Assembly: GCA_021298975.1 (NCBI GenBank)
Contig: JAJTGC010000049.1
Location: 1 to 36,326 of the forward strand
From: Oxalobacteraceae bacterium
GTDB taxonomy: Bacteria > Pseudomonadota > Gammaproteobacteria > Burkholderiales > Burkholderiaceae_D
DNA: 36,326 nt
Reading direction: 5' to 3'
This document shows, in pieces, positions 1 through 36,326 of the stretch; position 1 is the stretch's first letter, and the number at the start of each line of letters is the position of its first letter. Under the pieces are notes generated by a model, which ran no database searches, was not told the origin of the DNA, and worked only from the letters and a program-made list of their open reading frames with translations. The translations under genes and the position numbers were made by a program.

Positions 1-1
1 C

Positions 2-373
2 AAATCCTTCATTGATGAGAACGGTACCGATGAAGCGATGTCTGAATTCATCACGCCGCTGGCCGATATCGGTGACAAGGTCACCAAACTGACGATGGAA
101 ATTGGCATGAAAGCATTTCAGAATCGTGATGAAGTCGGCGCGGCTGCCGTGCCGTATTTGCGTGTGCTAGGTCATCTGGTGTTTGCTTATTTCTTTGCGC
201 GCATGGCAAAGATTGCGCTGGAAAAATCATCGAGTGGGGATGGTTTTTATCAGGCCAAGCTCGGTGTCGCTCGGTTTTACTTCGCGCGTCTGCTGCCCGA
301 GACCGCGATGCTGATACGACAGGCGCGTTCGGGTGCCGCTACGCTGATGGCGATGGATGCCGAATTGTTCTGA
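2..373 (+). CDS. Acyl-CoA dehydrogenase, C-terminal part (5' end outside window)
   Basis: This is the end of an ORF that is already open at the left edge; the reading frame runs from base 2 to the TGA at 371-373, about 123 residues. The visible part is a helical segment with AYFFARMAKIAL and FYFARLLPETAMLIRQARSG. It resembles the extra C-terminal helical domain of the large (about 600-residue) acyl-CoA dehydrogenases that oxidise acyl-CoA to enoyl-CoA with FAD. The catalytic domain lies outside the window, so substrate range cannot be judged. The next gene starts directly after the stop codon and carries the following two steps of beta-oxidation, so the two are very probably co-transcribed. 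Family assignment is from recognised sequence style and context; a methylthiopropionyl-CoA dehydrogenase-like member is possible. Confidence 0.8.
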   Translation, partial: KSFIDENGTDEAMSEFITPLADIGDKVTKLTMEIGMKAFQNRDEVGAAAVPYLRVLGHLVFAYFFARMAKIALEKSSSGDGFYQAKLGVARFYFARLLPETAMLIRQARSGAATLMAMDAELF

Positions 374-2653
374 GTGATCGCCATGTTGACCATGCCCATC
401 CGAAAAGTCGCAATCCTGGGTGCCGGCGTCATGGGTGCGCAAATCGCCGCGCACTGCATCAATGCCCGTGTGCCTGTCATTCTCTTTGATCTGCCGGGTA
501 AGCCCGATCAGCCGCGTAATTTTTTGGCGCAACGTGCTGTCGACAGCCTGAAAAAAATCAACCCCGCGCCGCTGGCTGATACGGATCAGGTGTCTCTGAT
601 TGAAGTCGCCAATTTTGATGATGATCTGCATCGGCTGGCAGACGTTGATTTGCTGATCGAAGCGATCGCGGAGCGCATGGATTGGAAGCATGCGCTGTAT
701 CAGAAAATTGCGGCTCATATTCCGGCGCACGCAATTTTTGCGAGTAATACTTCGGGTCTGTCCATTACTGCCTTGTCGTCGGTGCTGGATGAATCACTGC
801 GGCATCGCTTTTGTGGCGTGCATTTTTTCAATCCGCCGCGCTACATGCATCTGGCCGAGCTGATTCCTACGCCGACGACGCAGCCGGAGATTCTCGATCA
901 GCTGGAATCCTTTCTCACCACCACCCTGGGCAAAGGCGTGGTGCGGGCCATTGATACCCCCAACTTCATTGCCAATCGCGTCGGTATTTTCGGCATGCTG
1001 GCGACGATGCGAGAAGCCGACACCTTCGGTCTTTCCTATGATCTTGTCGACGACCTTACCGGTGCCCGGCTCGGTCGCGCCAAGTCCGGCACTTTTCGCA
1101 CGGCCGATGTGGTGGGTCTCGATACGCTGGGTCATGTGATTCATACGTTGCAGGATGCGCTGCCGGAGGATCCCTTTCATCCTCTATATCAGACACCGGC
1201 CGTGCTGCAGCGACTGATGGATGATGGTCATCTCGGGCAGAAATCCGGTGCCGGTTTTTACAAAAAAATGGGCAAGGATATTTTGCGGCTGGATGCGGCG
1301 AATCACACCTATGTGCCATCGGGTGCGAAGGCAGACGATCTGATCGTTCGCATGCTCAAAGAAAAAGACCCGGCCAAGCGCATCAAAGCCTTGCATGACG
1401 CAACGCATCCGCAAGCTAAATTTTTATGGGCGATCCTGCGTGATGCCTTTCATTACATTGCGGTGCATTTGCATAGCATTGCCGACGATGCGCGGGATAT
1501 CGACTTTGCCTTGCGCTGGGGCTTTGGCTGGCAACAAGGGCCGTTCGAGCTCTGGCAGGCAGCGGGTTGGCAGCAGATTGCGCAGTGGGTCAAGGAAGAC
1601 ATTGATGCCGGACGTGCGCTGTCCTCAGCGCCCTTGCCCGACTGGGTGTTTGACGGACGTGAGGGCGTGCATCGTCCCGAAGGTTCCTGGTCGGCGTCAA
1701 AGCAGACTTACGTACCGCGTTCGCATGTGCCGGTCTATGCGCGTCAGGTTTTCCGCGCATCGGTGGTGGGTGATGATCACTTGAGCCCTGCGGTCGCTGG
1801 TACGACCGTGCATGAAGATGCTTCGGTTCGGCTATGGCATCTGAAGGATGATGTGCTGATTCTGTCCTTCAAGACCAAGCTGCATGTGATGGGGCCTGAG
1901 GTCATCGCCGGTATCGAACGCGCCGTGTCCGAAGCTGAAAAAAATTACCGGGCGCTGGTGATCTGGCAAACCGATGTCGCCGAAGGTGGTGCGTTTTCAG
2001 CGGGTGCTGATTTGCAAGCGATGCTGCCGGTATTCATGATGGGTGGTGTGAAGGCCATCGAACCGGTGGTGGCGAATTTCCAGCGCGCGATGATGCGCAT
2101 CAAATATGCGAGTGTGCCTGTCGTTGCTGCTGTGGGTGGTCTGGCACTCGGTGGCGGCTGCGAACTGATGCTGCATGCAAGTCGACGTGTGGCGTTGCTG
2201 GAATCGTATGCGGGGTTGGTGGAAGTCGGCGTCGGCCTCGTACCGGCCGGCGGTGGCCTGAAAGAAATCGCGCTGCGTGCTGCACAGGAAGCAAAAGGCA
2301 ATGACATTTTCCCGTTTCTCAAAGATCGTTTCACCCATGCGGCCACTGCAGCGGTTGCCAAATCCGCGCATGAGGCGCGTCGTATGGGTTATCTGCACAG
2401 TGATGATGCGATTGTGTTGCATGCGCATGAGCTATTGCATGTGGCGATCACGCAGGCGCTGGCACTGGCAGATACGGCGTATCGCCCGCCACTGCCTACG
2501 CTTATCCCGGTCACCGGCCGTTATGGCATTGCCACGATACGCGCCCAGCTGGTCAATATGCGCGAAGGCGGTTTCATCTCCGCGCATGATGAGCATATTG
2601 CGATGCTGATCGCTGATGTGGTGTGCGGTGGTGATATACCGGAAAGCCGGTGA
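374..2653 (+). CDS. FadN-like 3-hydroxyacyl-CoA dehydrogenase / enoyl-CoA hydratase fusion
   Basis: This bifunctional beta-oxidation protein hydrates enoyl-CoA and oxidises the 3-hydroxyacyl-CoA with NAD+. The NAD-binding motif GAGVMGAQIAAHC lies near residue 16, so the dehydrogenase domain comes first. HFFNPPRYMHLAELIPT and the ANRVG stretch belong to that domain. The crotonase-type hydratase follows at about residues 480-700, with GGLALGGGCELMLHASRR supplying the oxyanion hole and a Glu, and EVGVGLVPAGGG after it. This order is opposite to E. coli FadB and matches the FadN type. Length is 759 residues from GTG at 374, directly after the upstream stop codon; ATG at 383 or 392 are alternatives. 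Its neighbours (acyl-CoA dehydrogenase before, thiolase after) complete a beta-oxidation cycle resembling the fadN-fadA-fadE gene set of Bacillus. Confidence 0.9.
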   Translation: MIAMLTMPIRKVAILGAGVMGAQIAAHCINARVPVILFDLPGKPDQPRNFLAQRAVDSLKKINPAPLADTDQVSLIEVANFDDDLHRLADVDLLIEAIAERMDWKHALYQKIAAHIPAHAIFASNTSGLSITALSSVLDESLRHRFCGVHFFNPPRYMHLAELIPTPTTQPEILDQLESFLTTTLGKGVVRAIDTPNFIANRVGIFGMLATMREADTFGLSYDLVDDLTGARLGRAKSGTFRTADVVGLDTLGHVIHTLQDALPEDPFHPLYQTPAVLQRLMDDGHLGQKSGAGFYKKMGKDILRLDAANHTYVPSGAKADDLIVRMLKEKDPAKRIKALHDATHPQAKFLWAILRDAFHYIAVHLHSIADDARDIDFALRWGFGWQQGPFELWQAAGWQQIAQWVKEDIDAGRALSSAPLPDWVFDGREGVHRPEGSWSASKQTYVPRSHVPVYARQVFRASVVGDDHLSPAVAGTTVHEDASVRLWHLKDDVLILSFKTKLHVMGPEVIAGIERAVSEAEKNYRALVIWQTDVAEGGAFSAGADLQAMLPVFMMGGVKAIEPVVANFQRAMMRIKYASVPVVAAVGGLALGGGCELMLHASRRVALLESYAGLVEVGVGLVPAGGGLKEIALRAAQEAKGNDIFPFLKDRFTHAATAAVAKSAHEARRMGYLHSDDAIVLHAHELLHVAITQALALADTAYRPPLPTLIPVTGRYGIATIRAQLVNMREGGFISAHDEHIAMLIADVVCGGDIPESR

Positions 2654-2683
2654 GGAATTAATCAACGCGCACAGCGACTGTCG

Positions 2684-2928
2684 ATGGACCCCAGCTTTCG
2701 CTGGGGTGACGATTTGGAGGTCGGTGACGGTAAATTGCGTCACGGCAGCCCAAACTGGCGCGCGTATTTTGATGCCTATGACAGTAAATTGCGTCACGCC
2801 GGCCCAAACTGGAGCGCGTGTTTTGATGCCTATGACAGTAAATTGCGTCACGGCAGCCCAAAACTAGAGCGCGTGTTTTGATGCCTATGACAGCAAATTG
2901 CGTCACCCCAGCGAAAGCTGGGGCCCAT
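2684..2928. repeat. Composite element: two inverted REP palindromes enclosing a tandem array
   Basis: The 433 bases between the FadN-like gene and the thiolase hold this element. The left arm (2684-2710) contains ccccagctttcgctgggg, a perfect 7-bp stem with a TTTC loop, followed by tgac. The right arm (2901-2927) is its inverted copy, gtca followed by ccccagcgaaagctgggg. The arms face each other like the other REP pairs at 26140, 33591 and 35095. Between them is a 54-bp tandem array. A further REP edge, ggatccagtgtcttt, stands alone at 3006-3020. No gene is visible in this stretch; short ORFs across it are products of the repeat. Confidence 0.85.
2725..2906. repeat. 54-bp tandem repeat, about 3.4 copies
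   Basis: Copies begin at 2725, 2779, 2833 and 2888, each with tgacRgtaaattgcgtcac or a close variant (the last has tgacagcaaattgcgtcac). The period is 54, 54 and 55 bases; one extra A in the third copy gives the 55. Each copy contains the imperfect palindrome TGAC..GTCA. It is followed by gcagcccaaactgg, which resembles a decayed version of the bounding REP arm. Because 54 is divisible by three, several frames stay open through it, giving artificial 18-residue repeats. It is not a CRISPR array, since the whole unit is conserved and there are no unique spacers. Confidence 0.9.
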
Positions 2929-3075
2929 CCTCGCTGATGGGACGTAATGGAAAAGCAGGGATTCGTCGCTCGATAGAGGAATCGGACCGCAGTGGGTGCA
3001 GGTCAGGATCCAGTGTCTTTCATTGTGTATCTGAGGGCTTGGACAATGACAAAGCTATTTGCACCACGAAGCATC

Positions 3076-3080
3076 AGGAG
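3076..3080 (+). promoter_or_regulatory. Shine-Dalgarno AGGAG that points to an ACG start codon
   Basis: AGGAG is followed by six bases (cacacc) and then ACG CAA GAA GCC, exactly where the thiolase family begins (M-x-E-A-Y-I-V-A-A-T-R-T-P). No ATG, GTG or TTG lies at that spot in frame. The nearest usual in-frame start is TTG at 3039, whose only upstream purine run (gaggg, 3033-3037) is one base away and too close. Confidence 0.5.
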
Positions 3081-3086
3081 CACACC

Positions 3087-4271
3087 ACGCAAGAAGCCTA
3101 CATCGTCGCCGCGACCCGCACCCCCATCGGCAAGGCACCGCGCGGCGTCTTTCGACATGTACGTCCCGACGATCTGCTCGTGCACACGATACGCGCAGCC
3201 CTCGCACAAGTACCCAGCCTCGACCCGGCCACGATTGAAGATGCCATCATCGGATGCGCCTTCCCCGAAGCCGAACAGGGCTTGAACCTCGCGCGTATGG
3301 CCGTGCTGTTGGCAGGGTTACCCAAAATCGTCGCCGGTGTCACCGTCAACCGTTACTGCGCCTCTGGTATCACGGCCATCGCGATGGCCGCCGACCGCAT
3401 ACGCACCGGCGAAGCCGATGTCATGATTGCCGGCGGCGTTGAATCCATGTCCATGATTCCCATGCCCGGACACCATCCCTCAATGAACATGGGTATCTTC
3501 AAAGACGACAACATCGGCATGGCCTATGGCATGGGGCTGACGGCAGAGAAGGTCGCGCAGCAATGGAAAGTCAGTCGTGAAGATCAGGATGCCTTCGCGC
3601 TTGAATCGCATCGTCGTGCCATCGCTGCACAACAAAGTGGCGAGTGTGCCGACGAAATAACGCCCGTCGAGGTCGTGGAAAAATTTCCTGATCTGGACAG
3701 CCGTCAGATAAAAACACTCACCAAGACCGTGTCGCAAGATGAAGGTGCGCGTGCTGACACCAGTCTTGAGGCGCTGGCTAAACTCAAACCCGTGTTTGCC
3801 GCCAAAGGCACCGTCACCGCAGGCAATAGCTCGCAAACTTCGGACGGTGCGGGCGTGCTGATTCTGGTGAGTGAAAAAATACTCAAACAATTCAATTTGC
3901 AGCCGCTGGCGCGCTTTGTGTCATTTGCAGTGAAAGGCGTGCCACCAGAGATCATGGGTATCGGCCCCAAAGAAGCCATACCCGCAGCCTTGCGTCTGGC
4001 CGGGCTGACGCTCGATCAAATGGATTGGATAGAGCTCAATGAGGCGTTTGCGGCGCAGGCGCTCGCCGTGCGTCAGGATCTCGGTTTGGATCCAGCAAAG
4101 ACCAATCCACTCGGCGGTGCGATTGCGCTTGGCCATCCGCTCGGCGCTACTGGCGCGATACGTGCGGCCACTGTCATTCACGGACTGCGCCGTCACCAAC
4201 TGAAATACGGTATGGTGACGATGTGCGTCGGTGCTGGCATGGGTGCGGCGGGGATATTTGAGCGTACGTAA
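3087..4271 (+). CDS. fadA: Acetyl-CoA acyltransferase (thiolase)
   Basis: The enzyme cleaves 3-ketoacyl-CoA with CoA, the last step of beta-oxidation. Thiolase motifs are all present: the nucleophile Cys in VNRYCASGITAIAMA (about residue 91), NEAFAAQALA, the His in GGAIALGHPLGATGA and the second Cys in MVTMCVGAGMGAAGIFE. Counting from the ACG at 3087 gives 394 residues, the usual size. The in-frame ORF extends upstream through REP sequence to TTG 2898, or could start at TTG 3039. Those extra residues do not look like thiolase, so the start is uncertain: it is either a true ACG initiation, helped by AGGAG at 3076, or a damaged ATG. The gene follows the dehydrogenase and hydratase genes. The symbol is by family role only. 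Confidence 0.88.
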   Translation, partial: TQEAYIVAATRTPIGKAPRGVFRHVRPDDLLVHTIRAALAQVPSLDPATIEDAIIGCAFPEAEQGLNLARMAVLLAGLPKIVAGVTVNRYCASGITAIAMAADRIRTGEADVMIAGGVESMSMIPMPGHHPSMNMGIFKDDNIGMAYGMGLTAEKVAQQWKVSREDQDAFALESHRRAIAAQQSGECADEITPVEVVEKFPDLDSRQIKTLTKTVSQDEGARADTSLEALAKLKPVFAAKGTVTAGNSSQTSDGAGVLILVSEKILKQFNLQPLARFVSFAVKGVPPEIMGIGPKEAIPAALRLAGLTLDQMDWIELNEAFAAQALAVRQDLGLDPAKTNPLGGAIALGHPLGATGAIRAATVIHGLRRHQLKYGMVTMCVGAGMGAAGIFERT

Positions 4272-4329
4272 GTTGTCGGACGTAGACTTGGTGCTGGTGC
4301 GGTACTTCAATAAAAGTAACTAAAAAATA

Positions 4330-5085
4330 ATGACCATAAAATCCCATATTGCCGACGGTATTGCGACACTCTCTTTTGATCGACCCGACAAAAAAAATGC
4401 GATCACTCGCGCGATGTACCAATCGCTGTCGGACGGGCTGACAACAGCAGCAAACGACAAGACCGTACGCGCTATCGTGATAACGGGCGAGGGCGGCATC
4501 TTCACCGCCGGTAATGATGTTGAAGAATTTCTGAAATATCCACCGCAACCCGGTGATTCGCACGTCACGCTGTTCATGGACGCGCTGCGTCATGCAGAAA
4601 AACCCGTGATCGCTTCAGTCAGCGGTATGGCAATCGGCATTGGTACGACCCTGCTCATGCATTGCGATCTGGTGTATGCCGCAGAGAATGCGCGCTTTGC
4701 GATGCCCTTCACTCAGCTGGGGCTGTGCCCCGAGTTTGCATCGAGTTGCCTGTTCCCTCGACTGGCAGGTTATCAGCGCGCAGCAGAAAAATTATTGCTC
4801 GGTGAAGCCTTCAAAGCAGATGAGGCGGTGCAGATGGGCCTGGTCAGCAAGGTAATGTCGGCAGATGACTTGCCTTCATTCGTTGCAGCACAAGCGGCGA
4901 AACTGGTAGCCCTGCCTGCGGAATCCCTGCGCATCACGAAGCAGTTGATGAAAAAAGATTTCTCAGTGGGCATCGATGCCGCGATGCAGGAGGAGTTGCA
5001 GCATTTCATGCGGCTGTTGCAAGGGCCGGATGCGAAGGAGGCCTTCTCGGCCTTTCTCGAGAAACGCAAGCCGGTCTTTTGCTGA
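4330..5085 (+). CDS. Enoyl-CoA hydratase/isomerase family protein, isomerase-like
   Basis: This is a 251-residue crotonase-fold protein. ITGEGGIFTAGNDVEEFL and SGMAIGIGTTLLMHCDLVYA form the CoA-binding and oxyanion regions. The two acidic residues of classical enoyl-CoA hydratase are not seen: the GGGCE position reads GTT, and the later site reads MPF. A Glu is present in LGLCPEFASSCLFPRL, the pattern of delta3,delta2-enoyl-CoA isomerases, which shift double bonds so that unsaturated acyl chains can enter beta-oxidation. An isomerase role is therefore more likely than hydration, by motif reasoning only. The ATG at 4330 has only a weak ribosome binding site. Its last 40 bases and its trailer are duplicated at 7589-7646, upstream of rnpB. 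Confidence 0.85.
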   Translation: MTIKSHIADGIATLSFDRPDKKNAITRAMYQSLSDGLTTAANDKTVRAIVITGEGGIFTAGNDVEEFLKYPPQPGDSHVTLFMDALRHAEKPVIASVSGMAIGIGTTLLMHCDLVYAAENARFAMPFTQLGLCPEFASSCLFPRLAGYQRAAEKLLLGEAFKADEAVQMGLVSKVMSADDLPSFVAAQAAKLVALPAESLRITKQLMKKDFSVGIDAAMQEELQHFMRLLQGPDAKEAFSAFLEKRKPVFC

Positions 5086-5090
5086 CCGGC
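5070..5090 (+). terminator. Hairpin across the stop codon of the hydratase/isomerase gene
   Basis: GCCGGTC (5070-5076) pairs perfectly with GACCGGC (5084-5090) around a 7-base loop that contains the start of the TGA stop. The stem is unchanged in the duplicate at 7612-7632 although the loop differs. No T-run follows, so intrinsic termination is uncertain. Confidence 0.4.
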
Positions 5091-5100
5091 CTGCTACCGA

Positions 5101-5150
5101 GCTTGCCCGGCAGGGAAACAGAATCCTGCCTATCGGTCTGCTTCACTTTA
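5101..5150 (+). pseudogene. Remnant of the rnpB 3' end
   Basis: From gcttgcccggcaggg through gaatcc..gcctatcggtctgcttcacttt, this stretch matches the last 46 bases of the intact rnpB (8005-8050) and its trailer with only a few differences. None of the 5' part of rnpB is present, so it cannot fold into RNase P RNA. It lies directly after the hydratase trailer, and its right end runs into the stop codon of the first LRR gene, just as intact rnpB does with the second. It is best read as what is left of a duplicated rnpB after an internal deletion. Confidence 0.85.
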
Positions 5151-7379
5151 TTGATTTCCTGGCAGGGGCGTGAAGGGCAAGACGGTATCGTAGATTTTTT
5201 TTGCGTCACCGGGGGCAAGATTATCTAGCGTGGCTTCGAATATCATTCGGTTGATTTCCCGCGTCAAAGGCGGTATGGCTCCGGGCACATTAGGCATCAG
5301 ATCTTGTCTGCGAGACATTACCGCACCCGCGAGTGTTGCCATGTTCCGCACCCGATTGCGTGTCGTAATATCACGAACTTTCTGAATGGCTTTATCCAAA
5401 GGAGAATACTCGATGTTGAGTATTCTTTGCGGGTCTTCGTTGGGACCAACAGTGAGGTTGAAGCTCAAGAGATTTTTATTGTCGCTCAGTTCGTTTGCCA
5501 GATTTTCAAGACCTTCGCTGGTATGGAATTCCTGGAATAAACGCTTAATACCAAACTCCATATCTAGATGATCATCAAACTTCATCTTTAAGTTCAGATG
5601 TTTGATTGAGTCATTATGTGCAAGTGAATGATTGATTGGTTTACCGGCACTGAGATTTTCGATGGTTAATGATTCAATTGATGTGCTCTTTGCGATGCTA
5701 TCTAATAGTTGCTCGTTTAAGCCATTTTCGCAGTCGGATAGCCGGATGAGAATTTCCCTTAATCCTTTGTTCGACAAGAACATGTCGCGAAGATGAGCGC
5801 TGGTATTAGTTCCCGTAAAATAAAATGCATTGTTATTGGCGTCCTCAAATACCTCCATACCCAGAAATTCCAGACTGGTATTCGCATCAAGTCCTACCTT
5901 AAGGCTTGCAATATTTTCAGGCGACAGCGCGCATGGAAAACGGAGGGCTGTTATCTGAGCGTTCGCCAACAATAATTTTCCGATGGGCTCGCCGATCGAA
6001 TTCAATTCCTGATTAGGTATTTTTGCTGTATTGAAATCAACTGATTTAATTGCGGGATGATAATAGATTGCATTGAGTAGCTGGGTCATCGCACCTAACG
6101 CAAGTGGACAGTCTTTTATTGATATCGAGCGTAACCTCTTGTTGTTATTCACCGCGTCCTGAAGCGCTTTGGTGCATGGCTCTAGGTTAGTCTGATCAAA
6201 TTTCAGTTCCTCTACAATCGGGCTCATGGCGACCCCCTTCAAAATGGCATTGATGAATGGGGCGCCATTGAGTCGTTTCAATGAGAGAGATTTGAGCGAT
6301 GGGTGTTTTTGTATGCATTGCACCAAGCGGTTCGCGTCATTGACGCTCACGAATGTCAGGGGCTTGTCCGGTGGCGCTGAAAAATCTATCCGTTCCAGAG
6401 ATTGTGATGCAAGCAGAGCTTCAATGACGGCCTGATCTATTTTCAGGGGTTTTGTATTATTTTGTTTGCTGATCCATTTGAATGATTTAATAGGGAGTTG
6501 ATGCTCCTGAAACACGGAAAACAAGCTACTCAGCTCTCCCGCCTTAGGCGGTTCTCCCAGATAAAAAATCTCCAAATCAAGAACAGCCACACTGGTGCGA
6601 ATTGCATCAAAGGTCGCTTTCAGTTCCTGGGGTTGCCAGACTTCGACAATAATTTTGGTCACCGTGGTCGGGCGGCGCAGTGTGTCGGCGAGTTCGATCA
6701 GATCGTCTGCTGTGGTGCTTCTGACAATCAATTCGGTTTTTCCGGCAACTTGGCTCAGCGCATAACGTCCGGTCGGGCTCGATCCTTCTCTTGACCGCAA
6801 AATGATGGACGGACGCTCGGTAGTAAAGCGAAAGTCGTGGAACGTTGGCGGTGTGGCGGGTAGACCGGGTGGTCCTGGCGGGTAGGCCTGGTTTGCAGAG
6901 AATGTAAAGGTTGCCTGGCTCGGTTCTGGCCAGACGTCGACGGCAGGTTGTTGGACATTTGTGATTGTGGGCGGCAATGGCGCGTGGGTATGGGTGCTTG
7001 CTCCCTGACCGGATGGTCCTGGCGGGTAGGGGTGGTTTGCAGAGAATGTGAAGAATGCCTGGCTCGGTTCTGGCCAGACGTCGACGGCAGGTTGTTGGAC
7101 ATTTGTGATTGTGGGCGGCAATGGCGCGTGGGTATGGGTGGTTACTCTCTGGCCGGGTGGTCCTGGCGGGTAGGCCTGGTTTGCCCAGAATGTGAAATAT
7201 GCCTGGTCCGGTACTTGCCAGACGGCGACGGCAGGCCGTTGTACGGTTGTCATCGTGGGTGGCAATGGCGCTTGCGGCCGGGTAGTTGCTTCCTGATTGG
7301 GGCTCCGGTTGAAAACCGGTATTTGAAAGATCTCTGGTTGCCGAGGTGGCTGGCCAGCGTCTGCTGTGCTTCGTTTCAT
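5148..7379 (-). CDS. Leucine-rich-repeat protein with proline-rich N-terminal repeats (copy A)
   Basis: This is a 743-residue protein of unknown function. Residues 1-36 are polar and Pro-rich (MKRSTADAGQPP). Residues 37-180 are three 48-residue repeats of the form APLPPT..VQ.PAV.VW..P.QA.FTF.AN..YPPGP. A segment with LIELADTLRR follows. Then come many irregular LRR units of the ribonuclease-inhibitor type (SLKSLSLKRLNG, RLRSISIKDCPL, SIESLTIENLSAG). A short helical end carries REINRMIFEATLDNL. There is no signal peptide or membrane segment. ATG at 7379 has AAAGGAA seven bases upstream (7387-7393), a spacing shared with copy B. Base composition is visibly more AT-rich than its neighbours. Such proteins can act in host interaction (for example as secreted effectors), but nothing here shows secretion. 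Confidence 0.8.
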   Translation of the reverse strand: MKRSTADAGQPPRQPEIFQIPVFNRSPNQEATTRPQAPLPPTMTTVQRPAVAVWQVPDQAYFTFWANQAYPPGPPGQRVTTHTHAPLPPTITNVQQPAVDVWPEPSQAFFTFSANHPYPPGPSGQGASTHTHAPLPPTITNVQQPAVDVWPEPSQATFTFSANQAYPPGPPGLPATPPTFHDFRFTTERPSIILRSREGSSPTGRYALSQVAGKTELIVRSTTADDLIELADTLRRPTTVTKIIVEVWQPQELKATFDAIRTSVAVLDLEIFYLGEPPKAGELSSLFSVFQEHQLPIKSFKWISKQNNTKPLKIDQAVIEALLASQSLERIDFSAPPDKPLTFVSVNDANRLVQCIQKHPSLKSLSLKRLNGAPFINAILKGVAMSPIVEELKFDQTNLEPCTKALQDAVNNNKRLRSISIKDCPLALGAMTQLLNAIYYHPAIKSVDFNTAKIPNQELNSIGEPIGKLLLANAQITALRFPCALSPENIASLKVGLDANTSLEFLGMEVFEDANNNAFYFTGTNTSAHLRDMFLSNKGLREILIRLSDCENGLNEQLLDSIAKSTSIESLTIENLSAGKPINHSLAHNDSIKHLNLKMKFDDHLDMEFGIKRLFQEFHTSEGLENLANELSDNKNLLSFNLTVGPNEDPQRILNIEYSPLDKAIQKVRDITTRNRVRNMATLAGAVMSRRQDLMPNVPGAIPPLTREINRMIFEATLDNLAPGDAKKIYDTVLPFTPLPGNQ
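6840..7271 (-). repeat. 144-bp in-frame tandem repeat (three copies) in LRR gene A
   Basis: Three units of 144 bp encode the 48-residue Pro-rich repeats; in gene order they span 7271-7128, 7127-6984 and 6983-6840. Bases 6913-6996 and 7057-7140 are identical over 84 bases, so the last expansion is recent. The paralogue at 8052-9971 has only one unit. Confidence 0.9.
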
Positions 7380-7588
7380 GGTTGAGTTCCTTTATCCCGA
7401 CAAGGGTGGGGGTGGTTGGCTTTCGGAATGGTGCCGATGGTTAACTTGCCGGTTGGTGTCCTCACTCCCTGACCAGTTCCCTTTTTTTCAACCCAATCTC
7501 ACGTGATTGCGCTTAATCCCCGACTTTATTAAAAAAAACTCACTTTCAGCACGGGATATCGCTTGACCGACAATTCGCGATCCTCTAA
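7380..7588. other. Leader of LRR gene A, ending in a copied half of the mraZ promoter
   Basis: The 5' leader of LRR gene A fills this stretch. Bases 7495-7588 match 10205-10299, the corresponding region between LRR gene B and mraZ. The last 26 bases (7563-7588, beginning ttgaccgacaattcgcg) are identical to 10274-10299, which carry the -35 region of the mraZ promoter. The match stops inside the -10 hexamer (taaagt there, taactc here). No promoter for the LRR gene can be called with confidence. Confidence 0.75.
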
Positions 7589-7646
7589 CTCGGCATTTCT
7601 CGAGGAGCGCAAGCCGGTCTTTCGCCGACCGGCCTGCTACCGGGCT
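7589..7646 (+). pseudogene. Duplicated 3' fragment of the enoyl-CoA hydratase/isomerase gene
   Basis: These 58 bases match 5046-5103, the end of the hydratase/isomerase gene and its trailer, with six mismatches. The frame still reads AFLEERKPVF, against AFLEKRKPVFC in the intact gene. The stop codon is changed, but the GCCGGTC/GACCGGC hairpin is kept. It lies just upstream of the rnpB promoter. This suggests that the ancestral order was hydratase, rnpB, LRR gene, mraZ, and that this is the second hydratase end created by tandem duplication. Confidence 0.88.
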
Positions 7647-7689
7647 CATCGTCGGAACCCGAGTCAGACCCCTATGGTCGTCTACGGAT

Positions 7690-7695
7690 TACAAT
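7690..7695 (+). promoter_or_regulatory. Probable -10 box of rnpB
   Basis: TACAAT ends six bases before 7702, the first base of the P1 helix of RNase P RNA, which is a standard spacing. No convincing -35 hexamer is seen at the right distance; tcagac at 7664-7669 is the nearest weak candidate. Confidence 0.5.
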
Positions 7696-7701
7696 GCGGG
7701 C

Positions 7702-8050
7702 GTGAAGCAGACCAGACAGTCGCTGGCGCAGCAATGCGCGGGAGGAAGGTCCGGACTCCATAGAGCAGGGTGACGGCTAACGACCGTCCGCCGTGAGGCG
7801 CGGAATAGGGCCACAGAGACGAGTCTTTGGGACCAGCGAGTGGCGAAAGTCACTCGTTTGCGTCCCAAAGGGTGAAACGCGGTAACCTCCACTCGGAGCA
7901 ATCTCAAATAGGCACGCGTTGATGCTGCTCGCTGAGCGTGCGGGTAGAGAGCTTGAGCCCCCGAGTAATTGGGGGCCTAGAGGAATGACTGTCATCTCTG
8001 CCGGGCTTGCCCGACAGGGACACAGAATCCGGCCTATCGGTCTGCTTCAC
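7702..8050 (+). ncRNA. rnpB: RNase P RNA (bacterial type A)
   Basis: This is the catalytic RNA of RNase P, which removes 5' leaders from tRNA precursors. The ends pair perfectly: gtgaagcagacc (7702-7713) with ggtctgcttcac (8039-8050) form helix P1. The conserved core is present: ccagacagtcgc near the 5' end, ggaggaaggtccggactcc (7741-7759), catagagcagggtg, agaggaatgactgtc (7979-7993) and cacagaatccggc near the 3' end. The predicted length is 349 bases. It lies between two LRR paralogues transcribed towards and away from it; the stop codon of LRR gene B is one base beyond the RNA's 3' end. It appears to be the only complete copy here, since the other has shrunk to the remnant at 5101-5150. Confidence 0.96.
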
Positions 8051-8051
8051 T

Positions 8052-9971
8052 TTACTGATTTGCGGGTGGGTGCGTGAAGGGCGATATCGCCTCGTAAACC
8101 CTCTGGGCGTCTTCAAACGAAAGATTATCCATTGCCGCGTCAAATAGCATCTGGTTCATTTCGACTGGCAGAGTGGGCAGGGCTCTCGGCTCATCACGCT
8201 GCAGATCTTGCATGACGGACATTCCTATAGCAGCTTGTAGGTTCTTCATCCGCAGCCGGTTATGTGTCGTGACATCGTGAATTTTGAGAATGGCCCGATT
8301 GAGATCGCCAAACCAGCCCATTAGCATATCGTACTGATCACCCCTGGGATCAAGAATGAGACTGAAGTTCAACAGATTTTTGTGATGGCTTAGGTTGTCG
8401 GCAATCTGATGCATAGTCTGTGTAAATGCATCTCTATTCGTACTGCCGATTGCGCGCATTTTTAATTTCAGATGTTTGATGTGCGCAATATCCGGCAGTA
8501 CATCGCTAACCAGCTGAATTTTTAAAATATTTTCGATGGTTAATGATTCGATCGAAGGCATCTTCGCTATGGCTTTCAATAATTGCTTGTCCGTACCATT
8601 TTGTGATGCAGTCAGCCCAATGACAATTTCCCGTAACCCTTTGTTCGCTTTGAACATGTTTTCAAGGTTCTTGCTGGTATCGGTTTGCGTAATCTGAGCT
8701 GGGTAGGATGTGGTGTCTTGCATCGCATCCATTCTTAGCGATGTCAGGTGAGTATTTGCAGTAAGCCCAACTGTCAGAGATGTGATATTGGTGGGTGATA
8801 AGGCGCATTGACAGTGGAGGGTTTTGATCTGCGAATTCGTCACAAGCAATTCCGCGATGGGTTCGCCGATCAATAGCAATTCCTCGGTAGGTATTTTTGC
8901 CGTTCTAAAATCAAGCGATTCCAATGCGGGATGACCCTGCATACATTTGAGCATCTGGCTCATCGAACCAGATTCAAGTCGGCAGTCTTTTATTGATATT
9001 GAGCGTAATTGCTTGTTGTTGCTAACCGATACTTGAAGCGCTGTTGTGTTCGACGCCAGATTAGTCTGATTAAAATGCATGTCCTCAATGACCGCGCTGT
9101 GGGCTATACCCTGCAAAATAGCGTCAATGAATGCGCTTCCTTCGATCCCTTTCAATGACAGAGACCTGAGCGATTGGTGTTTTGCCACGCAAAGTGTCAA
9201 ATGCCCAGGATTATTGATATTCACGGATACTGCATGATCACCTCGTGGTACTAAAAAATGGATCTTTTCAAGAAGTTGAGATCTCAGCAGTGCTTCGAAA
9301 ACAAATTGATCAATTTGATGCGGCTTCGAATTACTTCGGGTGCTGATCCATTGGAAAGATTTGATAGGAGCTTGTCGTTCATGAAGACATGAAAACACGC
9401 TATTAAGCACGCTCCGCTCAGGCATCGGCCCCTGGAAATCAACCTCGATATCAAGAACGGACAGGCTCGTGCGAATGGCATCAAAGGTGGCTTTCAACTC
9501 CTGCGGGTCGCGTGTAGCGATGATGATTTTGCTCACCTTTGTCTGCTGGCGCAGTGTATCGGCAAGTTCGCTCAGATCGGCTGGTGTGGCGAGTTTGACA
9601 GTCAGCTGAGTTTGTTCAGCCACCTGGTTGCGTGTGTAACGTCCAGACGAACCCGGTCGTGCTGTTGACGACGAATTACCACTCGGAGGCCCGTTTACAA
9701 GCCGCATGTTGTGGGATGCCGGCACCGGCGTGGCGGGCAGGCCACGTGTTCCGGGCGGGTAGGCTTGATTCGCTGAAAATGTGAAGAACGCCGGGTGCGG
9801 TTGAGGCCAGGCAGCAATCGGAGGCCGTTGGACCGTTGCCATCGTCGGGGGTAAAGGCGCGGGTGGAGGGGGTGGCGGCTGAATGGCCGGCAGGTTGAAG
9901 ACCGGTATCGCGGGTATCTGTAACGGACGCTGGGCGGGCGGTCGGTCAGCATCTGATGCACTTCGTTTCAT
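8052..9971 (-). CDS. Leucine-rich-repeat protein with proline-rich N-terminus (copy B)
   Basis: This 639-residue paralogue of the 5148-7379 gene has the same plan. It begins MKRSASDADRPP, followed by a run of prolines, one Pro-rich unit (about residues 38-80: APLPPTMATVQ..FTFSANQAYPPG), LSELADTLRQQTKVSK, irregular LRRs (SLRSLSLKGIEG, LRSISIKDCRL, SIESLTIENI) and a helical end with EMNQMLFDAAMDNL. The ATG at 9971 is chosen over the in-frame ATG at 10037 because it aligns with the paralogue's start and has AAAGGAA seven bases upstream (9979-9985). There is no signal peptide or membrane segment. Its stop lies one base from the 3' end of rnpB, so the genes converge. Function is unknown; an effector-like or protein-binding role is possible. 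Confidence 0.8.
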   Translation of the reverse strand: MKRSASDADRPPAQRPLQIPAIPVFNLPAIQPPPPPPAPLPPTMATVQRPPIAAWPQPHPAFFTFSANQAYPPGTRGLPATPVPASHNMRLVNGPPSGNSSSTARPGSSGRYTRNQVAEQTQLTVKLATPADLSELADTLRQQTKVSKIIIATRDPQELKATFDAIRTSLSVLDIEVDFQGPMPERSVLNSVFSCLHERQAPIKSFQWISTRSNSKPHQIDQFVFEALLRSQLLEKIHFLVPRGDHAVSVNINNPGHLTLCVAKHQSLRSLSLKGIEGSAFIDAILQGIAHSAVIEDMHFNQTNLASNTTALQVSVSNNKQLRSISIKDCRLESGSMSQMLKCMQGHPALESLDFRTAKIPTEELLLIGEPIAELLVTNSQIKTLHCQCALSPTNITSLTVGLTANTHLTSLRMDAMQDTTSYPAQITQTDTSKNLENMFKANKGLREIVIGLTASQNGTDKQLLKAIAKMPSIESLTIENILKIQLVSDVLPDIAHIKHLKLKMRAIGSTNRDAFTQTMHQIADNLSHHKNLLNFSLILDPRGDQYDMLMGWFGDLNRAILKIHDVTTHNRLRMKNLQAAIGMSVMQDLQRDEPRALPTLPVEMNQMLFDAAMDNLSFEDAQRVYEAISPFTHPPANQ

Positions 9972-10273
9972 GGGTGGGTTCCTTTGTTCGGGGAAGGGGT
10001 GTCGGCGGTTCGTTTTCAGCAAGATCTCAATCTTCAATGCGCTCGTTGGTGCCGATTGTTTCGCACCGGTTCCTTCATACCGTCCGAACCTTGTCGTATC
10101 TGAACGAGAAGCCGCGCTCGCATAAACACATGTGTATTACTCAGGTTCTACTTTCACTTGTGCATCTAAGTCCTTCATTTCTCAAGGCTATTCTTCTTCA
10201 GCCTAATCTCAAGTAGTTGCGCTAAGTCCTTGACTTTATTGAAAAAAATCTCACTTTCAGTGTGGGATATTCC
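9972..10273. other. Divergent intergenic region, LRR gene B / mraZ, upstream half
   Basis: This is non-coding leader of LRR gene B. The ribosome binding site is at 9979-9985 on the minus strand. Bases 10205 onward are shared with the leader of LRR gene A; the stretch closer to the gene has diverged. I see no confident promoter, terminator or ORF in 9990-10204. Confidence 0.6.
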
Positions 10274-10302
10274 TTGACCGACAATTCGCGATCCTCTAAA
10301 GT
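10274..10302 (+). promoter_or_regulatory. Promoter of the dcw operon (upstream of mraZ)
   Basis: TTGACC (10274-10279) and TAAAGT (10297-10302) are separated by 17 bases, a good sigma-70 arrangement. Transcription would start near 10309, inside the MraZ box array. The -35 part is duplicated exactly at 7563, but without a matching -10. Confidence 0.6.
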
Positions 10303-10340
10303 GGGCGTCAGTGTGAGAAAGTGTCTTTTTGTGGGAAAAG
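10301..10340 (+). promoter_or_regulatory. MraZ operator: four boxes at 10-bp spacing
   Basis: Four direct repeats stand in exact 10-base register: gtgggcgtca, gtgtgagaaa, gtgtcttttt, gtgggaaaag. The first and last have the GTGGG core known for MraZ binding sites; the middle two are degenerate GTGT forms. The array begins in the -10 hexamer and covers the expected transcription start. Binding by MraZ should therefore repress its own operon, as known in other bacteria. The assignment rests on the sequence and spacing. Confidence 0.75.
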
Positions 10341-10409
10341 TTTCTCTTTTTTCAGCAAACAGGCATCACGGTTGTTCGAAATGTTTTAGCGATCGAGGAG
10401 GCAGGCGAG

Positions 10410-10838
10410 GTGTATCAGGGTGCGTCGGCATTGAGCATGGATGCAAAGGGACGGATGTCGATTCCGGCCCGGCATCGTGACGCGCTCGCGCTGCAGAGCG
10501 AAGGCCGCGTCACGCTGACCAAACACCCGCATGGTTGTCTTTTGTTATTCCCCCGTCCCGTCTGGGAAATCCATCGTGAACAAATTGCCGCCTGGCCGAT
10601 GTCGGCCCGGGCGTGGCAGCGCATTTTTCTGGGCAATGCCAGCGATGTCGAGATGGACAGTGCAGGACGCATTCTGATTGCGCCGGAGTTGCGTGTGGCG
10701 GCCGGCATGTCGCGCGAGGTGATGTTGCTGGGCATGGGCAGTCATTTTGAAGTCTGGGATGCCGCGAAACTCGAAGAGAGCGAATCCCAGGCGATTGCCG
10801 TCGGCATGCCGGACGTACTAAACAACTTTTCTTTCTGA
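10410..10838 (+). CDS. mraZ: MraZ transcriptional regulator
   Basis: MraZ is a DNA-binding protein of the AbrB/MazE-like fold that controls the dcw operon from TGGG-type repeats in front of its own gene. The start is GTG at 10410, giving [24 protein letters not shown], the family's characteristic beginning (usually M-F-x-G). GAGGAG lies nine bases upstream. Length is 142 residues, the usual size. The second half repeats the fold with [21 protein letters not shown] longer ORF from TTG 10329 would run through the operator and adds nothing conserved, so it is rejected. It is the first gene of the dcw operon. Confidence 0.93.
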
Positions 10839-10847
10839 CGGCACTCG

Positions 10848-11813
10848 ATGAATGACATCACGGTGCCCGAGTACACGCACCGCACTGTGCTGCTGGATGA
10901 GGCGATCGACGCGCTCGAGATTCGCGACGCGCGGCGCGACGGAGTTTTCGTTGACGGCACCTTTGGCCGCGGCGGACATAGTAAAAAAATATTGGGCCAA
11001 TTGTCGGCGCAGGGTCGCTTGTTCGCTTTCGACAAGGATGTGCAGGCGGTGGCTGTGGCTGAACAGTTGGCGGCTGAAGAGCAGCGTTTCTCTATCGTGC
11101 ATCACAGTTTTGCAACGATGCAGGCGGCGCTGTCTTCGCGCGGCGTGAAGCAGATAGATGGTGTGCTGATGGATTTGGGGCTGTCTTCACCGCAGGTCGA
11201 TCAGGCGGCGCGCGGATTCAGTTTTCGTGCCGATGGCCCACTCGATATGCGTATGGATACCACGCGCGGTATGCCGGCATCGGAATGGCTGGCAACAGAA
11301 ACACAGGACAACCTGGAGAAAGTGATTCGCAACTATGGGGAAGAACGGTTTGCTTTTCAGATTGCAAAGGCGATTGTTGCTCGCCGCGCAGTCGAGCCTA
11401 TCACCAGCACAGGACAACTTGCCGCGCTCGTGGCTGGCGCCGTCAAGACCCGCGAAAAAGGCAAGGACCCGGCCACCCGGACTTTTCAGGCTGTACGGAT
11501 TTTCATCAATAAAGAACTTGAAGAACTTGAAGCAGGTTTGACACAGGCATACGGTTTACTCGCGCCGTACGGGAGATTGGTGGTGATCAGTTTTCATTCG
11601 CTTGAAGATCGCATCGTCAAGCGGTTCATGGCCTCCAAAGCCAGCGTACCGCAGCCCGACCGTCGGCTGCCGATTCGTGCCGTCGATCTGCCTCAGCCTG
11701 TGATGAAACTACTCGCCCGCATCAAACCCTCTGACGCTGAAATCGCTGCCAACCCGCGCGCGCGCTCGGCCGTCATGCGCAGTGCCATGCGTCTTCCTGA
11801 GGTGGCGGCATGA
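10848..11813 (+). CDS. rsmH: 16S rRNA (cytosine(1402)-N4)-methyltransferase
   Basis: This enzyme methylates N4 of C1402 in 16S rRNA, in the decoding centre, using S-adenosylmethionine. It has 321 residues, the normal length. [31 protein letters not shown] (the SAM-binding loop), [31 protein letters not shown] and [17 protein letters not shown] are the family's conserved blocks. It begins nine bases after mraZ and overlaps ftsL by four bases (ATGA), so translation is coupled. A second ATG lies four bases downstream but is out of frame. Confidence 0.96.
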
Positions 11814-12079
11814 ATCAGCGCTCGCTCATTCCCCTGCTCGCCGTGCTGGTGTTGTGTTCGCTTTTGCTCGTCAATTCACAGCATCAGGCGCGCCGGCTCT
11901 TTATCGCGCTCGAACAGGCGCAGCTGCGTCAGCAGCAACTTGAAACGGAATGGTCACAGCTACAACTCGAGCAATCCAATCTCGCCAAGCACGCCCGCAT
12001 TGATGCAATGGCAAAGTCCATGGGTATGACCGTGCCCACAGCAGAGCGTACTCGTTACATCACGGTAGGAGGTCGCTGA
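11810..12079 (+). CDS. ftsL: Cell division protein FtsL
   Basis: This small 89-residue bitopic membrane protein of the divisome forms the FtsQLB complex that activates FtsWI. It has a short N-terminus, one hydrophobic segment ([17 protein letters not shown], about residues 4-20) and a long Gln/Leu-rich coiled coil ([20 protein letters not shown]). It ends in a small domain with AKSMGMTVP. The sequence is poorly conserved, as usual for FtsL. The assignment rests on topology, size and the position between rsmH and ftsI. It overlaps both neighbours, by ATGA upstream and TGATG downstream. Confidence 0.9.
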
Positions 12080-13836
12080 TGCGCGCGCCCAGCCGCAAAG
12101 CCGCTGCACGAGGCGTACCCTTCTCGCCGAGTCCTGTTCTGGCCGTGCAGTTGCCTGCGTGGCGTTCGCGGTTTGTATTGTTCCTGATGTTCATTGCTTT
12201 TGTCGGTCTTGGTTTGCGCGCATTCTGGCTGCAGGCGATGACGACGGACTTCCTGCAAGAAAAGGGAAGAATGCGCTACGCGCGCACGCTGGAGCTGCCA
12301 GCAGTGCGCGGCAAAATTTTCGATCGCAATGGCGAAGTCATGGCGACCTCTTTGCCTGCCAAAGGCATCTGGATCATTCCCGATGCGGTCGAAGTCACGC
12401 CCGACAATCTGAAAAAACTCGCTCTGCTGCTCGAAACCAGCGTACCCGAGCTGCAGAAAAAGCTCGATGCCAGTGGCAATTTCGTGCCGATCAAACGTCA
12501 GGTTGAGCCGGAAGTCGCCGACAAGGTACTTGCCCTCGGGATTCCCGGTGTTTATGCCCGCAAGGAGTACAAACGTCATTACCCGTCTGGTCCGATTGCC
12601 TCGCATATTCTCGGCTTTACCAACGTCGATGATAATGGTCTGGAGGGTATCGAGCTGTCTCACCAAAAGGAACTTGCCGGACAAAAGGGCAGTCGCCGCG
12701 TCATCCGTGATGGCAAAGGTCGCGTGATCGAAGATATCGCCTACATACGCGAGCCTCAGGATGGTCGCGACCTTTCTCTGTCGATTGACAGCAAGATTCA
12801 ATACATCGCATCCACCCACCTGAAAAAAGCTGTCGAAGACAACAAGGCCAAGGCAGGTGCGATCGTGGTGCTCGATGTGCAGACCGGGGAAGTGCTGGCG
12901 CTGGCAAACATGCCCACGTTCAATCCAAACGAACGTGAAGGGCGTAATGTCAATCATGTCCGAAATCGCGTCTTCACGGATACCTACGAACCGGGTTCGA
13001 CGCTCAAGCCATTCACTATCGCGCTGGCTATGGATCGGGGTCTGATCACGCCCGACACGATGCTGGATACGCCAAAAAAACTGACCTTTGGTTCCAAGTC
13101 GGTGGGTGATTCGCACAGTCATGCATCCAGCATGTCAGTCGCAAGCATCATTCAGCAATCCTCGAATGTTGGCACGATACGCGTGGCGCAGAAACTGCAG
13201 CCGCGTCAAATGTGGGACATGTTTACCGCTGTGGGCTTTGGCCAGGCGCCGCCGCGTTCCTTCTTCCCTGGCGCCGTCGCCGGCCGCCTCAAGCCCTACA
13301 AGACCTGGCAGCCAGTCGAGCAGGCCACGATGAGTTATGGACTGGGCATCTCAGTCTCGCTGATTCAGGTTGCGCGCTCGTACATGATCTTTGCGCGCAA
13401 TGGCGAAATCATTCCGCTGTCGTTCCAGAAAGTCACTCAGCCACCGCAGCCGCAACGCGTGGTTACTGAAAAAACCGCCATACAAATGCGCGAGATGATG
13501 GAGCGGGTTGTCGGGCCGGGTGGCACGGCGCCTTACGCGCAAGTGCGCGGCTACCGCGTTGCGGGTAAAACCGGCACTGCCCACAAGGTCGAGAGCGGTC
13601 GTTATGTGAACAAATATGTGGCTTCGTTCGTTGGGCTTGCACCGGCTTCCAATCCGCGCATCATCATCGCCGTCATGATTGATGAGCCCAATGCGGGCAA
13701 GCATTTCGGTGGCCAGGTCGCTGCGCCGGTCTTTGCGAACGTTGCATCGAGCGCGCTGCGCTCACTTAATATCGCGCCTGACACTTCGGTGGCCAACGTC
13801 ATCCTGCCGGCTGCGCCGGTGGTGGAGAGTATGTGA
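12079..13836 (+). CDS. ftsI: Septal peptidoglycan transpeptidase (PBP3)
   Basis: This class B penicillin-binding protein cross-links septal peptidoglycan in partnership with FtsW. It has 585 residues. One N-terminal membrane segment (RFVLFLMFIAFVGLGLRAF, about residues 31-49) is followed by the pedestal domain with RGKIFDRNGEVMA. The catalytic motifs are GSTLK with Ser307, SSN at 361-363 and KTGT at 497-500, almost the E. coli numbering. The ATG at 12079 overlaps the ftsL stop and has an excellent ribosome binding site, TAGGAGG, six bases upstream. It overlaps the next gene, murE. Confidence 0.97.
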   Translation: MRAPSRKAAARGVPFSPSPVLAVQLPAWRSRFVLFLMFIAFVGLGLRAFWLQAMTTDFLQEKGRMRYARTLELPAVRGKIFDRNGEVMATSLPAKGIWIIPDAVEVTPDNLKKLALLLETSVPELQKKLDASGNFVPIKRQVEPEVADKVLALGIPGVYARKEYKRHYPSGPIASHILGFTNVDDNGLEGIELSHQKELAGQKGSRRVIRDGKGRVIEDIAYIREPQDGRDLSLSIDSKIQYIASTHLKKAVEDNKAKAGAIVVLDVQTGEVLALANMPTFNPNEREGRNVNHVRNRVFTDTYEPGSTLKPFTIALAMDRGLITPDTMLDTPKKLTFGSKSVGDSHSHASSMSVASIIQQSSNVGTIRVAQKLQPRQMWDMFTAVGFGQAPPRSFFPGAVAGRLKPYKTWQPVEQATMSYGLGISVSLIQVARSYMIFARNGEIIPLSFQKVTQPPQPQRVVTEKTAIQMREMMERVVGPGGTAPYAQVRGYRVAGKTGTAHKVESGRYVNKYVASFVGLAPASNPRIIIAVMIDEPNAGKHFGGQVAAPVFANVASSALRSLNIAPDTSVANVILPAAPVVESM

Positions 13837-15377
13837 TGGCCACCACCATGATCGCGACAGCCGATATCCATCAGTGGTTGCGTGACACTGTGCCCGGCGC
13901 TCAGCTGACCACGGATTCGCGCCGTGTGCGCGCCGGCGATGTATTTCTTGCGTGTCCCGGTGAATCGGGTGATGGCCGTCACTACATTACCCAAGCCGTA
14001 GAGGCTGGCGCAAGCGCCGTCCTTTTTGATGATGCGGGCGATTTTCAATGGGACCACAGCGTGATGCTGCCGCATTTGCCTGTGCATGATCTGGCGAAGA
14101 CAGCCGGTCGTATTGCGCATGAATGGTACGGTCAACCCGATCGTGACTTGTTGTGCATCGCCGTCACCGGTACCAATGGCAAAACATCCTGCACGCAGTG
14201 GCTGGGTCAGGCCCTGTCCCTGCAGCGCATGACCACCGCAGTCGTTGGCACACTGGGTATCGGTCAATGGCGCAACGGCGCAAGTGGGCTTTTCAATGCA
14301 ACCGGCTTCACCACGCCCGATGCGGTGCAATTGCACCGTGAACTGGCCGAGCAGAAAAAGCAGGGTGCGGTCGCACTGGCTATTGAAGCATCGTCTATTG
14401 GACTGGTGCAGCGACGCATGCATGAACTGCATGTGGATGTGGCCGTACTTACCAATTTCAGTCGTGATCATCTTGATTTCCACGGCAATATGGAAGCTTA
14501 CGAGGCGGCAAAAACAAAGCTCTTCGACTGGCCTGGTCTCAAACATGCGGTGATCAATCTCGATGATGCAATGGGTCAGCGTCTGCTGGCACATGTACTA
14601 AGAAATCATCCTGGTCTGGTCGTGACTGGCTACAGTATCGAGCCCGACCAACTGCCAACCACAGCGCAGGGTGTCGGTCTGGTGAGCGCAACCGATATCC
14701 GCGTGAGCCAGCAGGGCACGAGTTTCATGCTGCAATCGCCTGCAGGTCAGGGCACCGTTCGAACACAACTCATCGGTCGTTTCAACGTCAGCAATGTGCT
14801 CGCGATTGCTGGTGTGATGTTCAGTCAGGGCATGGCATGGCAGACCGTCGTGTCGGCACTGGAGTCGCTGGTGGCCGTGCCTGGACGCATGCAACAACTG
14901 GGCGGTGTGGATGCGCCATTGGCCGTGATTGATTATGCACACACGCCTGATGCGCTTGAGAAGGTATTGGAGACATTGCGGCCAGTGGCGCAAATTCGTC
15001 AGGGTAAATTGTGGTGTGTGTTCGGTTGTGGTGGTGATCGCGATGCAGGCAAGCGTGCGTCCATGGGTGCAGCCGCTTTGCTGGCCGATCATCTGATCGT
15101 CACCAGTGACAATCCGCGCAGCGAAGCGCCGGCCGACATCATTGCCCAGATCATTGCAGGCGCGGGAACTGCGGGCACGAAGCTGCAGGTTATTGAAGAT
15201 CGCGCCAGCGCGATTCTGCATGCCGTGCGCCATGCCGGAAAAAATGATGTGGTGCTGGTGGCAGGCAAAGGCCACGAAGACTATCAGGAAGTCAAAGGTC
15301 GTCGCCTTGCCTTCCGCGACGCCGATCATGCCGCACTGGCGTTGGCCACCCGTGCTACTCGAAACGGAGGCCATTGA
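13836..15377 (+). CDS. murE: UDP-MurNAc-L-Ala-D-Glu:meso-diaminopimelate ligase
   Basis: This cytoplasmic Mur ligase adds the third residue of the peptide stem with ATP. The ATP loop is VTGTNGKTSCTQWL, and IEASSIGLVQRRM and LTNFSRDHLDFHGNMEAY follow. VIDYAHTPDALEKVL and SDNPRSEAP mark the C-terminal domain. DNPR is the signature for meso-diaminopimelate rather than lysine. Length is 513 residues from ATG 13836 (TGATG overlap with ftsI, GGAG eight bases upstream); GTG at 13833 is the alternative. The upstream part carries TTDSRRVRAGDVFLACPG, the usual UDP-substrate-binding start. Confidence 0.96.
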   Translation: MATTMIATADIHQWLRDTVPGAQLTTDSRRVRAGDVFLACPGESGDGRHYITQAVEAGASAVLFDDAGDFQWDHSVMLPHLPVHDLAKTAGRIAHEWYGQPDRDLLCIAVTGTNGKTSCTQWLGQALSLQRMTTAVVGTLGIGQWRNGASGLFNATGFTTPDAVQLHRELAEQKKQGAVALAIEASSIGLVQRRMHELHVDVAVLTNFSRDHLDFHGNMEAYEAAKTKLFDWPGLKHAVINLDDAMGQRLLAHVLRNHPGLVVTGYSIEPDQLPTTAQGVGLVSATDIRVSQQGTSFMLQSPAGQGTVRTQLIGRFNVSNVLAIAGVMFSQGMAWQTVVSALESLVAVPGRMQQLGGVDAPLAVIDYAHTPDALEKVLETLRPVAQIRQGKLWCVFGCGGDRDAGKRASMGAAALLADHLIVTSDNPRSEAPADIIAQIIAGAGTAGTKLQVIEDRASAILHAVRHAGKNDVVLVAGKGHEDYQEVKGRRLAFRDADHAALALATRATRNGGH

Positions 15378-16618
15378 TGCAGGCATGTCTTGCGGATCTG
15401 CTGCCTTCGATCGCCGGTGCGCGTATGACCGCACCCGCCGACTTCAGCGGTGTCTCCAGTAATAGCCAGACGGTCGCCGCCGGTAATCTGTTCGTGGCAT
15501 TGCGGGGCGAGCGTTTTGACGCGCATGATTTTCTGTCGCAAGTCGCCACGCGTGGTGCAGCAGCAGTCGTGGCCGAGCGTGTGCCGAATGACTTTTCGCT
15601 GCCCGCGCTAATCGTGCCCGATACCCGTCATGCCCTCGGACAGATCGCACAGGTGTGGCGTCGGCGCTTTGCGGTACCCGTGGTCGGCGTTACCGGCAGC
15701 AACGGCAAGACCACGGTCAAGGAAATGATCGCGTCGATTTTTGCAGCAGCTTATGGGCAGAATAATTACTTGTCGACCCGCGGCAATCTGAACAATGAAA
15801 TCGGCGTGCCGCTCACACTGTTTCGCCTCGAAGCACAGCATCGTGCTGCCGTGATCGAAATGGGCATGAATCATCCCGGTGAAATCGCGCGTCTGGCCGA
15901 GATTGCCGAACCCACTGTTGGCCTGGTGAATAACGCCCAGCGCGAGCATCAGGAATTCATGGCCAGCGTCGCTGCCGTGGCTGAAGAAAACGGTGCAGTG
16001 ATCCGCGGGCTTGCTGAAACGGGGTGTGCAATTTTTTCCGGTGATGAGGAATACACGTCGCTCTGGCAGCGCTATGCGGGCAAGCGTAAGGTGGTTCGTT
16101 TCGGTCTGGATGCGTCGTGCGATATCAGCGCGCAATGGCAATCGGAAGATTTCGGCAGTCTGATCAACATCAGCGCAAGCGGTACGACGTTCAACGTCCA
16201 CCTGTCCGCACCGGGTGTACACAACGTGCGCAATGCGCTGGCCGCCTGCGCTGCTGCAATCGCCGTGGGTATTGATGCACCCAGTATCGTGCGCGGTCTG
16301 GAGGCCTTTGCGCCCGTAGCCGGCAGACTGCAACGCAAGACGGCAACGAACGGTGCCCTGGTTATTGATGACACCTACAACGCCAATCCCGATTCGGTGC
16401 GCGCTGCAATTGATGTACTGGCTGCCGCGCCAGCGCCCCGCACGCTGGTACTCGGTGACATGGGTGAAGTCGGCAGCGAAGGCGTTGCATTTCACGAGGA
16501 GATCGGTGCCTATGCCCATGCGCATCACATCGATCGCCTGTTTACTCTCTTCAGGATCAGATCGGCGCACTGCGGGTCTTCAATTTCATCACTTTTCGTG
16601 CAGTGTTCGCAACGCTGA
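15377..16618 (+). CDS. murF: UDP-MurNAc-tripeptide:D-Ala-D-Ala ligase, C-terminally truncated
   Basis: MurF adds D-Ala-D-Ala to complete the cytoplasmic peptide stem. The sequence is normal up to about residue 391: [14 protein letters not shown] (ATP loop), [54 protein letters not shown] and HIDRLFTL. After this the family should continue for roughly 60-65 more residues, including a KGSRxM motif. Here the frame instead runs 25 residues into the alternative frame of mraY ([10 protein letters not shown]..) and stops at 16618. Total length is 413 residues. ATG 15377 overlaps the murE stop and has GGAGG six bases upstream. Part of the C-terminal ligase domain is lost, so activity is doubtful unless the junction is an assembly error. 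Confidence 0.9.
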
Positions 16619-17694
16619 CTGCGCTGCTGATTGGTCTGATTGCCGGCCCCGCAGTCATTCGTATGCTCACCACCCTGAAGGTTGGTCAGGCAGTGCGTAC
16701 CGACGGTCCGCAGACGCATCTGATCAAATCCGGCACGCCCACGATGGGTGGTGCACTGATTTTGATTGGCATTGCAGTGTCCACCTTGTTGTGGGGTGAT
16801 TTGAGTAATCGTTTCATCTGGCCAGTACTGATCGTCACGCTGGGCTTTGGCATCATTGGCTGGGTGGATGACTATCGCAAGGTGGTTTTCAAAGATCCGA
16901 ATGGCATGGCCTCGCGCGAAAAATATTTATGGCAGTCGCTGATTGGCTTGCTTGCGGCGTTTTATCTCGCGTTTTCGGTGTCGGGGCCCACCAATCTCAA
17001 AGTCTGGGCCTTGTTTACTGAATGGGTGCAATCCGGCTTCGCCATGGAATTGCCGCCCAAGACTGATTTGATTGTGCCGTTCTTCAAAACGATCACCTAC
17101 CCGCTGGGGGTCTGGGGCTTTATTGCGCTCACTTATTTTGTGATTGTTGGCACCAGCAATGCAGTCAATCTTACCGATGGTCTGGATGGCTTGGCCATCA
17201 TGCCGACCGTGATGGTGGGTACGGGACTGGGTCTGTTTGCATATCTCACCGGTAGCGCGACCTATTCGAAATATCTCCTGATCCCGCATATACCGGGTGC
17301 AGGCGAGTTGCTGATTTTCTGTGGCGCGATGGCTGGCGCCGGTTTGGCTTTCCTTTGGTTTAACGCGTATCCCGCGCAGGTCTTCATGGGTGATGTTGGC
17401 GCATTGGCGCTCGGTGGTGCATTGGGCACGATTGCCGTCATCGTGCGTCAGGAGATTGTGCTCTTCATCATGGGCGGCGTGTTTGTGGTTGAAACCTTGT
17501 CGGTGATGCTGCAGGTGGTCTATTTCAAATACACCAAGATGCGCACCGGGGTCGGCAAGCGTGTTTTGCTGATGGCGCCTCTGCATCATCACTTCGAACA
17601 AAAAGGCTGGAAAGAAACCCAGGTGGTCGTGCGTTTCTGGATCATCACGATGATGCTGGTGCTGGTCGGACTCTCGACCTTGAAATTGCGATAA
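16603..17694 (+). CDS. mraY: Phospho-MurNAc-pentapeptide translocase, missing its normal start
   Basis: MraY makes lipid I by moving phospho-MurNAc-pentapeptide onto undecaprenyl phosphate in the inner membrane. All core motifs are present: [64 protein letters not shown] and [20 protein letters not shown], with about ten membrane segments. The family-like N-terminus is readable upstream in the same frame from about 16552 ([17 protein letters not shown]). However, no ATG, GTG or TTG exists there, and the first start is the GTG at 16603. Initiation there yields 363 residues, against the usual 389 or so, and trims the region before the first helix. No ribosome binding site is visible. The lost start fits a deletion joining murF to mraY. 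Confidence 0.92.
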
Positions 17695-17700
17695 AGCGCT

Positions 17701-19188
17701 ATGGACTATCAGGATAAACAGGTATTGGTGCTCGGACTCGGCGAGTCTGGTTTGGCGATGGCGCTCTGGCTTGCGCAGGCCGGTGCACGTCTGCGCGTCG
17801 CCGATACCCGCCCTGGTCCTGAACGTTTGTCCACACTCAAAGACGCTTGTCCGCAGGTGGCATTCATCAGCGGTGAATTTACTGCGGCCTTGCTTGAGGG
17901 CGTGGATCTGGTGGCTGTCAGCCCGGGCCTGTCGCCACACAATGAACTCGCTGCAATCTTGCCTGCCGCGCAGGAAAAAAATATTCCGGTCTGGGGTGAA
18001 ATCGAACTCTTCGCGCAAGCACTTGCTGCATTGAAGACCGAGCGCGACTACCAGCCGAAGATCATCGCCATCACGGGTACCAATGGCAAGACGACGGTCA
18101 CCAGTCTCACCGGACAGCTGTGCCGTGCTGCAGGTTTGTCCGTCAAGGTTGCTGGCAACATCAGCCCGGCGGCATTGGACGTGTTGCGTGATGCGATTGC
18201 ACACGATGATTTGCCACAGTGCTGGGTTCTTGAGTTGTCCAGCTTTCAGCTTTTCACGACCTTCAGCCTCAATGCAGATGCGGCGACCGTACTCAATATC
18301 ACGCAAGATCATCTCGACTGGCATGGCGACATGCATGCCTATGCGGATGCTAAATCGCGCATCTTCGGTCCTGATACGGTACGCGTCCTCAATCGTAATG
18401 ATGCACGCAGTATCAAGATGGTCAGCCCGAAAGCCCATTGCGTCAGTTTTGGCAGCGATCTGCCGACAGAGGCGGATGGTCTGGGCTTGTCGACCGAGCA
18501 CGGTATGCAATGGCTGGTGCTGGCGATCAGCGCCGAAGAGGGTGAAAAGAAAAAGCGTGGCAAGGAAGCAGTCGAGAGCGAGTTGTTCATGAACCGGCTC
18601 ATGCCTGCGGATGCATTGAAAATTCGCGGCCAGCACAATGCAACCAATGTGCTGGCCGCGCTGGCACTCTGCCGTGCCATCGGTTTGTCTCTGGCGCCCT
18701 TGCTGCATGCGGCGCGTCAGTATCGCGGCGAGCCGCACCGTGTTGAGCTGATTGCCACCGTGGGTGGGGTTGATTATGTTGATGACAGCAAAGGTACGAA
18801 TGTCGGCGCAACGGTCGCTGCCATCGAAGGCTTGGGGCAGCGCGAGCATGCGCATCTGATTCTCATTGCTGGTGGTGATGGCAAGGGTCAGGATTTCAGG
18901 CCGCTGGCATCCGCCGTAAAACGTCATGTACGCGCGGTGATGCTCATTGGTCGTGACGGCCCTGCCATTCGCGAAGCGTTGGCCGATACGGGTGTGGCGC
19001 TCACGGATTGCTGGACGCTGGAGCAAGCGGTGCAGCGCGCTGCAGAAACGGCGAGTGATGGCGATACCGTCTTGCTGTCACCTGCCTGTGCAAGCTTTGA
19101 CATGTTCAAGGACTATGCGCATCGCGCCCATGTGTTTGCAGACGCGGTGCATGAACTGGCCGCCAGCCGTGGTGAGGTGCTGGCGTGA
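17701..19188 (+). CDS. murD: UDP-MurNAc-L-Ala:D-Glu ligase
   Basis: MurD adds D-glutamate to UDP-MurNAc-L-alanine with ATP in the cytoplasm. It has 495 residues. The N-terminal Rossmann part has [37 protein letters not shown] is the ATP loop, and [59 protein letters not shown] and [17 protein letters not shown] follow. An insert rich in Lys and Glu ([16 protein letters not shown], about residues 280-295) lies between the ATP domain and the [11 protein letters not shown] motif and is somewhat unusual. It starts six bases after mraY and overlaps ftsW by four bases. Confidence 0.96.
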
Positions 19189-20393
19189 AAATGACCTTAC
19201 CCTTTTTTGGTGAAAGCGAGCCGAATAGCGCCGAGCAGAAGCTGGGTCAGCGCTCGAGCATGCTTGAGTACGATCAGGCGCTGGTGTGGGTGACGCTGTT
19301 GTTGCTGCTGATCGGCTTGGTGATGGTGTACTCCGCCTCGATCAATCTCACCGAAACCAAAAAATACAAAGATGTATCGAGCCATTATTTTCTGAGTCGG
19401 CAGGCTGTCTATATCCTCATCGGACTTTTTCTGGGGCTGCTCGCTTTCCGCATACGCATAGAGCAGTGGGAGAAAGCTGCGCCGTATTTGTTTCTTGGTG
19501 CGCTGTTTCTGATGATCGTGGTGCTGATTCCCGGACTGAGCAAAGATGCGGGTGGTGCACGCCGCTGGATCAGCATCGGGCCATTGCGACTGCAGCCCTC
19601 CGAAATACTCAAGCTGATGATGGTCATCTACGCAGCAGATTTCACTGTGCGCAAGCAGCAGTACATGCACAAGCTGACCAAAGGCTTCCTGCCCATGGCT
19701 GGTGCGGTCGGACTCGCCGGTGGTTTGCTGATGTTGCAACCTGATCTCGGTGCAGCCGGTGTGGTGGTTTGTATCGCGATGGGTATTCTGTTTTTGGGCG
19801 GATTCAATATCGTCTGGTTTGGTGGTATCGCCGGTGTATTGGCTGCGGTATTCAGCCTCATCATCTTGTTCTCGCCATGGCGTCGCGAGCGTCTTACGGC
19901 CTATCTTGATCCCTGGGCAGACGGCAATGTGCTCGGCAAGGCGTATCAGCTCTCGCATTCGCTGATTGCGTTTGGACGTGGTGAATTGTTTGGCGTGGGC
20001 TTGGGTGGCAGCGTCGAGAAACTGCATTACCTGCCCGAAGCGCATACCGACTTTTTGATGGCCGTGATTGGCGAAGAACTCGGACTGGTCGGTGTCTTCC
20101 TGGTGACCTTCCTGTTCTATTTCATCGTTCGCCGCGCCTTCGATATCGGAAGACAAGCCATCGCAACCGAAAAATTTTTCGCAGGTCTGGTTGCCAAAGG
20201 CATAGGTATCTGGATCGGCGTGCAGGCCTTCATCAACATGGGCGTCAATCTTGGATTGCTGCCCACCAAAGGGCTTACGTTGCCGCTGATGAGTTTTGGC
20301 GGTTCGGGCATCGTCACCAATTGCATAGGCATCGCGATCCTGCTGCGTATTGATTACGAGAATAGGGTGCTTATGAGGGGTGGACGAACATGA
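19185..20393 (+). CDS. ftsW: Septal peptidoglycan glycosyltransferase FtsW
   Basis: This SEDS-family polytopic membrane enzyme polymerises lipid II at the septum together with FtsI. It has 402 residues and about ten membrane segments. [53 protein letters not shown] and [20 protein letters not shown] are the conserved SEDS blocks. The GTG at 19185 overlaps the murD stop (GTGA) and has GAGG seven bases upstream; ATG at 19191 is the alternative start. It overlaps murG by ATGA. Confidence 0.96.
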
Positions 20394-21463
20394 AGCATCT
20401 CATGGTCATGGCGGCAGGCACGGGTGGGCATATTTTTCCCGGCCTTGCGATCGCTGACACCATGCGTGCGCGTGGCTGGCAAGTGTCGTGGCTGGGTACG
20501 CAGCGTGGCATGGAGGCCGAGATCGTGCCACGGCATGGTCTTGCTTTTGATGCGATTGATTTCAGTGGTCTGCGCGGCAAGGGCTTGATGCATACCGTGA
20601 CCGGCGTTTTCAAACTGGCGGCAGGATTTCTGCGCTGCAGAGCGATTCTTCGTTCGCGTGCGCCTGATGTGGTGCTGGGCATGGGCGGCTATGTCACGGT
20701 GCCGGGCGGGATGATGGCGGCCTGGTTGGGCAAGCCACTGGCGTTGATGAATGCCGATGCTGCGCTGCTGATGTCGAACAAGGTCTTGCTGCCGTTTGCA
20801 CGAAAGATTTTATTTGGGTTTGATGCGGATACGCAGACGGCCGGCAGCAAAGCGCACATCACCGGCAACCCGGTACGCCGCGAAATCAGTCAGCTACCGC
20901 CGCCCGCCGAGCGCTATCGCACCCGATCGGGTCCGCTGAATGTGCTGATCATTGGCGGCAGTTTGGGCGCGAAGATCTTGAATGAGGTCGTACCTGCAGC
21001 AATCTCGAGACTGCCTGCAGATCAGCGACCCCGCATCGTGCATCAATCAGGTCGCGCGCATATCGCTGCATTGAGGGACAGCTATGCCCAGGCGGGCGTG
21101 GATGCCGAGGTGGTGGACTTTATTGATGACATGGCTGCGCGTTATGCAGCGGCTGATCTGGTGATCTGCCGCGCGGGCGCCATTACTGTGACCGAATTAT
21201 GCGCCGCTGGCGTAGCCAGCGTTCTCGTGCCGCTGGTGGTTTCGACCACATCGCATCAACGCAACAACGCGCAGTGGATGGAAAAAGGACAGGCCGGTAT
21301 TCATCTGCCACAGCCTGATTTGACGCCAGATGCGCTCGCCACATTGCTGCAGTCACTGACGCGAGCGCAGTGCCTGCAAATGGCAGAAGCCGCGTATGCG
21401 CAGGGACGGCGTGATGCGAATGAAGCGATTGCGCTCGTGTTGGAAGCGCTTGGAAGATCATGA
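20390..21463 (+). CDS. murG: Lipid II synthase (UDP-GlcNAc transferase MurG)
   Basis: MurG adds GlcNAc to lipid I at the inner face of the membrane to give lipid II. It has 357 residues, the usual length. The N-terminal glycine-rich loop is AAGTGGHIFPGLAIADTM, followed by LGTQRGMEAEIVP and GMGGYVTVPGGMMAAWLG. LIIGGSLGAKILNEVVP begins the C-terminal Rossmann domain, and CRAGAITVTELCAAGVASVLVPL is the UDP-GlcNAc-binding region. Its TGA overlaps the ATG of the short ORF at 21460, an unusual feature described there. Confidence 0.96.
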   Translation: MKHLMVMAAGTGGHIFPGLAIADTMRARGWQVSWLGTQRGMEAEIVPRHGLAFDAIDFSGLRGKGLMHTVTGVFKLAAGFLRCRAILRSRAPDVVLGMGGYVTVPGGMMAAWLGKPLALMNADAALLMSNKVLLPFARKILFGFDADTQTAGSKAHITGNPVRREISQLPPPAERYRTRSGPLNVLIIGGSLGAKILNEVVPAAISRLPADQRPRIVHQSGRAHIAALRDSYAQAGVDAEVVDFIDDMAARYAAADLVICRAGAITVTELCAAGVASVLVPLVVSTTSHQRNNAQWMEKGQAGIHLPQPDLTPDALATLLQSLTRAQCLQMAEAAYAQGRRDANEAIALVLEALGRS

Positions 21464-21585
21464 AACACAAAGTTAAACATAGTCACTTTGTTGGCCAAGC
21501 AGCGTGGTCACGCTGCGCTCGTCTGTGGGCGGCGCAGCCGCGGCCGCCGGCAAATACGGTTGCGCGCATGGAGTGGTTTGCATGA
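21460..21585 (+). CDS. 41-codon ORF starting with a duplicated murC N-terminus
   Basis: The ATG at 21460 overlaps the murG stop (ATGA), and the TGA at 21583-21585 overlaps the murC ATG (ATGA). The first twelve codons, [12 protein letters not shown], copy the murC start ([12 protein letters not shown]). The 36 bases differ at four positions, three of them synonymous. The remaining residues ([14 protein letters not shown]..) match nothing I know. They include the hairpin gcagcgtg-gt-cacgctgc at 21499-21516. It may be the scar of a small insertion or duplication, or a leader peptide that couples murG to murC translation. Whether it is made as a protein is unknown. Confidence 0.5.
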
Positions 21586-22982
21586 AGCATAAAGTTAAAC
21601 ATATTCACTTCGTTGGCATAGGCGGGTCTGGCATGAGCGGCATCGCAGAGGTGTTGCTCAATCTTGGCTACACCGTCTCCGGCTCCGACCTGAGCAGCAA
21701 TGCGGCGAGTCGGCGTCTGGCGGATCTCGGCGCTTGCATACGTATTGGTCACTCGCCTGACCATGTGGATGGTGCCGATGCGATTGTTACATCCACAGCG
21801 GTCCAGCCTAGTAATCCAGAGGTTATTGCTGCGCGTGCGCGCAATGTACCTATCGTGCCGCGTGCAGTCATGCTCGCCGAGTTGATGCGACTCAAGCGCG
21901 GCATTGCCATCGCCGGTACCCATGGCAAAACTACGACCACCAGTCTGGTGGCCAGTATTCTCGCTGAAGGTGGTTTGGATCCGACGTTTGTGATCGGTGG
22001 TCGGCTTAACAGCGTGGGCGCCAACGCCAAGCTGGGCGCGGGAGATTTCATCGTCGCCGAGGCGGATGAATCGGATGCATCGTTCCTGAATCTGTCTCCG
22101 GTCATCGAAGTGATCACCAATATCGATGCCGATCACATGGAGACCTACGATCACAGCTTTGCAAAACTCAAGCAAGCTTTTATCGAATTCACACAAAGGC
22201 TGCCATTTTATGGTGTCGCCATCTTGTGCATTGATGATGCGAACGTGCGCGAAATCATGCCCTTCATTTCAAAGATGGTGATGACTTACGGCTTCCATCC
22301 TGACGCCAATGTGCGCGCCATCGACGCGCGCGCTGTCAACAGCCATATGGAATTCACGGTTATTCAAAAAGATTATCCACCGCTATCGGTACGGCTCAAT
22401 CAGCCGGGCATGCACAATGTCCAGAACGCTTGTGCAGCGATTGCGATTGCACGTGAACTCGATGTCGCTGATGCCCACATACAAAAAGCGCTGCAGGAAT
22501 TCACTGGCGTCGGCCGGCGATTTACCAAGTACGGCAAGCTGTCTCTGCCTTCCGGTGGCAGCTTCTCATTGGTCGATGACTATGGCCATCACCCGGTAGA
22601 AACTGCAGCAACGATTGCTGCTGCGCGCGGTGCATTTCCCGGTCAGCGACTGGTACTCGCGTTTCAGCCGCACCGCTACACGCGTACGCGTGATTTGTTT
22701 GAAGATTTTGTCAAAGTACTTTCCAGCGTGGACGTGCTGGTGCTGGCGGATGTTTACCCGGCCGGTGAGCAACCCATCCCCGCAGCAGACGGTCGCTCGC
22801 TGGCACATGCGCTGCGTGTGGTCGGCAAGACCGAGCTGGTGTTTGTTGAAGATATCGCCGAGATGCCCGAAACACTACTCAAGATGGCCAATGACGGCGA
22901 CATCGTGATGACCATGGGCGCAGGTTCGATTGCGAATGTACCCGCACAGCTGCAACAACTGACGGCACAGGTGTCGGCATGA
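21582..22982 (+). CDS. murC: UDP-MurNAc:L-alanine ligase
   Basis: MurC adds L-alanine to UDP-MurNAc with ATP, the first peptide step. It has 466 residues from the ATG at 21582, with GGAG eight bases upstream. [20 protein letters not shown] is the family start, followed by [32 protein letters not shown] (ATP loop), [51 protein letters not shown] and [14 protein letters not shown]. An in-frame start at 21504 would add a low-complexity Ala/Gly stretch and is rejected. It is preceded by a partial duplicate of its own 5' end and overlaps ddlB by ATGA. Confidence 0.96.
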
Positions 22983-23947
22983 CGGCATCACTGAACAAAG
23001 AGTTCGGCAAGGTGGGTGTCTTGTTTGGCGGGCGTTCCGCCGAACGGGAAATCTCGCTCATGTCCGGCGCGGGTGTGCTCAAAGCGCTTCAATCGCAGGG
23101 CATTGATGCCCATCCCTTCGATCCGGCGCAACGCTCCCTGGCTGAGTTCGCTTCAGAAAAATTCGATCGTGTCTTTATCGCGTTGCATGGTCGTTATGGT
23201 GAAGATGGCACCTTGCAGGGTGCGCTTGAGCAGCTGGGCATTCCCTATACCGGACCGGGCGTGCTGGCCTCGGCGATTGCCATGGACAAGGCGATGACCA
23301 AGCGCGTCTGGCTGCACAACGGCTTGCCGACGCCCGACTTTGTGATGCTCGCAGTCGACAGTGATTGGGATGCGATTGCAAAACGTCTCGGATTGCCTCT
23401 GATCGTCAAGCCCGCGCACGAAGGCTCAACGCTGGGTCTGACCAAAGTCACCACGGTCGAAGCGCTGCCAGTGGCGTATGCGCAGGCGGCGAAATTCGAC
23501 AAGGCCGTGATGGCAGAGGCGTTCATCAGTGGTATGGAGCTGACCTGTCCGGTACTCGGCGCGGGGGAAAACGCCCGCGCGCTACCCGTGGTGCGCATCG
23601 TTGCACCGGATGCGAACTACGACTATCAGAACAAATATTTTTCTGATGAGACCCAGTATCTGTGCCCCAGCGAATTGCCGCCGGCGCAGGAGCAGCAAAT
23701 ACGGCAGCTGGTGCTGGAGAGTTATCGCACGCTGGGATGCCGTGGCTGGGCGCGCGCCGATGTGATGGTGAATGCGAAGGATAACCAGCCTTATCTGCTG
23801 GAGATCAATACCTCGCCCGGCATGACCAGTCACTCGCTGGTACCCATGTCAGCTGCGGCCGCGGGCATGTCGTATGAAGCATTGTGTGTGGAATTGCTCA
23901 GGATGGCTGCACTCGACTTGCAGCCTTCGCCCGACTGGAAAATCTAG
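22979..23947 (+). CDS. ddlB: D-alanine:D-alanine ligase
   Basis: This enzyme makes the D-Ala-D-Ala dipeptide used by MurF. It has 322 residues with an ATP-grasp fold. [22 protein letters not shown] is the N-terminal binding loop, [15 protein letters not shown] the next block, and [20 protein letters not shown] the ATP-binding lysine region. WARADVMV and [20 protein letters not shown] supply metal ligands and substrate contacts. The ATG at 22979 overlaps the murC stop. Its position between murC and ftsQ is standard for the dcw cluster. Confidence 0.96.
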
Positions 23948-23974
23948 CTAGAGAGATCAAGAAAACAAACGACC

Positions 23975-24766
23975 ATGTGGAATGACATCAGGACATTGAA
24001 CACGATCACCCGAGCCATGCTCGGTGTGCTCCTGCTTTGCCTGCTGTATGGCGGCTACAAGTGGCTGTCACGTCAACCCATGTTTGATTTTCGTGTCGTG
24101 CAAGTGCGCGCAGTGAAAGGTGCATCGCTGCATTATGTTGATGCGGTCACGGTGCGCAGTGCAGCACTGCCTCGCATACGCGGCAATTTCTTTACTGCTG
24201 ATTTGCAGGCCATTCGAACCGCATTCGAAACCGTACCTTGGGTGCAGCGTGCCTCTGTGCGACGTGAGTGGCCGAACAAGCTGGTCGTCACGGTGGAAGA
24301 GTACAAGGTGCTCGGCACCTGGGGTGAAGAAGGACGGCTTATTTCTGCCGATGGTTTTGTGTTCACTGCCAACCTTGATGAAGCAGAAGCCGAGATGGAG
24401 GGCAAATTGCCCGAGCTGGCTGGACCGGATGACAGCGCGCATGAGGTCGCAGCGCGGTTGGCAGATTTACGCAAGTGGCTGGCGCCGCTGCGTCTGACAC
24501 CGCGATCGCTGTCGCTGTCGCAGCGCTATGCCTGGACCGCGCGGCTCGATAACGGCATCACGCTGCATCTCGGCCGTGCAGCCGAGCGTGACGTGCTCAA
24601 AGCGCGCATTGATCGTTTTGTGAGCGTGTATCCGCAGCTGTCGCTGACGATGGCGGGACAGATAGGCAGCGTTGATCTGCGCTATCCCAATGGCCTGGCC
24701 TTGCGCCGCCGGGGGCAGAGTCCGCCGGTGGCCGTGCCAGTCACCGATGCAGAGAGTGCGACATGA
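23975..24766 (+). CDS. ftsQ: Cell division protein FtsQ
   Basis: FtsQ is a bitopic membrane protein that recruits FtsL and FtsB to the septum. It has 263 residues: a short cytoplasmic N-terminus, one membrane segment (AMLGVLLLCLLYGGYKWL, about residues 14-31) and a POTRA domain (FDFRVVQVRAVKGASLHYVD, FFTADLQAIRTAFETVPWVQ). The beta domain has ASVRREWPNKLVVTVEEYKV and VDLRYPNGLALRRRG near the end. The 103 bases before ftsA hold no gene or clear signal. Confidence 0.93.
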   Translation: MWNDIRTLNTITRAMLGVLLLCLLYGGYKWLSRQPMFDFRVVQVRAVKGASLHYVDAVTVRSAALPRIRGNFFTADLQAIRTAFETVPWVQRASVRREWPNKLVVTVEEYKVLGTWGEEGRLISADGFVFTANLDEAEAEMEGKLPELAGPDDSAHEVAARLADLRKWLAPLRLTPRSLSLSQRYAWTARLDNGITLHLGRAAERDVLKARIDRFVSVYPQLSLTMAGQIGSVDLRYPNGLALRRRGQSPPVAVPVTDAESAT

Positions 24767-24869
24767 GGGATTCAAGTATCAACTGCAAGACGAAAACCGA
24801 TGCGGTACCAAAGCGAACCAGCCAGCCCGTCAATACAAACGAGACAACACCTAACAAGCCAGAAAATCT

Positions 24870-26102
24870 ATGACGAAAGATGCAAAAAACCTGATCGTTG
24901 GTCTCGACATCGGCACATCGAAAGTGGTGGCGGTGGTTGCCGAGGTGCTGCCGGATGGCCGCCATGAGGTCATTGGCCTCGGTCAGCATGAATCCAAGGG
25001 CCTGAAAAAAGGTGTGGTGGTCAATATCGAGTCCACCGTCGAATCCATACAGCGCGCACTGGAAGAAGCCGAGCTGATGGCCGACTGCCAGATACGCAAT
25101 GTCTGGATCGGCATTGCAGGCAGCCACATCCGCAGCTTCAACTCGCGCGGCATGGTCGCGATCAAAGACAAGGAAGTCACAGCCGCCGACGTCGCACGAG
25201 CCATCGAAACGGCGCGTGCCGTGAATATCCCCACGGATCAGCAGTTGCTGCACACGATTCCGCAGGAATTCATCGTCGACAATCAAGAGGGCGTGCGCGA
25301 ACCGATTGGCATGAGCGGCGTGCGTCTTGAGGTGAAAGTTCATATCGTCACTGGTGCGGTATCGGCAGTGCAGAACGTGATCAAGTGCGTGCGTCGTTGC
25401 GGACTCGAAGTGACCGATTGGATTTTGCAGGGTCGTGCGTCCGCCGATGCCGTGTTGACCGCTGATGAAAAAGAACTGGGTGTGGTGCTGGTTGATATCG
25501 GTGGGGGCACGACGGACGTGGCGATCTTCACAGAAGGCGCGATTCGTCACACCACGGTGCTGCCGATCGGTGGCGACCAGATCACCAACGATATTGCGAT
25601 GGCTTTGCGCACGCCGACGGCAGAGGCCGAGGAAATCAAAGTGCGCTATGGCGCCGCCAAGCAGGTGCTGGCCGATCCGGGCGAGACCTTTGATGTGCCG
25701 GGCTTGGGCGATCGCGGTCCGCGCGCCTTGTCACGGCAAGCGCTGGCGGCTGTTATCGAGCCACGCGTCGAGGAATTGTTCTCGCTCGTGCATCAGGTGG
25801 TGCGCGAATCCGGTTTTGAAGAGGTGCTGTCCTCCGGCATCGTCATCACCGGTGGCAGCGCGCTGATGCCTGGCATGTGTGAGTTGGCTGAAGATATTTT
25901 TCTCAAGCCTGCACGTGTGGGTGAACCGGATTACCACGGCCAGCTGACCGATGTCGTGCGCAGCCCGCGCTATGCGACTGTGCTGGGCTTGCTGATGGAA
26001 GCCAAGCGTCAGTATCTGCGCGGCCAGGTCGTCACGCGTCACGGTGGCTCGGCGAAGGCGGTGTGGGAAAGAATGAAGGAATGGTTTATGGGGAATTTTT
26101 GA
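24870..26102 (+). CDS. ftsA: Cell division protein FtsA
   Basis: FtsA is an actin-like ATPase that anchors FtsZ to the membrane. It has 410 residues. LIVGLDIGTSKVVAVVAEVL is the phosphate-1 loop, VLVDIGGGTTDVAIFTEGAI the phosphate-2 loop and GIVITGGSALMPGMCELAE the adenosine loop. The last residues (AVWERMKEWFMGNF) form the amphipathic membrane-targeting helix. No strong ribosome binding site precedes the ATG. The gap to ftsZ is unusually filled with REP sequences and a short microsatellite. Confidence 0.96.
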   Translation: MTKDAKNLIVGLDIGTSKVVAVVAEVLPDGRHEVIGLGQHESKGLKKGVVVNIESTVESIQRALEEAELMADCQIRNVWIGIAGSHIRSFNSRGMVAIKDKEVTAADVARAIETARAVNIPTDQQLLHTIPQEFIVDNQEGVREPIGMSGVRLEVKVHIVTGAVSAVQNVIKCVRRCGLEVTDWILQGRASADAVLTADEKELGVVLVDIGGGTTDVAIFTEGAIRHTTVLPIGGDQITNDIAMALRTPTAEAEEIKVRYGAAKQVLADPGETFDVPGLGDRGPRALSRQALAAVIEPRVEELFSLVHQVVRESGFEEVLSSGIVITGGSALMPGMCELAEDIFLKPARVGEPDYHGQLTDVVRSPRYATVLGLLMEAKRQYLRGQVVTRHGGSAKAVWERMKEWFMGNF

Positions 26103-26139
26103 GCTTGGATGCATGAAGCTTATGCGCCGTTAGTTTAGT

Positions 26140-26266
26140 AAAGACGCTGGATCCCGGCTTTCGCCGGGATGACGGTTCAAAAGCCGGTGGAATAAAACTA
26201 GTGCGATGTTTGAAGACGCTATCGACTTCAAAATCGTCATCCCGGCGCAGGCCGGGATCCAGTGTC
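26140..26266. repeat. Inverted REP pair in the ftsA-ftsZ gap
   Basis: The left arm (26140-26173) has aaagacgctgg followed by atcccggctttcgccgggat (26151-26170) and gacg. The right arm (26235-26266) is the inverse, cgtc then atcccggcgcaggccgggat (26239-26258) then ccagtgtc. Each forms an 8-bp perfect stem with a four-base loop. Together with the microsatellite they fill most of the 317-base gap, which has no gene. The hairpins could slow or end transcription from ftsA into ftsZ. Confidence 0.88.
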
Positions 26267-26307
26267 GTTCTGTGCGCATCAGTTGATTCTGAAAATGAAA
26301 TAGAAAA

Positions 26308-26347
26308 AGAAAGAGAAAGAGAAAGAGAAAGAGAAAGAGAAAGAGAA
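26308..26347 (+). repeat. Hexanucleotide microsatellite (agaaag), six full copies
   Basis: Six uninterrupted copies of AGAAAG plus a partial one lie about 70 bases before the ftsZ start, in the untranslated leader. The copy number could vary between strains. If the longer frame were translated it would give a Glu-Arg run, which is not FtsZ-like. Confidence 0.95.
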
Positions 26348-26419
26348 CAGTTGTTAGTTGCTAGCCGTCACGCCATGTGGCGGTTAACGACTAGAAACTG
26401 CACCACAAAGGGAGTCATC

Positions 26420-27586
26420 ATGGAAATCGATATGCTGGAAACGACGAAAGGCACGATCATCAAGGTAGTTGGTGTCGGTGGTGCTGGCGGCAATGCTGTT
26501 CAGCACATGATCAACAAGGGCGTAGCGGGCGTGGAATTCATCGTCGCCAACACCGATGCGCAAGCATTGTCGCTCTCCAAAGCCCATAACGTGATTCAGA
26601 TCGGTGAGTCCGGTCTGGGTGCCGGCATGCAGCCTGCCCTCGGTCGTCAGTTGGCCGAGGAAACCCGCAGCCGTATCGAAGACGCACTGCGTGGTGCGCA
26701 TATGGTGTTCATTGCAGCCGGCATGGGTGGTGGTACCGGTACCGGCGCGGCACCGGTGGTGGCTGAAATAGCCAAGGAGCTCGGTGCACTGACCGTGGCG
26801 GTGGTGTCCAAACCCTTCACCTACGAAGGTCAGAAGTGCATGAAGATCGCCGATGAAGGTCTGGAAGAGTTGAGCAAGCATGTCGACTCGCTGATCGTGA
26901 TTCTCAACGAGAAGCTCGAAGACATCTACGAAGATGACAGCATGATCGAGTGGCTACAGCATGCCGATGATGTGCTCAATAATGCCGTTGCCGGGATTGC
27001 CGAAATCATCAATGTACCCGGTCACATCAATGTGGACTTCAATGACGTCAAGACCATCATGGCTGAGCAGGGCAAGGCGATGATGGGTACGGCAGTCGCT
27101 TCGGGACTGGATCGCGCGCGCATTGCGGCCGAGCAGGCGATCGCATCGCCACTGCTCGATGGTATTGATTTGTCCGGCGCGCGCGGTGTGCTGGTCAACG
27201 TTACTGGCAGCAAGTCGCTCAAGGGTAAAGAGATTCGCGAAGTCATGGCGACCGTGCGTGCGTTCGCTGCGGAAGATGCATCGATCGCGCAGGGCATCGC
27301 CTACGATGACAACATGGGCGATGAAATTCGCGTTACCGTGGTGGCAACTGGTTTGGGCAGACGCAAGCCTGTGCTGGTCTCGACACCCGTGCAGGCCGCA
27401 CGAACCGGTACGTATGGCGGTGCAGCGCCAGCCGATGCGTTCAGCACCAGCACGCCACCCGCTGAACCGATACGCACGCCGGCCGTATGGCGCCGCGAGT
27501 CGGCGTCTGAAACGGTGCGTGCGATGGAACGCAATGGCACCGAGACGTATGACATTCCTGCGTTTCTGCGTCGGCAGGCCGACTGA
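26420..27586 (+). CDS. ftsZ: Cell division protein FtsZ
   Basis: FtsZ is the tubulin-like GTPase that forms the division ring. It has 388 residues. GVGGAGGNAVQHMINKGV is the first nucleotide loop, AAGMGGGTGTGAAPVVAEIA the tubulin signature loop, and FNDVKTIMAEQGKAMMGTA the T7-loop region that completes catalysis on the next subunit. A variable linker follows from about residue 320, and the end TYDIPAFLRRQAD is the conserved tail that binds FtsA and ZipA. The ATG at 26420 is chosen because AAGGGAG ends five bases upstream and the protein then begins MEIDMLETT. The ORF extends upstream to 26201 through REP and microsatellite sequence, which is rejected. It is the last gene of the dcw operon. 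Confidence 0.97.
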   Translation: MEIDMLETTKGTIIKVVGVGGAGGNAVQHMINKGVAGVEFIVANTDAQALSLSKAHNVIQIGESGLGAGMQPALGRQLAEETRSRIEDALRGAHMVFIAAGMGGGTGTGAAPVVAEIAKELGALTVAVVSKPFTYEGQKCMKIADEGLEELSKHVDSLIVILNEKLEDIYEDDSMIEWLQHADDVLNNAVAGIAEIINVPGHINVDFNDVKTIMAEQGKAMMGTAVASGLDRARIAAEQAIASPLLDGIDLSGARGVLVNVTGSKSLKGKEIREVMATVRAFAAEDASIAQGIAYDDNMGDEIRVTVVATGLGRRKPVLVSTPVQAARTGTYGGAAPADAFSTSTPPAEPIRTPAVWRRESASETVRAMERNGTETYDIPAFLRRQAD

Positions 27587-27623
27587 GTCTGCACAAAATC
27601 GTCGCTCGGGGCATACTACGGGA

Positions 27624-27665
27624 GAATTGCGGCAGCGCCGCAATTCTTCGCTTTTGTTCCCTTTT
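27624..27665 (+). terminator. Terminator after ftsZ
   Basis: GAATTGCGGC (27624-27633) and GCCGCAATTC (27637-27646) pair perfectly over ten bases with an AGC loop. A T-rich stretch with interruptions follows (ttcgcttttgttcccttttattcc). It is the strongest terminator-like hairpin in the window and marks the end of the dcw operon. Confidence 0.75.
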
Positions 27666-27700
27666 ATTCCCTCTGATTTCTCAACCCATAGGACCATCCC

Positions 27701-28204
27701 ATGACCATTAAAACCGGAGACCATCTCCCTGAAGGCAAACTCGCCGAGTTCATCGAAACAGAAACCGAAGGCTGCTCGCTCGGACCGAACACCTTCAATG
27801 TGTCGGATCTCGTCAAGGGCAAGACCATTGCCATCTTCGGCCTGCCCGGCGCCTACACGCCGACCTGCTCTGCGCAGCACGTGCCTGGCTATGTGCAGCA
27901 CGCGAACGAACTCAAGGCCAAGGGTGTGGATGAAATCTGGTGCATCTCGGTCAATGACGCATTCGTCATGGGCGCCTGGGGCCGTGAACTCAAGGCCACG
28001 GGTATTGTGCGCATGATGGCCGATGGCAATGCTGATTTCAGCAAGGCGCTTGGTTTGTCGGCTGACTTCAGCGGCTATGGCATGGGCACCCGCTCGCAGC
28101 GATATTCGATGCTCGTCAAGGACGGCGTGGTGTCGCAACTGCACGTGGAAGCGCCCGGCAAGTTTGAAGTATCCAATGCCGAGACCCTGCTTGCGAGCCT
28201 GTAA
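27701..28204 (+). CDS. Peroxiredoxin, Prx5 type
   Basis: This 167-residue thiol peroxidase reduces hydrogen peroxide and organic peroxides. The peroxidatic Cys lies in LPGAYTPTCSAQHVPGYV, the PxxxTxxC motif of the Prx5 group. VSVNDAFVMGAWG-like residues (CISVNDAFVMGAWGREL) and DGNADFSKALGLSADFSG follow, also typical of this group. No signal peptide is seen, so it is cytoplasmic. It stands alone between the ftsZ terminator and lpxC, an arrangement I recall from other Burkholderiales. A glutaredoxin or glutathione system is the likely reductant, but this is inference. Confidence 0.92.
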   Translation: MTIKTGDHLPEGKLAEFIETETEGCSLGPNTFNVSDLVKGKTIAIFGLPGAYTPTCSAQHVPGYVQHANELKAKGVDEIWCISVNDAFVMGAWGRELKATGIVRMMADGNADFSKALGLSADFSGYGMGTRSQRYSMLVKDGVVSQLHVEAPGKFEVSNAETLLASL

Positions 28205-28241
28205 GTTGGCGTACTGATCGCACTACAGCGTCATTATAAAA

Positions 28242-29174
28242 ATGCTACGACAGAGAACACTGAGAGACACTGTCAAGACCACGGGTGTCGGCCTGCATTG
28301 CGGCACCCGCGTCGAACTCACGCTGCGTCCTGCGCCCGTGAATACCGGCATCGTGTTTCGTCGCATTGATATCACGCCGCCGGTGACCTTGCCGGCAACT
28401 GCAATGAGTATTGGCGACACCCGCATGGCGTCGGTGCTGGAAAAAGACGGTGTGCGCGTATCAACGGTCGAGCATCTGATGTCAGCGTGTGCAGGTCTGG
28501 GTATCGACAATCTGATCGTGGATGTCACCGCCGAAGAAATTCCCATCATGGATGGTTCGGCGGCCTCCTTTGTTTTTTTATTGCAGCAGGCTGGCAGTAT
28601 TGAGCAGGAAGCAGCAAAAAAATTCATCCGCGTACTGAAACACGTTGAGGTACGCGAGGGCGAGGGCAAGCAGGAAAAATGGGCACGGCTTGAGCCCTGT
28701 CATGGTTTTCGATTGAAGTTTTTCATTGAGTTCAATCATCCGGCGATTGATGGCTCCGGCCAGACCGCAGAGGTTGATCTCAGTCTTGAGTCGTATATTG
28801 AAGAGATTGCACGCGCACGTACCTTTGGTTTCATGCAGGACGTGGAAACCCTGCGCGGCATGGGACTGGCGCGTGGTGGTTCACTCGAAAACGCGATCGT
28901 CATGGATGAGTTTCGCATCCTGAATGCCGGTGGTCTGCGCTATCAGAATGAATTCGTCAGGCACAAAATTCTGGATGCGATGGGAGACCTGTATCTGGCC
29001 GGCCATCCGCTGCTCGCCAGTTATACCGCGCACAAATCCGGCCACGATCTGAACAACAAGCTGTTGCGCGCGCTGCTCGCCGATGAGAGCGCGTATGAGG
29101 TTGCCACGTTCAGCAATGCGGCGTCCGCACCGGCGGCGTATTCAACCCAGCTGGAACAGGCCTGGGTGGCGTAG
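28242..29174 (+). CDS. lpxC: UDP-3-O-acyl-GlcNAc deacetylase
   Basis: This zinc enzyme carries out the committed step of lipid A synthesis. It has 310 residues. [20 protein letters not shown] is the family start. [17 protein letters not shown] carries the first zinc His (about residue 78), and [15 protein letters not shown] follows. The later zinc ligands are in [17 protein letters not shown], and [17 protein letters not shown] has the catalytic His. It shows that the organism makes an outer membrane. Levels are often controlled by proteolysis of the C-terminus, which here is QLEQAWVA. Confidence 0.97.
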
Positions 29175-30059
29175 CTGAACGATTCAATTCAACGTAGCGA
29201 AACCCGTCTCGCACTACTCGCGCTGATTGCCGGCAGTGTGATCTGGGGTATGAGCTGGTGGCCGCTGAAATTCTTTGCCGCGCTTGGTCTCGACGGCCAC
29301 TCGGTCTCACTCACCGCCTACAGCTTGGTGGCGCTCGTGTCGCTGCCTTTCATCTGGCGCGAACGCACCCAATGTCGTCAGGAGTGGCATTACCTGCTGC
29401 TGATTGGCCTCTTTTTTGGTGCGGCCAATGTGGCACTCACCTATGCGCTGATGGCAGGCTCGGTGGTACGGGTGATGTTGTTATTTTTTCTGCTGCCGGT
29501 GTGGGGCATTCTCGGCGGTGCGCTCTTTCTGAAAGAACGTATCGGATTGCGCCGTGTGATTGCCGTGCTGCTGTCGGTCTCGGGTGTGGTTGCAATTCTG
29601 GGCGTGTCGGATGCCGTGTCCACGCCGCTGTCATTGGCAGACTTGCTGGCACTGTTGGCTGGCATGACCTACACCGCCGGCGGTATCACCAACCGCAAGG
29701 CACAAACACTTCCCATGCTGAGCCGCACGCTGATGAGCTTTGTCGGTTGCGCGTTGATTGCGCTGCTTGCGCTGATGTTTTCCGTGCCTGAGTTACCCGT
29801 ACTGTCTGCGATTCACTGGCTCTGGCTGGGTTTGTTTGCGGGGGTGGGGCTGATGGGTGCCACTTTGCTGACCACCTATGGCGTCACCCATGTGCAAGCC
29901 AGCCGTGCGGCGGTGTTTCAGGTGGTGGAGTTGTTGGTGGCAGTGACCAGTGCGGTGCTGATCGGCGGTGAAGCGTTGAGCCCGCATGAGTATCTAGGGG
30001 CAGCGCTGATTGTGGGGGCGGCTTTGCTTGAATCGCGGGCATCTTCAGAAGACGTGTGA
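29175..30059 (+). CDS. EamA/DMT-family transporter, start codon unclear
   Basis: This is an inner-membrane protein of the drug/metabolite transporter superfamily, with about ten hydrophobic segments in two EamA halves. The second half starts near LADLLALLAGMTYTAGG. Substrate cannot be told. The first helix, ALLALIAGSVIWGMSWWPLK, begins before the first usual start (GTG 29238), which would cut it. In frame, the reading extends to CTG at 29175, directly after the lpxC stop (NDSIQRSETR..), with only gggtgg upstream as a weak ribosome binding site. The start is therefore either CTG 29175 or a shortened GTG 29238. It is convergent with dciA, and the 82-base gap has no clear terminator. Confidence 0.8.
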   Translation: MNDSIQRSETRLALLALIAGSVIWGMSWWPLKFFAALGLDGHSVSLTAYSLVALVSLPFIWRERTQCRQEWHYLLLIGLFFGAANVALTYALMAGSVVRVMLLFFLLPVWGILGGALFLKERIGLRRVIAVLLSVSGVVAILGVSDAVSTPLSLADLLALLAGMTYTAGGITNRKAQTLPMLSRTLMSFVGCALIALLALMFSVPELPVLSAIHWLWLGLFAGVGLMGATLLTTYGVTHVQASRAAVFQVVELLVAVTSAVLIGGEALSPHEYLGAALIVGAALLESRASSEDV

Positions 30060-30141
30060 TCAATGCCTTCGTCTGGCCAGCATGCGCTGATTTCAGAGTG
30101 AATACCCCCAATACCGAATTCAGCCCAGCTTGGCCAATCTT

Positions 30142-30624
30142 TCAGCTCCGGCGCTTCACCAGCGACTGCAGCGCATCGCGCAGCGGGCTGGCGTCCAGCG
30201 ATTGCGCCAGCTCTGCGAAGGCCTGCACGGCTTGGGTGGGCAAGACGGCTTGTGCGGCAGGTCGGTCGGGCACCCGGTCTTCGCCGGACATCATCTGCAC
30301 TTTGATGCGTATCGCGTCGATTGGCCAGCCCTTCTCGCGCAAACCGAGCTGTAATTTAGGCAACATTTGACGAATGCGCGTGGCCAGCGCCGCATTCGGC
30401 ACCGCAATGTGCAGCTGGCCCTCGCGCAGCTGCAGTACCCGGCAAGTGGTAAACAAGCCCGGCAAAAGCCGCCCGGCGTCGGCTTGCAGCGCGGCCATTT
30501 TTTCCAGCGTTGGCAGCAAGCCCGCCATCACATCGTCACCCTGCAGAAATGAACTCGCCTCGCGCGTGGTGGGGCGGTGCCCCGGACGGCGTGCGGGCGT
30601 GAAATTCGGGTGGTCTCTGGACAT
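30142..30624 (-). CDS. dciA: DciA-type replicative helicase-loading protein (DUF721)
   Basis: This 160-residue DUF721 protein belongs to the family shown to assist DnaB helicase loading in bacteria without DnaC. LQLREGQLHIAVPNAALATRIRQMLPKL (given here as two adjoining parts, LQLREGQLHIAVP and NAALATRIRQMLPKL) is the compact KH-like domain at about residues 64-92. The N-terminus is basic and disordered (RDHPNFTPARRPGHR), and the C-terminus has AQSLDASPLRDALQSLVKRR. It is divergent from secA, the usual place for this gene in beta- and gammaproteobacteria. Identification rests on fold-like pattern and context. Confidence 0.78.
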   Translation of the reverse strand: MSRDHPNFTPARRPGHRPTTREASSFLQGDDVMAGLLPTLEKMAALQADAGRLLPGLFTTCRVLQLREGQLHIAVPNAALATRIRQMLPKLQLGLREKGWPIDAIRIKVQMMSGEDRVPDRPAAQAVLPTQAVQAFAELAQSLDASPLRDALQSLVKRRS

Positions 30625-30787
30625 CTGGGAACGTTAACACAGGGTTTGGGCGCTGCGTGCCGTCCTTGTGCTGCAGCATGGGACGGGGCATCTTCAGAGG
30701 GGGTCGCATGCTAGAATCGCGGTTTTGGCCAATCCGGCCTCGCCCCTGGCGATCCGCTGTGAAGCCCGCCTTTTTTCCCGTTCCCAC

Positions 30788-33553
30788 ATGTCTTTTCTGA
30801 CCAAAATTTTCGGCAGTCGCAATCAGCGACTGATCAAGAAGCTGCAAAGCACCGTTCGCGAGATCAATGCCATGGAAGCCTCGCTGGAGCAATTGTCCGA
30901 CGAGGCGCTGAAGGCGAAAACGCCTGAGCTCAAAGCCCGAATCGCCGCTGGTGCCACCACGGATGAGATTTTGGCCGAGGCTTTCGCTGTTTGCCGCGAG
31001 GCCAGCAAGCGCGTGCTGAAAATGCGTCACTTTGACGTCCAGCTGGTCGGTGGCATGGTGCTGCATCAGGGCAAAATCGCCGAGATGGGCACGGGCGAAG
31101 GCAAGACGCTGATGGCGACCCTGCCCGCGTACCTGAATGCGCTGACGGGCAAGGGCGTGCATATCGTCACCGTGAACGACTATCTCGCCCAGCGCGATGC
31201 CGAATGGATGGGCAAGCTCTACGGCTGGCTCGGACTCAGCACCGGCATCAATCTCTCGCAAGCAGCGCATGAGGTGAAGCAGGCCGCGTATCTAGCGGAC
31301 ATCACCTACGGCACCAACAATGAATTCGGTTTCGACTACTTGCGCGACAACATGGTCTACTCGACCGGTGACCGCGTACAGCGCGGTCTGTCGTTTGCGA
31401 TCGTCGATGAGGTGGATTCGATTCTGATCGACGAGGCGCGCACCCCACTGATCATCTCGGGTCAGGCGGAAGACCACACCGAGATGTATCGCAAGATGAA
31501 TGCACTGCCGCCGCTCCTGACGATGCAGATCGGTGACGAAACACCGGACGGCAAGGGCGTAGTGGAAGTGCCCGGTGATTACACCCGCGATGAAAAAGCC
31601 AACACCGTATTGCTGACCGAAGCCGGGCATGAAAAAGCCGAGCAGATACTGACCACCATGGGTCTGCTGCCCGAGGGTGCATCACTTTACGATCCGGTTC
31701 ACATCACGCTGATTCATCATCTGTATGCCGCACTGCGTGCGCATACCTTGTTTCACAAAGATCAGCAGTACGTGGTGCAGAACAATGAAGTCATCATCGT
31801 CGATGAATTCACCGGTCGTCTGATGACCGGTCGTCGCTGGTCGGATGGTTTGCATCAGGCCGTTGAAGCCAAAGAAGGCGTTCGCATCCAGCACGAGAAC
31901 CAGACACTGGCCTCGGTCACTTTCCAGAATTATTTCCGTCTGTACGGCAAGCTGTCGGGCATGACGGGCACCGCCGACACCGAAGCGTATGAGTTTCAGG
32001 AAATCTATACGCTCGAAACCGTGGTCATCCCGCCCAACCGTCCCAGCCGGCGTACGGACAGGCAGGATCAGGTTTTCAAGAACGCAGCTGGCAAATACCG
32101 CGCGCTGATCGCTGATATCCGTGATTGCTACGAGCGTGGTCAGCCGGTGCTGGTGGGTACGACCTCCATCGAGAATTCCGAGCTCATCTCCGCGATGCTC
32201 GATGAAGCCAAGCTGCCGCACAACGTGCTCAACGCCAAACAGCACGCGCGCGAAGCGGAAATCATTGCGCAGGCGGGTCGTCCCAAGATGATCACGATTG
32301 CGACCAACATGGCCGGTCGTGGTACCGACATTGTGTTGGGTGGCAATGTCGACAAACAGATTCAGCTGATCGAAGCCGACAGTGCGATTCCCGATGCGGA
32401 GAAAGCCGCACGCTCACAAACCCTGCGAGATGAATGGCAGTCGCTGCATGAGCAGGTCGTCAATGCGGGTGGTTTGCATATCATCGGTACCGAGCGGCAT
32501 GAGTCGCGTCGTATCGATAATCAGCTGCGTGGTCGTTCCGGTCGTCAGGGTGATCCGGGTTCATCGCGTTTTTATCTGTCGCTGGATGATCCGTTACTGC
32601 GGATTTTTGCAGGCGATCGCGTGCGCTCGGTGATGGAGCGTCTGAAGATGCCGGAAGACGAGCCGATCGAAGCGGGTATCGTCTCGCGCTCGATTGAATC
32701 TGCGCAGCGCAAAGTGGAAGCGCGCAATTTCGACATTCGCAAACAACTGCTCGAGTATGACGATGTCGCCAATGATCAGCGCAAAGTCATCTATAACCAG
32801 CGCAATGAGTTGCTTGAAGCGCAGGACATGAGCGAGACCAGTCAAGCGCTGCGTCATGGTGTTTTTACCGATTTGTTCCGCACGTATGTACCGGCAGAGA
32901 CGATGGAAGAGCAGTGGGATCTGCCAACCCTTGAAGCGGTGCTCGCTGCCGAATGGCAGTTGCACATGCCGATGGCTGGTTTGCTGGCAGCTGAGCCGAA
33001 TCTGACCGATGAAGATCTGCTCGAACGCCTGCTGCAGGCTGCCGATGCGATCTATCAATCCAAGGTGGATGTGGTTGGCAAGGATGCCTTCGGCGGCTTT
33101 GAGCGCAATGTGATGTTGCAGAGCATGGACACGCAATGGCGCGAACACCTCGCGGCGCTCGATCATCTGCGTCAGGGTATTCATTTGCGCGGCTATGCGC
33201 AGAAAAATCCCAAGCAGGAATACAAGCGCGAAGCTTTCCAGTTGTTTGGCCAGATGCTCGATCTGATCCGCAATGATGTGGTGCGTCTGATCATGACGGT
33301 GCAGATACAGTCACAAGAAGAAATCGCTGCCGCCGAAGAAAAAATGACGCATCCGCAGCTGGAGAATCTGAATTTCCAGCACGCTGATTTCAATCCGGAT
33401 CTTGCGCCGGAAGAATTACTCGCACCAACCGCTCATGAAGCGCCACGTGCGTCGATGCCGATGATGAATGCGATGCCCAAGGTGGGGCGGAATGATCCCT
33501 GTCCTTGTGGCAGCGGTAAGAAATTCAAGCAGTGTCATGGAAAGCTGGCCTGA
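30788..33553 (+). CDS. secA: Protein translocase motor SecA
   Basis: SecA is the ATPase that drives preproteins through SecYEG. It has 921 residues. [19 protein letters not shown] is the family start, so ATG 30788 is chosen over the ORF's upstream start at 30668. The Walker A loop is [17 protein letters not shown] (about residue 100), Walker B is [18 protein letters not shown], and [17 protein letters not shown] and [19 protein letters not shown] lie in the second motor domain. The C-terminus keeps the zinc-binding tail [19 protein letters not shown] that binds SecB. A TAGAAT hexamer at 30712-30717 is a possible -10 box. No SecM-like gene is seen upstream. Confidence 0.97.
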
Positions 33554-33590
33554 CGTTTTGGTTGGCAGTTGGTCGATGCTTTCAGCTAAA

Positions 33591-33721
33591 AAGACACTGG
33601 ATCCCGGCCTGCGCCGGGATGACAGTTTTATAGGGCGACAGCTTTTAAATTGTCATCCCGGCGAAACGGCGCTGGCTTGCAACCCAGCGCGCGCCCTGCA
33701 AGGGGGGATCCAGTGTCTTTT
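33591..33721. repeat. Inverted REP pair between secA and argJ, right arm enlarged
   Basis: The left arm (33591-33624) contains atcccggcctgcgccgggat (33601-33620) between gacactgg and gaca. The right arm (33651-33721) begins tgtcatcccggcgaaa and ends ggatccagtgtctttt, but its middle is enlarged by about 35 bases. Inside is a second hairpin, gcgctgg-cttgcaac-ccagcgc. The 210-base gap holds no gene. The left hairpin is followed by gttttat and could terminate secA transcripts. Confidence 0.85.
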
Positions 33722-33763
33722 GTTTCGTCAAAATAAATAGTCACGTACACCGAACGCAAACTC

Positions 33764-35002
33764 ATGGCCGTCAACTTTCCCCTCTCCACCCCGTTCAAGC
33801 TGAAACCCGTCCCCGGCATTCAGCTCGGTTACGCCGAAGCAGGCATCAAGAAGCCGAACCGCAAAGACTTGCTGATCCTGAAGCTCGCACCGACTGCGAC
33901 CGTCGCTGGCGTATTCACCACCAACCGTTTTTGTGCAGCACCCGTGCAGCTGTCGAAAGCGCATCTCGCGCTGGCGGCCACCTCGGGCAAGCCGATCACG
34001 GCCTTGGTGGTGAACACCGGCAATGCAAACGCAGGTACCGGCGAGGCCGGCATGATCAATGCGCAGGCAAGCTGTGATGCGCTGGCCAGGCTCCTGGACT
34101 GCGAGGCATCGCAGGTGCTGCCCTTCTCGACCGGCGTCATTCTCGAGGCGCTGCCTGTCGACAAGCTGGTTGCAGGTCTGCCGCTGGCGATCGCAAATCT
34201 CACCGAGAACAATTGGTTTGGCGCCGCGCAATCCATCATGACCACAGACACGCTGCCCAAAGCAGCGTCGCGCACGATAACCATCTCGGGCAAGAAGGTG
34301 ACGCTGACGGGTATTTCGAAAGGCGCCGGCATGATTCGTCCGAATATGGCGACCATGCTGGGATTTGTGGCCTGTGATGCAAAGGTGCCGCTGGCGCTGC
34401 TGGATCGGATGGTGAAAGAAGCGGCGGATGCTTCATTCAACTGCATCACGATTGACGGCGATACATCGACCAATGATGCTTTCATGTTGATCGCTACCGG
34501 TGCAGGCGAACTCGAAGTAACCAGCCTTGAATCGGATGAATATCAGGCACTGGCCGCTGCAGTGACCTGGCTGTCACAGGAACTCGCGCAGCTGATCGTG
34601 CGTGATGGCGAGGGTGCGACGAAATTCATTACCATCCATGTCGAGCAGGGTAGCGACGCAGATGAATGCCGCAAGATTGCTTATGCGATCGCCCATTCAC
34701 CGCTGGTGAAGACGGCGTTTTTTGCATCTGACCCAAATTTGGGTCGTATCCTCGCTGCTATTGGTTATGCGGGCGTGACGGATCTGGACGTGGCCAAGAT
34801 TGATTTGTATCTGGATGATGTCTGGGTAGCGAAGCAAGGTGGACGCAATCCGGATTACCGTGAAGAAGACGGGCAGCGGGTGATGCAGCAGAGCGAGATC
34901 ACGGTGCGTGTGCTGCTCGGACGTGGCGAGGCACGGGCGACGGTCTGGACTTGTGATTTGTCGCATGAGTATGTGTCGATTAATGCGGATTACCGGTCTT
35001 GA
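33764..35002 (+). CDS. argJ: Bifunctional ornithine acetyltransferase / N-acetylglutamate synthase
   Basis: ArgJ moves the acetyl group from N-acetylornithine to glutamate in the cyclic arginine pathway; many members also make N-acetylglutamate from acetyl-CoA. It has 412 residues. [19 protein letters not shown] is a conserved block. The autocleavage site is in [20 protein letters not shown], where the Thr of MATM becomes the nucleophile of the beta chain. [19 protein letters not shown] and [19 protein letters not shown] follow, and it ends [13 protein letters not shown]. The order secA-argJ-ATPase-mutT is typical for Burkholderiales. The ribosome binding site is weak. Confidence 0.96.
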
Positions 35003-35094
35003 TATCGGGTTGAGATTAAAGACGCTGGATACTGCTCAGCGCTTAAGGCGGGCCTTTTAAGGGTCATAGCCGCTGACGCACTGCCAGAGTCAAC

Positions 35095-35180
35095 ATGGAT
35101 CCCAGCTTTCGCTGGGATGACGAATTAAAAGCTGCTGTACCTTTAAGCGGTCATCCCAGCGGAAGCTGGGATCCAGTGAC
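35095..35180. repeat. Inverted REP pair between argJ and the ATPase gene
   Basis: The left arm has atcccagctttcgctgggat (35099-35118) and the right arm atcccagcggaagctgggat (35153-35172), each an 8-bp perfect stem with a four-base loop, flanked by tgacg and ggtc. A degenerate edge, aaagacgctggat, at 35018-35031 suggests an older element beneath. The 240-base gap has no gene. Confidence 0.88.
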
Positions 35181-35242
35181 TTTGGACTGTCTTGCTCGCA
35201 GCCCTACCTTCGGGTGCATAGACCCATTTACAAAAAATAAAA

Positions 35243-36112
35243 ATGAAAGAACTAGAACAATTCCTCATCAACGCAGAACGCGTACTCGCGCGTGTCGAGG
35301 CGCTGCTGCCCCCAGCCCCCGCACCCATCGACTGGACCGCCGCCACCGCCTTTCGCTGGCGCGTCGGTCGTGATGGTCGCGGCAGTCTTCAGCCGGTGCT
35401 GCATCCGTCGCGCATCAATCTCGATGACCTGCACAACATCGCCACGCAAAAAGAACAGATCGAACAAAATACCCGTCAGTTCATCGAAGGCCGACCCGCC
35501 AATAATGTGCTGCTGACCGGTGCGCGGGGTACGGGCAAGTCATCGCTGATCAAGGCCTGTCTGGCGCAATTTGCCGATCAGGGTTTGCGGTTGATTGAGG
35601 TCGACAAAGACCATCTGGTGGATTTGCCCGATATCGTTGATCTGGTGGCGCAGCGGCCTGAGCGTTTCATTATTTTTTGTGATGACTTGTCGTTTGAAGA
35701 GGGCGAGGGTGGCTACAAGGCACTCAAGGTCGCGCTGGACGGCAGTATCTCGGCACAGTCAGATAATGTACTGATCTATGCAACATCGAACCGCCGGCAT
35801 CTGCTGCCTGAGCGGATGTCGGATAACGAAGGCTACAGACATGTCGACGATGGCGATTTGCATCCCGGTGAAACTGTTGAAGAAAAAATCTCGCTGTCGG
35901 AACGTTTTGGTGTGTGGTTGTCGTTCTATCCCTTCCGCCAGGATGATTATTTAGACATTGTTCGTCACTGGCTCAAGCATTTCGGCATTGATGCGTCGCA
36001 GTTTGCCGACGTCGAGCCTGAAGCATTGCGTTGGGCATTGCAGCGAGGTTCCCGTTCCGGTCGCATCGCCTGGCAGTTTGCGCGCGACTGGGCCGGCAAG
36101 CACGCGCGCTGA
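35243..36112 (+). CDS. P-loop ATPase of the DUF815 family
   Basis: This is a 289-residue AAA-like ATPase of unknown cellular role. The N-terminus is helical (KELEQFLINAERVLARVEAL). ANNVLLTGARGTGKSSLIKA is the Walker A loop (about residues 86-105), RFIIFCDDLSFEEGEGGYKA the Walker B strand with two Asp, and NVLIYATSNRRHLLPERM contains the sensor-1-like Asn. ETVEEKISLSERFGVWLSF resembles the Arg-finger region. The family is common next to argJ and mutT in betaproteobacteria. Its ATG has no strong ribosome binding site. Confidence 0.87.
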   Translation: MKELEQFLINAERVLARVEALLPPAPAPIDWTAATAFRWRVGRDGRGSLQPVLHPSRINLDDLHNIATQKEQIEQNTRQFIEGRPANNVLLTGARGTGKSSLIKACLAQFADQGLRLIEVDKDHLVDLPDIVDLVAQRPERFIIFCDDLSFEEGEGGYKALKVALDGSISAQSDNVLIYATSNRRHLLPERMSDNEGYRHVDDGDLHPGETVEEKISLSERFGVWLSFYPFRQDDYLDIVRHWLKHFGIDASQFADVEPEALRWALQRGSRSGRIAWQFARDWAGKHAR

Positions 36113-36131
36113 TCGGGTGGCGGCCTTCCCT

Positions 36132-36326
36132 ATGGATGTGGCGGTTGGCATTCTGATGCAGGCCAATGGCGACGTGCTGCTGGCGTGTCGGCCGGAAGGC
36201 AAACCGTACGCAGGTTATTGGGAATTCCCCGGCGGGAAAGTCGAGCCGGGTGAGTCCGTGCTGGCGGCGCTGAAGCGCGAATTCGCGGAAGAGATCGATG
36301 TGCAGATCGAAGCCGCCGAGCCCTGG
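36132..36326 (+). CDS. mutT: MutT-type Nudix hydrolase, N-terminal part (cut by window edge)
   Basis: The first 65 codons of a Nudix protein are visible. They read MDVAVGILMQANGDVLLACR and then YWEFPGGKVEPGESVLAALK followed by REFAEEID, which fits the Nudix box GX5EX7REX2EE. MutT removes 8-oxo-dGTP from the nucleotide pool; family members next to DUF815 in Burkholderiales are often annotated this way. The start may be ATG 36132 or the in-frame GTG 36117, just after the ATPase stop. The rest lies outside the window. Confidence 0.9.
   Translation, partial: MDVAVGILMQANGDVLLACRPEGKPYAGYWEFPGGKVEPGESVLAALKREFAEEIDVQIEAAEPW

Follow-up and report, generated by a model that had tools for sequence, protein, structure and literature searches.

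A partly decayed tandem arrangement of rnpB and two divergent LRR genes next to mraZ in an Oxalobacteraceae genome

Organization of the duplicated locus

The window analysed here, a stretch of 36,326 nucleotides, comes from the genome of an uncultured Oxalobacteraceae bacterium of the Burkholderiales (G000; assembly 88.6% complete) and carries two collinear units (5046-7588 and 7589-10299), each composed of the end of a hydratase gene, rnpB, an antisense LRR gene and the mraZ promoter. The left neighbour is a forward-strand coding sequence for an enoyl-CoA hydratase/isomerase of 251 aa (4330-5085; Pfam ECH_1, 1.7e-54), and the right neighbour is mraZ, the first gene of the dcw cluster (10410-10838, forward strand; Pfam MraZ, 9.1e-27 in the frame 10329-10838). 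Unit 1 holds the hydratase end, an rnpB remnant, LRR gene A, its leader and a copy of the mraZ promoter; unit 2 holds a copy of the hydratase end, a complete rnpB, LRR gene B, its leader and the mraZ promoter region (10194-10302, forward strand), in which TTGACC and TAAAGT are separated by 17 nt (10274-10302).

When the two units were aligned, collinear similarity was also found outside the LRR genes: the hydratase ends (5046-5103 and 7589-7646) are identical at 52 of 58 positions, and the promoter regions (7484-7588 and 10194-10299) share 84% identity. The scores of the hydratase end (46), the rnpB tail (47) and the leader plus promoter (70) compare with maxima of 15, 14 and 15, respectively, among 100 dinucleotide shuffles of each. 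The duplicated segments recognized in a sequence-only reading of this DNA are thus upheld by alignment, shuffles and the RF00010 search described below, with coordinates exact or a few bases off, and both joints can indeed be read, to the single base. At the first of these, J1 (7588/7589), the forward-strand promoter copy of unit 1 (7484-7588), broken inside its -10 box, is fused without microhomology to the last codons of the hydratase; the hydratase-end copy that follows (7589-7646, forward strand) has lost its stop codon, with CGA in place of the TGA of the gene. The second, J2, is the scar (5094-5103) of a 361-bp deletion in unit 1 between nearly identical 10-mers, equivalent to 7637-7646 and 7998-8007 (9/10 identical), by which the first rnpB was reduced to its 3' tail.

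The whole analysis is based on metagenome-type assemblies, and haplotypes of two strains joined in one contig could mimic such an arrangement; contigs of three genomes of the genus (G003, G006 and G016) break in rnpB, and that of G020 looks mis-joined there, at a 141-nt block. The sequence common to both sides of the joints, none at J1 and ten bases at J2, is too short for an assembler overlap, and the missing hydratase stop and altered promoter copy are signs of sequence that has fallen out of use, all of which makes an artefact very improbable.

One complete rnpB and a remnant

The rnpB gene of unit 2 (7704-8052, forward strand) is a complete bacterial class A RNase P RNA: in a covariance model search it scored 241.8 bits against RF00010 (gathering score 100), with model positions 1-367 covered. 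The gene had been recognized from the letters, with a start at 7702 that is corrected here to 7704. Most of the first rnpB is lost, as had been proposed, the remnant (5094-5148, forward strand) retaining rnpB positions 295-349 only (50 of 55 nt identical, 90.9% in blastn); its presence was correctly noted but its boundary was not, since it begins within the scar, where the hydratase and rnpB blocks overlap. The remnant does not rise above the gathering score in cmscan and is not a complete RNase P RNA, and no further complete rnpB besides 7704-8052 was found in the 88.6%-complete assembly. A protein-only RNase P substitute was considered and discarded: PIN_5 (PF08745), which we take to be the model for this protein, had no match among the 21 genus genomes and had one in 4 of the 14 controls.

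With the full gene on one side of LRR A and 55 bp matching the rnpB 3' end on the other, one might think of a mobile element that integrated site-specifically at this 3' end and left the remnant as a displaced att copy. We rejected this reading, which we find hardly credible. The fragment lies upstream, not downstream, of the full rnpB, and LRR A, the sole long frame between them, matches no integrase family, so that the features of a genomic island at the 3' end of an RNA gene are absent; moreover, the hydratase end and the mraZ promoter are duplicated as well, and a tblastn search of plasmids and phages with LRR B gave no hit at E 1e-5.

The LRR protein family

Both LRR genes lie on the reverse strand with open frames: LRR A (5148-7379) codes for 743 aa, its stop codon falling at the end of the rnpB remnant, and LRR B (8052-9971) for 639 aa, its stop codon falling at the rnpB 3' end and its start being taken, by our choice of the most likely one, as the ATG at 9971. 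The two proteins are 49% identical, and LRR B is 77% identical to the product of the gene occupying the same place in G006. Pfam and NCBIfam gave no usable LRR call for these proteins, a weak LRR match (E 0.15) being obtained in one of six family members; what marks them as LRR proteins is the predicted fold together with the similarity of a family profile to solved structures. A six-row family profile matched PDB 3tsr at 1.9e-11 (hmmsearch), and the AlphaFold model of LRR B (mean pLDDT 64.5 overall), with repeats at about 112-552, matched PDB 4per in Foldseek (2.4e-8; TM-score 0.42/0.56).

The LRR proteins have a predicted strand-helix horseshoe and sequence similarity to ribonuclease inhibitor; ahead of the horseshoe, which probably binds a partner, a proline-rich N-terminal region is predicted to be disordered. 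They share the alternating strands and helices of ribonuclease inhibitor-type proteins (3tsr, 4per) and differ in being bacterial and in having the proline-rich disordered N-terminus and a conserved C-terminal stretch; the resemblance comes from sequence and predicted fold only, and the neighbouring rnpB encodes an RNA. A functional pairing of an RNase inhibitor with the adjacent RNase P was weighed, and nothing supporting it was found.

An LP-E motif close to the LRR C-terminus resembles an F-box by eye only; no Pfam F-box was found in the six family members with E values up to 10 requested, a search whose filters drop most matches above 0.1. A type III effector reading is unsupported in the genome of the window, where the best match to the secretin TIGR02516 reached 138 bits against a cut-off of 238 in the 88.6%-complete assembly. 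This secretin was above cut-off in 4 of 21 genomes (G002, G007, G008 and G016), among which G016 is the only one of the six LRR carriers.

A recurrent variable slot at rnpB

Matches to the LRR family at E<1e-20 were found in 6 of 21 genus genomes, every one at rnpB and on either side of it depending on the species. The surroundings of rnpB are thus a recurrent variable slot, where some species have an antisense LRR gene and others nothing or different genes, such as Fic in G007 and CIA30 and others in G017 and G019. Outside the genus, among 245 genomes drawn evenly from the family, two of other genera (G060 and G139) matched at 1e-6, the best at 2.6e-9. Variable gene slots between conserved genes are a known kind of arrangement, and the same conserved flanks (rnpB and mraZ/dcw) surround patchy cargo here; this one differs from the usual slots in adjoining rnpB and in that strong members of the LRR family were found only there in the 21 genomes. 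A literature search of titles and abstract openings returned no publication on this locus.

The ancestral order proposed earlier (hydratase, rnpB, LRR gene, mraZ) finds support in related genomes. It is complete and in single copy in G009, whose LRR protein is only 21-23% identical, and is visible from inside rnpB onward in G006; the contig of the latter begins within rnpB and no hydratase was found in this genome at E<=1e-60, so that G006 cannot date the event. In G018, one clean rnpB lies about 213 bp from the mraZ promoter, with no LRR gene at the locus.

Two other candidate duplications were discarded. In G020, both joins of a supposedly independent second rnpB duplication border one 141-nt rnpB block (140/141 identical), a length commonly used as the largest assembler k-mer, and the two hydratase ends share only 77-78% identity; the structure looks like an assembly chimera. 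The apparent duplicate in G002 involves contig C134, which shares 98% identity with G018 along 1.9 kb; between its hydratase end and the one on contig C27, 38 of 349 positions differ. C134 is probably foreign to that bin, and it was kept as a G018-like row in the dS, hydratase-stop, leader, promoter-distance and promoter-column comparisons.

Divergence of the LRR genes and of their flanks

A single tandem duplication producing both LRR genes, followed by mere decay, had been suggested as the simplest history, and this is the part of the sequence-only reading that is not borne out as stated: the dS between LRR A and LRR B is 1.04, exceeding the divergence of the genome from G006 (0.31 for LRR B, 0.28 for mraZ) and from G018 (0.39 for mraZ, 0.54 for the hydratase). 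The value is high in all five segments compared (0.71-1.37), which speaks against a patchwork, and leader identities of 62% between A and B and 92% between B and G006 indicate that the old divergence spans the gene plus its leader. GC3 is nearly equal in the two genes (0.510 in A, 0.518 in B). Calling the LRR gene fast-evolving is right at the protein level, its dN/dS being 0.36-0.40 where mraZ and the hydratase have 0.04-0.08, although the high dS says that the split is also old. In the tree, LRR A is the sister of LRR B and the G006 gene (UFBoot/SH-aLRT 88/81). By their distance from each other, LRR A and LRR B look like two old versions of a variable gene placed next to one another, and less like a recent copy.

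An old in-place tandem duplication running from the hydratase end through rnpB and the LRR gene to the mraZ promoter, prior to the split from G006 and G018, amounts to the earlier proposal shifted to a more remote date and would agree with this tree and with the evenly high dS; the LRR copies would then have diverged, rnpB copy 1 would have been lost late, and the relatives would have lost the extra unit. We regard this history as possible rather than probable. The single clean rnpB of G018, without an LRR gene, requires extra losses, and the same-age test, in which an LRR dS of 1.04 is set against duplicated flanks differing by 10-15% (5/51 positions in the hydratase end, 16/105 in the mraZ promoter), hinges on the rate calibration. 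At the synonymous rate, about 19 and 39 differences, respectively, are expected for one free lineage of A-B age (P 8.5e-6 and 4.5e-7), and the hydratase-end copy and the truncated promoter have changed too little. A slow rate, about 0.27 times the synonymous one, is obtained when the LRR B leader of G000 is compared with that of G006; at this rate, the flanks fit one lineage (P 0.35 and 0.82), with P values of 0.011 and 0.027 for two lineages. The verdict on flank age therefore depends on the assumed neutral rate.

Of the 44 columns that do not vary among 14 other sequences, 7 are altered in the promoter copy (7484-7588), a count with a P of 0.0016 at the synonymous rate and of 0.81 and 0.16 at the slow rate; the leave-one-out count is 0 in G006, G002, G018 and 8 of the other 11 rows, and at most 4/48 (G014). 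Functional mraZ promoters of relatives at an mraZ dS of 0.9 or more differ by 17-31%, so that the 15% of the promoter copy is not far from the value to be expected under constraint at the age of the A-B split. At the four promoter columns in which unit 2 and G006 differ by a base, the unit 1 copy agrees with unit 2 once and with G006 three times, which gives no clear donor signal.

Import of a divergent allele as a possible history

An A-B dS above that between the genome and its relatives, together with flanks differing by only 10-15%, favours two older alleles, without proof, and the history we prefer, at about even odds, is the additive integration of a divergent LRR allele beside the resident one. 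DNA of a relative, carrying the 3' part of rnpB, LRR A and the mraZ promoter, would have entered the cell; no donor was found. The DNA-uptake channel ComEC passed its cut-off in 20 of 21 genomes, G000 included. At one end, the incoming DNA would have used conserved sequence, either rnpB or the hydratase, for pairing with the chromosome of the host; illegitimate joining at the other end would have attached it to the hydratase end already in place (J1), so that rnpB, LRR B and mraZ of the host stayed intact behind the insert. The later deletion between the 10-bp repeats at J2 would have removed the redundant first rnpB save its tail, both LRR frames remaining open.

The geometry would be that of homology-facilitated illegitimate recombination (HFIR), which, as outlined in PMC3240628, has been reported in Streptococcus pneumoniae, Acinetobacter baylyi and Pseudomonas stutzeri and in which one end is joined by homology, the other illegitimately, and a foreign stretch is gained; the junctions described there mostly show 3-10 bp of microhomology and are accompanied by deletion. 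The illegitimate junction J1 is observed in the window, and from this one sequence we infer the homologous end and the foreign origin; resident sequence would here be duplicated, not deleted, and J1 is devoid of microhomology.

The collinear direct units and the J2 deletion resemble a known process, in which a tandem duplication is later shortened by deletion between short direct repeats; the window departs from it in that the two protein genes look older than their flanks. Well-known steps could account both for the youth of the hydratase-end copies and for the age of the LRR split if a recent tandem duplication of the resident unit had been followed by replacement of one LRR copy with a divergent allele, through homologous recombination across the rnpB and mraZ flanks, and the cassette does sit between two conserved arms. 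We judge this improbable, as it needs two events where one additive integration suffices, and no donor is seen.

In a wider and more speculative model, which we consider rather unlikely, the surroundings of rnpB would be a cassette-exchange locus for a rapidly diversifying ribonuclease-inhibitor-like LRR recognition protein, with rnpB as the homology arm importing alleles; the window would then hold an allele pair after additive import, its spare ribozyme copy pared away. Such duplicate-and-trim cycles, if real, would also explain the presence of the LRR gene on either side of rnpB across species, and allele import, if true, would mean that conserved housekeeping RNA genes can be homology arms for cargo exchange without integrases. 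The locus itself provides a case, readable at base level, of an essential RNA gene duplicated and pared to one copy while both adjoining protein genes are open, and points to a slot beside rnpB holding a fast-diverging LRR family.

LRR A carries, in its proline-rich N-terminal region, a 144-bp in-frame sequence repeated three times in tandem (6863-7294, reverse strand), coding for a 48-aa unit that is present once in LRR B (9740-9883); neither this triplication nor the recurrent slot had been noted in the earlier reading. The first two copies share 135 of 144 positions.

Structure of the tandem locus

The sequence-only reading had proposed a tandem duplication running from the hydratase end through the mraZ promoter, followed by loss of most of the first rnpB. 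Inspection and alignment of the window, which is an entire contig of the 2.69 Mb, 88.6% complete G000 assembly, bore out two collinear units (5046-7588 and 7589-10299). The flanking segments, i.e. the hydratase end (5046-5103 and 7589-7646), the rnpB tail (5094-5148 and 7998-8052) and the mraZ promoter (7484-7588 and 10194-10299, taken together with the leader for the score), scored 46, 47 and 70 respectively, against no more than 15 for shuffled controls. Each unit carries a leucine-rich-repeat (LRR) gene on the minus strand, LRR A at 5148-7379 and LRR B at 8052-9971. The single rnpB match in the assembly, at 7704-8052, encodes a full class A RNase P RNA. In the hydratase-end copy the stop codon is gone, CGA replacing TGA. 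The arrangement is real and mostly as described; its probable history is more interesting than a plain duplication.

The joint between the units (J1, 7588/7589) reads ...GATCCTCTAA|CTCGGCATTT..., where the intact mraZ promoter goes on AGTGGG and where the intact hydratase carries GCCTT ahead of CTCGGC. J1 shows zero microhomology, and the break in the promoter copy falls within the -10 box. At the second joint (J2), unit 1 passes from hydratase tail to rnpB tail via CTACCGAGCT; the parental sites in unit 2 are CTACCGGGCT (7637-7646) and CTGCCGGGCT (7998-8007), the positions of which indicate that 361 bp were deleted between near-identical 10-mers. At both joints the shared sequence is too short for assembler overlaps.

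Distribution of the locus

The survey covered 21 genomes, including G000, of this genus of uncultured Burkholderiales. rnpB was full-length in 15, cut by a contig end in three (G003, G006 and G016), internally deleted in G017 and present in G020 as two copies both without the 5' part; the search found no match in G005. The contigs of G003, G016 and G006 (stretches L037, L049 and L039) all end within rnpB, which would be expected where the gene or the region around it is repeated or varies between strains. The sole rnpB match of G017 (L050, 6289-6023) lacks about 80 nt near the 3' end and with them the conserved ACAGAA stretch; neither another rnpB nor a protein-only RNase P (PIN_5 model) was found in this 96% complete genome, and an intact rnpB is probably absent from the assembly only. 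In G020 (L053), a different LRR gene, accompanied by a second hydratase end, is flanked by two rnpB pieces without the 5' half (6836-7094 and 9447-9713), probably an assembly chimera since both joins adjoin one 141-nt block.

Of the 12 genomes in which the hydratase-rnpB interval was assembled, four have more than 1 kb there (G000, G007, G016, G020); of the 16 with an assembled interval between rnpB and the mraZ promoter, five have more than 1 kb in it (G000, G006, G009, G017, G019). The single-copy order hydratase-rnpB-LRR-mraZ, previously postulated as ancestral, is present in G009; G018 has hydratase-rnpB-mraZ without LRR, and in G016 the LRR gene lies between hydratase and rnpB. Outside the genus, mraZ was found in the fetched stretch around rnpB at 5 of 12 loci (the G022 stretch misses the mraZ side) and hydratase at none of the 12.

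Using profile A1 (E<1e-20), the LRR family was found in 6 of the 21 genomes: twice in G000 and in G020, in G006, G009 and G016, and as decayed pieces in G001. All these matches adjoin rnpB on the opposite strand. Weaker matches elsewhere in G017, G010, G018 and G002 (E 1e-10 to 1e-4) were taken for generic LRR similarity.

Other genes also occupy the locus. A Fic-domain protein (PF02661, 3.3e-7) lies between hydratase and rnpB in G007 (L040, 6255-7643), and the rnpB-mraZ slot of G017 and G019 (L050, L052) holds a CIA30-domain protein together with an HTH protein, identified by Pfam in G019 and as a similar frame, by eye, in G017. In G008 (L041, 5961-6167 of the reverse-complemented stretch), about 80 bp of the mraZ promoter region are additionally duplicated in tandem.

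Age of the LRR genes and their flanks

LRR A and LRR B differ by a dS of 1.04 (dN/dS 0.38), and G006 stands at dS 1.05 from LRR A and 0.31 from LRR B. Given dS values of 0.28 (G000-G006) and 0.39 (G000-G018) for mraZ and 0.54 (G000-G018) for hydratase, the A-B split predates the G006 and G018 splits, unless LRR A alone evolved several-fold faster synonymously.

The hydratase-end copies differ at 5 of 51 unambiguous positions and the promoter copies at 16 of 105. This 15% promoter divergence falls between the 4-10% of relatives' functional mraZ promoters at mraZ dS 0.28-0.39 and the 17-31% at dS of at least 0.9. The unit 1 promoter copy is altered at 7 of 44 otherwise invariant columns; the equivalent count is 0 for G006, G002 and G018, and 1, 2, 3 and 4 for G007, G012, G004 and G014 respectively.

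At the synonymous rate, the flanks are too alike for the age of the A-B split (P 8.5e-6 for the hydratase end, 4.5e-7 for the promoter, 0.0016 for the 44 columns). At the rate of the leader of LRR B (0.27x), the similarity is not excessive if one lineage is counted (P 0.35, 0.82 and 0.81, in the same order) and only weakly so if two are (P 0.011, 0.027 and 0.16). As the outcome turns on which flank rate applies, the bringing together of two old alleles is favoured over an old duplication, but not proven. The tree, in which LRR A is sister to LRR B and G006 (support 88/81), agrees with both histories. No hydratase was found at E<=1e-60 in G006, the contig of which is broken within rnpB.

Proposed origin

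The joining of old alleles would most likely have occurred by additive integration. One end of an incoming fragment comprising the 3' part of rnpB, LRR A and the mraZ promoter would have undergone homologous recombination, and the other would have been joined illegitimately at J1. Had the homologous exchange taken place within rnpB, the duplicated resident DNA would extend from the hydratase end to rnpB only, so that both hydratase ends would be resident and young, and LRR A foreign and old; the redundant rnpB copy would afterwards have been cut by J2. This geometry, with one homologous and one illegitimate end, matches homology-facilitated illegitimate recombination, most cases of which are marked by a deletion and by microhomology of 3-10 bp (PMC3240628); J1, without microhomology, is unlike most junctions described there. 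ComEC was found in 20 of the 21 genomes.

LRR proteins

The predicted structure of LRR B (mean pLDDT 64.5, from a two-sequence alignment) comprises a disordered, proline-rich region (residues 1-110), a horseshoe (~112-552) and low-confidence helices thereafter. Ribonuclease inhibitor was the top profile match; the top fold matches, all with modest TM-scores, were LRR chains of a mouse cytoplasmic-lattice entry, ribonuclease inhibitor and NLR proteins. Giant-virus LRR and F-box proteins also matched, as expected from the LRR fold. The fold suggests a putative binding function; type III secretion was considered and is not supported in G000.

GC3 is lower in five LRR genes (0.48-0.52) than in four neighbouring genes (0.62-0.68). 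LRR A contains a 48-aa repeat in three copies, an in-frame 144-bp tandem triplication (6863-7294), where LRR B has one copy; two of the LRR A copies are identical at 135 of 144 DNA positions (94%), indicating that local duplication goes on.
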